In this document: positions 1 to 64,000 of the stretch, piece by piece
How positions within the stretch are numbered: the first letter of the stretch is position 1
Layout: the number at the start of each line of letters is the position of its first letter
From: Prevotella denticola
Lineage (GTDB): Bacteria; Bacteroidota; Bacteroidia; Bacteroidales; Bacteroidaceae
Assembly (NCBI RefSeq): GCF_900454835.1
Contig: NZ_UGTM01000002.1
Location: 806,001-870,000 of the forward strand
Length of the DNA stretch: 64,000 bases
Reading direction: 5' to 3'
The notes under the pieces: generated by a model
Databases searched by the model: none
What the model was told of the DNA's origin: nothing
The model's input: the letters and a program-made list of their open reading frames with translations, nothing else
Made by a program: the position numbers and the translations under genes

Positions 1-570
1 ACAAAGGAAATCAACGAGCAGATTATCCTGGACTATATTCACAGCGGAGCCGACATCAAGAGCATTGTCCTTCGGTACTTCAATCCTATCGGTGCCCATC
101 CGACCGCATTGATCGGCGAGTTGCCGAACGGTGTACCCAACAACCTGATTCCTTATGTTACCCAGACGGCAATGGGAATCCGGAAAGAACTTACTGTCTT
201 CGGCAATGACTATAATACACCGGACGGAACCTGTATCCGCGACTATATTTATGTTGTTGACCTGGCAAAGGCTCATGTCGCAGCAATGGCACGTGTACTT
301 GATCAGGATACGGACAAGATTGAGTATTTCAATATCGGTACAGGGCGAGGGAATTCCACCAAGGAGATTGTCGAGACTTTCGAGAAAGCTACCGGCGTAA
401 AGCTGAACTGGAAATACGGTCCGCGTCGTGAAGGGGATATTGAGAAAATCTGGGGTGATTGCACCAAAGCCAACACTGTTTTAGGATGGAAAGCAGAAAC
501 ACCATTGACTGATGTCCTCGCTTCCGCATGGAAATGGCAGAAAAAACTGAGGGCAGACGGCGTGATGTAA
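1..570 (+). CDS. galE: UDP-glucose 4-epimerase, C-terminal part (start outside window)
   Basis: Open from the first base of the window to TAA at 568-570, so the N-terminal Rossmann half and start codon lie to the left. GalE interconverts UDP-glucose and UDP-galactose in the cytoplasm (Leloir pathway, polysaccharide precursors). Family signatures are visible: LRYFNPIGAHPTALIGE, then LPNGVPNNLIPYVTQTA, then GTCIRDYIYVVDLAKAH, and the C-terminal FNIGTGRGNS block. The 189 codons present match the substrate-binding half of bacterial GalE. Two hairpin terminators follow, so it appears to be the last gene of its transcript. Identification is secure; only the length is unknown. Confidence 0.96.
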   Translation, partial: TKEINEQIILDYIHSGADIKSIVLRYFNPIGAHPTALIGELPNGVPNNLIPYVTQTAMGIRKELTVFGNDYNTPDGTCIRDYIYVVDLAKAHVAAMARVLDQDTDKIEYFNIGTGRGNSTKEIVETFEKATGVKLNWKYGPRREGDIEKIWGDCTKANTVLGWKAETPLTDVLASAWKWQKKLRADGVM

Positions 571-621
571 GATAAACAATATACGATTAACAAAGTCTGT
601 ATTTGTATGCAAAACGGTATT

Positions 622-645
622 GCAGGTATAACCTGCTTTATTTTG
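622..645 (+). terminator. Terminator after galE (first)
   Basis: GCAGGT-ATA-ACCTGC makes a perfect 6-bp stem with a 3-base loop, followed directly by TTTATTTTG. It lies 52 bases after the galE stop. Confidence 0.6.
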
Positions 646-659
646 TGTTTGTGTTGTTG

Positions 660-692
660 TTATCCCTCGATGTGAATCGGGGGATAATTTTT
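660..692 (+). terminator. Terminator after galE (second, stronger)
   Basis: TTATCCCTCGAT and ATCGGGGGATAA form a 12-bp stem (one G-T pair) around a GTGA loop, followed by TTTTT. This is a classical intrinsic terminator reading rightward, backing up the one at 622. Confidence 0.8.
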
Positions 693-699
693 GGTCCTT

Positions 700-1035
700 C
701 CGTTAAATGCGCAGACACCTTTCGTGTAGAACGTATAGCTTTAATGCGAAAGACAGACTTTTTACTGAGTCCATATATCTCCGTTTCCTGCACTTATGTT
801 TATTGAATGTGCCGTCCGATAAAAGTTAAACCGCATGATTTCTCCATACATAGTCTCTTTTAAACAGACAATTCCGCATTCCTCTTGAAAAAGTAAGTCT
901 CCCGATCAAGTTCTGCCGGCACAGCTCTTCTTCAGCTACACGCAGCTGCAGTTCCCGGCAATATTCTGCAAGGTACGGACCGTCGACACTGCTGGTGCTT
1001 ACCGACAACACAATATGCGACGGGCACCAACACAT
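700..1035 (-). repeat. Dispersed degenerate element, left copy
   Basis: Read on the minus strand this block matches the plus strand at about 63197-63525: shared tracts include AAGAGCTGTGCCGGCAGAAC, AATGCGGAAT.GTCTGTT.AAAAGAGA, TTTTATCGGAC.GC and AATAAACATAAGTGCAGGAA. By eye identity is roughly three quarters. Its head (986-1035) carries ACAC boxes at 986, 1008 and 1030, exactly 22 bases apart, as do the copies at 17.6 kb and 63.2 kb. No intact reading frame is conserved between copies, so it looks like a decayed mobile or structural element rather than a gene. Confidence 0.6.
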
Positions 1036-1117
1036 TTACAGGTAAGGCCGGTCTATGCCTGCCGCTACCATATATTGTAAGGCGGTGATGAGTGGTTAAT
1101 CACAGACACCGATGTTT

Positions 1118-1173
1118 ACAAAAACAAGACAGCCATATTCAGGCAGGTTATGCCTCAATATGGCTGTTTTGTG
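1118..1173 (-). terminator. Hairpin terminator of the mmd operon
   Basis: AAGACAGCCATATT and AATATGGCTGTTTT pair around an 18-base loop. On the minus strand the stem is followed by CTTGTTTTTG, placing it as the end of the leftward mmd transcript; on the plus strand the tail is weaker. Confidence 0.65.
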
Positions 1174-1339
1174 TATGCTCCGGTTGAATGCGGTATAGCC
1201 AACCGTTCAGATAAGTCCTGTTACTATTGCCTGTACCCTTTGGATGAATGGGAATGTGAAACAGCAATGTGCTGATCAATATTCCCGGATGCCATCAACA
1301 ACGGATGTGACAGTCCTCTGCAGGAAGGCTATCTCCGGC

Positions 1340-1768
1340 TTATTCAATGACAACCAGCGGGTCGTCCTCAAGCACAGCCTGCCCAACCTTTACTGCAATT
1401 GCCGTTACCTTTCCGTCCTTCTCTGCTTCAATGCTGTTCTGCATCTTCATGGCTTCCAGAACGACGACAGTATCGCCCGCTTTCACATCCTGCCCGACAG
1501 TCACCTCTACAGATGTGATGGTTCCGGGCAGCGGGGCTTTGACAGCAGCAGAACTGTTGATGGCAGCAGCAGGAGCAGCCTCATCATTTTCCTCAGCAGC
1601 TGCAGGCTTGCCAAGTTCAACCTTCTTTTTCTCGGGTTCGGCAGCCTTCTCCATCTGCACACTGTACTGTTCGCCGTTGACAGTTACTTCAGCAACATTT
1701 TCGGCATTGATTTCACCAATCTCGACTTTATATTCTTTGCCGTCGATCGTATATTTGAATTCTTTCAT
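1340..1768 (-). CDS. Biotin carboxyl carrier protein of acyl-CoA decarboxylase/carboxylase
   Basis: 142 aa. Carries the biotin that shuttles CO2 in the cytoplasmic (or membrane-peripheral) methylmalonyl-CoA decarboxylase / propionyl-CoA carboxylase complex. The biotinyl domain occupies residues ~75-142 with the acceptor motif EAMKM (Lys108), preceded by an Ala/Glu/Pro-rich flexible linker (residues ~40-75) and an N-terminal beta-rich assembly segment. It follows the small protein by 10 bases and mmdA further upstream, all on the minus strand, the usual Bacteroidota order. A membrane beta subunit (OadB-type), which normally follows, is absent here. Family call firm; which acyl-CoA enzyme it serves is inferred from the neighbour. 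Confidence 0.92.
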   Translation of the reverse strand: MKEFKYTIDGKEYKVEIGEINAENVAEVTVNGEQYSVQMEKAAEPEKKKVELGKPAAAEENDEAAPAAAINSSAAVKAPLPGTITSVEVTVGQDVKAGDTVVVLEAMKMQNSIEAEKDGKVTAIAVKVGQAVLEDDPLVVIE

Positions 1769-1778
1769 TTGATGTCTG

Positions 1779-1928
1779 TTATGGTTTCTTTGTCATTATC
1801 TCGAACTTGGCATCCCACATTGTCTGCTTCGGCAGAATGGTGATGATGCCCGGTTCGTTGTCGTGAACATTGTTTCCGGCAAACTCATAGAGTGCCATTG
1901 CAATCGCTGCATATACATTCTTGTTCAT
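1779..1928 (-). CDS. Small conserved protein of the mmd operon
   Basis: 49 aa, beginning MNKNVYAAIAMALYEF. I chose ATG at 1928 because GAAGGGGG sits 8 bases upstream on the minus strand; an in-frame ATG at 1961 would overlap mmdA by 16 bases and adds a poor N-terminus. It lies between the carboxyltransferase and biotin-carrier genes, where Bacteroidota operons commonly carry a small OadG-like or accessory subunit. There is no clear transmembrane helix, so calling it OadG would go beyond the sequence; a structural accessory role in the complex is the reasonable inference. Confidence 0.7.
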   Translation of the reverse strand: MNKNVYAAIAMALYEFAGNNVHDNEPGIITILPKQTMWDAKFEIMTKKP

Positions 1929-1945
1929 AGTCGCGGCCCCCTTCT

Positions 1946-3511
1946 TTACATTGGCATACATCCATGCTTCTTGGCCGGCAGGTCCTGCTTCTTATGCGCC
2001 AGCTGAGCCAGACCACGGCAGATGCGGAAACGGGTATTACGCGGTTCGATGACATCGTCGATATAACCGAACTGTGCCGCCTGATACGGATTGGCAAACT
2101 TCTCGGAGTATTCTTCCTCCTTTTCGGCCAGGAACTGCTTGACATCACCGCCCTGCTCCTTGACCTGCCTGGCCTCCTTTCCGCAGAGAACGGCTACGGC
2201 ACCTGATGCGCCCATAACGGCAATCTCCGAACTCGGCCATGCGAAGTTGAGGTCGGAACGGAGCTGCTTGCAGCCCATGACAATGTGGGATCCGCCGTAG
2301 CTCTTGCGCAGCGTGATGGTAATCTTCGGAACAGTAGCCTCGCCGTAGGCGTAGAGCAGCTGTGCGCCATGGAGAATGACCGCATTGTACTCCTGTCCTG
2401 TACCCGGCAGGAAGCCCGGCACGTCAACCAAAGAGACGATAGGAATGTTGAAGGCATCGCAGAAACGGACGAAGCGTGCGCCTTTGCGGCTTGCGTTCAC
2501 ATCCAGCACACCAGCATAAGCTGACGGTTGGTTGGCAACGATACCGACGCTCTGCCCGTTGAAACGTGCGAACCCTGTGATGATGTTCTTGGCGAACTTC
2601 GGCTGGACCTCGAAGAACTCTCCGTTGTCGGTTACGGCCTGAATCACTTTGTACATATCGTATGCCTGGTTCGGATCATCAGGGATGATTTCGTTCAGGA
2701 GGTCTTCCTTGCGGTCGATCGGGTCGGTACATTCTACATGTGGTGCTTCCTCACGGTTGTTGGAGGGAATGTAAGAGAGAAGTTTCTTGATAAGCTCCAT
2801 GGCATCCTCTTCGGTCTTGGCAGTGAAACTTGTCACACCGCTCTTTGAAGCATGGACGCTTGCACCGCCGAGGTGCTCTGCGTCAATGTCTTCACCTGTC
2901 ACGGTCTTTACAACCTTCGGACCTGTAAGGAACATGTAGCTCGTCTGCTCCTTCATGATGATGAAGTCGGTGAGTGCAGGAGAGTAAACCGCACCACCGG
3001 CACAAGGACCGAGGATGCTTGATATCTGCGGGATGACACCGGAGGCAAGGATGTTGCGCTCGAAGATTTCACCATAACCTGCCAGAGCAGAGATACCCTC
3101 CTGGATGCGTGCCCCACCGGAGTCGTTCATACAGATGACCGGTGCGCCGTTGGTCATGGCCATATCCATCACCTTGCAGATTTTCTGGGCCATTGTTTCG
3201 GAAAGCGAACCGCCGTTTACGGTGAAGTCCTGTGCATAGAGATAGACAAGGCGGCCGTCGATAGTCGCTGAACCGGCAACGACACCGTCGCCGAGGAACT
3301 GTTTCTTCTCCATGCCGAAGTTGTGGCAGCGGTGAAGTTTGAACATATCATATTCCTCGAAGCTGCCCTTGTCAACCAGCATCTCGATACGCTCACGCGC
3401 TGTGTACTTCCCACGCTCATGCTGCTTGTCGATGGCCTTCTGACCGCCGCCTAAGCGGGCCAGCTCGCGCTTCTCCACGAGTGCCTTGATCTTTTCAGTC
3501 TGTTTACTCAT
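1946..3511 (-). CDS. mmdA: Methylmalonyl-CoA decarboxylase alpha / propionyl-CoA carboxylase beta (carboxyltransferase)
   Basis: 521 aa, full family length. Transfers the carboxyl group between biotin and methylmalonyl-/propionyl-CoA, part of the succinate-propionate route of Bacteroidota. Both crotonase-fold halves are visible: N-half with LARLGGGQKAIDKQHERGK and NDSGGARIQEG, C-half with DVPGFLPGTGQEYNAVI, RKSYGGSHIVMG and WPSSEIAVMGASGAV. First gene of the operon mmdA - small protein - biotin carrier. A -7-like TAATTTTG on the minus strand at 3619-3626 lies about 110 bases upstream of the start. Without the beta subunit nearby, decarboxylase versus carboxylase function cannot be settled from this window. 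Confidence 0.94.
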   Translation of the reverse strand: MSKQTEKIKALVEKRELARLGGGQKAIDKQHERGKYTARERIEMLVDKGSFEEYDMFKLHRCHNFGMEKKQFLGDGVVAGSATIDGRLVYLYAQDFTVNGGSLSETMAQKICKVMDMAMTNGAPVICMNDSGGARIQEGISALAGYGEIFERNILASGVIPQISSILGPCAGGAVYSPALTDFIIMKEQTSYMFLTGPKVVKTVTGEDIDAEHLGGASVHASKSGVTSFTAKTEEDAMELIKKLLSYIPSNNREEAPHVECTDPIDRKEDLLNEIIPDDPNQAYDMYKVIQAVTDNGEFFEVQPKFAKNIITGFARFNGQSVGIVANQPSAYAGVLDVNASRKGARFVRFCDAFNIPIVSLVDVPGFLPGTGQEYNAVILHGAQLLYAYGEATVPKITITLRKSYGGSHIVMGCKQLRSDLNFAWPSSEIAVMGASGAVAVLCGKEARQVKEQGGDVKQFLAEKEEEYSEKFANPYQAAQFGYIDDVIEPRNTRFRICRGLAQLAHKKQDLPAKKHGCMPM

Positions 3512-3618
3512 AACTTGATTTTATTTTCTTATTTATAGCTTCATCAGTTATTGTCTGTTCCCGACAGCTTTCCGGCCACTTCTCTATAAGCCGAAAAGCC
3601 ATTGTACAGAATTAAATG

Positions 3619-3626
3619 CAAAATTA
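3619..3626 (-). promoter_or_regulatory. Likely -7 box of the mmdA operon
   Basis: TAATTTTG on the minus strand fits the Bacteroidota TAnnTTTG box; no good -33 TTG is found at 19-20 bases. It immediately follows the T-tract of the ygiQ terminator. Confidence 0.4.
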
Positions 3627-3627
3627 C

Positions 3628-3658
3628 TAAAAAAGGTGGAGATAGTAATCTTCACCTC
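3628..3658 (-). terminator. Terminator of ygiQ
   Basis: On the minus strand AGGTGaAGAT-tact-ATCTcCACCT is followed by TTTTTT, starting about 20 bases beyond the ygiQ stop. Confidence 0.7.
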
Positions 3659-3676
3659 TTTAAATATTGTTAAGGT

Positions 3677-5815
3677 TCATCTCTGTCTCCGGCGGCGGTT
3701 GGCGGGGAAGTTCGGGTTGAAGCTTTTATGCCGGCCGCCATTGTGTCTGTCAGACTTCCTGTGCGTTCCGGCAGCTTTTTCTTCTTGTTTCCGATGCTGC
3801 TTCATGTCTGCCGTCTCCGGCGTGCTGCCCACGGCTTTCGGGTCATAGACAGCCCTTGGATGATGCTTTGGGGAATTGTCGTAGAGCTTGGAAATCAGGT
3901 CACTACGCCCAATCCGTTTTAGTTCACGTTCAATGTCTCGGCGTGCTTCCGGTTTATACCAGAAAAAGAACTGCCGCTGGGCAAGTTTCTCTTTCGGTGT
4001 CTTGGCGGAGAATATCGGTTCGAGCGTGTAAGGATCATAGCCCGTGTACCAAGCCTCTGTAGAGACCGTCATGGGGGTAGGGGTGAAATCCTGCACCTGC
4101 TCCAGGTGGAAGTCAAGGTCTTTTGTCAGTACAGCCAGTTCCGCCATATCCTCCTCCTGGCAGCCCGGGTGGGACGAGATGAAGTAAGGAATGATCTGCT
4201 GGCGCAGTCCCTCTTCACGGTTGATGCGGTCAAAAATATTCTTGAAGGCGTAGAACTGCTGGAAAGATGGCTTGCGCATGAGTTTCAACACACGGTCTGA
4301 CGTGTGTTCCGGAGCGACCTTCAGCCGTCCGCTGACATGGCGTGTAATCAGTTCACGAGTATATTGCCGCGCAGCCTCATTGCTCTTTTCATCTTTGCTT
4401 CTATGTAGCAGGAGATCATACCGTACGCCGGAACCGATAAAGCTCTTCTTGATGCCCGGAAGTTCGTCTACTGCATGGTAGATTTCGAGCAGTCGGGTAT
4501 GGTCTGTTTCAAGGTTCGGGCAGATTTCCGGATTCACGCAGCTGGGCCGCTTGCAGTGTTCACACGCCCGCTGGTTCCTGCCGGCCATGCCGTACATGTT
4601 GGCCGACGGCCCGCCGAGGTCGGACAGGTAGCCTTTGAAATCGGGCATTTCCATCACCTGCTTCACCTCCTTCAGGATGCTTTCCTTTGAACGGCAGCTG
4701 ATGAATTTCCCCTGGTGGGCGGAGATGGTGCAGAACGCACAGCCGCCGAAGCAGCCGCGGTGAATGTTCACACTGTGCTTGATCATCTCGTAGGCGGGGA
4801 TGGTTTTTCCACGGTACTTCGGGTGCGGCTCACGCGTATAAGGCAGGTCGTAGGCAGCGTCTACCTCCTCCGTAGTCATCGTAGGGTAGGGCGGGTTCAC
4901 GACTGCATAGACGTTGTCAACGGCCTGCAGGATACGCTCTGCATGTTTTTTGTTGGACTCCTCTTCAATATACCTGAAGTTTTCTGCCTGGTACTTTTTG
5001 TTGTGCAGACAGGCTTCGTGCGAATGAAGCACAATGTCTTCCTCCTTGATTCCCCCGGGAATATCCGATTCCTTGCAGAGATAAACGGTCTGCGGGATAT
5101 ACTTCAGGTCTTTGACGCTCACGCCGTTTTCCAATTCCTTTGCTATGCTGACGACCTGCTTCTCGCCCATGCCATAGATAATCATGTCGGCATGGGCATC
5201 ACATAGAATGCACTTGCGGAGGCAGTCTTTCCAATAGTCATAGTGGGTGAGACGGCGGAGTGAGGCCTCAATGCCGCCCAGGACAATGGGCACGTCGGGA
5301 TAGAGCTGCCTGAGGATATTGGCGTAGACAATGCTCGGGTATTCCGGGCGCAGGTCGTGTCTGCCGTCAGGCGAATAAGCATCTTCCGACCGCAGACGGC
5401 GGTTGGCCGTGTATTTGTTTACCATCGAGTCCATGGCACCGGGTGAGATGCCGAAGTAGAGACGCGGCCGACCCAGCTTTTTGAAATCACGGAAGTCGCC
5501 ATGCCAGTCGGGCTGAGGAACAATCGCCACCTTGTAACCGGCAGCTTCGAGCGTCCTGCCGATGACGGCTGCGCCAAAGGCCGGATGGTCAATATAGGCA
5601 TCGCCGGAGAAGAGGATGACATCCAGTTGGTCCCATCCACGAAGCTCCACCTCCTTCTTGGTGGTAGGCAGGAAGTCGGTCAGCTGGTATCTTGACGGTC
5701 TTGAGGATTTCACTTCTTTTCCTGACGCATCTGTCCTCTCCTGTCGCTGCCGGACAGGAACTGCCGGTCTTTTTTTCTGCTTTCCGGGTTTTATATTTTG
5801 CTTATTTGAACTCAA
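3677..5815 (-). CDS. ygiQ: YgiQ family radical SAM protein
   Basis: 712 aa, a normal length for the family. A radical S-adenosylmethionine enzyme with a 4Fe-4S cluster bound by the CFGGCAFC motif near mid-protein, preceded by the N-terminal region with SGDAYIDHPAFG and VLGGIEASLRRLTHYD typical of UPF0313/YgiQ. A further Cys cluster (RACEHCKRPSCVNPEICPN) follows. The last ~60 residues are Lys/Arg/His-rich low-complexity tail. The substrate of YgiQ proteins is not established, so I give no reaction. Monocistronic: its own terminator lies on the 3' side and a 396-base gap on the 5' side. Confidence 0.93.
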   Translation of the reverse strand: MSSNKQNIKPGKQKKRPAVPVRQRQERTDASGKEVKSSRPSRYQLTDFLPTTKKEVELRGWDQLDVILFSGDAYIDHPAFGAAVIGRTLEAAGYKVAIVPQPDWHGDFRDFKKLGRPRLYFGISPGAMDSMVNKYTANRRLRSEDAYSPDGRHDLRPEYPSIVYANILRQLYPDVPIVLGGIEASLRRLTHYDYWKDCLRKCILCDAHADMIIYGMGEKQVVSIAKELENGVSVKDLKYIPQTVYLCKESDIPGGIKEEDIVLHSHEACLHNKKYQAENFRYIEEESNKKHAERILQAVDNVYAVVNPPYPTMTTEEVDAAYDLPYTREPHPKYRGKTIPAYEMIKHSVNIHRGCFGGCAFCTISAHQGKFISCRSKESILKEVKQVMEMPDFKGYLSDLGGPSANMYGMAGRNQRACEHCKRPSCVNPEICPNLETDHTRLLEIYHAVDELPGIKKSFIGSGVRYDLLLHRSKDEKSNEAARQYTRELITRHVSGRLKVAPEHTSDRVLKLMRKPSFQQFYAFKNIFDRINREEGLRQQIIPYFISSHPGCQEEDMAELAVLTKDLDFHLEQVQDFTPTPMTVSTEAWYTGYDPYTLEPIFSAKTPKEKLAQRQFFFWYKPEARRDIERELKRIGRSDLISKLYDNSPKHHPRAVYDPKAVGSTPETADMKQHRKQEEKAAGTHRKSDRHNGGRHKSFNPNFPANRRRRQR

Positions 5816-6211
5816 ACGATTTGATGTTTATATTGTATTTCCGTAAATTAGAGGGACTGACCGAGACTGCAAAGCGAAAACCTTACATTGCACGGGAAGA
5901 CCCCGCTGCGGACCGTATCCGGATGTCGGACCTACCCTTTAGGGGAACGACGTGCCACCTCCGCACGATGCCGACCGCTGTCTTAACACAGCTGGAAACC
6001 GTCCGCCTATTGCATCTGCATACTTTCAGAAACTTACAGTCCGGCATACGGAACCTTTCCACGGGGTATTCCCCAGACGGCAATCCGCCGATATGCGTGG
6101 TATTCCCAACTATACGGGAACGACATTCCCAGTCGTATGGGAATGATGTTCCCAACGCCTGGGAATCATATTCCCGAACAGCCGGGAATCTTCACAGTGC
6201 AGTTGTCCCGG
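5816..6211. other. Gap between ygiQ and the 6.2-10 kb operon
   Basis: 396 bases without a gene. Its only clear structure is the four-unit palindrome array at 6102-6190, placed just beyond the 3' end of the minus-strand operon that ends at 6212. Frames at 5883-6155 and 6137-6841 run through the array or antisense to real genes and show no protein features. Confidence 0.6.
6102..6190. repeat. 22-23 bp phased TTCCC...GGGAA palindrome array, locus A (4 units)
   Basis: Four imperfect palindromes begin at 6103, 6126, 6149 and 6171 (spacing 23, 23, 22): TTCCCAACTATACGGGAA, TTCCCAGTCGTATGGGAA, TTCCCAACGCCTGGGAA, TTCCCGAACAGCCGGGAA. Arms are conserved, the central bases are not. The same design occurs at 25.1 and 43.2 kb. 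It lies downstream of the gene ending at 6212. Confidence 0.85.
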
Positions 6212-6556
6212 CTACTCTGCCATGAGGCTTTCGTCATCGGTATCATCGGCATCTTTGTGCGCTGCCGCCCACTGCCGGTAGAGTGCGACGAGATTCCCCA
6301 GTCCGATGGCTTTCATATTCTGGTTATAGATTACGTCCAGGCACAGATCCAACAAGTCTCTGTCCTTTCCCGGCTCAGACTCAAGAAGTCCACGGATATT
6401 GAACTTCAACCTGTCAAGGATATTCTCGTCAACAATTCCATTGGAGTCAACCAGCCCGGAGAGAAGCGAATATTTCCGGATGGTTTCAAGGTGTCTGTCG
6501 CTGACCTCTATGCTCCGTGTCCCGGAGGCGTTTGCTTGAATTTTGTACATAGTCAT
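6212..6556 (-). CDS. Conserved-looking protein of unknown function
   Basis: 114 aa, starting MTMYKIQANASG. I do not recognise a family. It is predicted soluble and mostly helical, with an acidic tail (HKDADDTDDESLMAE) and no signal peptide. It follows the 863-aa secreted protein by 18 bases on the same strand and is the last gene of a four-gene operon, with the palindrome array just beyond its stop. Position suggests expression with the acyltransferase and amidase-like genes, but nothing in the sequence gives its role. An alternative start two codons later (MYKIQ) is possible. Confidence 0.7.
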   Translation of the reverse strand: MTMYKIQANASGTRSIEVSDRHLETIRKYSLLSGLVDSNGIVDENILDRLKFNIRGLLESEPGKDRDLLDLCLDVIYNQNMKAIGLGNLVALYRQWAAAHKDADDTDDESLMAE

Positions 6557-6574
6557 TCTGTTTTCAGATTATTT

Positions 6575-9166
6575 TCATTCGCTCATCATATAATTGACAA
6601 TTCCTTTCATCATCCGGCTGCGCGTCGGAGCATCCTTGATACATTCAAAGGGGAACGACAGGGTGAATACGCAGTTGTCTGCACCTTTGTAAGCTACGGC
6701 TGCACCATGTCCGTCAGCATAGTTCAACACGCTGAAAGCACCGTCCGCCGGCAGGATATTGTCGGGTGTGTAAGCACCGTAATGCTGTTCGTTGATGGTG
6801 CGGTAGACATCAAACGACATTCCCATTCCGCTGACCGTTGAATTATAATTGTCTGTATTGGCCCCATCATACGAAATACGGAGATTGTCCCTCAGCCAGG
6901 TCTGCTCGTCACTGCCCTGCATATCCGAAGCGAGATAAGAACCACTGACCAGCAGCCTTCCATGGCCGTTCAGGTATTTTGTTATCTGCTCCCGCAGAGC
7001 GGGCTTGAAGGTCTTATAATAATACAGGCTATGCCCGTCGTCCTTTTCATTGCCGAGGAGCAGGTCGACCAATGCATACCTGGACAGGTCTACCTCACCG
7101 TATTCCACAGCCTTGCTGTCACAGCTGACGATGTTGTATTTTCCGGCATGGCACAAGGCTTCCGAGTGTTCCTTTACATAATCGAAGTCGTTGCCGGCAA
7201 TCACCTTGCCGACAAGCTCTTCTCCGCCGTACCCCAGTGCGTCAGGTCCTTCCTTTCCCATCATGGACTTGTCGAAGTTGGCCTGCCTTCCTGCCCATCC
7301 GGCGACAGGACCATAGCTCAGTCCCGGGTCAGCTTCAAGGTCAAATCCCTGTTCCGTACCGGTGTTGACAACTGCCGGAGACGTCAGACGGTGAAAGGCA
7401 TTGACGATGAGAATGGTCCTGTCTGCCCCTTCGTTGTACAGGGCTGAAAGTGTTTCTGTAGGGAAGCTCTCACCACCGCGGTTGCAGGCAGTCACCTTGA
7501 AGTTATAGACCCTTCCGGGCTGCAGCTCCAGTTCGTAATAAGGATTGCGGACATTCACCCCATTGTCGAATCCACCTGCCCCGATGGCCATATACACATT
7601 GTAAGATGTCGGTGCAGCGGTCGGTTCGCCAGCATCGCCTGTAGCCTTCCACTGCAGTCGCACTTTTCCAGGCGATATGTATTCTATCTTGAAAATATCA
7701 GGGGCAAGCGGCTGGACTGTATATTGCCTGCCATGCATACTTGCTTCGAACTTCAGAATTGTTTTATAGATAGAGCGAGCCAATGTGAATTTGAAATTGG
7801 GATCCTGTCCCAGTCTGATGTCTGGAAAATTCTGATGCGAGAGAGTCTCAAGAATGGCAGAGGGGACTTCCGGCAGCCTGGTCTCGCTGTAGTTGCGGTC
7901 CCAAACGGAACGGGTTGCCCAGTTGACGTGGAACGTCCTGTCAATATCTTTCTTCGCATTGGAAACTAACTGTTCTGCAAACAACCTTGAAGTCTTTCGT
8001 GAGATTCCATCACCTAAAGTGCTGTTTCCCTGCTGTGTAGTACAGATTCCCAACGTCCCGAAATAGCTGCCGTCAGCCTTTACACCGGCATCGCTGTGAA
8101 TTGCCAGCGAGAACTCGACAGGAACTTTCTTCCCATCCTTTCTGTCGGGAAGATAACAGGAACCTCCTGCCAGCCAGTTTGTCATCAGCGATCGGGAGTT
8201 GATGTCGTCGTTGTAGTCATTAGAACCATTGCTCTTGCTGACGATGCCCCATGGAGCACCTGCCCACTGTGCAGCGTATCTCGCCCCTTCAAGGAAACGA
8301 GGCAGCCCGCTTACCATTCCTCCACGGACAATGTTTCCCATGCCACCACCAAAACGGACGGCGTCAGTGGTGACAATTCCTCTATGTGAGCTGTGGTTTG
8401 TGAGTACTACGGAATTGTTGATACCGTTTCCTTTGTCAAAGTCGAACGTTCCCAAATAAACCCATGTTCCTCCGCCCATACGCTGGTTCACACAGAAATG
8501 TGTCTCCTGTCCTTTGTGAAATACAATGTATTCCGCATCATCCACGCTTTTCTTCTGCGTCTGATAGCTTACGTACACTGCATATCTTCCACTCTCGGGG
8601 ATTGTAGGCTGATAGATCACAGAACTGATTTTGCTGTTACGCTTTCTTGCTTTTACCTGCCGGGCCGTACCGGCTGTAAAAGGGTTCTCGCCGTCGTTGT
8701 AGCTGCCGTAATGCTGTGCAAAGCCCGGGACGGAGGTGTCCGACCACTTCTTCTTCAGGCTTTCCTCCTTGTAATTGCTGCTACGACCGTCATTGTCGAC
8801 TATCACTTCGTTCTTCTGCCAGTCTCTTTCGCGCGGAGTAAAGACGACGGCTCCCGCATGCTCAAGCATGGGAATAAGGTAGGGGAGGACTATCGTCTGT
8901 GTGTAGAGGTCCTCTGTCGTACCAAACAGGATAGGACGCTGCCACTTCCATCCCCCCTTTCTGGCATCATAATATCTTCCATGCGACGACCACACGGAAA
9001 GATGCCTGTTCTGCAATCCCTCTGTAATTTCATTCGGTCGAGACACATTCTCCACCCATGGTGTACCGTTGTAATTCGTCTTTCCCCATGTTGACCTGCC
9101 AGCCTGTGCGTATGTATTTACGAATGACATGGCGGCAAGTGCCGTACACAGCAGTCTAATCTTCAT
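6575..9166 (-). CDS. Secreted amidase/golvesin-like protein (often annotated xanthan lyase)
   Basis: 863 aa with a signal peptide (MKIRLLCTALAAMSFVNTYA, cut after AYA-Q). Order of regions: an N-terminal amidase-like opening (SVWSSHGRYYDARKGGW, R-rich PRERDW), a golvesin C-terminal-like beta domain around residues 130-270 (RYAVYVSYQT, TWVYLGTFDF, TTDAVRFGGG), the rest of an N-acetylmuramoyl-L-alanine amidase-type fold (FSLAIHSDAG, RLPEVPSAILETLSHQNFPD), a fibronectin III-like segment (~500-600) and a C-terminal domain. The conserved His and Glu (SHGR, SLAIHSDAG, ILETLSHQN) suit a zinc amidase. Peptidoglycan as substrate is inference; the xanthan lyase label of relatives has little support. Its ATG overlaps the upstream acyltransferase stop by 4 bases. 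Confidence 0.82.
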   Translation of the reverse strand: MKIRLLCTALAAMSFVNTYAQAGRSTWGKTNYNGTPWVENVSRPNEITEGLQNRHLSVWSSHGRYYDARKGGWKWQRPILFGTTEDLYTQTIVLPYLIPMLEHAGAVVFTPRERDWQKNEVIVDNDGRSSNYKEESLKKKWSDTSVPGFAQHYGSYNDGENPFTAGTARQVKARKRNSKISSVIYQPTIPESGRYAVYVSYQTQKKSVDDAEYIVFHKGQETHFCVNQRMGGGTWVYLGTFDFDKGNGINNSVVLTNHSSHRGIVTTDAVRFGGGMGNIVRGGMVSGLPRFLEGARYAAQWAGAPWGIVSKSNGSNDYNDDINSRSLMTNWLAGGSCYLPDRKDGKKVPVEFSLAIHSDAGVKADGSYFGTLGICTTQQGNSTLGDGISRKTSRLFAEQLVSNAKKDIDRTFHVNWATRSVWDRNYSETRLPEVPSAILETLSHQNFPDIRLGQDPNFKFTLARSIYKTILKFEASMHGRQYTVQPLAPDIFKIEYISPGKVRLQWKATGDAGEPTAAPTSYNVYMAIGAGGFDNGVNVRNPYYELELQPGRVYNFKVTACNRGGESFPTETLSALYNEGADRTILIVNAFHRLTSPAVVNTGTEQGFDLEADPGLSYGPVAGWAGRQANFDKSMMGKEGPDALGYGGEELVGKVIAGNDFDYVKEHSEALCHAGKYNIVSCDSKAVEYGEVDLSRYALVDLLLGNEKDDGHSLYYYKTFKPALREQITKYLNGHGRLLVSGSYLASDMQGSDEQTWLRDNLRISYDGANTDNYNSTVSGMGMSFDVYRTINEQHYGAYTPDNILPADGAFSVLNYADGHGAAVAYKGADNCVFTLSFPFECIKDAPTRSRMMKGIVNYMMSE

Positions 9167-9726
9167 TCTTCCTCTGATTCTCCTATCGTAAACAGTTCTG
9201 GATGTTTGCCTTTAAAGTTCTTGAAATAAAGTTTGATTTCCTTCATGTCATGTTCCAGATCACCGGACGGCCTGATTACTTTCGAGCACTGGATCAGTTT
9301 CTTCTCATAGTCAATGCCATAAAGATGGATGGGCAGCCGGGCCTTCAGTGCGATGTAATAGAATCCTTTCTTCCAGTCCGGATTCAGACTCCGGGTACCC
9401 TCGGGAGTGATACAGAGCTGGAACCTGTCTGCATGTACGGCATAGCCGGCTAATCTGTCGGTCATGCTCGTGTGCTTGTCACGCCAGACGGGAATACCTC
9501 CCAGCTTGCGGAAGAGCGTGCCGAACGGCCAGAAGAACCATTCCCGCTTCATCAGGAAATTGCTCTGCTGTCTTTCAGCCCTCGCATACAGCTGTCCTAT
9601 CAGGAAATCCCAGTTACTCGTATGGGGTGCAAGGCAGATGACAGCCTTGTCGGGCAGTTTGCACCTGATGTCCTTCTTCCACCCCATGACATCATAAAGA
9701 AGCCACTTGGATAATCTCTGAAACAT
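9163..9726 (-). CDS. Lysophospholipid acyltransferase family protein
   Basis: 187 aa, PlsC-type fold. The catalytic HX4D box appears as PHTSNWDF (His and Asp in the right spacing) and the acceptor-binding motif as ITPEGTRS. The family transfers acyl groups to glycerolipids or related acceptors at the inner face of the membrane; the small size and hydrophobic N-terminus (LSKWLLYDVMGW) suit a peripheral membrane enzyme. Starts directly after the stop of the 90-aa gene (no intergenic base) and overlaps the next gene by 4 bases, so translation of the three is probably coupled. The exact acceptor is unknown. Confidence 0.88.
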   Translation of the reverse strand: MFQRLSKWLLYDVMGWKKDIRCKLPDKAVICLAPHTSNWDFLIGQLYARAERQQSNFLMKREWFFWPFGTLFRKLGGIPVWRDKHTSMTDRLAGYAVHADRFQLCITPEGTRSLNPDWKKGFYYIALKARLPIHLYGIDYEKKLIQCSKVIRPSGDLEHDMKEIKLYFKNFKGKHPELFTIGESEEE

Positions 9727-9999
9727 TTATACGAGGTTATTGATTTGGTCTACAATCTCATTGACTTCTTTATTGAACTTATCCTTTAAGTCTTTGAAAT
9801 AGACTTTGGCTGCCATGCCCGGTTCTATATGAGACACTCTTCTGATGTAGTTGTTGTGCATGACCAAAATGGATGTGAGAATAGCCTCCGTATTGTCTGC
9901 ATCGTGATTTTCACCATAGAGAGAGGCGGCAACGCCCTCTGTGAACAGGTCACCACAAATGTAATTGATGGTGCGCTTTAAATCTCTTTTGTTGCTCAT
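9727..9999 (-). CDS. Conserved protein of unknown function
   Basis: 90 aa, MSNKRDLKRTINYICGDLF at the start; highly charged, helical, soluble. I recall similar short proteins with this opening in Bacteroidales but no assigned function. First gene of the operon 9999-6212 (this gene, acyltransferase, amidase-like, 114-aa protein). A minus-strand TATCTTTG at 10037-10044, 38 bases upstream, is a reasonable -7 box although no TTG stands at the usual distance. Confidence 0.78.
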   Translation of the reverse strand: MSNKRDLKRTINYICGDLFTEGVAASLYGENHDADNTEAILTSILVMHNNYIRRVSHIEPGMAAKVYFKDLKDKFNKEVNEIVDQINNLV

Positions 10000-10138
10000 T
10001 TTTAATCCTAAATAGCTGTATTTTACTTTTATCGTTCAAAGATAAATAAAAAAACAGAAAGGAAAGACTTTCTTATATAAAAATAGAGTTAAAATTTTAA
10101 TTTAGCTTCTTTTCCTTTCTATTATCGGATAAAAAAAG

Positions 10139-10265
10139 TAATTTTGCAGAAAATAAGCTGCGCTCGGCAAAACAGGAGCAGACTCCATTTGCCCTCACTT
10201 GCATTATTTTTGCAGAAAATAAGCTGCGCTCGGCAAAACAGGAGCAGACTCCATTTGCCCTCACA
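10139..10265 (+). repeat. 66-bp tandem duplication carrying -7 boxes, upstream of pfp
   Basis: A block of at least 57 bases starting TTTTGCAGAAAATAAGCTGC at 10142 recurs identically from 10208 (period 66), with a third truncated start at about 10268 (TATTTTTAGCAGAAA). Each copy begins with a match to the Bacteroidota -7 box: TAATTTTG at 10139-10146, TATTTTTG at 10205-10212. The 335-base gap 10000-10334 otherwise holds A+T-rich DNA and the promoter of the leftward gene. The block lies 70-190 bases before the pfp start, so it may provide tandem promoters. Confidence 0.8.
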
Positions 10266-10334
10266 TACATTATTTTTAGCAGAAAGGAACAGACATTAGA
10301 TAATCATTATATTTAACTCATTTAAGGTAAACAA

Positions 10335-11978
10335 ATGGAAATTAGCGCATTGCAGAAGGAAAGATCAGGCTATCAGCCAAAGTTGCCAAAGGCTCTTCAA
10401 GGTGCAGTAAAGGTGAAAGAAGGTGCTCCTACACAGAGCGTCGACAATCAGGAGGACATCAAGAAGTTATTCCCGAACACTTACGGAATGCCTCTCGTTG
10501 AGTTTGAGCCGGCCGAGTCGGCCAACAATGCCAAGATGAACGTCGGCGTCATCCTCTCCGGCGGGCAGGCTCCCGGCGGGCACAATGTCATCTCCGGCCT
10601 ATTCGACGAAATCAAAAAGCTGAACCCGGAGAACCGTCTCTATGGTTTCCTCATGGGACCTGGCGGGCTTGTTGACCACAACTATGTGGAAATCACAGCA
10701 GACTACCTTCAGTCTTACCGCAATACGGGCGGCTTTGACATGATCGGTTCCGGCAGAACCAAGCTGGAAAAGAAAGACCAGTTCGAGAAAGGACTTGAAA
10801 TTATCCGCAAGCTGAACATCAAAGCCGTTGTCATCATCGGCGGTGACGACTCCAACACCAACGCCTGCGTATTGGCAGAGTATTATGCTGCCAAGCAGTA
10901 CGGCGTACAGGTCATCGGCTGCCCGAAGACCATCGACGGCGACCTGAAAAACGACCAGATCGAGACATCCTTCGGTTTTGACACGGCTACCAAGACTTAC
11001 TCCGAGCTGATCGGCAACATAGAGCGCGACTGCAACTCTGCACGCAAGTACTGGCATTTCGTCAAGCTGATGGGGCGTTCCGCCTCTCACATCGCGCTTG
11101 AGTGCGCATTGCAGACGCAGCCGAACATCTGCCTTATTTCAGAGGAGATTCAGGCCAAGGACCAGACTCTGAACGATATCGTCGAGTATATTGCCGATGT
11201 CGTGGCTCATCGTGCAGCGCAGGGCAACAACTTCGGTGTCGTGCTGATTCCGGAAGGTCTCATCGAGTTCATCCCTGCCATCGGCCGACTGATCCAGGAA
11301 CTGAACGATCTGCTGGCTGCTCATGGGGCAGATTACATGCATCTTGACGAGGACGCACAGCGTAGATATATCCTTGATCATCTGTCAGCAGAAAACCGGT
11401 CTACCTTCGAAACGCTGCCAGAGGGAGTTGCCCGTCAGCTTTCTCTCGACCGCGACCCACATGGAAACGTACAGGTTTCGCTCATCGAAACAGAGAAGCT
11501 TATCTCGGAAATGGTTGCTGCCAAGCTCGACCAGTGGAAGCAGGAGGGAAAGTTCGTGGGCAAGTTTGCAGCCCAGCACCATTTCTTCGGCTATGAAGGC
11601 CGTTGTGCAGCTCCTTCCAACTTCGATGCAGACTACTGCTATGCTCTTGGTTCATCAGCCGCCCAGCTGATTGCCAACGGCAAGACTGGCTACATGGCAA
11701 TCGTCAAGAACACAACGGCGGGCACCGACCAGTGGAAAGCAGGAGGCGTACCTATCACGATGATGATGAACATGGAGAGACGTAACGGCGAGATGAAGCC
11801 TGTTATCCGCAAGGCGCTTGTTGAACTGGACGGTGCTCCGTTCAAGGCTTTTGCCGCACAGCGTGACAAGTGGGCAAAGGAGACCTGCTACATTTACCCG
11901 GGTCCTATCCAGTACTGGGGGCCATCCTCCGTATGCGACCAGACAACCAAGACACTTGAACTGGAGCAGGCCAGATAA
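10335..11978 (+). CDS. pfp: Diphosphate--fructose-6-phosphate 1-phosphotransferase
   Basis: 547 aa, the long-type PPi-dependent phosphofructokinase of Bacteroidota. Makes fructose 1,6-bisphosphate from fructose 6-phosphate with pyrophosphate, reversibly, in cytoplasmic glycolysis. PPi use is shown by GGDDSNTNA (second Asp instead of the Gly of ATP enzymes) and by [10 protein letters not shown] with its Lys; the sugar-phosphate site [14 protein letters not shown] is intact. Monocistronic, with tandem promoter-like repeats upstream and a hairpin terminator downstream. Confidence 0.96.
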
Positions 11979-11985
11979 TGTAAAA

Positions 11986-12036
11986 CCACAGGAAGAGATG
12001 GGGGATGATCGCGTCCTCCGTTTCTTCTTTTGTTTT
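11986..12036 (+). terminator. Probable terminator of pfp
   Basis: GGGGGA and TCCTCC pair around a short loop (gatgatcgcg region) inside a longer imperfect GAAGA/TCTTC stem, followed by TTTTGTTTT; it begins about 10 bases after the pfp stop. Confidence 0.55.
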
Positions 12037-12131
12037 AACAGATGCCACTTCTAAAGCTGTCTTATAACCCCATAGCTGATACTGCCGGAAACGCATCGGT
12101 CAACGCATTGATTCCTTGACAGTTACAAAGC

Positions 12132-12240
12132 CATGCGAAAAGGTGCTTAATTGCAATGCAAGTAAGGCTTAGTTAAGGTGCAAGTAAGGCTTAGTTAAGG
12201 TGCAAGTAAGGCTTAGTCGGAATGCAAGTAGGGCTTGGTT
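12132..12240. repeat. 22-bp tandem direct repeat (AACTAAGCC family), locus 1
   Basis: Units with the core GCAAGTAAGGCTTAGTTAAG begin at 12157, 12179, 12201 and 12223, exactly 22 bases apart; a more diverged unit precedes them at about 12132-12153 (ccatgcgaaaaggtgcttaatt on the plus strand). On the minus strand the core reads AACTAAGCCTTACTTGCACC. Relatives of this unit occur at 34008-34095. The rest of the 467-base gap between pfp and the GH25 gene (12241-12445) shows no gene. Confidence 0.85.
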
Positions 12241-12445
12241 ACACTGCTGGTAAATGAATGGTTGCGTTTCAGGTTGTACATGGTTATATCCGCAGATGCG
12301 TTTATAGCATCCACCGGCGATAACAGGACACCCAGGAATCGTTATCGGGAAACAGGTATCTATTCCTATGATGAAAAAACATGAGACTCTCTATCTTCAC
12401 AGATGTCAGACAATAATTTAGATTTAATTTAACAACAGCAAGTAA

Positions 12446-13336
12446 ATGGCTGGTTCTAAGATGTTTCATTCAATCATAAAATCCTGGAACAACATTCCAG
12501 GCTGGATGAGATGGATTGGAATGATATGTCTTGCTGTACTGTATAGCTTCTTTTTTTATTTCTTTTTTGTCGCACCCACCGGCTTCAGATGGCGTGCTGT
12601 TTACGGAGATCCGGATTATCCTTCCGGATATGCCATCCACGGCATCGACGTAAGCCGGTACCAGGGGACAATCAACTGGAACAGACTCAGGAATGCGATG
12701 ATAGAACGGTCGCCCATCCGCTTCATCATCATAAAATCGACAGAGGGTGACAGTCATCTTGATGCGAAGTTCAGGGAAAATTTCTATAACGCCAAGGAAT
12801 CTGGCTTTATACGAGGCGTCTATCATTTCTGGAGCAACCACTCGCCGGCACGCCGGCAGGCCTACTTCTTCCTCGCCATGGTCCATCTGCAGCCGGGAGA
12901 CCTGCCGCCTGTACTTGACGTAGAGCACAAGCCTAAGAACATCAGTACGGAGGAGTTTCAGCAGAATGTCCTTACGTGGCTGCATATCGTAGAAGACAAG
13001 TATCACGTCAAACCCGTCATCTATACCTACTACAAGTTCAAGGACCTTTATCTGTCAGACTCGCGCTTTGACGATTATCCTTACTGGATTGCCCATTACT
13101 ACGTGGACCAGATGGAGTATAAAGGAAAATGGAAGTTCTGGCAGCATACCGATGCCGGGAAGCTGCCAGGAATTGCGGGGTATGTGGATCTGGACATCTA
13201 CAACGGCAGTTTCTATGACCTGCAGCAACTGCTTATCCCAGAGGCTAAATCCGTTCAAGAAGCAGGCAGCACCAGCCATGATTCAACAGACGTAGACTCT
13301 CTTTCAGACCCAGCTCCGCTGCCTTCTGGAGAATAG
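12446..13336 (+). CDS. GH25 family lysozyme, membrane anchored
   Basis: 296 aa. Glycoside hydrolase family 25 enzymes cut the N-acetylmuramic acid-N-acetylglucosamine bond of peptidoglycan. An N-terminal helix (WIGMICLAVLYSFFFYFFFV, about residues 23-42) anchors or exports it. The domain runs ~63-270: HGIDVSRYQGTINW (first catalytic-site Asp), FIIIKSTEG, GVYHFW, the catalytic pair in PPVLDVEH, and PYWIAHY...WQHTDAG near the end. The final ~30 residues are Ser/Asp/Pro-rich and lie antisense to the 3' end of prmA, which overlaps by 92 bases. Regulation not visible. Confidence 0.92.
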   Translation: MAGSKMFHSIIKSWNNIPGWMRWIGMICLAVLYSFFFYFFFVAPTGFRWRAVYGDPDYPSGYAIHGIDVSRYQGTINWNRLRNAMIERSPIRFIIIKSTEGDSHLDAKFRENFYNAKESGFIRGVYHFWSNHSPARRQAYFFLAMVHLQPGDLPPVLDVEHKPKNISTEEFQQNVLTWLHIVEDKYHVKPVIYTYYKFKDLYLSDSRFDDYPYWIAHYYVDQMEYKGKWKFWQHTDAGKLPGIAGYVDLDIYNGSFYDLQQLLIPEAKSVQEAGSTSHDSTDVDSLSDPAPLPSGE

Positions 13337-14111
13337 GAGCTGCATCCTGCTCGTAGAATCCGCTTAGAATCATCTTTGAATCCGCCGTGCTGACACCGGC
13401 AAAAGCCTCTAAATCATCAAGGATGATGTTCCGGTTGATGTTCGCCATGATTACATCAAAGACTCCGTTCACATGGGACAATACGCTCTTGTCACCCTCA
13501 AGCACATCAATCTCCACACCGTTCAGTTCCGCATTATGGCGGGCATTGCGTACACTCCACTCATCAATGTCATAGCAGACAGCCTCTCTTGCACCGCACC
13601 TGGCAGCCACGATGCTCAGAATACCCGTACCGCAGCCGCAGTCGAGTGTCCTCTTTCCTTTCAGCTCCTGATCCAGCAACAAGGAAACAATCATCTGGGT
13701 CGTTTCATGTGTCCCGGTACCGAAAGCCTGCTGCGCATCAATGACAATTTTCATCGGAATGGCATCCATTGCATCAGGGAAAGAACCTGTTTCTTCCATG
13801 TTCTTGCAGACAATGGCACATCGGCTGTCTATGATGATCGGATCGAAGCCTCCTTTCTCCCATTCTTCATTCCAGTTTCTGTCCTCAACCTTGCTCGCCG
13901 TGAACGACACCTTCACGCCTGGCATGGGAAGGCTTTTCATGGTGTATCCGAGTGCATCAGCATCGAAAAGGTCTTCCTGACAATAGCCGACAAGTCCATC
14001 CGGTTCGTCCGAGAAAGATTCAAAACCAACTTCACCGGCAAGAGCCGCAATTATGTCCCTTACATCCTGTGAATCAGGTGCAGCCGTGAACTTTACTTGT
14101 ATATATTTCAT
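13245..14111 (-). CDS. prmA: Ribosomal protein L11 methyltransferase
   Basis: 288 aa. Trimethylates ribosomal protein L11 with SAM in the cytoplasm. The methyltransferase core shows the SAM motif I LDCGCGTGILSIVAA and, before it, FGTGTHETTQM, the PrmA signature; motif IV reads DVIMANINRNII. The C-terminus (LNHGWCCLLLERI) matches the usual PrmA end, so the 3' end at 13245 is real and truly overlaps the converging GH25 gene. A minus-strand TACTTTTG lies at 14133-14140, 21 bases before the start. Confidence 0.93.
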   Translation of the reverse strand: MKYIQVKFTAAPDSQDVRDIIAALAGEVGFESFSDEPDGLVGYCQEDLFDADALGYTMKSLPMPGVKVSFTASKVEDRNWNEEWEKGGFDPIIIDSRCAIVCKNMEETGSFPDAMDAIPMKIVIDAQQAFGTGTHETTQMIVSLLLDQELKGKRTLDCGCGTGILSIVAARCGAREAVCYDIDEWSVRNARHNAELNGVEIDVLEGDKSVLSHVNGVFDVIMANINRNIILDDLEAFAGVSTADSKMILSGFYEQDAAPILQKAAELGLKESLRLLNHGWCCLLLERI

Positions 14112-14182
14112 CTTGGTGTTAAATTTCTACTGCAAAAGTATAAAAAATAGGGAAAAACCTATCACGGATTAGGGAAATTCCG

Positions 14183-14213
14183 TATATTTGCAATGAAAGT
14201 TGTCTTATTTTTG
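14183..14213 (+). promoter_or_regulatory. Possible promoters of the Tyr/Gly-rich gene
   Basis: Two -7-like boxes on the plus strand, TATATTTG at 14183-14190 and TATTTTTG at 14206-14213, stand 70-110 bases before the chosen start; neither has a TTG at 19-20 bases. Confidence 0.4.
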
Positions 14214-14290
14214 CATTATCAGAAATGTAGACATACATTCTGGTGAAGACAGTGATTGAAACGGATTATGAACTTAACAACAAAGGGTAT

Positions 14291-15337
14291 ATGAAAAGAA
14301 CAGTATTACTTTCGGTTTTACTTGGTACTATGCCGCTGCTGTCAATGGCACAGGATGACCTTTATTTTACCCCGTCAAAAGCAGAACAATCTGCTTATCA
14401 ACAGCATAAAATGGAGGAAGAACGCCCTGTCTATTATAGCGGTATCGGTAAGTCTAATGACGAATACAATCGTCGTGGCAAGTATAATTATAAGAAAATA
14501 GGAGTTGATTCTCTTGGAAACGATATCTTTATGTCTCGTATCTCTACGTTGCATGGCGACTCTGTAGTGTTAGATACTATCTATGGAGGTTTCACTCGTA
14601 AGTACGAAAGTGATAACGATGACTTTGCTTATAGCAGAAGAATGAGTCGCTTCGATGGCTTCTGGGGTGGCTATTATGACCCATGGTTTGCTGGTCGCTC
14701 TTCGTTCTATGTAGGATGGGGATGGCGTTCACCTTATTATGGTGGTTGGTATGACAGGTGGGATGATCCATGGTCTTATGGTTATTATGGTGGCTATCCT
14801 TACTATAGCTATTATGGTGGTTATCCATATTATGGCTACTACGGCGGTTATCCATATTATTATGGTTATGCTGACTATGGTTGGTACAACCCATGGAGCA
14901 GATATTATGGCTATTATGGTGGCTATCCTTACTATGGTTATAGAAGAGGTGGCTACTATGCTTATAATGGTCATACGGGTACAGCTAATCACTGGGGTAA
15001 CTCTCCAAGAGACTTTGGCTCTCAAGCAAGAAGTGGTTCCTATGACAACGGACGATCTTCTTTCTCAAGTCGTCGTGGCAATGTGAACCAGTATGGTAAC
15101 AATGCATCTCAGAGTAACGATATGAGAAGTTACTATGACCGCTTCGCTGGCGCACGTCAGAATGGTTTTGAGAATCAGACACGCTCTTATTCTCAGCCAG
15201 AGCGCTCTACATTCTCACAGCCTTCACCAAGCTCATTTGGTGGTGCAAGAGGTGGTGGTAGCTTCGGTGGCTCATATTCTGGCGGTGGAGGCAGCAGCTC
15301 TGGTGGCTCACGCAGTGCCTTCGGTAGTCATAGATAG
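14291..15337 (+). CDS. Secreted Tyr/Gly-rich low-complexity protein
   Basis: 348 aa from ATG 14291, which gives a clean signal peptide (MKRTVLLSVLLGTMPLLSMA-QDD) and has AAAGGG upstream; starting at 14243 would add 16 residues before it. After a ~110-residue mixed region, residues ~115-230 are built of GGYPYYGYYGGYPYY-type repeats with Trp and Arg, then Ser/Asn/Gln/Arg-rich disordered sequence and a Gly/Ser tail. Possible roles are surface adhesion or matrix; nothing identifies one. It is followed after 42 bases by the FadL-like porin, and both are much more A+T rich than the neighbours, with T-ending codons, suggesting shared origin or special expression. Confidence 0.85.
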   Translation: MKRTVLLSVLLGTMPLLSMAQDDLYFTPSKAEQSAYQQHKMEEERPVYYSGIGKSNDEYNRRGKYNYKKIGVDSLGNDIFMSRISTLHGDSVVLDTIYGGFTRKYESDNDDFAYSRRMSRFDGFWGGYYDPWFAGRSSFYVGWGWRSPYYGGWYDRWDDPWSYGYYGGYPYYSYYGGYPYYGYYGGYPYYYGYADYGWYNPWSRYYGYYGGYPYYGYRRGGYYAYNGHTGTANHWGNSPRDFGSQARSGSYDNGRSSFSSRRGNVNQYGNNASQSNDMRSYYDRFAGARQNGFENQTRSYSQPERSTFSQPSPSSFGGARGGGSFGGSYSGGGGSSSGGSRSAFGSHR

Positions 15338-15379
15338 TATTTAGGATAATGAATGTTTAATTAATAGAGAATATCAGAA

Positions 15380-16990
15380 ATGAAAAGTAAATATATTTTC
15401 TTTGCTGTTTCGTTGTTTGCTGCTTTGTCTGCAAATGCACAGGAGACATACGAGAATGCTAAGTTAGCAGGAGAGGACTTGAATGGTACTGCACGCTACG
15501 TTGGTATGGGTGGAGCCATGGAAGCCTTGGGTGCTGATATTTCTACTATCGGTTCTAACCCAGCTGGTATCGGTTTGTTCCGTCACAGCAATGTTAGTCT
15601 CAGTGCTGGTCTTCTTATGCAATCAGATGGTAAGGAGTTCTCTAATGGTAAGAAGACTAATCTGAGCTTCGATCAGATTGGTGGTGTCTATACTACTCGT
15701 ACTGGTCAGAAGTCTTTTCTTAACTTTGGTTTCAACTATCATAAGAGCAAGAACTTTGATTATATCCTTAATGCTGCAGGCTCTTTGAATGGAAGTTCAC
15801 AGAATAAGCAGTCATATATTAAGGGTGCACTTGGTAATCAGAGCGAGGGTGGTTTCTTTGTTAAGAATAAGGATGGTGAAAATATTGGCTATGTAAATTC
15901 AACTCCAACTTCAAAGAGAGCATACACTTGGAGCCAGATTGATTACCTTTATTGGAATTCATTGATTCCTGGTAGTAATGGACTTTATAACTATGAGAAA
16001 GCTACTGGTTATACTTTAGACCGTGCGCATACTGGCTATATTGGTAACTACGACTTTGCTGTGAGTGGAAACCTCAATGACAGGGTTTATCTCGGTTTGA
16101 CATTCGGTATGAAGGATGTTAATTATAAGGGATATAGTGAGTATCGTGAGAATTTCAATAATGGTGGAGTTGTTGTTCGTGACGAGAGAAAGGTAACGGG
16201 TTCAGGTTTTGATATCACTGCTGGTGTAATTGTTCGTCCAGTAGCGGAGTCTCCATTTAGAATTGGTGCATACGTGAAGTCTCCAACATGGTATGACTTA
16301 ACAACATCAAATGCATCAGATCTTGTTTACGCTCAGGGTACAACAAATAAGAAATCTTACAGTAGCAATTCATACGATTTCAAGATGTGGACACCTTGGA
16401 AGTTTGGTTTCTCTCTTGGTCACACCGTTGGCAACTACCTTGCTTTGGGTGCAACATACGAGTATGAGAATTATAGTAATATTAATAGTAGAGTCAATGA
16501 TGGTGGATACTATGATTATTACGATGGTCAGTACTACGAGTCATCAAGTCCTGATAGGATTATGAATGCTCACACGAAGGAAGTTCTGAAAGGTGTTAGT
16601 ACTTTGAAGTTAGGTATTGAGTACAAGCCAGTAAGTAATGTTGCTTTACGTATAGGTTACAACTATGTAAGTCCAAAATATGTAAGTGATGCGCAGAAAG
16701 ATCCCGGTCTTGCTTCTTTAGGTACATTATATTCTTCAACAACAGACTACACAAACTGGGGAGCAATCAACCGTCTCACATTAGGTGTTGGTTATCAGAT
16801 TAAGAAGTTCAATATTGATTTAGCTTATCAGTATAGCACACAGAATGGTTCTTTTGCTCCATTCTCTAATATTAGAGATGTTTCTATACCTTCTGGTGCT
16901 ACAACTGTAAAGGAGTCTAACGTTGCAACAAGCACTGATGTTAAGAACAACAAAAGTCAGTTGCTCCTCACATTGGGCTATCGCTTCTAA
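15380..16990 (+). CDS. OmpP1/FadL-type outer membrane transport protein
   Basis: 536 aa with signal peptide MKSKYIFFAVSLFAALSANA-QET. The mature start is typical for the Bacteroidota OmpP1/FadL/TodX-like group: ENAKLAGEDLNGTARYVGMGGAMEALGADISTIGSNPAGIG is split across residues ~26-66. The rest is alternating beta strands, ending in LLLTLGYRF with the terminal aromatic residue needed for outer membrane insertion. Relatives are often labelled hemin receptors without proof; transport of hydrophobic compounds is the family-level expectation. Likely cotranscribed with the Tyr/Gly-rich gene; a strong terminator follows. Confidence 0.9.
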   Translation: MKSKYIFFAVSLFAALSANAQETYENAKLAGEDLNGTARYVGMGGAMEALGADISTIGSNPAGIGLFRHSNVSLSAGLLMQSDGKEFSNGKKTNLSFDQIGGVYTTRTGQKSFLNFGFNYHKSKNFDYILNAAGSLNGSSQNKQSYIKGALGNQSEGGFFVKNKDGENIGYVNSTPTSKRAYTWSQIDYLYWNSLIPGSNGLYNYEKATGYTLDRAHTGYIGNYDFAVSGNLNDRVYLGLTFGMKDVNYKGYSEYRENFNNGGVVVRDERKVTGSGFDITAGVIVRPVAESPFRIGAYVKSPTWYDLTTSNASDLVYAQGTTNKKSYSSNSYDFKMWTPWKFGFSLGHTVGNYLALGATYEYENYSNINSRVNDGGYYDYYDGQYYESSSPDRIMNAHTKEVLKGVSTLKLGIEYKPVSNVALRIGYNYVSPKYVSDAQKDPGLASLGTLYSSTTDYTNWGAINRLTLGVGYQIKKFNIDLAYQYSTQNGSFAPFSNIRDVSIPSGATTVKESNVATSTDVKNNKSQLLLTLGYRF

Positions 16991-17100
16991 GATGGTCGAA
17001 AGACAAATGGGAAGATACATCAAAAGTGTATTAATATAAATTCATGAATGAAAAGAGTGCGCTGTAAGCATACCAATAATAAAGAACCATATCAGTAAAT

Positions 17101-17152
17101 AAAGAACCATATCAGGACTCCGTGTTGAGTATTGATATGGTTCTTTTTTTTA
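17101..17152 (+). terminator. Terminator of the porin operon
   Basis: AAAGAACCATATCA (17101-17114) pairs with TGATATGGTTCTTT (17133-17146) over 14 bp, followed by a T run. The left arm is also present as a direct repeat just upstream (about 17081-17095), and the loop plus right arm recurs in diverged form at about 17178-17215. Confidence 0.9.
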
Positions 17153-17936
17153 ACGGTCAGATAAGAAAGAGAGCTATGTCAGATTCCGTGTTAAGCATTG
17201 ATATGACCCTTTCTGTCAACTTTAATAACATCATACTTCAGGCTGCCAATACGTATATTCTATAGGACAGCAAATCTATTTATCATAAGTCCCATTACCT
17301 GAAAACCGTGTACGGGAGGACGGACGGGCGGTCCGCAGCGGCTCCCCGCACGTCTATCGGGCTGGAATCCCCGCAGATCATTCCGGCCTGTGCCCATAAT
17401 CCCAGAACGGGACACGGCGGCGACAACGGATAGCCGCGGACTGACAGCATCAGGCCTGCGTTGACATCCAGGACTTCCTGACGGCCGGCGGCTCCGTCCG
17501 CGATGTCTGCGAACCTGTTCCCGGCACCTCCAGATTCCGTCCCTTGACACACACATGGAATTCCGGGCCGTCAACATTATTACAAGGTTCGGGCCGTAGA
17601 CACGACCGGTGTTTAACGACGACACGGTATGTGACTCACCGACAACACGGTATGTGACGGGCGTCAACACGTTTTCATGAACAAGGACTTATTTCCTTTA
17701 CAAAGGGAGACATAGTACTGGAAAAAGCCGGGATGGAGATCCATACAGAACCCTACTTAACGGGGTTGATACGATGCCATCTGGCTGGAAGGCATGGAAC
17801 TATACTGCATTCAAACTGATTCTGCAGAAGAAGAAAAGGAAGAGAGACAAGGGCAAGATGGACTTCTTTGAAGTTTTATCGGACACCAATCATTAGAATC
17901 AATACCTCCTGCCATACAATGAAGACAACAGAAAAC
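17153..17936. other. Repeat-rich gap between the porin and the Crp/Fnr gene
   Basis: 784 bases. 17290-17560 is strikingly G+C-rich with frames open on several strands but no protein I recognise; the 136-codon minus frame 17260-17670 runs through the ACAC boxes and is not credible. 17551-17900 is a partial copy of the dispersed element. No gene is called. Confidence 0.55.
17551..17900 (+). repeat. Dispersed degenerate element, middle copy
   Basis: ACAC/ACAT boxes start at 17551, 17574, 17600, 17622, 17645 and 17667, mostly 22-23 bases apart. Positions 17638-17670 match 1001-1033 closely (ACCGACAACAC..TATG.GACGGGC..CAACAC). Further right, ACTTATTTC and TTTTATCGGACA recall the copy at 63.2 kb, but the middle differs and would end a short reading frame at about 17896. 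Partial relationship only. Confidence 0.5.
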
Positions 17937-18602
17937 TTAATCACGCAGTGCTTCCAGTTGCGGAATAGTAAGGACTCCCCTGCTCATGGACAGTAGACCT
18001 TCGTGCTGCATCCCGTTAAGCATACGGGAAATATTAAGCCGGCTCTGGTGCAGTTCGTGGGCAAGATCCTCCATCCTTATCTTCACCACTTTGGGTCCGG
18101 CTTGTGTAAGACAGCGGAGGCGGAGAAAGTCTACAAACTGCTGCCGGATACCGTCCGACTGCCGCCGCCATGGAATACGTCCCATTCGCTGTGCCAGCAT
18201 CGATATACTGTTGAGAAAATTCAGACGGAAAATGAGATGGTTGTCGAGGAGGCGCAATACTTCCTGCTTGTCCAGGGAGAGCAGACTGCAATCGGTCTGT
18301 GCAATGAAGTCCTTGGTGTAATGTTGCATAAGTCCGAACAGAAGTTCCGGCTGAATCACCGATGGCGACTTCATCTCCTCTTCTATACAGTACCGGTGGC
18401 TGTCGGCGTAGCTGATGACACGAAGAATCCCACTCATAAGGAAAAAAAGCTGTATACATTTTTCATCTTTCCTGACAAGTGGTCTGCCTGCTGTCAGCTT
18501 ATGAAAGCCGAACTTCGTATGTTCTACTATATCAGAATGTTCATCTGTACTGATTCCGATGAAAAGAGGTAATTCAAGGAGCTTGTTATAGAGTTGCAGC
18601 AT
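17937..18602 (-). CDS. Crp/Fnr family transcriptional regulator
   Basis: 221 aa, normal length. An N-terminal cyclic-nucleotide-binding-type beta barrel (residues ~10-120; GFHKLTAGRPLVRKDEKCIQ, FFLMSGILRVIS) is followed by the dimer helix and a C-terminal winged helix (KIRMEDLAHELHQSRLNISRMLNGMQ, recognition helix LNISRML). No Cys cluster for iron-sulfur binding of the FNR type. The residues that bind cAMP in CRP are not evident, so the ligand is unknown. It stands alone beside the repeat-rich gap; targets cannot be inferred. Confidence 0.88.
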   Translation of the reverse strand: MLQLYNKLLELPLFIGISTDEHSDIVEHTKFGFHKLTAGRPLVRKDEKCIQLFFLMSGILRVISYADSHRYCIEEEMKSPSVIQPELLFGLMQHYTKDFIAQTDCSLLSLDKQEVLRLLDNHLIFRLNFLNSISMLAQRMGRIPWRRQSDGIRQQFVDFLRLRCLTQAGPKVVKIRMEDLAHELHQSRLNISRMLNGMQHEGLLSMSRGVLTIPQLEALRD

Positions 18603-18715
18603 TCGTCTGTTGATTATAATTTATTGACAGGCAGCACATGGAGCTTAAGGGTGAAGACTGACGAGCCGGATGGATTGTCTGTCCAAAACAGCATCTGCAT
18701 TTCAATGCCTATCCC

Positions 18716-19732
18716 CTACTCCACTACTTTCCCTTTCATAGAAGGACTGTACCAAACCCTCAGTTTTCCTCTTGCATCCAAATAAATGAAATAGGCCATT
18801 AATTCGGGATGACGTGCAAGGAGTCTGCGTGCTTTCTCAATACCCATCACCATGAATGAAGTGGCATAGGCATCTGCCGTAGCGCAGTTCTTTGCCAGCA
18901 CTGTGGCCGACAGCAGGGAATGCTGTACGGGATAGCCTGTTTTAGGATCAATGGTGTGGGCATATTTTTTTCCGCCCTTGTAATAGAAGTTCCGGTAATT
19001 TCCACTTGTCGCCATCGCCTTATCAGTGACATTCAAGACGGTTTCAAGTTCCTGATTCGTATTCAGACTGTCATCCGTCGGCTTTGTAACACCGATTTTC
19101 CAAGGCAAACGCTGTTCGCTGTTTCCCTTTGTGACAATCTCGCCGCCTATCTCCACCATAAAATTCTCAATGCCATTGCGGCGAAGAAGCCGTGCCACAA
19201 CATCCGAACCATACCCCTTGGCGATGGCGGAACAGTCTAACATCGTGCGGCGGTCCTGCTTTCGTATCGAATTGCCGACAAGTTCCACCTTTTTATATCC
19301 GACGATCCGGCGCAGACTGTCAATCTTCTCCTTGGACGGATGCTGTCCTGTCTTGAAACCGAAGCCCCACATATTGACCATCGGTGCGACGGTAATGTCG
19401 AAGGCTCCATCTGTATCTTTGGACACTTCCTCTGCCAAAGTGAACACTTCGTCGAACATACTGTTTACCTTTACCGGTTTGTTCCGGTTTATCTGAGAAA
19501 TCATTGAGCCGGCATCAAAGGTCGAAAAAGTCTCGTTGACCTTTTTCAGCTCGGCGTCAATCTGCGGCTGCAGGTCTTCATTGCTCTGGTAAGTGATGTG
19601 GTAGACCGTTCCAAAAACAAAGCCGGTATTATGTTGGTAAGGCATTGCATGCTGACAACGGACAATGGCAATCGAACCGATAAGCAGCACAAGCAGGAAC
19701 GGGACTTGCCAATACAGTTTTTTCTTGTTCAT
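18716..19732 (-). CDS. apbE: FAD:protein FMN transferase
   Basis: 338 aa. Attaches FMN covalently to Thr residues of exported flavoproteins such as the NqrB/NqrC subunits of the sodium pump. N-terminal signal/anchor (LYWQVPFLLVLLIGSIAIVRC) may be a lipoprotein-type signal ending at Cys. ApbE features: GTVYHITY, DFSTFDAGSMISQIN-like region (here ETFSTFDAGSMISQIN), DCSAIAKGYGSD, ENFMVEIGGEIVTKG, and YAHTIDPKTGYPV followed by CATADAYATS. Acts in the periplasm. No Nqr genes nearby. Monocistronic. Confidence 0.94.
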   Translation of the reverse strand: MNKKKLYWQVPFLLVLLIGSIAIVRCQHAMPYQHNTGFVFGTVYHITYQSNEDLQPQIDAELKKVNETFSTFDAGSMISQINRNKPVKVNSMFDEVFTLAEEVSKDTDGAFDITVAPMVNMWGFGFKTGQHPSKEKIDSLRRIVGYKKVELVGNSIRKQDRRTMLDCSAIAKGYGSDVVARLLRRNGIENFMVEIGGEIVTKGNSEQRLPWKIGVTKPTDDSLNTNQELETVLNVTDKAMATSGNYRNFYYKGGKKYAHTIDPKTGYPVQHSLLSATVLAKNCATADAYATSFMVMGIEKARRLLARHPELMAYFIYLDARGKLRVWYSPSMKGKVVE

Positions 19733-19863
19733 TTGTGTTATTGATTTGCGTAAAAACGAAAGACTACAGCAGAAAACAGATGGTACCGATACGCTTTGAA
19801 AATGCCGTCAACCAGCATACAGACAGGTACAATGTATCGGATTGCGGATAATCCCACTTTCCT

Positions 19864-20562
19864 TTATAGTTCAAGAAGGATGTTGAAAGTGGCACCGAGC
19901 CGTGACGAACCTCCCCGCCCATAGCCGGGGACGTACCAGGGTTCTCCGATGCCGTCAGCCTTATGAGCCAGCCGTAACTTGTAGCGTACCGTCCACCCCA
20001 TACGTATCATTCCCCATATTCTGGCATCCACCCCTCCGACAACTTCTGCCCAGAACTGGCTTCCCTTGTTGCCGACGGCACCATAAGCAGCCTGTGTTCT
20101 CCAGATAGGGTCGGCTATACCCGGACTGTGGACATCATATTTGAAAGATGTATACCCTAACCGTCCACCGACGAGAAATCGGTAATCGTCATGCTTGTTC
20201 TTGAGCATATTGAAGTCGCAACCCACACGTGCAAAAGGCGCACTTGTCTTGAATTCCGTACCAGTCGTTTCATCGCTCTTGTCAGCCTTCCCTACGCCGG
20301 CCTCGACGACGGGATAGTATCTGTCCTTGATATTCAAGCGCAGCAAGGCTTCGTACTGTCCGTAAGAAGCAAGCGAACGCATGGCGGGGCCAATGGCATC
20401 GACCCCTACTGCGATACCACGGAAGAAAGCTGTGGAGTCTTCCTTCTCCTTCACAGCTGATGCCCTGCGTTGTGCGTCGGCTGTACCAGAAGCCAGAAGG
20501 AACAGTATGCTAATGAGCAGTAAAGCGGATAAGGATGTTCTCTTTCGTTCCATCATAGTCAA
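19864..20562 (-). CDS. DUF6048-like exported protein
   Basis: 232 aa with signal peptide (ALLLISILFLLASGTADA-QRR). The mature protein looks like a small beta-barrel: FFRGIAVGVDAIGPAMRSL, alternating strands, VGGRLGYTSFKYD, and a C-terminus LGATFNILLEL. I place it in the Bacteroidota DUF6048 group from memory of sequence and context. Its start lies inside the upstream gene (53-base overlap), which implies translational coupling with the DUF6452-like lipoprotein. Probably an outer membrane protein of unknown function. Confidence 0.78.
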   Translation of the reverse strand: MTMMERKRTSLSALLLISILFLLASGTADAQRRASAVKEKEDSTAFFRGIAVGVDAIGPAMRSLASYGQYEALLRLNIKDRYYPVVEAGVGKADKSDETTGTEFKTSAPFARVGCDFNMLKNKHDDYRFLVGGRLGYTSFKYDVHSPGIADPIWRTQAAYGAVGNKGSQFWAEVVGGVDARIWGMIRMGWTVRYKLRLAHKADGIGEPWYVPGYGRGGSSRLGATFNILLEL

Positions 20563-21013
20563 CGTTTGGGTTATTGATTTCTATCCGGCTGATACGTGTT
20601 CCCGTAGCTGCAACGGAAGTGAGTGTATGGAAGAAAACGGGCGAACAGTCGACGCTCTCGAAATGGCTCACATTCGTTTTTCCGACCGTCACGGTATCGA
20701 CAGTCGTCAGGCCGTCCTTGCTTGTAAAAACAAAGCGCAGCCGGTCGCTGTCGCCACTGTAGCTCATCGGCAGGCTGAACTTCGTCGTCTTGACCAGCCG
20801 GTTCAGCAGCACCGTGTCGGTCTTGTTCTCACGAATTGCCGAAACTGTAAGCGTATCGCGCAGTGTATCGCCCTGGACAACATAGTTTGCCAACACACCA
20901 TTTGTAACAGGACAGTCTATTTCGGTACAGGAGTTCAATCCTCCTAACCCACCCAAAAAGAGCAGAAAAAGCCCGATCTGTTTTGTCATTTGTCTGATAT
21001 TACTGTTATTCAT
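20510..21013 (-). CDS. DUF6452-like lipoprotein
   Basis: 167 aa with a lipoprotein signal (FLLFLGGLGGLNSC-TEI; Cys in the lipobox). The mature part begins DCPVTNGVLANYVV and contains TDTVLLNRL and beta-rich sequence; this resembles the Bacteroidota DUF6452 family, which typically sits just before a DUF6048 gene as here. Expected to be membrane-anchored in the periplasm or at the surface. The 3' end overlaps the next gene by 53 bases. Function unknown. Confidence 0.78.
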   Translation of the reverse strand: MNNSNIRQMTKQIGLFLLFLGGLGGLNSCTEIDCPVTNGVLANYVVQGDTLRDTLTVSAIRENKTDTVLLNRLVKTTKFSLPMSYSGDSDRLRFVFTSKDGLTTVDTVTVGKTNVSHFESVDCSPVFFHTLTSVAATGTRISRIEINNPNVDYDGTKENILIRFTAH

Positions 21014-21101
21014 CTTCCAATTGTCTCTTCAACCGGCAGGAAACACCTGCCTCCTCTGTGCAACCGGCCGCCCCGACCGTTTCCGTTTTTATAGTTGTCT
21101 C

Positions 21102-22055
21102 CTATATTTCTTTTTCTATCTGATAATCATTCCTGTGTGGATTGCTGCGACTGATAAGGTCGCCGACGAAACCTGCAAGGAAAAGCTGTGTTCCCAATAC
21201 CATTGCGACAAGGGCTATGAAGAAAGAAGCATGGTCGGAAAGCAGGTCACCATAGACACCGTTGACAAGCATCACACACTTCTCTACAATCAACCAGACA
21301 AAGGCGATAAAGCCTATGAAGAACATGAACGACCCCATCAGACCGAAGACGTGCATGGGCTTCTTGCCGAAATTCGTAAGAAACCAGAGCGTCAACAGGT
21401 CAAGATACCCGTTGAAGAAACGGTTTATGCCAAACTTCGACTTCCCGTACTTGCGTGCCTGATGGTGAACCACCTTTTCGCCGATATGCGCAAAGCCAGC
21501 CTCCTTGGCAAGATAAGGAATGTAACGGTGCATCTCACCATAGACCTCAATGTTCTTCACCACATCGCGGCGGTACGCCTTCAGTCCGCAGTTGAAGTCA
21601 TGCAGGTTATGCACACCGCTGATCCTGCGTGCCGTAGCATTGAACAGCTTTGTGGGAATCGTCTTCGACAGGGGGTCGTAACGTTTCTGCTTATAGCCGC
21701 TGACGAGATCGTACTTATCTTCCGTGATCATTCGGTACAGCTCGGGAATCTCATCGGGAGAATCCTGAAGGTCGGCATCCATTGTGATGACGACATCGCC
21801 CTGTGCAGCCTTGAAGCCACAGTAGAGGGCAGGGCTCTTTCCATAGTTGCGACGGAACTTGATGGCATGGACGTGTGAAGCATCCTTGCGCTGAAGTTCT
21901 TCAATGACATTCCAGCTGCTGTCGGTAGAACCATCGTTGATGAAGATGATTTCATACGTGAAGCCGTTGGTGTTCATCACACGTTGAATCCATGCATGTA
22001 ATTCCGGTAGACTTTCTTCCTCATTGAAGAGAGGGATGACAACTGATATATCCAT
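21102..22055 (-). CDS. GT2 glycosyltransferase, DPM1/ArnC-like, with two membrane helices
   Basis: 317 aa. N-terminal GT-A domain: VVIPLFNEEESLPEL, FINDGSTDSSW, DADLQDSPDEIPE (DXD-like metal site), NCGLKAYRRDVV and the C-terminal catalytic region ARKYGKSKFG. Two transmembrane helices follow (FGLMGSFMFFIGFIAFVWLI and SFFIALVAMVLGTQLFLAGF). This layout suits transfer of a sugar from a nucleotide sugar to undecaprenyl phosphate at the inner membrane. The sugar is not determinable. The next minus-strand gene lies 89 bases downstream, so cotranscription with the DUF6452 gene is possible. Confidence 0.9.
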   Translation of the reverse strand: MDISVVIPLFNEEESLPELHAWIQRVMNTNGFTYEIIFINDGSTDSSWNVIEELQRKDASHVHAIKFRRNYGKSPALYCGFKAAQGDVVITMDADLQDSPDEIPELYRMITEDKYDLVSGYKQKRYDPLSKTIPTKLFNATARRISGVHNLHDFNCGLKAYRRDVVKNIEVYGEMHRYIPYLAKEAGFAHIGEKVVHHQARKYGKSKFGINRFFNGYLDLLTLWFLTNFGKKPMHVFGLMGSFMFFIGFIAFVWLIVEKCVMLVNGVYGDLLSDHASFFIALVAMVLGTQLFLAGFVGDLISRSNPHRNDYQIEKEI

Positions 22056-22189
22056 ATTTCGAATTAGAAGTTTTGAATGACAAGTGATGATTTAATTGAG
22101 GTTGAAGTTATCGGCAAAGCATAATTTGGATTGGAATCATGGGACAATATGAAGATGAAATCTTAAGGACCTGTATCCTTCATTCATTG

Positions 22190-22729
22190 TCATAAATCCC
22201 GACTTTTAACCTGTTTCGACATGACAGCCGCAATAAAAAGCGAGCAGACACCACCCAGCATGATGGCAGAAACGAAGCTGCTGGAAGCCAAGGAATACGG
22301 CTGGAAAGCTTCCGGCAAAGCCGCCATGAACTCATTGTAAGGAATCCCGACGGCAGCAAGCGTGCTCTTGCCCTCACTGCTTGAATAAAGGCCGGAAACC
22401 ATCATGAGCAGTCTGCCGTTGTCAATAAAATACATATAAAGCCACTGCAGAAGGCTGAAAATGAGTGCCGCATTGAAAAAAACACGCAGACAATAAAGCA
22501 GACTGCGCCGAAAAGAAATGACACCTCTGCGCCCCTCCTCTCGGAATACCCTCAGACGGTAAGCCACGAAAAAGGGTGTAGAGAGCGTCAGCAGCAGACT
22601 GAACTGTGCCAGCACAGGCAGGAAAGCCGTACCCAGCAGGCAGGCGAAACTCGCCGACCACACGATGGCAAGGTAGAAACCGTCATAACGGCTGTAAGCC
22701 GTCAGCTGTTTGAAATCTTCGTAAACCAT
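22190..22729 (-). CDS. DUF4199-like integral membrane protein
   Basis: 179 aa with four strongly hydrophobic segments (AIVWSASFACLLGTAFLPVL, LLLTLSTPFFVAY, NAALIFSLLQWLYMYFI, FVSAIMLGGVCSLFIAAVM). Size and topology fit the DUF4199 family, which in Bacteroidales usually directly precedes a GT2 gene as here. Function unknown; an accessory role for the adjacent glycosyltransferase is only inferred. Starts with ATG at 22729; the SRP RNA promoter lies ~90 bases upstream on the other strand. Confidence 0.82.
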   Translation of the reverse strand: MVYEDFKQLTAYSRYDGFYLAIVWSASFACLLGTAFLPVLAQFSLLLTLSTPFFVAYRLRVFREEGRRGVISFRRSLLYCLRVFFNAALIFSLLQWLYMYFIDNGRLLMMVSGLYSSSEGKSTLAAVGIPYNEFMAALPEAFQPYSLASSSFVSAIMLGGVCSLFIAAVMSKQVKSRDL

Positions 22730-22821
22730 AATGCAAATGTACGGATTAATTATTATAAATAATGTAGTGTAATATCAAAATTATATTTTTTTGTTAAAAA
22801 CGGAAAAAGTCCCTCTTCCTC

Positions 22822-22852
22822 TTTGCCATTCTGAATTAAATCAGTATCTTTG
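22822..22852 (+). promoter_or_regulatory. Promoter of the SRP RNA / tRNA-Thr transcript
   Basis: TTG at 22823-22825 (in TTTG), exactly 19 bases, then TATCTTTG at 22845-22852: a full match to the Bacteroidota housekeeping promoter. Transcription would begin about 25-30 bases before the SRP RNA stem. Confidence 0.85.
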
Positions 22853-22882
22853 CAACCGCTTTACTTTTAGAGCACAGAATAT

Positions 22883-22978
22883 GGGCAAGTCTCCTACGAC
22901 CAGCTCCCTTTGAATCCCCCAGGACGGGAACGTAGCAAGGGCAGAAGGTTGTAGCGGTGCGATAGGAATTGCTTGCCC
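22883..22978 (+). ncRNA. ffs: Signal recognition particle RNA (4.5S type)
   Basis: About 96 bases closed by GGGCAAG...CTTGCCC. The apical part has the SRP hallmarks: CCCCCAGGACGGGAACGTAGCAAGGG region with the GGAA tetraloop and the CAGG / AGCA symmetric loops (shown here as CCAGGACGGGAACGTAGCA). It binds Ffh and guides ribosomes to the membrane. Preceded by an excellent promoter and followed after four bases by tRNA-Thr, so the two are probably one transcript. Confidence 0.92.
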
Positions 22979-22982
22979 ACCT

Positions 22983-23056
22983 GCCTCTTTAGCTCAGTTG
23001 GCCAGAGCACGTGATTTGTAATCTCGGGGTCGTTGGTTCGAATCCGACAAGAGGCT
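22983..23056 (+). tRNA. tRNA-Thr (anticodon TGT)
   Basis: 74 bases without encoded CCA. Acceptor GCCTCTT/AAGAGGC with discriminator T, D-stem GCTC/GAGC, anticodon loop TTTGTAA (TGT, reads ACA), T-arm GTTGG-TTCGAAT-CCGAC. The anticodon stem CGTGA/TCTCG has one U-U mismatch (position 29-41). Lies four bases after ffs. Confidence 0.93.
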
Positions 23057-23082
23057 CGAAATAATAGAATGACTAAGAACAC

Positions 23083-23121
23083 AGAAGAAGGTATGCCGCA
23101 AGGCATACCTTCTTTCGTTTT
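23083..23121 (+). terminator. Terminator of ffs/tRNA-Thr
   Basis: GAAGAAGGTATGCC-GCAA-GGCATACCTTCTTT, a long stem with GCAA tetraloop followed by CGTTTT. Confidence 0.85.
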
Positions 23122-23168
23122 CCGTAAGTCCAGTCATCTGGACCCATGATGAAGACACCCCCATAAAC

Positions 23169-23203
23169 GAAAAGGGGAACAACCTTTACAGTTGCTCCCC
23201 TGT
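23169..23203 (-). terminator. Terminator of tRNA-Lys
   Basis: On the minus strand GGGGAGCAAC and GTTGTTCCCC pair (one G-T) around a short loop and are followed by TTTTCG. Confidence 0.75.
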
Positions 23204-23214
23204 CTCTTAGGAAG

Positions 23215-23287
23215 TGATCCGCATGGGGCTCGAACCCATGACCCCAACATTAAAAGTGTTGTGCTCTACCAGCTGAGCTAGCGGATC
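23215..23287 (-). tRNA. tRNA-Lys (anticodon TTT)
   Basis: 73 bases on the minus strand. Acceptor GATCCGC/GCGGATC, discriminator A, D-stem GCTC/GAGC, anticodon stem CAACA with loop CTTTTAA (TTT), T-arm CATGG-GTTCGAG-CCCATG. Own promoter and terminator. Confidence 0.95.
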
Positions 23288-23314
23288 TCCCTGTGCTTTT
23301 ATTAAAAGCGAGTG

Positions 23315-23345
23315 CAAAGGTAATGAGTTTTTCCGGTAACACCAA
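23315..23345 (-). promoter_or_regulatory. Promoter of tRNA-Lys
   Basis: Minus strand TTG (23345-23343), 20 bases, TACCTTTG (23322-23315), 28 bases before the tRNA 5' end. Confidence 0.75.
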
Positions 23346-23662
23346 ATTATTTGCAGTTTTTCTTTTCTTTCCCACGCAGAACACTGAATACAGAAGATAC
23401 AAAACGCAGGCCCGGATACAGGAATACGGCCACCTGATTTGAGAAAAGAAGACCCTTTGCATTGAATCTTGAACAGCTGCTTAATGGGAAAAGCAACCGG
23501 TTGAAAGCTGCATCACGGATGCCGGCCTCTTCCTCTGCAGCCGGCCAGCAGAAAATTAATGGCCTGTTACACAAAAAAGATGGGAATTGATTTCCCCAAT
23601 CCGTCAAAAAGTAGTATTTTTGCGGTAAGAAAACAATTACGTTACAAATAATAAACAAACAA
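23346..23662. other. Gap between tRNA-Lys and pgk
   Basis: About 317 bases. A TATTTTTG box at 23615-23622 is the probable -7 of pgk (41 bases before the start); no TTG stands at 19-20 bases. Minus-strand frames here run through the pgk start and show no family features. Confidence 0.5.
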
Positions 23663-24913
23663 ATGAAAATTAACGATTTCAACTTCGCCGGACACAAGGC
23701 TATCGTCCGCGTAGACTTCAATGTGCCTTTGGATGAGAATGGCCATGTAACCGACGAAACACGTATCCGTGGTGCGCTGCCTACACTGAAGAAGGTGCTG
23801 GCAGACGGCGGTGCGCTCATCATGATGAGTCACATGGGCAAGCCGAAAGGCAAGGTAAAGCCGGAACTCTCATTGAGCCAGATTGTCAAGAACGTAAGCA
23901 ATGCTCTCGGCGTTGAGGTCAAGTTCGCCAAGGACGCAGGCAACGCCGATGCAGAGGCCGCAGCATTGAAGGGCGGAGAGGCACTTCTGCTCGAGAATCT
24001 CCGCTACTATCCAGAAGAGGAAGGCAAGCCGGTCGGTGTTGAAAAAGGCACGCCAGAATACGATGCTGCCAAGGCGGAGATGAAGAACCGCCAGAAAGAC
24101 TTTGCCAAGAAGCTCGCCTCCTATGCCGACGTATATGTAAACGATGCTTTCGGTACGGCCCACCGCAAGCATGCTTCAACAGCTGTCATTGCCGACTACT
24201 TCGATGCAGACCACAAGATGCTGGGATTCCTCATGGAGAAAGAGGTGACAGCCATCAACAATGTGCTGAAGAACGCACAGCATCCGTTCACAGCCATTAT
24301 CGGCGGTTCAAAGGTAAGTTCCAAGCTCGGCGTAATCAAGAACCTCCTCGACAAGGTTGACAACCTCATCATCGGCGGCGGTATGGGATACACATTCATC
24401 AAGGCACAGGGTGGAAAGATCGGAAAGTCACTCCATGAAGACGACCTGATGCCGGAAGCATTGAACGTCATGGCTGCTGCCAAGGAGAAGGGGGTAAACC
24501 TCTCTCTCTCTGTTGCTACCGTCTGCGGGAAAGAATTCTCCAACGACACAGAGCGCAAGACTTTCCCAATCAACCAGATTCCTGACGAATGGGAAGGCAT
24601 GGATGCTTCCGAGGAAAGCATCAAGGCTTGGAAGAAGATCATCCTCAACTCCAAGACCATTCTCTGGAACGGTCCGGTAGGAGTCTTCGAGCTGGAGAAC
24701 TTTGCCAAGGGTACCGGTGAGATCGCCAAGGCTGTTGCCCAGGCAACTCAGGAAAACGGTGCCTACTCGCTCGTCGGCGGCGGTGATTCCGTTGCAGCTG
24801 TCAACAAGTTCGGTCTTGCAGACAAGGTTTCTTATGTTTCTACCGGTGGCGGTGCCATGCTCGAGGCCATCGAGGGCAAGGTGCTCCCGGGTGTAGCAGC
24901 AATCGAAAAGTAA
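23663..24913 (+). CDS. pgk: Phosphoglycerate kinase
   Basis: 416 aa, full length. Transfers phosphate from 1,3-bisphosphoglycerate to ADP in glycolysis. Visible signatures: [13 protein letters not shown] near the start, [23 protein letters not shown], the hinge-region [20 protein letters not shown] and the nucleotide site GGGDSVAAV, ending [14 protein letters not shown]. Monocistronic, with a strong terminator 26 bases after the stop. Confidence 0.98.
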
Positions 24914-24938
24914 GATTTAATTTTCTTTGACCATATCA

Positions 24939-24977
24939 GGCCGTTGTCCTCCGCATGGGAGACGACGGCCTTTTTTG
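24939..24977 (+). terminator. Terminator of pgk
   Basis: GGCCGTTGTC...GACGACGGCC stem (10 bp with G-T pairs, extended by TCC/GGGA) around a GCAT loop, then TTTTTTG. Confidence 0.9.
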
Positions 24978-25484
24978 TTACCTTAAGCCGCACAGGGAAG
25001 TTCAGGTTAAGGCAGAAGATGAATATCGTCAGCCCAAATGAGCAACAAAACGGTGTCATTCAATGCTGCACTTTGGAATTTCACCCGCTAAAGCAGGCCA
25101 TATTCCCAACGGCCGGGAATCATATTCCCAAACACTTGGGAATCATGTTCCCAAACACCGGGAATATTGTTCCCAAACTGTTGGGAATATCAGCATCCGT
25201 AGTTTAATGGTCTGAATTGACTGCTTTTAATTGTAGCTTAATGCTTCTGCCCGACTGTTTTTCATCTTACTTTAGAATTTGGTTGACGAGTTTGAAAACT
25301 TATTCTAATTGCTGTTGACAGTCTCTTGTTTTAATCATACTTGAAGTCTACACTCATGCTGTTTTAATGTTTCCGGTTACCTCCTTTTTTAATTTCCCAA
25401 AGGGGAAGCCAGACAGGTAAGCCATGTCGGAAGACCATGTACCTGACGGCTGATGAGGGAATCTGCACCGGATCAGCCGACTTC
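24978..25484. other. Gap between converging pgk and rlmH
   Basis: 507 bases with no credible gene. It holds the four-unit palindrome array at 25103-25187. The remaining A+T-rich sequence to 25484 shows no feature I can support. Confidence 0.55.
25103..25187. repeat. 22-23 bp phased TTCCC...GGGAA palindrome array, locus B (4 units)
   Basis: Units begin at 25103, 25125, 25148 and 25170 (spacing 22, 23, 22): TTCCCAACGGCCGGGAA, TTCCCAAACACTTGGGAA, TTCCCAAACACCGGGAA, TTCCCAAACTGTTGGGAA, joined by TCATA, TCATG and TATTG. This is the cleanest of the three loci and sits between two converging genes. Confidence 0.88.
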
Positions 25485-25955
25485 TCACTCATGGTGATAG
25501 GGTTCTCCTTTAATGATCGTGCAGGCACGGTAAAGCTGTTCGGCAAAGATGAGACGCACCATCTGGTGGGAAAACGTCATGCGGGATAATGAGACGGAGT
25601 CGTTGGCACGTGCATAAACATCTGGTGAGAATCCATACGGTCCGCCAATGAGGAACAAAAGCCGGCGGGATGTATTCTGTTTCCGTCGCAGCCATTCTGC
25701 AAATTCTACGGAACGGAATTCTTTGCCACGTTCGTCCAGCAGCACAACAGTATCAGAGGTCTGTATCTCTTGCAGAATCAGTTCACCCTCCTTCTGCCTC
25801 TGCTGATCTTCTGAAAGACTTTTTGTATTCTTCAGTTCCGGGATAGTCGTTACGTTGAACGGCATATAATGTCCGATACGGCTTACATAATCGTCGATTC
25901 CCGACCTGAAAATCTTATTCTGTGTCTTTCCGACAAGGAGGAGGACAGTCTTCAT
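25485..25955 (-). CDS. rlmH: 23S rRNA pseudouridine-1915 N3-methyltransferase
   Basis: 156 aa, the usual size of this SPOUT enzyme. Methylates pseudouridine 1915 (E. coli numbering) in helix 69 of 23S rRNA. Diagnostic features: VVLLDERGKEFRS, FLIGGPYGFSPDVY (SAM knot) and the C-terminal SLSRMTFSHQMVRLIFAEQLYRA followed by YHHE. Starts one base after the maf stop, so it is the last gene of DUF2520-kdsC-maf-rlmH. Confidence 0.96.
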   Translation of the reverse strand: MKTVLLLVGKTQNKIFRSGIDDYVSRIGHYMPFNVTTIPELKNTKSLSEDQQRQKEGELILQEIQTSDTVVLLDERGKEFRSVEFAEWLRRKQNTSRRLLFLIGGPYGFSPDVYARANDSVSLSRMTFSHQMVRLIFAEQLYRACTIIKGEPYHHE

Positions 25956-25956
25956 A

Positions 25957-26520
25957 TCATAGTTTTTTTATTTCTTCCCACACTCTTTGCACCGGCAAGC
26001 CCATGACATTGAAATAGCTCCCGCTTATGGATGTGACCCCTACATATCCTATCCACTCCTGGATACCATACGATCCGGCCTTGTCAAACGGTTTGTAGTT
26101 TTCAATGTAATAGGTGATCTCTTCTTCTGAAAGCTGCTTGAACGTGACATCTGTCGTCACGGAAAAGCAACGTTCTTTATCTGCTGTCAGCAGGCAGACT
26201 CCCGTCACTACCTGATGTGTCCTGCCGCTGATAAGACGGAGCATACGGTGGGCATCCTCGGCATCCTTGGGCTTGCCGAGTATTTCGTTGCCGACAACGA
26301 CAACCGTGTCAGCCGTGACTACCAGGTCGTTCTGTCCTATTGTTTCCCTATATGCGTCAGCCTTTTCACGGGCGATGAAGCCAGCCACTTCACTTGCAGG
26401 AAGGCTTCGGGGATAATTTTCCGGAATACCCGGCAGGACGCGTACTTCAAAATCCAGATTCAAACCGGCCAGCAGCTCGCGCCGGCGGGGGGAGTTGCTG
26501 GCAAGGATAATGTGTTTCAT
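25957..26520 (-). CDS. maf: Maf nucleotide pyrophosphatase
   Basis: 187 aa. Hydrolyses non-canonical or dTTP/UTP nucleotides to monophosphates. Signatures ILASNSPRRRELL at the N-terminus, ADTVVVVGNEILGKPKD with the catalytic Asp, and SGRTHQVVTGV. The sequence around AGSYGIQEW resembles the YhdE-type (dTTP/UTPase) subgroup. Between kdsC (14 bases) and rlmH (1 base) in a minus-strand operon. Confidence 0.93.
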   Translation of the reverse strand: MKHIILASNSPRRRELLAGLNLDFEVRVLPGIPENYPRSLPASEVAGFIAREKADAYRETIGQNDLVVTADTVVVVGNEILGKPKDAEDAHRMLRLISGRTHQVVTGVCLLTADKERCFSVTTDVTFKQLSEEEITYYIENYKPFDKAGSYGIQEWIGYVGVTSISGSYFNVMGLPVQRVWEEIKKL

Positions 26521-26534
26521 CTGCTTCCTTTCAT

Positions 26535-27053
26535 TTACCAGCCGAAGGCCTTTTCATTCAACACCCATTTGCCCTGTGCCTTCAGCACCTGCTCCAGAAT
26601 ATCACGTGCCACACCATGCCCCCCTTCATAATCGCTTACATAGGTAGAGATCTCCTTGATCTCCGTACAGGCATCTTTTGGACAGCATGGACAACCGGCA
26701 CGTTTCATTACCTCGTAATCAGGAATGTCATCACCGACGTAAATGATTTCTTCCTCGTGCAGGTCATATTTGGAAAGAAGCTCCTCCCAGGTGCGTATCT
26801 TCATGGAACAGTTGATGTAAACATCCTTAACTCCAAGATACTCATAGCGAGAACGGATGTTCTCATTATGTCCGCCGGTCATGATTGCCAACCGGATTCC
26901 ATGTTTTACTGCCAGCTGAATGGCATAACCGTCCTTGATGTTGATTGTGCGGACCGGATCGCCTTTTCCGTCCATCTGAATGGTAGAAGCTGACAGCACG
27001 CCATCCACATCGAAAACAACGGCTTTGATTTTCTGTAAATCGTAGTTTATCAT
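26535..27053 (-). CDS. kdsC: 3-deoxy-D-manno-octulosonate 8-phosphate phosphatase (KdsC-type HAD)
   Basis: 172 aa, compact HAD without cap, as in KdsC. Removes phosphate from Kdo-8-P in the cytoplasm on the way to lipopolysaccharide. Motif I VVFDVDGVLSAS, motif II IMTGG, motif IV VGDDIPDYEVMKRAG, and the tail GGHGVARDILEQVL are all typical. kdsB, the CMP-Kdo synthetase, lies 1 kb away in the divergent direction, which supports the assignment. Operon with maf and rlmH. Confidence 0.92.
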   Translation of the reverse strand: MINYDLQKIKAVVFDVDGVLSASTIQMDGKGDPVRTINIKDGYAIQLAVKHGIRLAIMTGGHNENIRSRYEYLGVKDVYINCSMKIRTWEELLSKYDLHEEEIIYVGDDIPDYEVMKRAGCPCCPKDACTEIKEISTYVSDYEGGHGVARDILEQVLKAQGKWVLNEKAFGW

Positions 27054-27130
27054 TTCGTAAAGTATTCAAAATAATGAAGTAAAGCGATGAAGATCTTTGG
27101 GGCAGGAGACCGAAACAAATCTACTGATAA

Positions 27131-27931
27131 TCAATCTCCTTTTTTATTCAGATCAGAACTGTGGGCAAGGTTGTTTATACCTTCAGAAAGCATCCGATAA
27201 AGATCCTGTAGATTTTCTTTGCCGTTCATCAGTTCCAGCTGCCGTTCCATCACGTTTCTGTCACCACGCACTGCCGGTCCTGTCTGTGCTTCCGCCGGAC
27301 TTATATTATGGATTTTCTGCGTTGTCTCATCTATCAAAGGCAGCAGAACATCAAAAGGGACACCGTGCTCGTCGAGTATGCCAGAAGCCACGCTGTAACA
27401 ATAGTTCGTGAAATTGCAAGCCCATACAGCTGCAAGATGCAGATACTGCCTGTCCGAAGAGGACAAGGAGAAAATCCGACGGGACAGCCGACGGGCAAAG
27501 TTCCGGATCTGTTCTTCTGTCTCCTGCGTGTTTCCCTCTATGAAGACTGGAATATCCGCAAAACAGACATCATGGTTTTTGGAAAAAGTCTGCATAGGGT
27601 AAAACACGCCATAATGCCGTGCCTGTCCCTCAAAACAGCGCATGGGCATGGAGCCCGCCGTGTGGAGAAACAGTTTGTCTTCCCTGCCCTTGCAGACCTC
27701 TGGAATCAGGCTGCACAACACGCTGTCTTTTACGGAAATCACGTAGATATCGGCATCATTACGAAGCAATGTAATATCCGTCAGCCAGTCGGCATCAAGT
27801 ATTTCAGCCAATGTACTGGCAGCCTCTTCCGTACGACTGAACACCTGACAGACCGGCACACCGGCACTACGCAGCGACTTGCCCAGTTGTGTTGCAAGAT
27901 TGCCTGCACCTATCAACGACACCTTCATCAT
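27131..27931 (-). CDS. Rossmann-like / DUF2520 domain protein
   Basis: 266 aa from ATG 27931 (MMKVSLIGAGNLATQLG; the next codon is also ATG). N-terminal NAD(P)-binding Rossmann domain with GAGNLATQLG, then VYVISVKDSVL-type strand, HTAGSMPM, GVFYPMQTFSK; C-terminal helical DUF2520 domain with LAAVWACNFTNYCYS. The fold is that of ProC/6-phosphogluconate-type dehydrogenases but the substrate is unknown. TAAATTTG on the minus strand (27943-27936) lies only four bases before the ATG, which suggests a leaderless mRNA. First gene of the operon with kdsC. Confidence 0.88.
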   Translation of the reverse strand: MMKVSLIGAGNLATQLGKSLRSAGVPVCQVFSRTEEAASTLAEILDADWLTDITLLRNDADIYVISVKDSVLCSLIPEVCKGREDKLFLHTAGSMPMRCFEGQARHYGVFYPMQTFSKNHDVCFADIPVFIEGNTQETEEQIRNFARRLSRRIFSLSSSDRQYLHLAAVWACNFTNYCYSVASGILDEHGVPFDVLLPLIDETTQKIHNISPAEAQTGPAVRGDRNVMERQLELMNGKENLQDLYRMLSEGINNLAHSSDLNKKGD

Positions 27932-28063
27932 ACCGACAAATTTAATACTTTTAAAGGAAATAAGTCTGAAATACACTTCCATTTTAAAAAAGATTTGCTA
28001 TTTTTGTACGTACTTCTGCCAAGGAAGTGTGACATATCAAACTTTAAAAGGATAAAGGAATCT

Positions 28064-28804
28064 ATGGAATTTATCGGAATTATCCCGGCTCGCTACGGCT
28101 CTTCACGTTTTCCTGGAAAGCCTCTTGCAATGCTTGGAGGAAAGACCGTCATCGAGCACGTTTACAGACAAGTAAGCAGCGTGTTGACAGATGTCTATGT
28201 GGCCACAGACGATCCTCGTATTCAGAACGCCGTTGCAGCGTTCGGCGGAAAGTCCGTAATGACCCGTCCCGACCATAAAAGCGGTACGGACAGAATCTGC
28301 GAAGCACTCGATAAAATCGGTGGCAGCTTCGATGTTGTCATCAACATCCAGGGTGATGAACCTTTCATACAGAAAAGCCAGATTGAGACGGTCATGCAGT
28401 GTTTTGATGATTCACGCACACAGATTGCCACGCTGGGCAAGCCTTTTGAGACCATTGAGGCTGCACAGAATCCCAATTCGCCCAAAATAGTCCTCGACAA
28501 CAATGGCTATGCCCTTTACTTCTCACGCTCCGTCATACCCTTTGTTCGGGGCAAGGCGACTTCGGAATGGCTTTCCACCTATCCTTTCCTCAAGCACATC
28601 GGGCTATATGCCTACCGCACAGAAGTGCTGCGTGAGGTGAGCCGTCTTCCGCAATCCTCGCTCGAACTGGCCGAAAGTCTCGAACAGCTGCGATGGCTGC
28701 AGAACGGTTATAAAATCAAGGTAGGTCTGACAGATGTAGAGACAATCGGCATTGATACGCCGGAAGACCTGCAACGGGCAGAGCGGCAATTGTCCGCCCT
28801 GTAA
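28064..28804 (+). CDS. kdsB: 3-deoxy-manno-octulosonate cytidylyltransferase
   Basis: 246 aa. Activates Kdo as CMP-Kdo for lipopolysaccharide core synthesis. Starts MEFIGIIPARYGSSRFPGKP, the nucleotide-binding signature; further DVYVATDD, GTDRICEAL, NIQGDEPFI and HIGLYAYR, ending IGIDTPEDLQRAE. I place the start at ATG 28064 because the family opens there; the frame stays open further left by chance, antisense to DUF2520. A TATTTTTG box at 27999-28006 is the probable -7. Confidence 0.97.
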   Translation: MEFIGIIPARYGSSRFPGKPLAMLGGKTVIEHVYRQVSSVLTDVYVATDDPRIQNAVAAFGGKSVMTRPDHKSGTDRICEALDKIGGSFDVVINIQGDEPFIQKSQIETVMQCFDDSRTQIATLGKPFETIEAAQNPNSPKIVLDNNGYALYFSRSVIPFVRGKATSEWLSTYPFLKHIGLYAYRTEVLREVSRLPQSSLELAESLEQLRWLQNGYKIKVGLTDVETIGIDTPEDLQRAERQLSAL

Positions 28805-28915
28805 GCCGGAGGGCTGGTGTGTGGCAGATGATAGAAAGAAAAATATACGGTCTGTCCAGCTGATAATCAACAAATATTAACTACCTTTGCAAGGAGTTTT
28901 TAAACCCCATCGATA

Positions 28916-29392
28916 ATGAAGAAATCAACCTTGACATTCCTGTTCCTTATGTCTGTTTTCGCAAGCATACAGGCACAAACCGCCGGGATGCCTGCCGATA
29001 CCACCAAGATCTACCGTGTCATTGACAAGATGCCACAGTACCCGGGCGGACAGGGGGCACTGAGAGCCTTCCTCGTATCGAACCTTCACTATCCTGTGAT
29101 AGCAGAGAAATCCGGAGTCCAGGGAAGAGTCGTCATGAAGTTTACTGTTGGAAAAGACGGGAGTATCAGGAATTTGTCGGCAGCAGATTGCAAAATCACA
29201 GATTATGACAAAAAGGTTTTCAACAGACTGACGGCTGGTGAACAGGAAAGACTTAGAAAAGCATGTGCCAAGGGATTTGCGAAAGAAGCCGTACGTGTCG
29301 TTCGGGCAATGCCGAAATGGGAACCAGCCGAGATGGATGGGGAAAAAGTAGACGTAGCGTTCAGCCTGCCGGTCAGTTTCAGACTCAAATAG
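28916..29392 (+). CDS. Exported TonB C-terminal domain protein
   Basis: 158 aa with signal peptide (FLFLMSVFASIQA-QTA). The mature protein opens KIYRVIDKMPQYPGGQGALRAFL and continues with YPVIAEKSGVQGRVVMKFTVGKDGSI, the Bacteroidota pattern of a periplasmic TonB C-terminal domain, ending VDVAFSLPVSF. No transmembrane proline-rich TonB linker, so it is not a complete energy transducer; relatives occur as free domains of unknown role. TACCTTTG at 28882-28889 is a likely -7 box. Confidence 0.87.
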   Translation: MKKSTLTFLFLMSVFASIQAQTAGMPADTTKIYRVIDKMPQYPGGQGALRAFLVSNLHYPVIAEKSGVQGRVVMKFTVGKDGSIRNLSAADCKITDYDKKVFNRLTAGEQERLRKACAKGFAKEAVRVVRAMPKWEPAEMDGEKVDVAFSLPVSFRLK

Positions 29393-29523
29393 ATCAAACA
29401 TCTGACAGAGACAGATGCGTCTCCCTCCCCACAAAAGACAAGGAACAGGAAACCATACAGTTACTCGGATGGCATCCCATGCGCCCAACGGATAAACACT
29501 CCTTGAACAACTACTATTCAATT

Positions 29524-30687
29524 ATGAACAACAGATATATGATGCGTGGCGTAAGTGCTGCCAAGGAAGATGTACACAACGCCATCAAGAACATTGACAA
29601 AGGTCTCTATCCGCAGGCTTTCTGCAAGATTATCCCTGACATACTCGGTGGCGACCCGGAGTATTGCAACATCATGCACGCTGACGGAGCCGGCACGAAG
29701 TCGTCACTCGCTTATATGTACTGGAAGGAGACCGGGGACATCAGCGTATGGCGCGGCATCGCACAGGACGCCATCGTCATGAATACGGACGACCTGCTCT
29801 GTGTGGGGGCGGTAGACAATATCCTGGTCAGCTCCACCATCGGCCGCAACAAGCTGCTTGTGCCGGGCGAAGTAATATCTGCCATCATCAATGGTACCGA
29901 CGAACTCCTGGCTGATATGCGCAGGATGGGAATCGGCATCTATCCTACGGGGGGCGAGACAGCCGATGTGGGCGATCTTGTCCGCACGATTATCGTGGAC
30001 TCGACGGTCACTTGCCGTATGCGCCGCAAGGACGTGATCGACAATGCAAACATCCGTCCGGGCGATGTGATCGTCGGTCTTTCGTCGACCGGACAGGCGA
30101 CATACGAGACCCGTTACAATGGCGGCATGGGCAGCAACGGACTGACCTCCGCACGTCATGATGTCTTTGCCAGGTATCTTGCAGAGAAGTTCCCGGAGAG
30201 TTACGACCATGCTGTTCCCCAAGAACTGGTCTACAGCGGCAAATACAGACTGACCGATGCCGTTGAAGGCTGTCCGGTCAATGCAGGAGAACTGGTCCTC
30301 TCTCCCACGCGCACCTATGCACCGGTCATCAGGCGGCTGCTGGACGAACTGCGCCCCGAGGTGCATGGAATGGTACACTGCACAGGCGGCGCGCAGACGA
30401 AGGTCTTGCATTTCGTTGGGGACAACTGCCGCGTCGTCAAGGACAATATGTTCCCAGTCCCTCCGCTCTTCCATGCCATCAAAGACTGCAGCGGAACTGA
30501 CTGGAAAGAGATGTACCAGGTATTCAACATGGGGCATCGCATGGAGATATATGTCCGGCCGGAGGTGGCCGGACAGGTCATTGCCATCAGCAAGTCATTC
30601 AACATCGACGCTCAGGTCATCGGACATATTGAAGAAGGCAAACGCAGCCTGACCATCAAGAGCGAGTTCGGAAACTTCGATTATTAA
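29524..30687 (+). CDS. purM: Phosphoribosylformylglycinamidine cyclo-ligase (AIR synthetase), Bacteroidota long type
   Basis: 387 aa from ATG 29524 (MNNRYMMRGVSAAKEDVHNA). Closes the imidazole ring in purine synthesis using ATP. PurM features: HADGAGTKSSLAYMYW, DAIVMNTDDLLCVGA, YPTGGETADVGDLVRT, and GMVHCTGGAQTKVLHF. Longer than E. coli PurM (345 aa), as in other Bacteroidota. The frame is open to 29263 but that stretch overlaps the preceding gene and its codons make no family sense. Followed after 4 bases by the HARE-HTH gene. Confidence 0.93.
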   Translation: MNNRYMMRGVSAAKEDVHNAIKNIDKGLYPQAFCKIIPDILGGDPEYCNIMHADGAGTKSSLAYMYWKETGDISVWRGIAQDAIVMNTDDLLCVGAVDNILVSSTIGRNKLLVPGEVISAIINGTDELLADMRRMGIGIYPTGGETADVGDLVRTIIVDSTVTCRMRRKDVIDNANIRPGDVIVGLSSTGQATYETRYNGGMGSNGLTSARHDVFARYLAEKFPESYDHAVPQELVYSGKYRLTDAVEGCPVNAGELVLSPTRTYAPVIRRLLDELRPEVHGMVHCTGGAQTKVLHFVGDNCRVVKDNMFPVPPLFHAIKDCSGTDWKEMYQVFNMGHRMEIYVRPEVAGQVIAISKSFNIDAQVIGHIEEGKRSLTIKSEFGNFDY

Positions 30688-30691
30688 AGCC

Positions 30692-31648
30692 ATGACTATA
30701 AAGGATGCCATATTACTGAGCCTGGAAGATTTTCCCAATGGTGCAACAAGTCGTGAGGTATATGAGAATATCCTCCAGAGACGTATCTTTGAATTCAACA
30801 AGGAGGCAAAGACACCCGATGCGACAACCTGTGCACAATTGACAACAATGGTGAAACATGGGGATGTCCGCATTAAACGTTTTAAGAACGATAAAAATGT
30901 TTATTGTTACCTCCTCTGCAAGTATTCTTCCAGTTCAGAGAATACTGTTACGACACAGCCTTCTCCCATGAGAACAAAAGCCAGCTTTCATGAAAGGGAC
31001 TTGCATCCTCTTCTCTGCAGTTATCTCAATTACAGAGGAATTATGGCAAAGACCATCTTTCATGAGAAGTCTACAAAAGCTGAAGATCATCAGAAGTGGG
31101 TACATCCTGACATAATCGGAGTAAAATTCACCGGGCAGAAGAATTCTATCTGCAACTCACTCTTCAAAGCATTAAACAAGAACGATTCCCTGTGCCTGTA
31201 CTCTTATGAATTAAAGCGCAGGATAGACAATGATTATGAGTTAAAGAAATGCTTCTTTCAGGCTGTATCAAACTCAAGCTGGGCCAATAAAGGGTATCTT
31301 GTCGCATTCGACATAAATGAAGACCTTAGAGAAGAACTCGCCCGCCTGAATCATTCTTTCGGTATAGGATTCATATTGCTCAAAGCCAACCCTTACGAGA
31401 GTCAGGTGTGGTTTGATGCAGTAGACAGACAGTTGGACTTCAGTACGATAGACAAACTATGCGAAATCAATGCGGACTTCAAGGAGTTCATTAGACTTGT
31501 AGAAGCAACGATGACGGCCGATGACAAACACTTCAATCCCTCTAAGGCTGCACTCAGTAATATATGTGATAAATTCCTCCTTGGTGATGGAGAAATACAA
31601 CAATATTGCATAGAACACAAGATCCCGACAACAGACGAAGAAATATAA
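30692..31648 (+). CDS. HARE-HTH + PD-(D/E)XK nuclease-like protein (COG2958-type)
   Basis: 318 aa. Residues 1-75 (MTIKDAILLSLEDFPNGATS, REVYENILQRRIFEF, TTCAQLTTMVKHGDVRIKRF) fit the HARE-HTH winged helix, found in ASXL proteins, RNA polymerase delta and restriction enzymes. After a Ser/Thr-rich linker the second part has HPDIIGV, then LYSYELKRRI, then FFQAVSNSSWANKGYLVAF: an Asp and an ExK on neighbouring strands, a plausible PD-(D/E)XK nuclease core. Tightly packed after purM and 19 bases before prfA, so expressed with housekeeping genes. Base composition looks lower in G+C than its neighbours. Nuclease activity is inferred, not known. Confidence 0.75.
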   Translation: MTIKDAILLSLEDFPNGATSREVYENILQRRIFEFNKEAKTPDATTCAQLTTMVKHGDVRIKRFKNDKNVYCYLLCKYSSSSENTVTTQPSPMRTKASFHERDLHPLLCSYLNYRGIMAKTIFHEKSTKAEDHQKWVHPDIIGVKFTGQKNSICNSLFKALNKNDSLCLYSYELKRRIDNDYELKKCFFQAVSNSSWANKGYLVAFDINEDLREELARLNHSFGIGFILLKANPYESQVWFDAVDRQLDFSTIDKLCEINADFKEFIRLVEATMTADDKHFNPSKAALSNICDKFLLGDGEIQQYCIEHKIPTTDEEI

Positions 31649-31667
31649 TAACACAGAATAAATCAAA

Positions 31668-32780
31668 ATGACAGATAACAACAATATCCTTCAGAAGCTC
31701 GACGGTCTTGAGGCCCGTTACGAGGAAGTATCTACGCTCATTACCGACCCGAGCGTCATTGCGGACCAGAAACGTTACGTAAAGCTGACAAAGGAATACA
31801 AGGATCTCGGCAACATCATGGATGCCCGGCGCCGTTACGTCAACTGTCTTACGACCATCAAGGAAGCAAAGGACATCATTGCCAACGAGAGCGATGCCGA
31901 AATGAAGGAGATGGCCCGTGAAGAGCTGTCAGAGAATGAGGAGCTGCAGCCGAAGATTGAAGAGGAAATCAAGTTCCTCCTTGTTCCGAAAGATCCGGAA
32001 GACGGCAAGAACGTACAGATGGAAATCCGTGGCGGTGCCGGCGGCGATGAGGCCGCATTGTTTGCCGGCGACCTTTTCAATATGTACAAGCGTTACTGTG
32101 ACAAAAAGGGCTGGAAGCTGTCTGTCACTTCTGTGTCGGAAGGAGCCGTAGGCGGTTTCAAGGAGATTGACTTTGCGATTGAAGGCGAGAACGTGTACGG
32201 AACGTTGAAGTATGAATCCGGCGTTCACCGTGTGCAGCGGGTACCTGCAACCGAGACACAGGGGCGTATGCACACCTCTGCCGCAACAGTGGCCGTTTTG
32301 CCGGAGGCTGACAAGTTTGAGGTGAACATCAACGAGGGCGACATCAAGTGGGACACTTTCCGTTCCAGCGGTGCCGGCGGCCAGAACGTGAACAAGGTGG
32401 AATCCGGTGTCCGTCTGCGCTATCCGTGGAAGAATCCTAACACGGGGGAGGTCGAGGAGATTCTCATTGAATGTACCGAGACCCGTGACCAGCCGAAGAA
32501 CAAGGAGCGTGCACTGAGCCGTCTGTACACATATATCTATGATCACGAGCATCAGAAGTATATCGACGATATTGCCAGCCGCCGCAAGACGCTTGTCTCT
32601 ACGGGTGACCGCAGTGCAAAGATCCGGACCTACAACTTCCCGCAGGGCCGTGTTACCGACCACCGCATCGGCTTTACCACTCACGACCTCCAGGGGTTCA
32701 TGAACGGTGATATCCAGGAGATGATTGATGCTCTAACGGTAGCAGAGAATGCAGAGAAACTGAAGGAAACAGAGTTATAA
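31668..32780 (+). CDS. prfA: Peptide chain release factor 1
   Basis: 370 aa, normal length. Recognises UAA/UAG and releases the polypeptide. RF1 identity is set by the PAT tripeptide (RVPATETQGRMHTS) in domain 2; the catalytic GGQ is in RSSGAGGQNVNKVESG. Also GGAGGDEAALFAGDLF. Lies between the HARE-HTH gene and pyrF on the same strand; a 21-bp inverted repeat separates it from pyrF. Confidence 0.97.
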   Translation: MTDNNNILQKLDGLEARYEEVSTLITDPSVIADQKRYVKLTKEYKDLGNIMDARRRYVNCLTTIKEAKDIIANESDAEMKEMAREELSENEELQPKIEEEIKFLLVPKDPEDGKNVQMEIRGGAGGDEAALFAGDLFNMYKRYCDKKGWKLSVTSVSEGAVGGFKEIDFAIEGENVYGTLKYESGVHRVQRVPATETQGRMHTSAATVAVLPEADKFEVNINEGDIKWDTFRSSGAGGQNVNKVESGVRLRYPWKNPNTGEVEEILIECTETRDQPKNKERALSRLYTYIYDHEHQKYIDDIASRRKTLVSTGDRSAKIRTYNFPQGRVTDHRIGFTTHDLQGFMNGDIQEMIDALTVAENAEKLKETEL

Positions 32781-32834
32781 GATTTCAACCTATACAGCAG
32801 GGATATGCCGAACCGGCAAATGAAAGATGACCAG

Positions 32835-32903
32835 TAGGGACAGGCACCCTCGTCTATCCGACACACGTTGGAATGTGCGGACAGACGAGGGTGCCTGTCC
32901 CTA
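32835..32903. repeat. Long inverted repeat (21-bp perfect arms) between prfA and pyrF
   Basis: Arms 32835-32855 (TAGGGACAGGCACCC...) and 32883-32903 are perfect reverse complements; inside, TCCG/CGGA extends the stem after one mismatch. No T-tract follows, so it is not a canonical intrinsic terminator. It fills the middle of the 184-base prfA-pyrF gap. Confidence 0.85.
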
Positions 32904-32964
32904 TTGATTACTTACATGGACTTTGACGTGATTCCTTCACATAATATTTCATTAAACACTCAAT

Positions 32965-33792
32965 ATGAACAGACAGCAGCTTATCCACCAGATCTTCACG
33001 AAGAAAACCTTTCTTTGCGTCGGTCTCGACACAGACATCAGCAAGATTCCTGAACATCTGAAAAACGAGACTGATCCGATCTTCGCCTTCAACAAGGCAA
33101 TCATTGATGCCACAGCCCCTTATTGCGTGGCCTATAAGCCCAACCTCGCTTTCTATGAAAGCTATGGACTGAAAGGCATGATGGCCTTTGAAAAGACCAT
33201 CCAGTATCTGCAAAACCATTACTCCACACATTTCATCATTGCTGATGCCAAGCGTGGCGACATCGGCAATACCTCGAAGATGTATGCCCGGACATTCTTC
33301 GAGGAATACGACCTCGACTCTGTCACCGTCGCCCCCTACATGGGAGAAGACAGCGTGAAACCCTTCCTCGAGTATAACGGCAAATGGGTAATACTTCTGG
33401 CACTGACCAGCAACAAAGGCAGCCACGACTTCCAGCTGACGGAAGACAAGTCCGGCGAACGGCTCTTCGAGAAAGTGTTGAAGAAATCACAGGAATGGGG
33501 AACACCCGAGAATCTGATGTATGTCGTCGGTGCCACACAGGGCAGGATGTTCGAGGATATCCGCCGAATTGCCCCAGAGCATTTTCTCTTGGTGCCAGGT
33601 GTCGGGGCACAAGGAGGAAGTCTACAGGAAGTCTGCAAATACGGGATGACAAAGGACTGCGGTCTGCTTGTCAATTCGTCCCGCGGCATCATTTATGCCG
33701 GCAAGGGAACAGACTTTGCAGAAGTTGCTGCCCGGAAGGCCAGAGAAATGCGGGAAGAAATGGCCGTTGAACTGAATCGATCCGTCAGGTGA
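32965..33792 (+). CDS. pyrF: Orotidine 5'-phosphate decarboxylase (type 2)
   Basis: 275 aa, the longer PyrF subfamily. Converts OMP to UMP in pyrimidine synthesis. Catalytic motif [18 protein letters not shown] (Lys-Asp-Lys network), N-terminal [14 protein letters not shown], and the phosphate-binding [10 protein letters not shown]. Starts ATG 32965. Separated from prfA by a long hairpin, so expression could be independent; a long gene-free stretch follows. Confidence 0.95.
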
Positions 33793-34007
33793 ATTATGCA
33801 GTCAAGGAACTGGAAGAGGATGTGCATCCCAGACATAAGACCTTAGCAGAACAGCGAAGACTCAAGTTGAGAGCTGTAAAATATGTTTACAAAAAAGAAG
33901 TCCCTCTAATTTAGATTTCCGACTTATATGGATTTGCTTCTCACTTGTAACATACAGCAATCCAATCTGTTACAAATCAGTATGGAAAAGAGGCCTGAAT
34001 GGAGGCC

Positions 34008-34095
34008 AACTAAGCCCCAGTAAGGCCCCAACTAAGCACCACTTGGACCTCAATTAATGCCTGTTAAGGATGCAGATAAGCCCCGCTTGAAATCA
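34008..34095. repeat. 22-bp tandem direct repeat (AACTAAGCC family), locus 2
   Basis: Four diverged units start at 34008, 34030, 34052 and 34074, exactly 22 bases apart: AACTAAGCCCCAGTAAGG.., AACTAAGCACCACTTGGA.., AATTAATGCCTGTTAAGG.., AGATAAGCCCCGCTTGAA... The first two match the minus-strand reading of the locus at 12.2 kb (AACTAAGCCTTACTTGCA). Confidence 0.7.
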
Positions 34096-34140
34096 GGGAC
34101 GATTTTATCTTTACAAAAGATAAGCCGATAGAATGCAAAG

Positions 34141-34181
34141 ACAGGAGATAAGCCTTGATGTATGAAGGCTTATCTCCTGTC
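34141..34181. repeat. Strong hairpin in the pyrF-dapA gap
   Basis: ACAGGAGATAAGCCTT pairs with AAGGCTTATCTCCTGT around a 9-base loop. No T-tract on either side beyond CTTTG on the minus strand. It may end the converging pyrF and dapA transcripts. The arm contains ATAAGCC, also seen in the adjacent 22-bp repeats. Confidence 0.65.
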
Positions 34182-34296
34182 AATCTGATACCGTAGTAAA
34201 GTGAAAAAGCCACTATAAAAAGGCCGGTCTCATAACAACAGGTATGTGTCTGCATGAAACCCTTAGCAATATGCCTTGCAGCATATCGTCCCTGCT

Positions 34297-35181
34297 TCAG
34301 ATTCTCATCCCCTTCAGAATATCATTCATTTTCTGCTTCGTTTCAATACGCGTCGGAACTAAAGGAAGACGCAGAACATTCTCGATCATCCCCATGTCAT
34401 TCAGCAAAGCCTTGCAGCCTGCCGGGTTTCCATCGACAAAGAGCAGTTTATAAAGTTCCGTAAACTGATGATGTATCTTGCGCGCAGGCTCATACTCACC
34501 GTTGAATTCCAGACGGATCATACGTGAGAACTCCTTGGGAAGTGCGTTGCCGATAACCGAGATGACACCAACTGCACCGCTTGCAATCATTGGGAAGGTC
34601 AGCGCGTCGTCACCGCTGATCACCTCAAAATGTTTCGGTTTGTTCTTGATGATTTCATCCACCTGCTCAAGACAACCGGATGCTTCTTTTATGGCTACTA
34701 CATTTTCAAACGCCGAAGCAATACGGACAGTCGTCTCCGCAGTCATGTTCACCCCCGTGCGACCCGGCACATTGTACATTACAACCGGCAGCGGGCTGAC
34801 CTGTGCAATTGCCTTGAAATGCCGGAACAACCCTTCCTGGCTTGGCTTGTTGTAATAGGGACAGATGCTCAGGATTCCGTCAATACCACTCCAGTCCGTG
34901 GCTTTGATTTCGTCTACGACGGCCTCAGTATTGTTTCCACCACAATACTTCAGAATCGGTACACGTCCATTGACCAATCGTTTTATCACGGCAGTCAGCT
35001 CGTTTTTTTCAGCCTGCGTCAGGCAGGGAGCCTCACCTGTCGTAGCAAGGATACAGAAGAAATCGGCACCATTGTCCAGCTGATATTCAACCAGTCTTAC
35101 AAGTGCATCATAATCTATACTGCCATCTTCCTTGAATGGAGTTATCAATGCTATACCTAAACCATGAAAAACATTCTGCAT
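34297..35181 (-). CDS. dapA: 4-hydroxy-tetrahydrodipicolinate synthase
   Basis: 294 aa. Condenses pyruvate and aspartate semialdehyde in the lysine/diaminopimelate pathway. Class I aldolase barrel: GLGIALITPFKEDGSID start, TTGEAPCL, the catalytic Tyr in YNVPGRTGVNM, and the Schiff-base Lys in VVAIKEASG. GDDALTFP follows as usual. Transcribed alone on the minus strand with about 200 bases upstream to the transporter gene. Confidence 0.97.
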   Translation of the reverse strand: MQNVFHGLGIALITPFKEDGSIDYDALVRLVEYQLDNGADFFCILATTGEAPCLTQAEKNELTAVIKRLVNGRVPILKYCGGNNTEAVVDEIKATDWSGIDGILSICPYYNKPSQEGLFRHFKAIAQVSPLPVVMYNVPGRTGVNMTAETTVRIASAFENVVAIKEASGCLEQVDEIIKNKPKHFEVISGDDALTFPMIASGAVGVISVIGNALPKEFSRMIRLEFNGEYEPARKIHHQFTELYKLLFVDGNPAGCKALLNDMGMIENVLRLPLVPTRIETKQKMNDILKGMRI

Positions 35182-35383
35182 AGTAATTTATCGTCTTTAA
35201 AAGACGCACAGTAAAGACTCCCCGGGGAGCAAATGCGCAGTCCTGTTCGTATTCTGACACCCAGAGAGCGTCTGTCAATATCGTTGCAAATATAGCAAAT
35301 TATTGCCAATCATCAAAGACTTTTGTACTTTATCTTCAAGGGCAGGGGGACAACCGGTCCAACCCGGCTCACAGCCTGTCACA

Positions 35384-36310
35384 TTAGTATGATCCTATCC
35401 AAAGGCATATCATTCCAAGAAGAACGAAACACAGGTCGATTGCCTTTGCCTTCAGGTTCTTTTCCCTGAACAGCAATGCACCGCAAAGGAAAGAGACAAT
35501 TACTGACCCTCGGCGTACCATCGATACGATGGAAATCATCGCACCAGGCATTGACAGTGCATAGAAGTAGGCGAAATCTGCCATCGAAAGGAAAAGGGAA
35601 ATGAGGAGAACTGACCATTTCCACTTGAAAGGTGTATGAGCCGCCTTGCTGCCATGCCTTCTCACCTTATATATTATGAATACCGCTGCCATCATCAGGC
35701 ATTGATAGATGTTGTACCAGCTTTGCGCCATCATGCGGTCAAGTCCTACTCCGCCGTTCTCAGGACTTGCCATCAGATACTTGTCGAGCAGACCGCTGCA
35801 CGTTCCCGTCAATGCTGCCAGCACAAGGAAGCATATCCACTTGTTGTGGCTGAAGTCAATGCCTTCTTTCCGGCCGCTTCGCGCAAGCAGGAACAAAGAA
35901 ACCACTGCAAGAACGACACCGGCCCACTGCCAGCCGTTCAGCCGTTCTCCAAATACGGCCATTGCTCCCACAAGCGTCATCACCGGACGTGTGGCATTGA
36001 CGGGACCGACAATCGTCAAGGGGAGATGTGCTATGGCGAAATAGCCGAATACCCATGACAGCAGAACAATCATGCTCTTCAGCAGGATCCAACGGTGCAT
36101 CTCCCAGCCGCCGGACCCGACATGGAAGATACTGCCATCAAGCACACGAGTGTCCTGTGACAGCAGAATCAACGGCAGAAATATAGCCGAACAAAAGAGG
36201 GTGTTGAGAAACAGCACGGGTATGACATCGTTCCCACGCAGAGAGTACTTCTTCGATGTGTCATAGAATCCCAGCAGAGCTGCCGAGACAAAAGCCAGTA
36301 AAACCCACAT
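35384..36310 (-). CDS. EamA/DMT family transporter
   Basis: 308 aa with about ten hydrophobic helices in two EamA repeats (MWVLLAFVSAALLGFYDTSK at the start; VVLAVVSLFLLAR at the end of the first half; ISIVSMVRRGSVIVSFLCGALLF in the second). An inner-membrane exporter or permease of the drug/metabolite transporter superfamily; the solute is unknown. Starts 12 bases after truA on the same strand, so cotranscribed with it. Confidence 0.9.
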   Translation of the reverse strand: MWVLLAFVSAALLGFYDTSKKYSLRGNDVIPVLFLNTLFCSAIFLPLILLSQDTRVLDGSIFHVGSGGWEMHRWILLKSMIVLLSWVFGYFAIAHLPLTIVGPVNATRPVMTLVGAMAVFGERLNGWQWAGVVLAVVSLFLLARSGRKEGIDFSHNKWICFLVLAALTGTCSGLLDKYLMASPENGGVGLDRMMAQSWYNIYQCLMMAAVFIIYKVRRHGSKAAHTPFKWKWSVLLISLFLSMADFAYFYALSMPGAMISIVSMVRRGSVIVSFLCGALLFREKNLKAKAIDLCFVLLGMICLWIGSY

Positions 36311-36322
36311 GAAAGCGTTGTT

Positions 36323-37090
36323 TTAGTATTTTATATCCCAAAGGAAGAGTGCATTTCCGGGCATACTTTCGCCGGCATCACTTCTTGTTCCTCCGTCTAC
36401 AATCTGCCTGAAGTCAGCCAGAGACAATCGCCCTCTCCCTACATCGACCAGAGTCCCGACAACCGCACGCACCATATTGCGAAGAAAACGGTTGGCAGTA
36501 ATCACAAAACACCAGTTGGCGATTGTACTCCCCGAGGACAAGGAAAGCCCGTCCCCGGAAGGTATCCAACGTGCTTCCGTCAAATTACAAAAGGTGGTTT
36601 TTACGTCTGCACCAGCCTTGCAGAAACATTTGAAGTCCTTCTCCCCTATCAGATAAGAAGCAGCCTCATTCATCTTGTCGAAGTCAAGCGGGTAATGTAT
36701 CTCACATGAGTACCGGCGCGAAAAGGGTTGTTTTCCGGTATGGATATAATAGTGGTAGGTTCTTGATACAGCTGAGAAACGAGCATGAAGATCCGCACTG
36801 ACGGCCTTGATTCTGCTCACAGAGACATCACGAGGCAGCAGACGGTTCATCTTGTAAACAAGCTGTTCGCTGTCGAACGGCTGTGCCGTATCGAAATGTG
36901 CCACCATCATCCGTCCATGCACACCGGCATCCGTACGGCCGGCGCCTGTTACGGTGATTGTCTCTTTCAGCAGGATAGACAACGAGCGTTCAAGGACTTC
37001 CTGTACAGAAATACCGTTCGGCTGGATCTGCCAGCCATGGTACGCCGTCCCGTCGTATGACAGGGTGATAAAGTATCGTTGCATAATCAT
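36323..37090 (-). CDS. truA: tRNA pseudouridine(38-40) synthase
   Basis: 255 aa from ATG 37090 (MIMQRYFITLSYDGTAYHGW); ATG 37084 is equally possible. Makes pseudouridine in the anticodon arm. The catalytic Asp is in GAGRTDAGVHG; also RFLRNMVRAVVGTLVDVGRG near the C-terminus. TAAATTTG on the minus strand ends three bases before ATG 37090, so translation probably starts at or next to the 5' end of the mRNA. The comEC gene ends 18 bases upstream, so it may also be read from that transcript. Confidence 0.94.
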   Translation of the reverse strand: MIMQRYFITLSYDGTAYHGWQIQPNGISVQEVLERSLSILLKETITVTGAGRTDAGVHGRMMVAHFDTAQPFDSEQLVYKMNRLLPRDVSVSRIKAVSADLHARFSAVSRTYHYYIHTGKQPFSRRYSCEIHYPLDFDKMNEAASYLIGEKDFKCFCKAGADVKTTFCNLTEARWIPSGDGLSLSSGSTIANWCFVITANRFLRNMVRAVVGTLVDVGRGRLSLADFRQIVDGGTRSDAGESMPGNALFLWDIKY

Positions 37091-37108
37091 GTGCAAATTT
37101 ACGAAAAA

Positions 37109-38653
37109 TTACCTGAAATCTGTCTTTCCGGCAAGAAAACTCCATAACAACCACACACCCATCAGCATGGCATAATATACAGCCAGCTGGAAGAGAGTAA
37201 CGTGCAGGTTTCCGATACTTGCCCAGGGAAAAGATGCAAGCCAGTGAAGTGCCGTGTCCTGACAGTAGACCAGTTGTCCGGCCATTTGACCGAAAAAGGA
37301 TGAAAGAACCGGAAAAGGAGAGAGGATCAGCATGAAGACGGATGACCAGATAATCATCATCGTCCCTGGTACAGCGATGAGGCTGCCGGGGATGAAAACC
37401 GTAGAGAAACGGCAGAAATAAAAAGCTATCAGCGGGGCTGTCCCCAACTGTGCGGCAACCGATACCGCCGTCATCCCCCATAACCACCTGCCTGCGGCAC
37501 AATGCTTCAGATACCGGGAAGACAGAGTCTGATACAGGAGCGGATAGAACAGCAGTATCGACCACACGGAAACGAAAGACAGCTGGAAGCCAATATCGAA
37601 AAGGCTGAGAGGATTGCAGAAAAGCATAATGACCGCTGTCAGAGCCAGCGTATTCACCGAAAGCCGGTCTCTGTTCAGAAGACTGACAAACGAATAGATT
37701 GACAACATCATAGCAGAACGGACCACAGAGGAAGACATTCCGACCAATACGACATAACTCCACACTGCAAAGAGCACGGTTAGCTCACTGATTCCTTTCC
37801 GCCGAAGTCCCGGCAGCAAGCGTTCAACCCGCCCCAGCAGAAGCATCAGCAGCCCATAGACAACCGTCAGATGCAGTCCAGACAAGGCAAGCACATGACT
37901 TGCACCGGTGATGGAATAATCCTCCTTCAGCTCTTTGCCAAGCAGGTGCCTGTCACCCAGCGTCATGGCGGTCACAACAGCCAGGGCGTCCCCCTCAAGA
38001 TTGTCAGTCAACTTCTTCATGAGTTTCTGCCTGCATATAGCAGCCGTCAGGAGCGACCTCTGGAAAAAACTCATTGGATGAAGATTCACCTTTTTCTTCC
38101 GCCATTGGTCAGGGCAGATGAATGTTTCCGCAGAAAAACCGTGCAGTCTCAACCATCGGGCATAATCGAATGTCGCATACGAAAAGTTCATAGGCTTCTC
38201 CAGATAAGCCATGGCCTCTATGCCATCACCCGTGTGCAGGGACCGGTAACGATTCGTCAATGTGTCACGAAGGAAGGAGGCTTTGACCTTCAGCAGGCCG
38301 TTTCTCCTTATAACCATCAGATCCGTCTGAACAACTTTTCCATGGATAACCGGCTCGGAAAGAAGAACTGCATTGAATCCGGCAATACGTTCCGGCAGTT
38401 TCACCTGCATAGACAGCTGCCGATCAGCTACCAATGCAGCTCCCGTCATAAAGACTGCAACGAGCAGCAGCAGACTTTGGATGTACTTCCGATGCCGCAT
38501 GACAGATGCCGCAATGACCATACCGACGGCCATCGCCCACCACCACACCGGTCCGACCTTATCCACGACTGCATCGCCCACGGCAATACCCAGCGACAGA
38601 GGTACAAGCAGCTTTACTGCGGGATACATCAGCAGGTCCATTTTCCGTTTCAT
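37109..38653 (-). CDS. comEC: ComEC/Rec2 family competence protein, without MBL domain
   Basis: 514 aa. Inner-membrane channel that takes up single-stranded DNA in natural transformation. Several N-terminal helices, then a soluble DUF4131-like segment (~90-210), then the competence core with GDRHLLGKELKEDYSITGASHVLALSGLHLTVV, the signature of the family, and many C-terminal helices (SVWSILLFYPLLY, FCRFSTVFIPGSLIAVPG). The C-terminal metallo-beta-lactamase domain present in Gram-positive ComEC is missing. Whether the cell is competent is not shown here. No other com gene is in the window. Confidence 0.9.
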   Translation of the reverse strand: MKRKMDLLMYPAVKLLVPLSLGIAVGDAVVDKVGPVWWWAMAVGMVIAASVMRHRKYIQSLLLLVAVFMTGAALVADRQLSMQVKLPERIAGFNAVLLSEPVIHGKVVQTDLMVIRRNGLLKVKASFLRDTLTNRYRSLHTGDGIEAMAYLEKPMNFSYATFDYARWLRLHGFSAETFICPDQWRKKKVNLHPMSFFQRSLLTAAICRQKLMKKLTDNLEGDALAVVTAMTLGDRHLLGKELKEDYSITGASHVLALSGLHLTVVYGLLMLLLGRVERLLPGLRRKGISELTVLFAVWSYVVLVGMSSSVVRSAMMLSIYSFVSLLNRDRLSVNTLALTAVIMLFCNPLSLFDIGFQLSFVSVWSILLFYPLLYQTLSSRYLKHCAAGRWLWGMTAVSVAAQLGTAPLIAFYFCRFSTVFIPGSLIAVPGTMMIIWSSVFMLILSPFPVLSSFFGQMAGQLVYCQDTALHWLASFPWASIGNLHVTLFQLAVYYAMLMGVWLLWSFLAGKTDFR

Positions 38654-38726
38654 AGCATCATGCTTTCACGTACCAGCTGCAAAAGTAATAAAAAGAAACG
38701 AAACGGCAAGGATAACTCTCCTAATC

Positions 38727-38757
38727 TTGCAGGAACAGCAGATTATAAGTATCTTTG
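38727..38757 (+). promoter_or_regulatory. Promoter giving a probably leaderless EFR1 mRNA
   Basis: TTG at 38727-38729, 20 bases, TATCTTTG at 38750-38757; the ATG follows at 38762, four bases after the box, where transcription is expected to begin. Confidence 0.75.
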
Positions 38758-38761
38758 CCGC

Positions 38762-39601
38762 ATGATATTCTACTTTTCAGGTACAGGCAACAGCCAATGG
38801 GCTGCAAAGATGCTGGCAGCAGAAACCGGCGACACACTTGTCTCCATTCCGGATGTACTCGAAAGCGAATGCTGCTTCGACTTAAAAAGCGACGAACACG
38901 TAGGCTTCATCTTTCCGATACACGGCTGGAGAGTACCCCGCATCATAAGGGAATTCCTGGACAGGCTATCGTTCAGGACGGCAGAAGACGGTACCGGCTG
39001 CACCAGACATTATTGCTTCTGTCTTGTCACAGCCGGGGACTCCATCGGTAAAGCCATGGAGTGTTTCCAGCGGCAACTCATATCCATACCGGCCGGACGG
39101 TCACTGACGTTAGAAGCAGTAGGTTCCCTGGTCATGCCAGAGTCGTATGTCGGTCTGCCCAGCATGGATGTAGATACAAAAGAAAGGGAATCCATCAAGA
39201 AAAAGACGGCGGCAAAAGAGTTGAAGCAGTTTTCCCAAGCTATCAGAGGGCATCTTTGCAGCATGAAAGGGAAACCATGGGGATGGGAAAGGCTGAAACG
39301 AGGCCCGATACCCTCTTTCTTTTCAGGTCCGGTCGGAGAGTTCTTCGAACGTTTCCTTATCACCGACACTCCCTTTCATGTGGACAGCAGCCGGTGTGTC
39401 AGATGCGGAATCTGTGCCAACGTCTGTCCCGTAACCGACATAAAAGGAGGATTGGGCTGTGAGCCGGAGTGGATGCACAACGGTAAATGTCTTACCTGCT
39501 TCTCCTGCTACCATCACTGTCCACACCATGCCATCGAATACGGAAAACGCACGAAGAAAAAAGGACAATACTTCTATAACAGGAACAAGCTATACCCCTG
39601 A
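38762..39601 (+). CDS. EFR1 family ferredoxin-flavodoxin protein
   Basis: 279 aa. N-terminal flavodoxin-like domain starting MIFYFSGTGNSQWAAKMLA (FMN phosphate loop SGTGNS) and C-terminal pair of 4Fe-4S sites: CVRCGICANVCPV and CLTCFSCYHHCPHHAI. EFRR-type internal region between. Proteins of this type move electrons in anaerobes; partner unknown. I chose ATG 38762 as it gives the exact flavodoxin start and lies just after a promoter; the frame is open far upstream only by chance, antisense to comEC. Monocistronic. Confidence 0.92.
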   Translation: MIFYFSGTGNSQWAAKMLAAETGDTLVSIPDVLESECCFDLKSDEHVGFIFPIHGWRVPRIIREFLDRLSFRTAEDGTGCTRHYCFCLVTAGDSIGKAMECFQRQLISIPAGRSLTLEAVGSLVMPESYVGLPSMDVDTKERESIKKKTAAKELKQFSQAIRGHLCSMKGKPWGWERLKRGPIPSFFSGPVGEFFERFLITDTPFHVDSSRCVRCGICANVCPVTDIKGGLGCEPEWMHNGKCLTCFSCYHHCPHHAIEYGKRTKKKGQYFYNRNKLYP

Positions 39602-39693
39602 CACCCCTCCCGCCATCATGAGGTCTGCCGTACAGGCATAAAAAAACTGTAGACAATATGCCTACAGCTTCTTTTATTTTATCTCTATCGAAA

Positions 39694-39852
39694 TCAATTC
39701 TTAAAGAAATCCTTGACGGCCTCATTGGGAACCATCTGCTCATCGAAAATATAAGCACCGGTCTTGGGGCTTCTTACCATCTTGATAACCTTTGAATATG
39801 CGCGACCATCCGATGAACCTTCATGGAGGGTAGCGACCGCTTTCTTTGCCAT
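39694..39852 (-). CDS. DUF4295 small protein
   Basis: 52 aa: starts MAKKAVATLHEGSSDGRAYS and ends EAVKDFFKN. Matches the Bacteroidota DUF4295 family, which is nearly always encoded directly after rpmG, as here (45 bases). Basic and small, so an association with the ribosome is plausible, but this is inference from its neighbours. Last gene of rpmB-rpmG-DUF4295. Confidence 0.9.
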   Translation of the reverse strand: MAKKAVATLHEGSSDGRAYSKVIKMVRSPKTGAYIFDEQMVPNEAVKDFFKN

Positions 39853-39897
39853 GGTCTGTCTTTTTTAACTATTAACTATACTCTTTTGTGAGCGAGC

Positions 39898-40086
39898 TTA
39901 CTTGATCTCCTTGTGAAGAGTCATCTTCTTGAGAACAGGATTGTACTTCATGAGCTCAAGACGCTCAGGAGTATTCTTACGATTCTTTGTAGTCACGTAA
40001 CGGCTTGTACCAGCCAGTCCGCTGTTCTTCATCTCGGTACATTCCAAGATAACCTGGACTCTGTTTCCTTTAGCTTTCTTTGCCAT
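39898..40086 (-). CDS. rpmG: 50S ribosomal protein L33
   Basis: 62 aa: [20 protein letters not shown], then [23 protein letters not shown], the L33 signature. The zinc-ribbon Cys pairs of C+ type L33 are absent (one Cys only), so this is a C- type. Lies five bases after rpmB. Confidence 0.97.
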
Positions 40087-40091
40087 GATAT

Positions 40092-40355
40092 TTAGTCTCC
40101 TATTACCTTAATGTCCTTCCAGTCAACATAGCCCTTGGAAACAGCCTGCTTGAGCGCTGCATCAAGACCCATCTTATTAATAAGACGAAGACCAGCAGCA
40201 CTGATCTTCAGCTCAATCCAGCAGCCCTCTTCTACGTAGTAGAATTTTTTGCTGAAGAGGTTTACATCAAAGCTTCTCTTTGTGCGGTGCTTTGAGTGAG
40301 ACACATTACAACCGATCTGTGCCTTCTTTCCTGTGATTTGACAAATCTTAGACAT
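40092..40355 (-). CDS. rpmB: 50S ribosomal protein L28
   Basis: 87 aa from ATG 40355 ([20 protein letters not shown]). L28 features: [22 protein letters not shown] and [13 protein letters not shown]. The frame is open to 40409 but the family begins at MSKIC. An exact TTG-19-TAATTTTG promoter lies about 50 bases upstream, making this the first gene of the ribosomal protein operon. Confidence 0.97.
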
Positions 40356-40406
40356 TTCTATCTTTGTTTTGTGATTCGTTAATTGATACCTATTCCAAAC
40401 AGGGTG

Positions 40407-40436
40407 CAAAATTACAAAAAGATTTCAAATAGACAA
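40407..40436 (-). promoter_or_regulatory. Promoter of rpmB-rpmG-DUF4295
   Basis: Minus strand TTG (40436-40434), 19 bases, TAATTTTG (40414-40407). Confidence 0.8.
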
Positions 40437-40480
40437 AACTTTCTCTATGATAATTGCTTATTTTAATCTTTTTTGCAGGT

Positions 40481-40984
40481 TCATTCTGATTTTATGTCCA
40501 TGTCTTTCAGGAAATCAAGCATCAGTCGGATGGCTTTGTTGGTGGCAATGGCGAGGTTGATGTCCCGGCCGAAGTCCTCGGTCAGTTTGAATGTCCTCAC
40601 CTCTTCCCTGTTGCCGTAAGCCAGCCAGATTGTGCCGACGGGAGCCTCTTTTGTTCCGCCGCCGGGACCGGCATAACCTGTCGAGGCGATGGCGAAATCC
40701 ACGCCGATGGCATTGAGGGTGCCAAGGACCATCTCGCGTGCGACTTCTTCGGAAACGGCTGTCTGCTCCTCGAGCACTTCGCTGGATACGCCGAGAAGTT
40801 TCACCTTTACCTCATCGGTATAGGCGACAATACCGCCCTTATAATAATCGGAAGAGCCCGGAATGGCGATGATCGCCTCGCTGATGCGTCCTCCCGTACA
40901 GCTTTCGGCTGTACCGATTGTCAGTCCTGAGGCATAGAGGATGTCGCCTATCTGGCGGGATATAATCTTACTTTCAAAATCCAT
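40481..40984 (-). CDS. CinA C-terminal domain protein (nicotinamide-nucleotide amidohydrolase type)
   Basis: 167 aa, stand-alone CinA C-domain as in E. coli PncC/YgaD. Deamidates NMN to nicotinate mononucleotide in pyridine nucleotide salvage. Motifs TIGTAESCTGGRISEAI, GSSDYYKGGIVAYTDEVK, TAVSEEVAREM and AIASTGYAGPGGGT are complete. Starts 34 bases downstream of tsaD on the same strand. Confidence 0.94.
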   Translation of the reverse strand: MDFESKIISRQIGDILYASGLTIGTAESCTGGRISEAIIAIPGSSDYYKGGIVAYTDEVKVKLLGVSSEVLEEQTAVSEEVAREMVLGTLNAIGVDFAIASTGYAGPGGGTKEAPVGTIWLAYGNREEVRTFKLTEDFGRDINLAIATNKAIRLMLDFLKDMDIKSE

Positions 40985-41018
40985 AATTCAATTTTTATAA
41001 AGGAGTGACTGTATGTTG

Positions 41019-42050
41019 TTACTCGAAAGTTACCTTGCTGAAGACAGGAATGTCCATCTGCGTGAAATCCCCGTCCCTGTATTTGAATGTCCCGACGCAG
41101 GCTATCATCGCAGCATTGTCGGTCGTATAACTGAACTTCGGAATGTAAATCGTCCAGCCATAACGCCCGGCATGGTCACGGAAGGCATTGCGCAGACCAT
41201 TGTTGGCAGAAACGCCGCCGGCAACGGCTACATGCCTGATACCCGTCTGCTTGACGGCCATGCGCAGTTTCTTCATGAGAATGTCCACGATGGCATGTTC
41301 CAGACTGGCTGCGATGTCTTCCTTGTGATGCTCGATGAAATCGGGATCGTCCTGTACCCATTTCCTCATGTTGTACAAGAACGAAGTCTTGAGACCTGAA
41401 AAGGAATAATCGAAGCCGGCGACATTCGGCTCGGCAAACTTATAGGCCAGCGGATTCCCCTGCCGTGCGAGCCTGTCGATAACAGGACCACCCGGATAGC
41501 CCAGCCCCATGACTTTCGAGCACTTGTCAATCGCTTCACCGGCCGCATCGTCGATTGTCTGGCCGAGTACTTCCATGTCGTTATAGGCATTTACCTTTAC
41601 AATCTGGGAATTACCGCCGGAAACCAGCAGGCAGATGAAAGGGAACGGCGGCATATGGCTGTCGTCTTCGCTTTCCTTGATGAAATGGGCCATGACGTGT
41701 CCCTGCAGATGGTTTACCTCGATCATGGGTATGTTCAGCGAACGTGCAAAACCCTTGGCGAAATTGACACCGACCAGCAGACTGCCCATCAGTCCCGGCC
41801 CGCGTGTGAAGGCGACGGCCGAAAGCTGTTCCTTTGCGATGCCTGCACGTTTCAGAGCCTGGTCAACCACAGGTACTACATTCTGCTGGTGTGCCCTTGA
41901 TGCAAGTTCGGGGACGACACCGCCATAAGCCTTGTGTACATCCTGCGAGGCCGTCACATTGCTCTGAATGACATTATTCTTCAGTACAGCCGCACTGGTA
42001 TCGTCACAGCTGCTCTCTATACCTAATATGTAAATATCTTTCTTTTCCAT
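41019..42050 (-). CDS. tsaD: tRNA N6-adenosine threonylcarbamoyltransferase
   Basis: 343 aa from ATG 42050 (MEKKDIYILGIESSCDDTSA). Transfers the threonylcarbamoyl group to A37 of ANN-decoding tRNAs with TsaB/TsaE. Metal-binding HLQGH (IEVNHLQGHVMAHF), LLVSGGNSQIV, GYPGGPVIDRLA and VAGGVSANNGLR are intact. An in-frame ATG at 42059 is possible. Follows map by 65 bases on the same strand. Confidence 0.97.
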   Translation of the reverse strand: MEKKDIYILGIESSCDDTSAAVLKNNVIQSNVTASQDVHKAYGGVVPELASRAHQQNVVPVVDQALKRAGIAKEQLSAVAFTRGPGLMGSLLVGVNFAKGFARSLNIPMIEVNHLQGHVMAHFIKESEDDSHMPPFPFICLLVSGGNSQIVKVNAYNDMEVLGQTIDDAAGEAIDKCSKVMGLGYPGGPVIDRLARQGNPLAYKFAEPNVAGFDYSFSGLKTSFLYNMRKWVQDDPDFIEHHKEDIAASLEHAIVDILMKKLRMAVKQTGIRHVAVAGGVSANNGLRNAFRDHAGRYGWTIYIPKFSYTTDNAAMIACVGTFKYRDGDFTQMDIPVFSKVTFE

Positions 42051-42115
42051 TGTCGTCATTGATCTGATGGTGGCAGAGCCGGACCACATGACTCGTGCAG
42101 CCCCGCCCCTTCTCG

Positions 42116-42979
42116 CTAATGCGTCAGGATTTCCACCCCATGTTCCGTCATAACGAAAGTATGTTCCCACTGGGCCGACGGAAGTTCGTCGGCGGTGATG
42201 ACTTCCCATCCGTAGGGATCGTCGGCATCGATGAACACCTTCCAGGTTCCCATGTTGATCATCGGTTCAATGGTAAACACCATCCCCGGCACCAGCAGCA
42301 TGCCCGTTCCCTTGTGACCATAATGGACCACATCGGGCTGTTCGTGGAAATCGAGGCCGACACCATGACCGCAGAGATCACGTACGACACCGTAGCCGTT
42401 CTTCTCCGCATGCTTCTGGACGGCATGGCCGATGTCTCCGACATAGGAGTACGGCTTTGCAGCCTCAGCTCCCAGGTCGAGGCACTCTCTGGCAACACGT
42501 ACCAGCCGTTCTTTCTCCGGGGTCGTTTTTCCGCCGACGATGAACATACGGCTTGCATCAGCATAGTAGCCGTCAACTATCGTCGTCATGTCAACATTGA
42601 TGATATCACCTTCCTGAAGCACATCCTCCGTCTTGGGAATACCGTGGCATACCACTTCGTTGATGCTCGTGCAGACGCTTTTCGGGTATCCTTCATAATT
42701 CAGGCAGGCAGGAACCGCATTGTGGTCCTTGCAGTATTGCATACAGATATCGTCAATCTCCTGTGTGTTCATCCCTACGTGGATAGCTTCGGCAACGGCA
42801 TCCAGACAGCCCGTATTTACCACTCCGCTCTTGCGGATGCCTTCAATCTGCTCCGGCGTCTTGATAAGGTCGCGTGTCGGAACCAGTTTGCCCTTCTTTT
42901 CGAGAGCCATTATCTTCAGATCCATATCGGTAGGCTCCTGCCCTGGAAGACAGTGCCACCTTTTCTTTTTCAACTGCAT
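42116..42979 (-). CDS. map: Type I methionine aminopeptidase
   Basis: 287 aa from ATG 42979 (MQLKKKRWHCLPGQEPTDMD). Removes N-terminal Met co-translationally. The five metal ligands are visible: two Asp in NVDMTTIVDGYYADAS, His in CGHGVGLDFHE, Glu in FTIEPMIN and Glu in the QWEHTFV tail. A short N-terminal extension (about 40 residues) with one Cys and one His precedes the catalytic domain, as in other Bacteroidota Map. Preceded by a TTG-19-TAATTTTG promoter; likely cotranscribed with tsaD. Confidence 0.96.
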   Translation of the reverse strand: MQLKKKRWHCLPGQEPTDMDLKIMALEKKGKLVPTRDLIKTPEQIEGIRKSGVVNTGCLDAVAEAIHVGMNTQEIDDICMQYCKDHNAVPACLNYEGYPKSVCTSINEVVCHGIPKTEDVLQEGDIINVDMTTIVDGYYADASRMFIVGGKTTPEKERLVRVARECLDLGAEAAKPYSYVGDIGHAVQKHAEKNGYGVVRDLCGHGVGLDFHEQPDVVHYGHKGTGMLLVPGMVFTIEPMINMGTWKVFIDADDPYGWEVITADELPSAQWEHTFVMTEHGVEILTH

Positions 42980-43000
42980 AATACCTATATATTCGTTCTG

Positions 43001-43030
43001 CAAAATTACGATAATTAAAAGACAATACAA
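43001..43030 (-). promoter_or_regulatory. Promoter of map
   Basis: Minus strand TTG (43030-43028), 19 bases, TAATTTTG (43008-43001), 21 bases before the map start. Confidence 0.8.
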
Positions 43031-43199
43031 AATAAATCAAGCCCTTTTCTTGTACAGGGCATTGATCGGGCCGACTGACATGACCGCCCAGAGACAATGC
43101 TGTATGAAACTGTCCTTTACAGAGCTGCGAAGCGTTACAGAGGGCGATTGGATACAAGGAACGACATATTCTGACATTTCTTAAGCAGATCGCAGAAAG

Positions 43200-43284
43200 T
43201 TCCCAACCGTCTGGGAACAGTGTTCCCAACAGTCGGGACCTCTGTTCCCAATGCCTGGGAATCCCGTTCCCAGACGGTTAGGAA
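43200..43284. repeat. 22-23 bp phased TTCCC...GGGAA palindrome array, locus C (4 units)
   Basis: Units start at 43200, 43223, 43245 and 43267 (spacing 23, 22, 22): TTCCCAACCGTCTGGGAA, TTCCCAACAGTCGGGAC, TTCCCAATGCCTGGGAA, TTCCCAGACGGTTAGGAA. The whole array lies in the 409-base gap (42980-43388) between map and smpB, beyond the smpB stop. The rest of the gap holds the map promoter and no gene. Confidence 0.85.
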
Positions 43285-43388
43285 GACTTCGGCTGTGGCC
43301 AGGCTGTAACCTCGGATTGCAATACCCATGACACCGTCCGGATCCAGAAATTTTCCTTGATGTTATCCCGTAAACCCATCGGTCTTCT

Positions 43389-43868
43389 TTAATAATGTTT
43401 CCTTGCACGGTCCATTTCCCGCCGGTCTTCCTTTTCCTTCAACGTCTGTCGCTTGTCATACTCTTTCTTGCCTCGTGCCAGTGCAATATCCACCTTGGCA
43501 CGCCCATGTTCGTCTATGAAAATCAACGTCGGGATGATGGTGAAGCCCGGGGTCTTCGATTCTGCCTCAAGGTTGCGTATCTCCTTGCGTGTCAGCAGCA
43601 GTTTACGGGGACGCCTGGCTTCATGATTGGCGTACGACCCGTAGAAATAAGGAGAAATGTTCATTCCCTGCACCCACATTTCTCCTTTGTTGATATAGCA
43701 GAAAGAATCGACCAGCGAAGCCTTCCCTGCACGGATCGACTTTATCTCTGTACCGGTAAGGACAATACCCGCCGTAAAAGTATCGACAAAGAAATACTCG
43801 AACGAGGCTTTCTTGTTCCTTATCTGTACAGGCGATTTCCTCCTTCTCTCTTGTTGTTCCTTGTTCAT
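43389..43868 (-). CDS. smpB: SsrA-binding protein
   Basis: 159 aa. Binds tmRNA and brings it to stalled ribosomes. OB-fold core: [26 protein letters not shown], then [28 protein letters not shown] and the C-terminal tail [23 protein letters not shown], which folds into the decoding centre. Its ATG overlaps the stop of the DUF4375 gene by 4 bases, so translation is probably coupled. Confidence 0.97.
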
Positions 43869-44371
43869 TCTTCAATCGTTGCAAAATTCTCAATATGGTC
43901 GTCAATATAAGCCGCAATCATTGCCGTCCATTGCTCTTCGTTGACGATGAACGCATCATCAAAATCATCGAACTCGGGCATCTGCTCGTACAGAGCCATG
44001 AAGTCGCTGTCGGAGACTACTGCCTCTATCGCCTCGTGATACTTCTCGTAATACTTCTTTGCATGGCGGATGTGTACATACAGCTCCCGCAGTCCCCAGT
44101 TACGCATGGCAACGGCAAAAGGATTCCTGAAGATAAAAGTTCCATAGCCATTGTAAATCAACTGGATGTAGCCGCCCTCCATCACCTCCTGGTGAAGATA
44201 GCTCCACGCCAGTAATGTAATCTGGTCAGCAGTAAGCTGCTGCATGGTCTCCAGTGTCAGACTGTTGCCTATTGCACTACTGATGGCATCAATGAAAACC
44301 TGGACAAAGCTGTCCATCCCCTCTTCTGCGGCTTTGCGTATATCGCTGTCTTTAACTTTCACGTCGGTCAT
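43865..44371 (-). CDS. DUF4375 / DMP19-like protein
   Basis: 168 aa from ATG 44371 ([20 protein letters not shown]); the frame extends 11 codons further but those residues overlap the promoter. All-helical sequence with [29 protein letters not shown] and [20 protein letters not shown] match the DUF4375 (DMP19) family, whose members can be acidic DNA-mimic-like or unknown. Acidic C-terminus. A minus-strand TATCTTTG at 44402-44409 lies 31 bases upstream. First gene of the pair with smpB. Confidence 0.83.
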
Positions 44372-44401
44372 AGCTGTTGTCTTACAAATTTTATAGCACT
44401 G

Positions 44402-44409
44402 CAAAGATA
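44402..44409 (-). promoter_or_regulatory. -7 box of the DUF4375-smpB operon
   Basis: TATCTTTG on the minus strand; the nearest TTG upstream stands at 21 bases (44433-44431). Confidence 0.6.
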
Positions 44410-44464
44410 AGGCTTTTTATTGATTAAACACAAAGAGCCGTCTAAAAACAGAGCATATATGCCA

Positions 44465-44499
44465 AAAGAAAAAGTCTGCCCAGAATCCTGAGCAGACTT
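44465..44499 (-). terminator. Terminator of the rubredoxin gene
   Basis: Minus strand AAGTCTGCTCAG-gatt-CTGGGCAGACTT (one G-T), followed by TTTCTTTT. Confidence 0.85.
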
Positions 44500-44523
44500 C
44501 TATGTTCTGAAATCTAAATCTGA

Positions 44524-44688
44524 TTATTCGTCAACGGGCTTGAAATCATCCTTTCCTACACCGCACAGAGGGCAGACCCAATCATCTGGGATATCCTCAA
44601 AAGCCGTACCCGGCTCAATGCCGCCGTCTGGATCGCCTACCTCCGGGTCATAGATATACCCGCAGGTTTCACATTCGTATTTCTTCAT
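44524..44688 (-). CDS. Rubredoxin
   Basis: 54 aa. A one-electron carrier with a single iron held by four Cys: [19 protein letters not shown] near the N-terminus and [15 protein letters not shown] near the C-terminus, exactly the rubredoxin spacing. Start ATG 44688. Has its own promoter (44742-44772) and terminator, so it is monocistronic. In anaerobic Bacteroidota rubredoxins serve reductive oxygen or peroxide detoxification; the partner here is not visible. Confidence 0.97.
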
Positions 44689-44741
44689 AATGTTTTTGAT
44701 GTTTATGATGTTAAATATTACCTTTGATTATTTATCGGACG

Positions 44742-44772
44742 CAAAGTTATAAGTATTCTGCAATAATTACAA
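44742..44772 (-). promoter_or_regulatory. Promoter of the rubredoxin gene
   Basis: Minus strand TTG (44772-44770), 20 bases, TAACTTTG (44749-44742). Confidence 0.75.
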
Positions 44773-44906
44773 GCTAAAACCGTTAAAAAATGTCATCTCC
44801 CGGTATCTGCTGCATACCGGACAGCAGCTGCCATGTTTGTCCGGCAGGAACAGGAAGGCGGTTTTTAGCGGTCTCATCCATCTTTTCGCACACGCTGTCC
44901 GGGTGT

Positions 44907-45707
44907 TCAGAGTTCAAACACCTCGCTCGGTATCTTGCGTTTCAGCACGTCAAGCATGAAGTCTTTCCCGGCAATGATGCCACTGTCACGCAGCACCGCC
45001 TCTATCGTCTTCTTCGCCAGTTCCGGATGATTGTTTTCATCACTCAGATGGCACAGCCACACATAGCGCAGAGCCGGGGAGGCATTCTCCACAAGTGCCT
45101 TCGCACAGGCTTCATTGCTCAGGTGTCCGTCGGGGCCGCTGATACGTTTCTTCAGATGGCGTGGATAAGGGCCTGCTTCCAGTTTCTCCGGTTCATGATT
45201 GGCTTCAATCACAAGATAATTTGAGATGGAAATATAATGGGCGATGTCTTCTGTGATGTGGCCGCAATCGGTCACCAAGGTGAAACGGATGCCACCGCAC
45301 TCTATAGAGTAGCCCACACAGTCTGTGCTGTCGTGCGGAACACCGAAAGGAGTCACACGGAATGCCCCGATCATGATTTCCTTACCCTTTACCAGATTCT
45401 TTGCCAACTGGCTGTCGATTTTCCGTCTCACACACCAGTTCCGGCTGATGCCCCGATGGACATCTTCCGTAGTATATACCGGCAGATGCAGGTCGCCGCT
45501 GATGGAACCGACCGATTTCACATGGTCAGCATGGTCATGGGTGATAAGCACATTGTGGACCATGCTCAATTGCAGACCGTAGTTGTGGAAATGTTTCTTT
45601 AGAGAGCGAATACCGACACCGCAGTCAATCATCAGACAGTCGGTGCCTGTATAGAGAAGATAGCAATTACCGCTACTACCACTGCCGAAAGATAGAAATT
45701 TCAGCAT
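44907..45707 (-). CDS. MBL-fold metallohydrolase (YycJ/WalJ-like)
   Basis: 266 aa. Starts MLKFLSFGSGSSGNCYLLYT, the typical opening of the YycJ/WalJ group; metal site LITHDHADHV (HxHxDH), further His in GVPHDSTDCV and Asp in LVTDCGHIT, and WLCHLSDENNHPELA near the C-terminus. Relatives are thought to be nucleases or to affect cell-wall signalling in Firmicutes; activity here is unproven. Preceded by an exact TTG-19-TACATTTG promoter and monocistronic. Confidence 0.93.
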   Translation of the reverse strand: MLKFLSFGSGSSGNCYLLYTGTDCLMIDCGVGIRSLKKHFHNYGLQLSMVHNVLITHDHADHVKSVGSISGDLHLPVYTTEDVHRGISRNWCVRRKIDSQLAKNLVKGKEIMIGAFRVTPFGVPHDSTDCVGYSIECGGIRFTLVTDCGHITEDIAHYISISNYLVIEANHEPEKLEAGPYPRHLKKRISGPDGHLSNEACAKALVENASPALRYVWLCHLSDENNHPELAKKTIEAVLRDSGIIAGKDFMLDVLKRKIPSEVFEL

Positions 45708-45724
45708 TATCTTATTATTTTAGG

Positions 45725-45754
45725 CAAATGTAATAAAAGATTTTTGATAGGCAA
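45725..45754 (-). promoter_or_regulatory. Promoter of the MBL hydrolase gene
   Basis: Minus strand TTG (45754-45752), 19 bases, TACATTTG (45732-45725), 17 bases before the start. Confidence 0.8.
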
Positions 45755-45826
45755 AACCGTTGGTAACATTTGCCGAAAGTTTCACATTTATTTTATGAAT
45801 AATTAAATATAACGGGCCTGGCGGTC

Positions 45827-48091
45827 TCAGAAAGGAAGTCCGACGGCAAAATGGAAAGTAAAGTCTCGCTTCATATTCGGATGCCACAGGGCATAATGCT
45901 CTTCCGTACTGGCATAGGCCGGATTGACAGCTTTCATACCGCCGTCGAAACGAAGGATGAAGTAATTGAAGTTCAAACGCAGTCCCAGTCCGTATGCCAC
46001 AGCCAGCTGCTTGTAGAAGTCCTTGAAATGGAACTGGCCTCCCGGCTGCTCCGCATAATTACGGAGCGTCCAGATGTTTCCCGCATCGACAAAGACTGCA
46101 CCGTCAAGTTTCCAGAAGAGATGCGTGCGGTATTCTGCATTGAGATCAAGTTTCATGTCACCCGTCTGGTTGATGAAGTCTATCCTTCCGTCAACACCAC
46201 GGAACTTTCCTGGTCCCAGTTCCCTTACACTCCAGCCCCGGACAGAATTGGCGCCGCCCGAGAAATAGCGTTTCTCAAAGGGTAAGACCGTACTGTTCCC
46301 ATAGGGGAAAGCAATGCCGATACCACCATGCAAAGCCAGGGAGTTGCGGTCGTCGAAGTGGAGTATCTGCGTGTAGTCAAAGTCGAACTTCGCATATTGT
46401 GCATAGGCTATGTTGAACAGTGTCCGCTTGCCCTGACTGTTCTCCTTGAACTTGAACACACTGCCCAATCCGTTCAAGACATTCCCGGCCAGTTCAGCCC
46501 ATGCCCTGAAGGCATGGCTTGAACTGCTGTAATGCAGTCCGAAGCCCGTGCGCATGATGAACAGATCCTGGTAATTATACCGCAGAATGGCGTTGCGTGT
46601 CGTAGCATTGTCCAGATAGTCGCGCTTGAAGGTGTCACTGATCCACGGCATGTAGATATAGCTTAGGTCGAGGAGGTCGAAGTCGTAGGTAAGATGATGG
46701 ACAGGATCTGCCCAATGGTATTTCCATGCTGAAGAGAATATCCTGCGGTAGAATTCCGGACGGTTCTGCAGATTCCAGCCCACAGAAACCTCCGAGGCGG
46801 CAGTACTTCTCCGCCTGAAATCCCTTGATATGAACGGAGCCAGGAAGCGCGGGAACTGCAGACGTGCCTGCACGCTGTACTCTTCGTAGTCACTGTTCTT
46901 GTAGCCTTCCAGCCCTTTGATGGCCTCGAAGGCGGCCCGAAGCTCCACACTTAAATGTTCACTCCCCCGGAAGAGATTGCGGTTCTGGTAAGACAGCACG
47001 GCCGCCGCCCCCAGGTCTCCGGCCGTATTCGTCCCCTCCGGCTGGAAAGAAATGGTGTTGGGCTTGTTGTTGGAAACCTGGATGTCGGCATCCAGATAAT
47101 GTGTCGAGGAGGTCGTATAGGCAAACGACCTGCCGATAACCAGACTGTCGAAGCGGGGCGTCTCCCGGAAGTTGATGCCCGTGTAACGCACTGCACCGAG
47201 GCGCGAGAAGTTATTGTAAGTCTTCTGCAGGTCCGTCGCAGAGAAATACTTTCCTTTTTCAATCAGCGTGTTGTCTTCAAGCACACTCCTACGGAGATGG
47301 AAGCCCGTGGAATCGCCTGGAATGAAGTTGACCTTGTTGATGATGTAGCGTGGGTGAAGCGTCGGCCTGGCACTGCTGCTTTCAACATATTTCATCAGAT
47401 GCAGCGTCACACTTACATGCTGTCTGCCTTGGGTGGAATCAGCTGTATAATAGATGAAATCCTTATGGAATCGATAGTAGCCGGAGTCATTGAGGATATG
47501 CGTAAGCCTTTTGCGTTCATCGTCCAGAGAGGTAACAGTAAACTGGTGCGGACGCTCCGTGTCTGACGAAAGATGGGGCGCAAGCACCTTTCTCACAACG
47601 GAGTCTTCTATATCATAATTGAAATGGTCGATGATATAAGGTTCTCCCGGATGAAGCCGGTAGATGGCGGTAAGTTTTTTCCCTTTGATTTTCCTGTCAA
47701 GTTCGACAGAGGCTTTCATGTAGCCCATATTCTGCATGGCGACTTTCAAGTCCTCACACGAAAGCCGTGCCTGGAGCGTGTCATACACCACAGGCTCCTC
47801 GCCCATCCTGCGCAATGTCCGGTTGATCCACTTCGTGGTGTCCTTCCCTGCCATGACGTATGTCCCCAATGGAATCTTGAAAAGTGAGAACCACCGGGAG
47901 TTGCCTTTCTGGCGTACATACTGCATTAAAAGCGAGGAATTGATGTCCTTACGGTCAGAACGCAGTTCGACCTTATCCAGAAGATACTTCCCCTCCGGAA
48001 CCAGACTGCCTGATGAACACGCTATGATGACAAGTGTTGACAGGCATGAAAGAAACAGTGCGGCAACCTTATATAATCTTGAAAACAACAT
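45827..48091 (-). CDS. tamL: TamL-type outer membrane assembly lipoprotein (BamA/TamA family)
   Basis: 754 aa from ATG 48091 (MLFSRLYKVAALFLSCLSTL), giving a lipoprotein signal ending VIIAC-SSG. POTRA domains occupy ~40-330 (GEPYIIDHFNYDIEDS, KYFSATDLQKTYNNFSRLG), followed by a 16-strand Omp85 barrel with the family lid motif FSGGANSVRGWSVRELGPG and the final strand ending FTFHFAVGLPF. In Bacteroidota TamL replaces TamA and works with TamB in outer membrane protein assembly. tamB is not adjacent here. TAACTTTG at 48188-48181 (minus) is the probable -7 box. Confidence 0.9.
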   Translation of the reverse strand: MLFSRLYKVAALFLSCLSTLVIIACSSGSLVPEGKYLLDKVELRSDRKDINSSLLMQYVRQKGNSRWFSLFKIPLGTYVMAGKDTTKWINRTLRRMGEEPVVYDTLQARLSCEDLKVAMQNMGYMKASVELDRKIKGKKLTAIYRLHPGEPYIIDHFNYDIEDSVVRKVLAPHLSSDTERPHQFTVTSLDDERKRLTHILNDSGYYRFHKDFIYYTADSTQGRQHVSVTLHLMKYVESSSARPTLHPRYIINKVNFIPGDSTGFHLRRSVLEDNTLIEKGKYFSATDLQKTYNNFSRLGAVRYTGINFRETPRFDSLVIGRSFAYTTSSTHYLDADIQVSNNKPNTISFQPEGTNTAGDLGAAAVLSYQNRNLFRGSEHLSVELRAAFEAIKGLEGYKNSDYEEYSVQARLQFPRFLAPFISRDFRRRSTAASEVSVGWNLQNRPEFYRRIFSSAWKYHWADPVHHLTYDFDLLDLSYIYMPWISDTFKRDYLDNATTRNAILRYNYQDLFIMRTGFGLHYSSSSHAFRAWAELAGNVLNGLGSVFKFKENSQGKRTLFNIAYAQYAKFDFDYTQILHFDDRNSLALHGGIGIAFPYGNSTVLPFEKRYFSGGANSVRGWSVRELGPGKFRGVDGRIDFINQTGDMKLDLNAEYRTHLFWKLDGAVFVDAGNIWTLRNYAEQPGGQFHFKDFYKQLAVAYGLGLRLNFNYFILRFDGGMKAVNPAYASTEEHYALWHPNMKRDFTFHFAVGLPF

Positions 48092-48180
48092 GGATAATCT
48101 GTATGATCTTATGCAAAAACTATGCAGACAGGACACAGAAGAGGACCCGCCTTCGTCCTGCCGGATGCAGCTAACTCATG

Positions 48181-48239
48181 CAAAGTTACTAAAAAGTTGA
48201 GAGTAACAGGCGGTGGATGGATAGTTTTTTGTAAATTTG
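48181..48239. promoter_or_regulatory. Divergent promoter region tamL / SpoU methylase
   Basis: Minus-strand TAACTTTG (48188-48181) faces tamL and plus-strand TAAATTTG (48232-48239) faces the methylase, whose GTG start follows after four bases. Neither has a clear TTG at 19-20 bases. Confidence 0.5.
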
Positions 48240-48243
48240 CGAA

Positions 48244-48972
48244 GTGATATCAAAGAATAGAACAAAACTGATTCGTTCTCTCGAGACCAAGAAAGGCAGG
48301 GAGAAGGCTGGACTGTTTGTAGCAGAAGGGCCGAAAGTTGTCAGCGATCTGCTACACGGAGGATTCTTAGCAGAAGAGGTCCTGGAGGATATCGAGGATA
48401 TCAGGAAGGTTTCTTTTCTCAAGCATCCACAATCGGTATTGGGCATCTTCAAAATGCCGGAAGAAGCTGATGAGACCTCCAAGGATTACTCCAAAACATT
48501 CCATGAACATATTGAGGGGCAGCTCGTACTTGCTCTCGACAGTGTGCAGGATCCCGGCAACCTTGGAACGATTATCCGGATAGCCGACTGGTTTGGGATT
48601 GATGACATATTCTGCTCCCATGAGACGGCAGACTGCTGGAATCCGAAAGTGGTACAGGCTACGATGGGAAGCATCGCAAGAGTGAAGCTGCACTACCTGG
48701 ATCTGAACCTGCTGATAGATAATCTGCCGATCGACTATCCGGTCTATGCCACCCTCCTTGACGGGAAAAACCTCTATGCACAACCCCTCACGGCACACGG
48801 CATGATTGTAATGGGGAACGAAGGAAACGGAATAACTCCGTTGCTCAGGACGAAGATCAACCGCAAACTGTTGATTCCGAATTACCATGCCGGACGAGAG
48901 GCGGCAGAATCTCTGAATGTCGCTGTTGCCACATCCATTGTCTGTGCAGAGTTCAGAAGAAGACAAGGATAA
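48244..48972 (+). CDS. TrmH/SpoU family RNA 2'-O-methyltransferase
   Basis: 242 aa with a GTG start at 48244 (then MISKNRTKLIRSLETKKGRE reading). N-terminal RNA-binding substrate domain, then the SPOUT knot: VLALDSVQDPGNLGTIIRIADWFG, IVMGNEGNGITP and LIPNYHAGREAAESLNVAVATSI, the three TrmH motifs. Target RNA not determinable. GTG lies four bases after a TAAATTTG box, implying a leaderless message. Divergent from tamL. Confidence 0.92.
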   Translation: MISKNRTKLIRSLETKKGREKAGLFVAEGPKVVSDLLHGGFLAEEVLEDIEDIRKVSFLKHPQSVLGIFKMPEEADETSKDYSKTFHEHIEGQLVLALDSVQDPGNLGTIIRIADWFGIDDIFCSHETADCWNPKVVQATMGSIARVKLHYLDLNLLIDNLPIDYPVYATLLDGKNLYAQPLTAHGMIVMGNEGNGITPLLRTKINRKLLIPNYHAGREAAESLNVAVATSIVCAEFRRRQG

Positions 48973-49021
48973 ACACCGGGCACCATGACACCTTTCCTTA
49001 AATAACCCTCAAAAGTTGTGT

Positions 49022-50068
49022 ATGATAGATTTACAGAGATTAGTCAGACCGAACATCCTGAAGCTGTCCACCGGTTTCCATGCTGAAAGCGAAACCGACG
49101 GACAACCTTGCCGCATAGCCCTTGATGCCAATGAGAATCCGTACAACAAGCCCTTCAATCGCTACCCATCCGATTGCCAACGTGAACTCAAGGCGCAGCT
49201 CGCAAAGCTGAAAAGGGTTGCGGATAATGAGATTTTCCTCGGCAACGGGTCCACGGAAGCCATAGATTTATGTTACCGCATCTTCTGCCAGCCGCGAATC
49301 GACAATGTCGTAGCCATAGACCCCACCTGCCGACTGTACAGACAGTTCGCAGCTGTCAATGACATTGAATACCGGCCTGTTCCGTTATCCGACGATTTCC
49401 AGCTGGATGCTTCACAACTGCTCAAGGCCTGTAACGGACATACGAAGCTGGTATGGCTCTGCTCGCCCAATACACCGAGCGGGAATACACTTGACACGGA
49501 AGAAGTAGAAAAGGTGTTAAGGACATTCCACGGCATGGTAATCATCGACGAAGCCTACTCCGACTTCTCCCGCCGAAATCCCTTCCGCATACGGCTGGCC
49601 GAATTCCCCAACCTGATAGTCCTCAATACGTTTTCAAAGGCGTGGGGCGGAGCTGCCGTGCGGCTGGGCATGGCATTCGCACAGAATGCAGTCATCGACT
49701 TGTTCAACAAAGTGAAACCGCCTCACAACATCAGCCGGATGGCACAGGAGTGTGCGATTGACTTGCTCCGTCACCGTTATGACATAGAAGATTGGACAAA
49801 GATAATCCTGCTGGAACGGCAGCGTGTGATGAAAGCATTCGAAAGTCTGAACTGCTGCGAGAATGTTTATCCCTCCAGTGCCAACTTCTTTCTGGCACGG
49901 ATGAAAAATGCCCGGAACGTGTACGGCTATCTTGCCGAAAAGGGCATCTGCGTATATGACTGTTCCCAGGAAGCATTATGCGAAGACTGCCTGCGGATTA
50001 CCATAGGATCGAAGGCTGAAAATTCCGAAATCCTCGGGCTACTCAGATTCTACAGTCCTGCAGAATAA
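49022..50068 (+). CDS. hisC: Histidinol-phosphate aminotransferase
   Basis: 348 aa from ATG 49022 (MIDLQRLVRPNILKLSTGFH). PLP enzyme of histidine synthesis. LDANENPYN, FLGNGSTEAIDL, WLCSPNTPSGNTL, VIIDEAYSDFS and the Schiff-base Lys in NTFSKAWGGAAVRLG are all present. Unlike the usual hisGDCB operon, no other his gene is near: a SpoU methylase lies 49 bases upstream and a PLP-binding YggS gene converges. A role as a broader aromatic or histidinol-phosphate aminotransferase is therefore possible. Confidence 0.9.
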   Translation: MIDLQRLVRPNILKLSTGFHAESETDGQPCRIALDANENPYNKPFNRYPSDCQRELKAQLAKLKRVADNEIFLGNGSTEAIDLCYRIFCQPRIDNVVAIDPTCRLYRQFAAVNDIEYRPVPLSDDFQLDASQLLKACNGHTKLVWLCSPNTPSGNTLDTEEVEKVLRTFHGMVIIDEAYSDFSRRNPFRIRLAEFPNLIVLNTFSKAWGGAAVRLGMAFAQNAVIDLFNKVKPPHNISRMAQECAIDLLRHRYDIEDWTKIILLERQRVMKAFESLNCCENVYPSSANFFLARMKNARNVYGYLAEKGICVYDCSQEALCEDCLRITIGSKAENSEILGLLRFYSPAE

Positions 50069-50175
50069 GTCCGGAAAATACCGGGACATATACGAATGCC
50101 CCTTCACACCGGTATGCGTCCCAGTGATAAGTCCGGTCCGGATACCCAACTCACAGAAGAAATAAGGAACAGAGA

Positions 50176-50847
50176 CTAATAGACACGAGGACCGAAGATG
50201 GCTGTACCGACGCGGACCATGGTGGAACGGCATTCCACGGCAATCTCATAATCATGGCTCATGCCCCATGAACGCTCTTTGAACGCCGGATCATCCGCAA
50301 AGAATCTTGCCTTCAGCTCATCGAAAAGGTCAGCTGCCAAGGTCATCTCCCCTCTGATCTGACTGCGGTCGTCCACATTCGAAGCCATCATCATCAGCCC
50401 CGAGATGTGTACATTACGAAGTTCCTTCCATTCACCGTTTTCCAACAGTTCACGGCAGGCGGCAGGGGTGAAGCCATACTTGCTCTCCTCTTCTGCAATA
50501 TGCAACTCCAGCAGGACATTGATGACGCGGCCGTACCTGGCCGCCTGTTTGTTGATCTCCTTCAACAGCTTCAGTGAATCAACGGCCTCTATCATCGAAA
50601 TGTAAGGAGCGATATACTTTACCTTGTTCGTCTGGAGATGACCGATGAAATGCCACTCGATGTCCTTCGGCAGACTCTCCACCTTCCGTGCAAGCTCCTG
50701 TTCCTGGCTCTCGCCGAAGACACGCTGGCCCTCACGGTAGGCAGCCTCGATATATTCGACAGGATGGAACTTGCTGATGGCAACCAACCTCACACCATCA
50801 GGAAGACTCCCAAGCACTTCGCGTAAATTCTTTGCTACATCATACAT
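50176..50847 (-). CDS. YggS/PLPBP family pyridoxal phosphate homeostasis protein
   Basis: 223 aa, TIM-barrel PLP carrier without known catalysis. PLP Lys in VRLVAISKFHPVEYIEAA; also VFGESQEQEL, WHFIGHLQTNKVKYI, SKYGFTP and SWGMSHDYEIAVECRSTMVRVGTAIFG. About 35 bases downstream of the DUF4494 gene on the same strand, the usual Bacteroidota pair. Confidence 0.95.
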   Translation of the reverse strand: MYDVAKNLREVLGSLPDGVRLVAISKFHPVEYIEAAYREGQRVFGESQEQELARKVESLPKDIEWHFIGHLQTNKVKYIAPYISMIEAVDSLKLLKEINKQAARYGRVINVLLELHIAEEESKYGFTPAACRELLENGEWKELRNVHISGLMMMASNVDDRSQIRGEMTLAADLFDELKARFFADDPAFKERSWGMSHDYEIAVECRSTMVRVGTAIFGPRVY

Positions 50848-50882
50848 AATCGTAAGCTCCTTTCCTTTATCGTTACGACCGG

Positions 50883-51371
50883 TTACTGCTCGAACTCCGG
50901 TTTTTCCTCTGCACCGCCCTTTCCGCCGGCACGATGTTCAAAGACATCCATGATCTTTGTTTCGGTAATGGCGGCAATCTCATAGTCTATCATGGTCGAC
51001 TTCATGACCTCATCCACGTGCTTGACAGCGCCGTTCACAGAATGTGCCTGAACGAGATAGGTCACGGAAGAACGCCTTTCCTTCTCGGTCTTCTCGTCAA
51101 TCGTGATAAACGAAAGCCTTGCCTTGAACCACTTGTCATCGGTGTCAACATCACTGAAGAAAATCTCGCCATAGACTGCCGGAGCAATTGCCTTCACATC
51201 AAACTCGCCACTCACATAATGCGACATCTCCTCCGTGATGAGTTCTTCAGCCTCGGAGAAGCTGAGGGCATCAACCACATACTGTTCTATGACCTTCTTG
51301 TTCTGACCGTCTTCCATGGTCTTGTCATATCTTACCCTTGTCTCAAACCACGTGCTTGTTCTACTTCTCAT
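50883..51371 (-). CDS. DUF4494 protein
   Basis: 162 aa starting MRSRTSTWFETRVRYDKTMEDG; contains SFSEAEELITEEMSHYVSGEFDV and ITETKIMDVFEH. I recognise the DUF4494 family, which in Bacteroidales commonly precedes yggS. Soluble alpha/beta protein of unknown function. A divergent aminotransferase gene begins 226 bases away. Confidence 0.85.
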   Translation of the reverse strand: MRSRTSTWFETRVRYDKTMEDGQNKKVIEQYVVDALSFSEAEELITEEMSHYVSGEFDVKAIAPAVYGEIFFSDVDTDDKWFKARLSFITIDEKTEKERRSSVTYLVQAHSVNGAVKHVDEVMKSTMIDYEIAAITETKIMDVFEHRAGGKGGAEEKPEFEQ

Positions 51372-51515
51372 ATTTGTCTTTCAGTTTTTAAGCCCTGTCC
51401 CCCTTCATCAGAAACATACGAAGAGAAACGCAAAAGGCGGTTTTTACAGCTGTGCAAAAGTAGTAAAAAATCTGCGTTAATCATCTAAATGTGCGGTTAA
51501 AATAAAAAAAATGTC

Positions 51516-51523
51516 TAACTTTG
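51516..51523 (+). promoter_or_regulatory. -7 box of the aminotransferase gene
   Basis: TAACTTTG, 74 bases upstream of the start. No TTG at 19-20 bases; the leader between contains CAGGAG repeats (51543, 51576) that can pair with CTCCTG. Confidence 0.5.
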
Positions 51524-51596
51524 CATCATAAGTAAAGAATACAGGAGTCATCTCCTGCTACTCTCTCCTGCTATCAGGAGAACAAACAAAGTTATT

Positions 51597-52802
51597 ATGC
51601 CGGAAATATCAGTTCGTGGCCTTGAAATGCCGGAGTCGCCTATAAGAAAGCTGGCTCCGCTTGGCGTTGCGGCAAAGAGCCGTGGTATAAAAGTCTACCA
51701 TTTGAATATCGGTCAGCCAGATCTCCCCACACCACAATGCGGACTGGATGCCCTGAAGAAAATTGACCGCAGGCTGCTGGAGTATTCACCCTCGCAAGGC
51801 TTTCTTTCCTATAGGGAGAAGCTCTGCGGATTCTATAAGAAATTCAACATCAACGTCACGCCGGACGACATCATCATTACCGCCGGTGGGTCAGAAGCCG
51901 TGTTGTTTTCGTTCATGGCATGCCTGAATCCAGGCGACGAGATCATCGTTCCGGAACCGGCATACGCCAACTATATGGCATTTGCCATCTCGGCAGGTGC
52001 AAAGATCAAGACCATCGCAACCTCCATAGAGGAAGGCTTCGCTCTGCCCAAGGTAGAAAAGTTCGAAGAGCTGATCAACGAACGGACACGCGCCATCATG
52101 ATCTGCAATCCGAACAATCCGACAGGCTATCTTTACACCCGGAGGGAAATGAACCAGATCCGTGACCTTGTGAAGAAATACGACCTTTATCTGTTTTCCG
52201 ATGAGGTCTACCGTGAATACATCTACACGGGATCGCCCTACATCTCTGCCATGCACCTGCAGGGCATAGAGGACAACACCGTACTGATTGATTCCGTATC
52301 AAAGCGATACAGTGAGTGCGGCATCCGCATCGGCGCACTGATCACGAAGAACGAGGAAATACGGAAGGCGGTGATGAAGTTCTGTCAGGCCCGCCTCTCC
52401 CCGCCCCTGATCGGTCAGATTGTCGCCGAGGCAAGTCTCGATGCGCCGGAGTCCTACTACCGTGACATCTATGATGAGTACGTCGACCGTCGCAAATGTC
52501 TGATCGACGGACTGAACCGCATTCCCGGCGTCTACTCCCCCATCCCCATGGGTGCATTCTATACCGTAGCAAAGCTCCCTGTCGACGACTCGGAAAAGTT
52601 CTGCCGCTGGTGTCTCGACGAGTTCTGCTACGAGGGGGAGACGGTCATGATGGCACCGGCCAGCGGATTTTACACAACTCCCGGTGCCGGCCGCAACCAG
52701 GTACGTATCGCTTATGTGCTGAAACGTGAAGACCTGCAGCGTGCTCTGGTCGTATTGAAAAAGGCACTGGAAGCATATCCCGGACGAGTGGAAGAGGAGT
52801 GA
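51597..52802 (+). CDS. Class I/II PLP-dependent aminotransferase (aspartate aminotransferase-like)
   Basis: 401 aa. Fold-type I enzyme: YHLNIGQPDLPTP, ITAGGSEAVLFSFMACLNPGDEII, CNPNNPTGYLYTRREM, FSDEVYREYIY, Schiff-base Lys in DSVSKRYSECGIRIG and the substrate-binding Arg in RNQVRIAYVL. Substrate is likely aspartate or another amino acid; not decided by sequence. Starts ATG 51597. Followed after 102 bases by the LolE-like permease. Confidence 0.92.
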   Translation: MPEISVRGLEMPESPIRKLAPLGVAAKSRGIKVYHLNIGQPDLPTPQCGLDALKKIDRRLLEYSPSQGFLSYREKLCGFYKKFNINVTPDDIIITAGGSEAVLFSFMACLNPGDEIIVPEPAYANYMAFAISAGAKIKTIATSIEEGFALPKVEKFEELINERTRAIMICNPNNPTGYLYTRREMNQIRDLVKKYDLYLFSDEVYREYIYTGSPYISAMHLQGIEDNTVLIDSVSKRYSECGIRIGALITKNEEIRKAVMKFCQARLSPPLIGQIVAEASLDAPESYYRDIYDEYVDRRKCLIDGLNRIPGVYSPIPMGAFYTVAKLPVDDSEKFCRWCLDEFCYEGETVMMAPASGFYTTPGAGRNQVRIAYVLKREDLQRALVVLKKALEAYPGRVEEE

Positions 52803-52904
52803 TGGCGGCGAACTTCGGGTGTTTTCCAGCACCGCCCCTCATTGTCTATTTCCATCCATCCCTGCTCATCATCGTTCATCCCGCCCCATTCCCCGACACA
52901 AAGC

Positions 52905-54152
52905 ATGAACTATCCGCTTTTCATTGCCCGAAAGATATACAACGGAGGAGACAAGACACGGAAAGTGTCGAAGCCGGCCATCCGCATTGCCACCGTTGGC
53001 GTCGCCATCGGCCTGGCGGTCATGATCGTGTCCGTCTGCGTCGTGCTGGGCTTCAAACACACCATCCGTGACAAGGTGGTGGGCTTCGGAAGCCACATCA
53101 CCGTCGCCGACTTCCTTACCCTGCAGAGCTCCGAGCAGTACCCCATTCAGGTGAGCGACTCCCTCATCAAGGTACTGAAGGCGGTACCGGGAGTAAGGCA
53201 CGTGCAGCGTTATGTCTATACGCAGGGCATATTGAAGACCGACAATGACTTTCTGGGTATCGTGCTGAAGGGGGTAGGCCCCGACTTCGACTCCACCTTC
53301 ATCCATCACAACATGGTGGAAGGCTGCCTGCCTCATTTCTCTGACACGAAGAGCCATCAGAAGCTGGTCGTCTCCAGAACAATTGCCGACAAACTCGATC
53401 TAAAAGCCGGACAGCGTATCTTCGCCTACTTCATCAACAAGCAAGGTGTACGCACACGAAGGTTCACGATAGCCGGCATCTATGCCACGAACATGAAGCA
53501 GTTTGACTCCCAGATATGCTTCACCGACCTGTACACGGCCAACAAACTCAACGGCTGGGAACCTGACCAGTACAGCGGAGCTGAGCTGCAGGTAGATGAT
53601 TTCTCGCAGCTCGATGCCGTCTCCCTCCGTGTATTGGCGAAGGTGAAGAACACTGTCGACCACTATGGAGAAACTTACTCCTCCGAGAACATCATTGAGC
53701 AGAACCCGCAGATTTTCTCATGGCTCGACCTGATGGACATGAACGTGTGGATCATTCTTGCGCTCATGACCGCCGTTGCCGGTGTCACGATGATTTCCGG
53801 ACTGCTGATCATCATCCTCGAACGCACACAGATGATCGGCATACTAAAAGCGCTCGGTTCGCACAACCGACAGATACGTCACATCTTCCTCTGGTTTGCA
53901 GCCTTCATCATCGGAAGAGGACTCTTCTGGGGCAACCTCATCGCACTGGGCTGCATCTTCCTGCAGAAATGGACAGGGCTCGTAAAACTCGACCCGCAGA
54001 CCTATTACGTCAGTACGGTGCCCGTAGAGCTGAACATTCCGCTCATCATCGCCCTCAACCTCGCTACCCTGCTGGTATGTGTCGGAGTCCTCATTGCCCC
54101 GAGCTATCTTATCAGCCATATCCATCCTGCCCGGTCCATGCACTATGAATAG
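52905..54152 (+). CDS. LolC/LolE-type ABC transporter permease
   Basis: 415 aa from ATG 52905 (MNYPLFIARKIYNGGDKTRK). One N-terminal helix (IATVGVAIGLAVMIVSVCVVLGF), a large periplasmic MacB-PCD domain (~60-270) and three C-terminal helices starting NVWIILALMTAVAGVTMISGLLIII, with ERTQMIGILKALGS, the signature of the LolC/E and FtsX class. Relatives release lipoproteins from the inner membrane with LolD; no ATPase gene is adjacent. The frame is open from 52842 but the family begins at MNYPL. Confidence 0.9.
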   Translation: MNYPLFIARKIYNGGDKTRKVSKPAIRIATVGVAIGLAVMIVSVCVVLGFKHTIRDKVVGFGSHITVADFLTLQSSEQYPIQVSDSLIKVLKAVPGVRHVQRYVYTQGILKTDNDFLGIVLKGVGPDFDSTFIHHNMVEGCLPHFSDTKSHQKLVVSRTIADKLDLKAGQRIFAYFINKQGVRTRRFTIAGIYATNMKQFDSQICFTDLYTANKLNGWEPDQYSGAELQVDDFSQLDAVSLRVLAKVKNTVDHYGETYSSENIIEQNPQIFSWLDLMDMNVWIILALMTAVAGVTMISGLLIIILERTQMIGILKALGSHNRQIRHIFLWFAAFIIGRGLFWGNLIALGCIFLQKWTGLVKLDPQTYYVSTVPVELNIPLIIALNLATLLVCVGVLIAPSYLISHIHPARSMHYE

Positions 54153-54208
54153 ACGGACACCCCGTTCCTTTAACACCAGTTTCCAAATCTTAAATTCTCA
54201 ACTTTCCC

Positions 54209-54337
54209 ATGCCCCAAGAAGAATACAGCCGGCTGGGCACTGGCTTCGTGCATTGCGCCGGCACAGAATGTTCAAAAGCCGGCGAATGCCTGCACCGCAC
54301 AGTCTACACAATGCGCAGCAAGCACACGAACCTGTAG
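54209..54337 (+). pseudogene. Short Cys-containing frame, possible DUF6078 N-terminal remnant
   Basis: 42 codons, MPQEEYSRLGTGFVHCAGTE continuing CSKAGECLHRTVYTMRSKHT. The spacing of three Cys (HCAGTECSKAGECLHR) recalls the N-terminal Cys-rich part of Bacteroidota DUF6078-type proteins, which are much longer. If so, this is a remnant; it could also be a small intact gene or chance. It lies 57 bases after the LolE-like gene. Confidence 0.35.
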
Positions 54338-54403
54338 ATATAATTAATGGGTTTATCATTTACACCCCACACTGATTCTTTCCTGTCAGTGTGCCGAGGG
54401 CAA

Positions 54404-54438
54404 ACACCAAAGGTGCTGAGGGTGTACACCCATGGTGT
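54404..54438. repeat. Pair of 22-bp phased ACACC/GGTGT palindromes
   Basis: ACACCAAAGGTGCT at 54404 and ACACCCATGGTGTC at 54426, 22 bases apart. The same box type heads the dispersed element copies at 986, 17600 and 63219, but no further part of that element is seen here. Confidence 0.5.
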
Positions 54439-54913
54439 CAAGGCTCAGTACGGATCACGTTAAGCATGATAAGAATCAGATAGAAGTTGTTTGTTATTGA
54501 AAGTAAGCTTTCTGTGATAAACATCATATCCCCTGATAAAGAGTCTGCCGCAGAAGAATATGCTTTAAGATAAGACACAGTCCGACATTTATTCACGGCA
54601 AGTGCGCTTGTGGTCGGTCTGCTGTGAATTTATTTTCCTGTCACTCTGTAAATGCATATAACATACTGATAAACAATGTATGAGTGAAGGATGTTAAAAG
54701 TGACAGCAAATGAGAAATAAACTTTTGTTGTAAACAGTTGGTAATTCTGTCCTCATTGTCAGCATCCTGACCAATCTAAACTGTATAAGATTTTTTTTAG
54801 TAGACTACCCCACGAAAAATCTACCATCACAGACTGCCGCCGTACAGCTGCGGCACATGGGCTAATCATATGACGAAGCTGTAAACACAACGGCAGGCAC
54901 CTGACAGACGGTT

Positions 54914-57217
54914 TCAGAAATATTCTTCCTGTATGCCGTTCACATTGATTGTATCCGTCGTCTGGCAAGGATTGAACTTGGCAGGGACGGCAAACTTCGC
55001 AGTCTGTCTGTAACCCAACCGCCTGTCGGCGTAGACGCTTTGCATATAGTAAGCCCACACAGGAAGGGCGGTCGTGGCCCCCTGCCCCATCGAAGTGTTG
55101 TCGAAATGGATGTCCCGGTCCTCACCGCCTACCCAGCAGCCACTGACAAGATCGGGCGTGATGCCCATGAACCAGCCATCGGCATTGTTGTTCGTCGTAC
55201 CCGTCTTGCCGCCTATATCCGCCGTGAGGTGATAGGCATAGCGCAGCCGGCTTCCCGTACCGCCCTGAATGACGGCACGCAGCATGTCAATCATCTGATA
55301 GGAGCTGACTTCTGAGATAACCTCGGTCATCAGCGGCTGGAACTTTGCGATGACGTTTCCATGGCTGTCTTCTATCTTCGTGACAAAAAGCGGTGCGCAA
55401 CGGATTCCGCCGTTGGCGAAGGTGGTATAGGCACTTGTCATCTCACCGACGGAGGCTTCACACGGTCCAAGGCAGAGTACGGGGCCTGCGTTCTTGTCTA
55501 TGTCAGGATTGTTCAGACCGAAGTCATGTAGGATATTGACAAACTGTGACGGTCCGAGCAGATTGATCAGGTAAGCTGAAATCCAGTTGTTAGACTGCTG
55601 CAAGCCCCACCGCAGCGGCACTTCCTGGCCGTACCTGGCATGCGATCCGTTACGAGGTGTCCATCCGCCGTAAGTGCGCTGTACGTTCGGAGCCAATGTA
55701 CACGGGGTCATGCCGTTCTGCATGGCAAGTGCATAGAGATAAGGCTTGATGGTCGAACCCACCTGCCTCCGGCCGCCCATCACGACATCATACTTGAAGT
55801 GCTGGTAGTCAATCCCCCCCACATAAGCCTTCACGGCTCCCGTATGCGGGTCCATGCTCATGAATGCAGCACGCAGGAATGACTTGTAATAGCGGATGGA
55901 GTCTATCGGCGTCATCACCGTGTCTATATCACCGTGGTAGGTGAAAAGCGTCATCTCGTGAGGTGTGCGGAAGCTGCGTTTGATTTCTTCCGGTGTAGCT
56001 CCCTGTTCCTTCATGCGCTGGTAGCGCAGGCTCTGGCGGCAGGAACGGTTCAGTATCTCCTTGATGGTACGGCGGGAGATGTTCGACGAGAACGGAGCAT
56101 TCTTCTTGTAGCGGCTGGCAAGATTGAACTGTGCCTGCAGATAACCGCCCACATGCTTGCGCACCGCCTCCTCGGCATACTGCTGCATTCGGGTATCAAT
56201 GGTCGTATAGATACGCAGTCCGTCCGTATTCACATTGTAAGGTTCGCCGTTACGCTTCGTGTTCTTGTTGCACCACCCGTAGAGCGGGTCCTGTTCCCAG
56301 GCGATGGAGTCAAGTACGAACTGGCGGTTCTGCCACGTCTGGTAGTTCTCACGCTCGGGTTTTCTGGCCATCATGTACTGGCGGAGGAAAGCCTGGAAAT
56401 AGTCAGCCGAACCGTTCACAGGCTTGGCCTTTGTGAAGTGTATGCCCAGCGGACGCTGCGACAGTTCCGCATATTCGTCCTTCGTGACATAGCCGGACTT
56501 CACCATCTGCATCAAGACCACGTTGCGACGCTGCAGGCAACGTTCCGGATGGCGGAGCGGATTGAACATGGACGGGTTCTTGCAAAGCCCTACCAACAGG
56601 GCCGACTCCGTCACGTTCAGATTGCGCGGTTCCTTGTTGAAATAGACATTGGCTGCCCGCTTGATGCCAACGGCATTATGTAGGAAGTCGAAGTAATTGA
56701 AGTACATTGCCAGAATTTCCTCCTTTGTGAAGTGGCGCTCCAGCTTGACGGCGATAATCCATTCAATAGGTTTCTGCAAGAGACGTTCCAGTGTACTGTG
56801 CGCTTTCTCGGAGAAGAGCTGCTTTGCCAGCTGCTGTGTGATGGTCGAACCACCGCCCGCACTCGCCTGACGCATCACACCACGCTTCACGATGGCACGT
56901 CCCAGAGCGATGAAGTCGATGCCCGAATGCTCGTAGAACCGTTCGTCCTCCGTGGCAACAAGCGCATGGACAAGATGCGGCGACAGACCGTTGTAGTCGA
57001 TTGCCACACGGTTGTTGTTGTCTTGGTTCCATGTCCCGATGAGCTGCTGGTCAGACGAATAGACCTGAGAGGCAAACTTGTCGATTGGATCGGAAAGCTC
57101 TTCCATATCAGGCATGTAGCCCACCCATCCATTCCATACTGAAACGAAGAACACGGAGATGGAGCCTAAAAGAACTATGAGGAATCCCCAGAGGAAATGT
57201 ACGAAATGCCTTCTCAT
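54914..57217 (-). CDS. Bifunctional penicillin-binding protein 1A
   Basis: 767 aa. One N-terminal helix (VHFLWGFLIVLLGSISVFFV), then a GT51 glycosyltransferase domain (EDERFYEHSGIDFIALGRA with catalytic Glu, GGSTITQQLAKQLF), then the transpeptidase with the active-site Ser in GSTIKPYLYAL (SxxK), LQQSNNWISAY (SxN) and IGGKTGTTNN (KTG). Polymerises and crosslinks peptidoglycan at the inner membrane. Exact TTG-19-TATCTTTG promoter upstream. Monocistronic on the minus strand. Confidence 0.97.
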   Translation of the reverse strand: MRRHFVHFLWGFLIVLLGSISVFFVSVWNGWVGYMPDMEELSDPIDKFASQVYSSDQQLIGTWNQDNNNRVAIDYNGLSPHLVHALVATEDERFYEHSGIDFIALGRAIVKRGVMRQASAGGGSTITQQLAKQLFSEKAHSTLERLLQKPIEWIIAVKLERHFTKEEILAMYFNYFDFLHNAVGIKRAANVYFNKEPRNLNVTESALLVGLCKNPSMFNPLRHPERCLQRRNVVLMQMVKSGYVTKDEYAELSQRPLGIHFTKAKPVNGSADYFQAFLRQYMMARKPERENYQTWQNRQFVLDSIAWEQDPLYGWCNKNTKRNGEPYNVNTDGLRIYTTIDTRMQQYAEEAVRKHVGGYLQAQFNLASRYKKNAPFSSNISRRTIKEILNRSCRQSLRYQRMKEQGATPEEIKRSFRTPHEMTLFTYHGDIDTVMTPIDSIRYYKSFLRAAFMSMDPHTGAVKAYVGGIDYQHFKYDVVMGGRRQVGSTIKPYLYALAMQNGMTPCTLAPNVQRTYGGWTPRNGSHARYGQEVPLRWGLQQSNNWISAYLINLLGPSQFVNILHDFGLNNPDIDKNAGPVLCLGPCEASVGEMTSAYTTFANGGIRCAPLFVTKIEDSHGNVIAKFQPLMTEVISEVSSYQMIDMLRAVIQGGTGSRLRYAYHLTADIGGKTGTTNNNADGWFMGITPDLVSGCWVGGEDRDIHFDNTSMGQGATTALPVWAYYMQSVYADRRLGYRQTAKFAVPAKFNPCQTTDTINVNGIQEEYF

Positions 57218-57236
57218 AAACTGTGAAAATATTATG

Positions 57237-57266
57237 CAAAGATAATGTAAATCAATGGATAAGCAA
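57237..57266 (-). promoter_or_regulatory. Promoter of the PBP1A gene
   Basis: Minus strand TTG (57266-57264), 19 bases, TATCTTTG (57244-57237), 19 bases before the start. Confidence 0.85.
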
Positions 57267-57315
57267 AATAAATGGATATTTTTTTACTGCTGATGGATAT
57301 TTCCTTTTCCATGCT

Positions 57316-57346
57316 TTGATGGAAAGAAAATTAATACGTACCTTTA
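57316..57346 (+). promoter_or_regulatory. Promoter of pyrB
   Basis: TTG at 57316-57318 (in TTTG), 20 bases, TACCTTTA at 57339-57346, 34 bases before the start; last base of the box deviates from consensus. Confidence 0.6.
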
Positions 57347-57380
57347 CAAACGGAAAGAACCAAAACATCACAAACAGAAT

Positions 57381-58328
57381 ATGGAAAAGCATGACCTTGT
57401 GAATATCCAAGGATTGGACCGTGACCAGCTGCTCTACCTCATCAGGATGGCCCGGGAATTCGAGCGGCATCCGAACCGCGAGCTGCTCAAAGGAAAGGTG
57501 ATCGCAACGCTCTTCTATGAGCCTTCTACACGAACCCGCCTCAGTTTTGAGACTGCCGCCAACCGGCTCGGCGCACGTGTCATCGGCTTCACTGACGCAA
57601 AAGTATCGAGTGTCAGCAAGGGAGAAACGCTGAAAGACACCATTCTCATGGTCTCCAATTATGCAGACGCCATCGTCATGCGACATTATATAGAGGGGGC
57701 TGCACAGTATGCTTCCGAGGTTGCACCGGTGCCGATCATCAACGCCGGAGACGGGGCACACCAGCATCCCTCACAGTGTCTGCTCGACCTCTACACGATC
57801 TATCAGACGCAGGGTACGCTTGAGAATCTGAATATTTATCTTGTCGGCGACCTCAAATACGGCCGGACCGTCCACTCGCTCATCATGGCAATGCGGCATT
57901 TCAACCCGACGTTTCACTTCATCGCCCCTAAGGAACTCGCCATGCCGGAAGAGTACAAGCTCTACTGCCGTGAGCATGGCATCCGCTTTGAAGAGCATGA
58001 GACTTTCACGCCGGATGTGATAGCCAATGCCGATATTCTCTACATGACACGTGTGCAGAAGGAACGGTTTTCCGACCTGATGGAATACGAACGGGTGAAG
58101 AACGTCTACATTCTCCGGCGCGATATGCTCTCGCAGGCACGGCCGAACATGAAGATTCTCCATCCGCTGCCTCGTGTCAACGAGATTGCTTACGATGTGG
58201 ATGAAAGTCCACACGCTTACTTTATCCAGCAGGCGCGTAACGGTCTCTTTGCCCGTGAGGCTATCTTCTGCCACTGCCTCGGAATATCACTGGAGGATGT
58301 AAAGAACGACAGAACGATTCTGGAGTGA
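57381..58328 (+). CDS. pyrB: Aspartate carbamoyltransferase, catalytic subunit
   Basis: 315 aa. First committed step of pyrimidine synthesis. Carbamoyl-phosphate motif [15 protein letters not shown], then [27 protein letters not shown] and [14 protein letters not shown]. The downstream partner PyrI is present, separated by one inserted lipoprotein gene. Promoter at 57316-57346. Confidence 0.97.
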
Positions 58329-58353
58329 GGTCCTCAAATTGAATGGAACTGAT

Positions 58354-58773
58354 ATGCACAGAATAAAGCCAATCACATTTCCCGTCCTTATATCACTCTT
58401 CCTTGCAGCTGTCTGCAGCTGTTCTGCGACCGAAGAAGACGAACGGTGGTCACCTATGGAATGGACATCGGAACTTCCGGGTAATCCCAAGGACATGACC
58501 GTTCCTGCCCGGGGCGGCTCTTTCAGGCTGACCTGCACGAACTATCATCATCCGTGGCTCACAGATGTGAAAACCGCCGACACGACAGTCCATGCCACGG
58601 TGATCGGACAGGATTTTCTTCATATCAGACATGACTGGTATGATGTGGAAGTGAAGAAAAACGTTTATCATATCACCATCCAGCCCAACACAAGCGGCAA
58701 GCTGCGCTGTCTGTACATCGGAGCGACGGCGGGCGACATCTTCGACCGGATAAAGATAACACAAGAAAAATAA
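58354..58773 (+). CDS. Small BACON-like lipoprotein between pyrB and pyrI
   Basis: 139 aa from ATG 58354 (MHRIKPITFPVLISLFLAAV), which gives a lipoprotein signal ending AVCSC-SAT. The mature part resembles a single BACON-type beta sandwich: DMTVPARGGSFRLTCTNYHH, PWLTDVK, HITIQPNTSGKLRCLYIGAT. BACON domains in Bacteroidota are carbohydrate- or mucin-associated. Why it sits within the pyr operon is unknown. A start at 58339 is possible but lengthens the N-terminus before the signal. Confidence 0.75.
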   Translation: MHRIKPITFPVLISLFLAAVCSCSATEEDERWSPMEWTSELPGNPKDMTVPARGGSFRLTCTNYHHPWLTDVKTADTTVHATVIGQDFLHIRHDWYDVEVKKNVYHITIQPNTSGKLRCLYIGATAGDIFDRIKITQEK

Positions 58774-58877
58774 GATATATGCTCATAGTGCCTGTGAGTT
58801 AACAAGTAAATCGGCCCGATAACATCCGTAGGCACTCCTCATCGTTTGGGAGACCGGGTGGGGCTTCTCTATTCAAT

Positions 58878-59333
58878 ATGTCAAAGAAAGAACGCCTGGT
58901 AGCCGCCATTGAGAACGGCACCGTCATTGATCATATCCCAGCTGAAAAAACCTTTCAGGTGGTCAACCTATTACAGCTCCAGAAGCTCTCCACGCCTGTC
59001 ACCATCGGCTATAACTTCTCATCGAAGATGGTAGGCACAAAGGGAATCATCAAGGTGAGCGACAAGTTCTTCACGGATGATGAAATCTCCCGTCTGTCGG
59101 TCGTGGCACCGAACGTGGTGCTGAACATCATTAATGACTATGAAGTGGTAGAGAAGAAGAAGGTGGTGACACCGGACGAGCTTCGGAGCATCGTAAAATG
59201 CAATAACCCCAAGTGCATCACGAACAACGAACCGATGGACACGATTTTCCACATTGTTGACAAGGCACACGGAATTCTCAAGTGCCATTACTGCGACAAG
59301 GAGCAGGAGATGGACAAGGTGGAACTTGTGTAG
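58878..59333 (+). CDS. pyrI: Aspartate carbamoyltransferase, regulatory subunit
   Basis: 151 aa. N-terminal allosteric nucleotide-binding domain ([39 protein letters not shown]) and C-terminal zinc domain with four Cys (CNNPKC and CHYC). Pairs with PyrB to give CTP-inhibited and ATP-activated ATCase. Lies 104 bases after the lipoprotein gene. Confidence 0.97.
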
Positions 59334-59448
59334 TCCCGATTCGGGAAAAGAAGTCAAGTACTAATGTCGGACACTTACGGGACAGACAACCACTATCTTA
59401 CAGGATTGTGATTTCCCGTGCCGTCTTAAGATTACAACCATAGGGAAC

Positions 59449-59493
59449 GAAAAAGAGCAGTGCATACTTCGTGTATAGACTGCTCTTTTTTTG
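59449..59493. terminator. Bidirectional terminator between pyrI and yebC
   Basis: AAAAAGAGCAGT pairs with ACTGCTCTTTTT, loop containing GCATACTTCGTGTAT; T-tract on the plus strand and A-tract (T on minus) on the other side, serving both converging genes. Confidence 0.88.
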
Positions 59494-59534
59494 TTTCAAA
59501 TGTCTTCACCCCCTTACACAGAGGAGACGAAAGA

Positions 59535-60275
59535 TTACGCTTCTTCCTCTTCTGCCGGCCGCATATTCGTATAGACGTTCTGCACATCGTCGAAGTCTTC
59601 CAGCTTCTCGACCATCTTGTCAATCGTCTCCCTCTGTTCAGGCGTCACGTCCTTCAGATCGTTGGGAATACGGGTGAACTCGGCAGAAGTAATCTCGAAG
59701 CCGTTGTCCTCCAAGTGCTTCTGAATATCGCCGAAGCTGGTAGGCTCACCGTAGATAGTAATTTCATTCTCTTCGTCATCCTCATCATACTCATCATCGA
59801 CTCCGTAGTCAATCAGATCGAGAATCAGCTCATCCATGTCCACTCCCTCTTTCTTCTTGAAAGTGAAGACAGCCTTATGGTCGAAGAGAAAGCTAAGAGA
59901 CCCCTGCGTGCCGAGATTGCCATTGAACTTGTTGAAAACTGAGCGGACATCGGCGACCGTACGTGTCGTATTGTCCGTCAAAGTATCAACGAACACGGCA
60001 ATGCCATGAGGTCCATAACCCTCGTAAGGAACTTCTTTGTAGTCGCTCTGGTCCTTGCCCATCGCATTCTTGATGGCACGCTGGATATTGTCCTTCGGCA
60101 TATTCTCACGCTTGCAAGTAGCGATGATGGCACGAAGACGCGGGTTGTTCTCAGGCTCCGGACCGCCTGCCTTGACAGCGATGGCGATTTCCTTGCCTAA
60201 CTTGGTGAATGTACGGGCCATGTGACCCCATCTCTTGAGCTTAGTAGCTTTGCGATATTCAAATGCTCTACCCAT
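59535..60275 (-). CDS. yebC: YebC/PmpR family protein
   Basis: 246 aa. Starts MGRAFEYRKATKLKRWGHMA, with ARTFTKLGKEIAIAVKAGGPEPENNPRL and EGYGPHGIAVFVDTLTDNTTRT, the family signatures. Known as transcription regulators in some bacteria and recently as translation factors that help ribosomes at proline stretches; which applies here is unknown. Ends in an acidic EEEEA tail. Follows pheT by 12 bases on the minus strand. Confidence 0.94.
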   Translation of the reverse strand: MGRAFEYRKATKLKRWGHMARTFTKLGKEIAIAVKAGGPEPENNPRLRAIIATCKRENMPKDNIQRAIKNAMGKDQSDYKEVPYEGYGPHGIAVFVDTLTDNTTRTVADVRSVFNKFNGNLGTQGSLSFLFDHKAVFTFKKKEGVDMDELILDLIDYGVDDEYDEDDEENEITIYGEPTSFGDIQKHLEDNGFEITSAEFTRIPNDLKDVTPEQRETIDKMVEKLEDFDDVQNVYTNMRPAEEEEA

Positions 60276-60287
60276 TGGATTTGTCTG

Positions 60288-62756
60288 TTAACGGAGTTCT
60301 GCTCCGAGTTTATTTGTTAAATTCTTGATTAGTTTCTGCATGATGGCATCAATCGCCTTGTCGTTGAGCGTCTTGCTCTCGTCCTGAAGAATGAAATTGA
60401 CAGCATAGCTCTTCTTGCCCTCCGGCAGATTCTTTCCCTGATAGACATCGAAGAGTTCGACACGCTTCAGCTGCTTCTTATCGGTCTGACGGGCAATCTC
60501 CTCAATCTGTACGAACTCTACTTTGTCGTCAACCAGCAGTGCAAGGTCACGGCTGACAGCCGGATACTTGGATATTTCCTGGAACTGGAGTCTGTTCTTG
60601 CGGATGGCCTTCATCAGCCCGGCCCAATCCAGTTCGGCATAGTAAACCTTCTGCTCAAGGCCGAAACTCTTCAGGAGCCTGTAGCTGAGAATACCCATTT
60701 CCACCAGCACCTTACCGGCCCGTGTCTTCAAGGCAATCGCCTTGTCGAACACATTGTTATCGGATTTCTCGCTGACGAGCAGGCCCTGTGCGACGCCGAT
60801 ACGGTGGAGAATATTCTCAACGTATGCCTTCAGTTCATAGAAAGAACTCTCCTCGTCAGGGTGTGCCCACGAACCCTGCACACGCTTTCCAGTCACCCAT
60901 AATGCCATATGATAGTCCTGCACATAAGCCTTGACGGGACTTTCCTCCGTCCATTTCTCCTTATTATATTTATAGACATTGCCCACCTCGAAGAAGCGCA
61001 GGTTCTGTGCCTTGCGGTTCACATTACGGACAATGCTCTCCAGACCGCCGAAGAGAAGCGTCTGGCGCATTACGCCCAGGTCAGCCGACAGGGGATTCAT
61101 TACCTTTACCGTCTCCTCCCAGGGATAGGCATTGAGTTCTGTTTCCTCATAATAGGAACTCTTAGAGAGGGAGTTGTTCATGATTTCAGAGAAGCCCTCG
61201 CCCACCAGCTGCTCGCCGATGATGTTCTCCCGATGGTAGTTCCTGTCGGCTTCTTCCGCAATCGTGAGCGATGACTTCAGCTCTGTCGGAATCTCCACGT
61301 TGTTGTATCCGTAGATACGGAGAATATCCTCGACCACATCACACGGACGCTGGACGTCTACGCGATAGGCAGGAACAAGCAGGTCAAGCCCCTCGGCATC
61401 TTCCTTCTGCACCCGCATTTCAAGGCTCTCGGCAATGTGCCTGATGGTTTCGTGGCCCAGTTTCTTGCCGATGAGGCGGTCGCAATATTCATAGTTCAGA
61501 CGGACGGGGAAATCCTCCATCTTCGTCGGATATTCATCACGGACTTCCATGCTAATCTTGCCACCGGCCAGTTCCTTGCAGAGGATAGCCGCCTGCTTTA
61601 ATGCATAGACAGTCCCGTTCGGGTCAATACCGCGCTCGAACCGGAAGCTGGCATCAGTCGAAAGGCCATGCCGGCGCGCGCTCTTGCGGATCCATGTCGG
61701 ATGGAAATAAGCACTCTCCAGCACGACGTTCTTCGTTGTCTCGTAGGTCCCGCTACCCTTCCCGCCGAAAACACCGGCTATGCACATCGGTTCTTCCGCA
61801 TTGCAGATAGCGAGGTCGTGCTCCCCGAGCGTATGTTCTTCTCCGTCCAGGGTGACAAATTTCTTACCTTCGTTCTTGTCTTTGACGATGATATGATGCC
61901 CCTTGACCATGTCCGCATCAAAGCAATGCATCGGCTGTCCGTAGGCCATCATGATGTAATTGGTAATATCGACAATATTGTTGATCGGGCGCAGACCGAT
62001 GACATTCAGTTTGTCCTTCAGCCACTTCGGGCTTTCCTTCACTTCGCAGTCGGTTATGCTCAGACAGGCGTAGCGCCGGCAGGCATCCGTATTCTCGATG
62101 GTCACATCGATAGGAAGGTCGTGGTTGTCAACCCTGAAGGCACTGCAGTCCGGACGATGAAGCGATGTCTTGTAACCATTCTGCGTCAGCCAGGCATAGA
62201 GGTCACGGGCCACACCGTAATGGCTCAGCGCATCCGCACGGTTGGCCGTGATGTCTATGTCAATCAGCCAGTCGCTGTCCAGATGATAATACTCGGCGGC
62301 AGGCTGTCCGACAGGTGCATCCTCCGGCAGTACGATAATGCCGTCATGGCTTGCGCCGACACCGATTTCATCCTCAGCACAGATCATACCGAGGCTCTCC
62401 ACACCACGCAGCTTACTCTTCTTGATGGTGAATTCCTTGTCGCCGTCATAGAGCACGCAGCCCAGATCAGCCACAATGACTTTCTGTCCTGCAGCCACAT
62501 TCGGTGCGCCACACACAATCTGCTGCGGTTCGCCCTTGCCGAGGTCGACGGTTGTCACGTGGAGATGGTCAGAGTTGGGGTGCGCCTCACAGGTCAACAC
62601 TTTGCCAACGAAGAGTCCTTTCAGTCCTCCACGTATTGTTTCCACCTCGTCCAGTGCATCAACCTCAAGTCCCGTAGACGTCAGTGCGTCTGCCGTCTCC
62701 TGCGGGGTCAGGTCAAAATCGACGTATTCCTTAAGCCATTTATATGAAATCTTCAT
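60288..62756 (-). CDS. pheT: Phenylalanine--tRNA ligase beta subunit
   Basis: 822 aa, full length. Charges tRNA-Phe with PheS. Domains in order: N-terminal B1, tRNA-binding EMAP-like region (~40-150; GLFVGKVLTCEAHPNSDHLHV), B3/B4 editing domain, B5, the catalytic-core-like domain and C-terminal FDX-ACB (FQEISKYPAVSRDLALLVDD). pheS is not adjacent. Promoter exact on the minus strand (62791-62820). Transcribed with yebC. Confidence 0.97.
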   Translation of the reverse strand: MKISYKWLKEYVDFDLTPQETADALTSTGLEVDALDEVETIRGGLKGLFVGKVLTCEAHPNSDHLHVTTVDLGKGEPQQIVCGAPNVAAGQKVIVADLGCVLYDGDKEFTIKKSKLRGVESLGMICAEDEIGVGASHDGIIVLPEDAPVGQPAAEYYHLDSDWLIDIDITANRADALSHYGVARDLYAWLTQNGYKTSLHRPDCSAFRVDNHDLPIDVTIENTDACRRYACLSITDCEVKESPKWLKDKLNVIGLRPINNIVDITNYIMMAYGQPMHCFDADMVKGHHIIVKDKNEGKKFVTLDGEEHTLGEHDLAICNAEEPMCIAGVFGGKGSGTYETTKNVVLESAYFHPTWIRKSARRHGLSTDASFRFERGIDPNGTVYALKQAAILCKELAGGKISMEVRDEYPTKMEDFPVRLNYEYCDRLIGKKLGHETIRHIAESLEMRVQKEDAEGLDLLVPAYRVDVQRPCDVVEDILRIYGYNNVEIPTELKSSLTIAEEADRNYHRENIIGEQLVGEGFSEIMNNSLSKSSYYEETELNAYPWEETVKVMNPLSADLGVMRQTLLFGGLESIVRNVNRKAQNLRFFEVGNVYKYNKEKWTEESPVKAYVQDYHMALWVTGKRVQGSWAHPDEESSFYELKAYVENILHRIGVAQGLLVSEKSDNNVFDKAIALKTRAGKVLVEMGILSYRLLKSFGLEQKVYYAELDWAGLMKAIRKNRLQFQEISKYPAVSRDLALLVDDKVEFVQIEEIARQTDKKQLKRVELFDVYQGKNLPEGKKSYAVNFILQDESKTLNDKAIDAIMQKLIKNLTNKLGAELR

Positions 62757-62790
62757 TATATCGATATGTTGTTTTATTCCGAAATACGTG

Positions 62791-62820
62791 CAAAAGTACG
62801 AAAAATCCCAGACATGGCAA
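62791..62820 (-). promoter_or_regulatory. Promoter of pheT-yebC
   Basis: Minus strand TTG (62820-62818), 19 bases, TACTTTTG (62798-62791). Confidence 0.85.
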
Positions 62821-62831
62821 AGAGATAAAAG

Positions 62832-62962
62832 AAAAAAGCGGCACTTTCACCATTCACCATTTGTGCTTCCACGCTTCCATACAATCCCACAGCACCGTGA
62901 TAATGAAACTCCTCAGTCGTGAATTGCTTCAGAATGTATATCTTTGCAGCAGCAAGCATAAT
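62832..62962 (-). ncRNA. Candidate tracrRNA of a type II-C CRISPR system
   Basis: On the minus strand the 47-base anti-repeat (62962-62916) is complementary to the CRISPR repeat with five changes, three of which keep G-U wobble pairing. It is followed by about 75 bases containing weak hairpins (GTGCT...AGCAC) and a GCG-[5]-GCAC...GTGC-CGC stem followed by TTTTTTCTTTT, a plausible terminator just before the pheT promoter. II-C tracrRNAs have this order: anti-repeat, hairpins, U-run. I find no matching -7 box just upstream, so transcription is unproven; an array relic is the alternative. Confidence 0.45.
62916..62962 (+). repeat. Degenerate single copy of the CRISPR repeat
   Basis: 47 bases matching the array repeat at 42 positions, same orientation. 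Differences are all transitions (positions 3, 17, 23, 35, 44). The -7 box TATCTTTG is kept, but the -33 TTG has become TCG, so the internal promoter is damaged. Confidence 0.9.
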
Positions 62963-63196
62963 GGCTTTCGTATCTTGGAATCGGTAGAGGAAAGGAGTTC
63001 TTCCGTGCATCGACAGGAAATAAAACAGAGGCTTATAACATACAGCAAATGCCGGCATTATATGTCTTCGGTAACCGAACCCGAATGAATATCAGTGCTG
63101 CTCGGCAGGCATTTGCATAAGTCAGCCATCAGTGTCTTGCTGTATAGGATAGTGACTGGATTAAACCGGCCTTTCCTGCAGATGTGCTGATGCCAG

Positions 63197-63525
63197 ACAC
63201 TTATGGAGTTGCCGACAGACACCGGGCGTGTTGATGGCCCGCACCATGCCATATATTGCCGGGAGGGGAGCCAACTTGCAGCTGGCGAAGAGCTGTGCCG
63301 GCAGAACTTATTTCATCAGGGGGATTACTTTTCCGAAGACAATGCGGAATGGTCTGTTCAAAAGAGATTGCACAGGGGGATCATGCTGTTTGAGTTTTAT
63401 CGGACAGCCTCCAATAAACATAAGTGCAGGAAACGGAGATGATTTATGGATTCGGCAAACGGTCATCCCTTCGCAGCAAGCCTATACGCTCTACGCAGCA
63501 GCCAACTACACATTCCTGAAAGCCA
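63197..63525 (+). repeat. Dispersed degenerate element, right copy
   Basis: Begins with ACAC boxes at 63197 and 63219 and GCACC at 63241 (22 bases apart), then the block shared with the left copy at 700-1010 (minus): GAAGAGCTGTGCCGGCAGAA, AATGCGGAATGGTCTGTT, TTTTATCGGACAGC, AATAAACATAAGTGCAGGAA, CTATACGCTCTACGC. Frames in the two copies are not conserved. It ends about 100 bases before the CRISPR array. Confidence 0.6.
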
Positions 63526-63630
63526 ACTACGCCATTCAACTGAAAGCCAGGAATAAATCTGTAAGGCAGCAGGCAAGACCGACCAAAAGTCAAAACACGA
63601 GTTTAAGCTTACAAAGTCGTCCGTTTGGTG

Positions 63631-64000
63631 GTTGTGAATTGCTTCAAAATGTGTATCTTTGCAGTAGCAAGCACAATTTTCCGTGTATCTGTAAGTATTC
63701 TATTACGTTGTGAATTGCTTCAAAATGTGTATCTTTGCAGTAGCAAGCACAATCTTCGCCTAATAGTAACCCTTTCACGTTTTGTTGTGAATTGCTTCAA
63801 AATGTGTATCTTTGCAGTAGCAAGCACAATTAACCTCTGCGCACGCCCAAAAACAACATCGTTGTGAATTGCTTCAAAATGTGTATCTTTGCAGTAGCAA
63901 GCACAATAGATAGCAGAGTTAAAGCAGGCTACAAAAGGTTGTGAATTACTTCAAAATGTGTATCTTTGCAGTAGCAAGCACAATATTAGAACGCTTTTGG
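63631..64000 (+). CRISPR. Type II-C-like CRISPR array (5 repeats, continues beyond window)
   Basis: Five 47-base repeats start at 63631, 63707, 63784, 63861 and 63938, each opening GTTGTGAATT and ending GTAGCAAGCACAAT; the fifth has one change (G to A at position 11). Spacers are 29, 30, 30 and 30 bases (63678-63706, 63754-63783, 63831-63860, 63908-63937); a fifth begins at 63985. Repeat length and sequence resemble the 47-base repeats of Bacteroidota Cas9 II-C systems (GTTGTG..TTGCTT.CAAA..TATCTTTG). Each repeat contains TTG-19-TATCTTTG, a full promoter, so crRNAs could start inside each repeat. cas genes must lie to the right, outside the window. Confidence 0.95.

Follow-up and report, generated by a model that had tools for sequence, protein, structure and literature searches.

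The genome of Prevotella denticola carries, at some 80 places, arrays of usually four palindromic units (TTCCC-N7/8-GGGAA) that follow one another at 22-23 bp and whose arms are held by purifying selection. In related genomes, arrays of widely differing sequence stand beside one conserved AT-rich tail; the 21-23-bp phase is conserved among them, and the sequence of the array is lineage-specific. We favour, tentatively and a little short of even confidence, the reading that an array serves a putative dimeric host protein as a platform, with usually four symmetric sites and a lineage-specific code, near which the tail has been inserted.

Architecture, number and position of the arrays

In the window, i.e. 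the whole 64-kb stretch of P. denticola DNA that was analysed, arrays had been predicted at three loci, and all three consist of four TTCCC-N7/8-GGGAA units joined by 5-nt linkers, with a total length of 85-86 bp and no strand assigned. Array B (25103..25187) has loops of 7, 8, 7 and 8 nt, and its units start at 25103, 25125, 25148 and 25170, as originally claimed. Array A (6103..6188; loops of 8, 8, 7 and 8 nt; units from 6103, 6126, 6149 and 6171) shows the predicted four-unit design, and its start had been misplaced at 6102. Array C (43200..43284; loops of 8, 7, 7 and 8 nt) contains perfect units at 43200 and 43245, and units with one arm change each at 43223 and 43267. The arrays are real: the pattern TTCCC-N5-9-GGGAA-N4-8-TTCCC matches the plus strand of the window eight times, against a mean of 0.005 and a maximum of 1 in 200 first-order Markov shuffles. 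Elsewhere in the window, a 22-bp tandem repeat of 4.0 copies (AATGCAAGTAAGGCTTAGTTAA, core TAAGGCTTA) at 12155-12241 is perhaps another four-unit array family; a count of further 22-bp arrays outside the TTCCC arrays, made over the P. denticola array loci and the window, gave no excess (2 at lag 22, and 0-3 at other lags). A period-77 repeat of about 4.6 copies at 63630-63984 resembles, in its unit plus spacer length, one end of a long-repeat CRISPR array, and a 66-bp unit is repeated 2.2 times with a 96% match at 10142-10285.

The genome-wide search proposed in the original prediction was run on the P. denticola genome that carries the window (3.17 Mb in three contigs). A pattern of one unit plus a half-unit matched 135 times in the forward and 119 times in the reverse direction, i.e. 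254 times, and the reversed control pattern matched 0 and 0 times. A sequence-only array model built from eight four-unit arrays gave 179 matches on both strands, and at least 80 distinct arrays were parsed from among the matches listed; two further degenerate arrays, one with four units and the other with about four to five, lie outside these 80. Before trimming, the 80 arrays comprised 55 chains of four units, 20 of five, one of six and four of three. A fifth unit with no more than 2 of 10 arm mismatches stands beside the best four in 11 of the 76 longer arrays, against 0.2 expected from control positions, and the count accordingly stands at 65 arrays of four units without a credible fifth, 11 of five (the fifth being mostly degenerate) and four of three; a stricter trimming rule applied to the same arrays gave 74, two and four, respectively. 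The number of units per locus is thus usually four and does not vary freely, and the claim of exactly four is right for the three window arrays and for most arrays of the genome, and wrong for 15 of the 80. The outer units have 8-nt loops in 95 of 148 cases, with the consensus RACCGGTY, and the inner units have 7-nt loops in 110 of 148, the arrays being often outer-inner-inner-outer in unit type.

Gene context was assigned with a home-made ORF caller, by which 48 of the 80 arrays lie between tandem, 11 between divergent and eight between convergent genes, six overlap an ORF call and seven were left unclassified. The nearest-gene ends that face the arrays are 5' in 76 and 3' in 72 of 148 cases, and the location at the 3' ends of genes that had been noted in the window does not extend to the genome. 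In 63 neighbour genes the 5' end faces the array within 350 bp; the 44 that were scanned belong to mixed, unrelated housekeeping families, no Pfam family occurring in more than two of the 44 proteins. Along both replicons the spacing of the arrays is near random, and neither regular spacing nor avoidance of the terminus was seen, arrays being present at 756-793 kb of contig C3 near the skew maximum (origin and terminus were estimated from the GC skew sampled at array loci only). Such near-random positions do not call for an organising role, and count against the platform reading. When loci L292 and L041 are compared, a homology of 95% on one side of the array stops at the other array edge, from which it appears that array edges may also be breakpoints of rearrangements or large insertions.

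Constraint on the arms and symmetry of the units

For 31 of the 80 P. denticola arrays, both flanks could be matched to one array locus of Prevotella multiformis; orthologous pairs were sought only among the fetched array loci, and 28 of the 31 were counted, three falling below the coverage or identity limits. In the 11 well-conserved pairs (flank identity of at least 0.92), identity was 98.4% in the arms (420/427), 93.7% in the loops (295/315), 95.7% in the linkers (155/162) and 93.8% in the near flank of 40 nt (825/880), the arms differing from the near flank at Fisher p = 1.3e-4. In the 17 diverged pairs, the corresponding values were 93.4% (619/663), 74.9% (364/486), 60.2% (150/249) and 78.0% (910/1166), with p = 3e-19 for arms against near flank; here the alignment may favour the arms, a bias to which the well-conserved pairs are less prone. 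Loops and linkers together are equal to the flank in the well-conserved pairs and fare worse than it in the diverged ones. Since arms are much better conserved than loops, linkers and flanks, it is the arms of the TTCCC arrays, and not their loops and linkers, that purifying selection holds, which bears out the earlier observation, made within the window, that the arms are conserved while the loops vary.

That observation had been taken to point to selection either on pairing or on a symmetric protein site. When covariation was checked over the 80 arrays, no compensatory change was seen in the arms, where 138 changes are one-sided and eight two-sided, three of the eight being symmetric. Between the loops and linkers of different units there is no excess of complementarity; they are more alike in direct orientation than shuffled sequences, the direct similarity within one array being 0.60 against 0.46 for inner 7-nt loops, and 0.47 against 0.35 for linkers 1 and 3. 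An excess of symmetry was found only at the loop centre. The innermost mirrored pair is complementary in 77 of the 7-nt loops against 60.3 when shuffled (3 of 1000 shuffles as high) and in 107 of the 8-nt loops against 92.3 (0 shuffles as high), and the second mirrored pair is complementary less often than in shuffled loops. As the bases at the loop centre are adjacent or one apart, they can form no hairpin pair, and their symmetry is of the kind that a symmetric protein site would give. Selection on pairing is therefore not supported, and a two-fold-symmetric protein site appears to fit the arrays better than RNA hairpins do; symmetric sites for a protein, spaced by about two helical turns as the original prediction had proposed for one alternative, would be the best reading of this phased, mostly four-unit family. 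The middle linkers shun self-complementarity (0.12 against 0.34 shuffled), partly since the central one of the five bases can never be complementary to itself; this bias perhaps avoids long perfect palindromes.

One conserved tail beside diverse arrays

The flanks of the P. denticola arrays share little, only 18 of 160 matching any other flank, 13 of them via an AT-rich tail that starts near TGTAGTTTAA / TGTAGTTTAATG (TGTAG) and bears TTGAC-like boxes spaced by about 33 nt. In the window, array B is followed by a 10-nt spacer (25188..25197), a partial first copy of the tail start (CGTAGTTTAATGG..TTGACTGCTTTT) at 25198..25231 on the plus strand, and the tail element itself (TGTAGCTTAATG..., with these TTGAC-like boxes) at 25232..25350 on the plus strand; it scores 83.4 bits with the tail model R2, being itself one of the eight sequences used to build it. 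At E up to 0.001 the model finds 13 places in the P. denticola genome, eight of which built the model, and all 13 are beside an array, with none elsewhere; in four, a partial first copy precedes the full one. The other 67 of the 80 arrays have no detected tail, and arm mismatches per unit are alike with and without it (0.42 and 0.49). Of the 147 flanks without a tail, 28 have TGYAG at a distance of 8-12 nt from the array, compared with 0-3 at seven control distances, and forms with one mismatch are not enriched there (28 against 19-29). The tail begins at an exact point and breaks off at differing places on its far side, a pattern compatible with truncated copying or with solo ends of some longer element. 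No plasmid relatives of the window copy were found, and one 42-nt match of 86% in Parabacteroides was found for a tail copy of the draft genome G002. Rfam 15 gave no match at arrays or tails, either in the whole window at gathering thresholds or at the tail loci of nine relatives at E up to 1. In four genomes (G330, G093, G395 and G134), the far end of the tail lies about 10 bp from the contig end, which suggests that a longer high-copy repeat continues past it. At L353 (G320:C49), a tail copy that lacks a clear palindrome array stands shortly before GTTTCAATCCACGC repeats that look like a CRISPR array.

Among 398 genomes of the genus, strong TTCCC arrays occur in three, namely P. denticola, P. 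multiformis (G148) and G262, the filters being stricter in searches over more than 40 genomes. A scan of named genomes gave, among the matches listed, many TTCCC arrays in Prevotella multiformis DSM 16608, and look-alike arrays in other Bacteroidales and a few other bacteria. From the fetched loci of G148, 65 arrays were parsed under the stricter trimming (50 of four units, eight of three, five of five and two of six); 30 of these 65 have both flanks in the P. denticola DNA compared, which was mostly array loci and the window, and all 30 have an array there. In addition, six viral contigs (L260-L265) carry iteron-like TTCCC/GGGAA arrays, followed in L260 by an AT-rich run, which appear to resemble replication origins.

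The tail is distributed more widely, its model matching 47 of the 398 genomes. Besides P. denticola, G148, G002 and G014, there are 43 such genomes, 26 of which were examined at one tail locus each. When the 110 nt adjoining the TGTAG end were compared with themselves, 21 of these 26 loci repeated at a lag of 21-23 bp with z above 3 (lag 22 in 18 of them), and five (G164, G402, G147, G120 and G320) had no clear lag-22 array; of the control stretches, none of 26 did so at lags 21-23, and one reached z 3.1 at lag 31. Sixteen of the 26 loci are more palindromic than 95% of shuffles. Read by eye, the arrays beside the tails differ widely, including TTACC..GGTAA, TTCCCA-N3-TGGGAA, GTGAC.., TTTTCATGAAAA and more. 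TTCCCA-N3-TGGGAA was found in all eight genomes chosen for it, with 2-19 matches per strand and zero in controls, and in neither the P. denticola genome nor G002. TACC..GGTA gave 96/96 matches against 3/13 for the control in G356, where an array has about six to seven units, 52/50 against 8/9 in G349 and 36/35 against 7/4 in G027; it is weaker in G196, G228 and G028, and barely above the control in G012 (19/16 against 14/13), its background being higher than for TTCCCA-N3-TGGGAA and TTCRTGAA, whose reversed-pattern controls are near zero.

The motif TTCRTGAA at 22 bp is found in G334 (102/111 matches against 2/0), G148 (3/1 against 0/0) and P. denticola (12/11 against 0/0), and in none of seven other genomes. 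Fifteen of the G334 arrays were read, nine having four units, four three and two five. In P. denticola it forms a second family at nine places of contig C3 (22722, 68384, 202018, 225024, 1664091, 1819275, 1852118, 1876920 and 1897390), with five arrays of four units, two of three, one of two and one of five; they often end in GAATTATT/AATAATTC. None of the nine is farther than 256 kb from the estimated origin of the larger replicon, a zone that holds 13 of the 60 TTCCC arrays of that replicon (Fisher p = 9e-6, a difference noticed post hoc), and none was found on the smaller replicon.

The relation between array and tail is best seen in G002. Four of its tails (L138, L140, L142 and L144) are identical over 99 nt, and the loops of the adjoining arrays are only 27-54% identical. 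The arrays lie in either orientation to the tail, the loops of L135 and L138 being 67% identical when flipped and 31% unflipped, and two of eight arrays are far from the full tail, one at 32 nt and the other at 42 nt with a partial tail copy between. From the identical tails, the differing loops and the two orientations, the arrays would be read as older inherited sites and the tails as guided insertions. Two observations speak against this: loop identity between certain G002 arrays reaches 75% (L138 and L146), which fits copying of arrays, and the two arrays just named stand 32 and 42 nt off the full tail. Array and tail look like separate entities, mainly on the evidence of this one draft genome.

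Known systems, rival explanations and a proposed protein platform

The original prediction knew of no described family with these properties, and this is nearly right: no description of such arrays surfaced among the literature results listed, PINSR and BrickBuilt being the nearest kin, and PINSR of Prevotella intermedia (PMC4755523) is a possible relative, likened by its description in the accessible part of that report. As described there, PINSR is a P. intermedia/nigrescens group-specific repeat of 188 bp, intergenic, non-coding and without terminal inverted repeats; it has copy numbers of 177 and 184, with about three-quarters of the sites common to two strains, is linked to rearrangements, and by PCR is confined to the P. 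intermedia clade, with negative results for P. denticola and other clades (PMC4755523). Like PINSR, the P. denticola arrays are intergenic, non-coding and of high copy number (80, six of which overlap the crude ORF call), and 188 bp is the length of array, spacer and tail together; however, the accessible part of the report presents PINSR as one lineage-specific sequence, and mentions neither 22-bp phasing nor palindromes. Judged by description and length, PINSR may be related to arrays plus tail, and is the closest report. BrickBuilt, a MITE of Porphyromonas gingivalis, is described in the accessible part of its report as having 23-nt tandem units with the consensus AGAYCATARTATCCTCTCRTRTG, 1 to 22.8 in number, with terminal inverted repeats and 19 loci (PMC4596501). 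It resembles the arrays in being an intergenic element of Bacteroidales with 23-nt tandem units and a non-repeat leader and tail, as far as that source goes, but differs in unit sequence, unit number and terminal repeats; a common leader or tail with terminal inverted repeats was not found in the flank comparison given above, nor a freely variable number of units in the counts. Nucleoid-occlusion sites (Noc NBS, SlmA SBS) are dozens of dispersed single palindromes per protein that are depleted near the terminus; the arrays are likewise dispersed in dozens, but they are not single sites and are not depleted there. Iteron origins have repeated sites of about 22 bp beside AT-rich DNA, whereas the arrays occur in some 80 chromosomal copies, most of them without the AT-rich tail.

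It is somewhat unlikely, in our judgement, that array and optional tail form a non-autonomous element similar to REP/BIME (for REP elements, see PMC3733652, of which part was accessible), spread by a putative transposase, present in lineage versions and later partly domesticated. The dispersed, intergenic, lineage-specific palindromes in some 80 copies are as expected for such an element, and the TGTAG of the tail recalls the GTAG tag; furthermore, the direct similarity of units within arrays and the loop likeness in G002 suggest copying, the tail is repeated identically at four G002 places, and Y1_Tnp, the RAYT/IS200 domain, is found in 27 of 40 genomes searched, with three matches in G002. 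However, the arrays show regular phasing and mostly four units, orthologous sites persist with arms constrained beyond the flanks, and arrays beside identical tails are not mutual copies. Instead of a GTAG or CGTC tag at each palindrome, TGYAG stands about 10 nt outside the whole array and on some flanks only. The Y1 tyrosine transposase (PF01797) has no match in the complete P. denticola genome, and RAYT was set aside as a candidate; five of 14 control genomes match it too. Unlikely as well is a composite mobile element of the PINSR kind, about 188 bp long (85-88 + ~10 + ~90), whose tails decay while its arrays persist. It would agree with PINSR in length, location, non-coding nature and lack of terminal inverted repeats, as given in the accessible part of PMC4755523, and with the contact of all 13 P. 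denticola tails with an array and the TGYAG excess at 8-12 nt; the like arm mismatches with and without tail are expected if the tail alone decays. Against it stand the identical tails with differing loops, the two orientations of array to tail, and the 67 arrays without a detected tail.

Operators of one transcription regulon would account for the symmetric sites and for the 76 facing 5' ends, but 72 of the 148 facing ends are 3' and the neighbours come from unrelated housekeeping families, which makes this explanation quite improbable. RNA-level elements, either terminators or mRNA-stabilising hairpins, are more improbable still. The folding energy is -7.0 kcal/mol for a TTCCC unit, between -39.9 and -47.4 for the three arrays of the window, -5.6 and -5.7 for units from two other families, and -34.1 for an entire TTCATGAA array, which folds as one long hairpin (all figures without a shuffled control). 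Yet single units of two of the five families folded give only -0.7 and 0 kcal/mol, so that the stacked RNA hairpins envisaged in the original prediction fail as a general rule; moreover, there is neither compensatory change in arms or between units nor a preference for 3' ends, and the 26 nt next to the arrays show no T-rich run in their mean composition. RNA hairpins were rejected as candidates, for a single long hairpin can form from an entire array but its pairs are not conserved, and so were intrinsic terminators, neither the location at gene 3' ends nor a T-run being found. The REP/RAYT, MITE, terminator and nucleoid-occlusion readings are all weakened.

According to the platform reading that we prefer, an array would offer usually four neighbouring two-fold-symmetric sites, 22-23 bp apart on one side of the helix, to a putative sequence-specific dimeric DNA-binding protein encoded by the host, several dimers of which would stack on it, thereby marking or structuring the chromosome at about 80 positions between genes. 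From lineage to lineage, the half-sites would have changed their letters along with the specificity of the protein, giving rise to 'dialects'; the period would have been kept and, in several families, so would the usual site number. The tail would be a small non-coding mobile element with the start TGTAG, whose insertion points lie for the most part 8-12 nt from an array edge; it would probably be steered there by the bound complex and not by the changing DNA letters. Counting against the platform are the five of 26 tail loci without a clear lag-22 array, the six to seven units of G356 and the 15 of 80 arrays that do not have four. A genus-wide extension, in which mostly four-site, 22-bp-phased platforms diverge in code with a putative host protein and the mobile element finds any dialect via the bound protein, is possible and yet doubtful.

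Among related species the architecture (symmetric sites, two helical turns apart, usually four) stays constant and its letters differ, a pattern that is typical of a DNA-binding protein co-evolving with the sites dispersed for it. By analogy, the arrays would work like dispersed operator or nucleoid-site systems, membership in any of which is putative. To our knowledge, chromosome-wide binders of such a kind are little known in the phylum Bacteroidota. The tail provides a sequence handle by which further dialects may be found and, from these, the protein sought by genome comparison, and the arrays could be used directly as baits.
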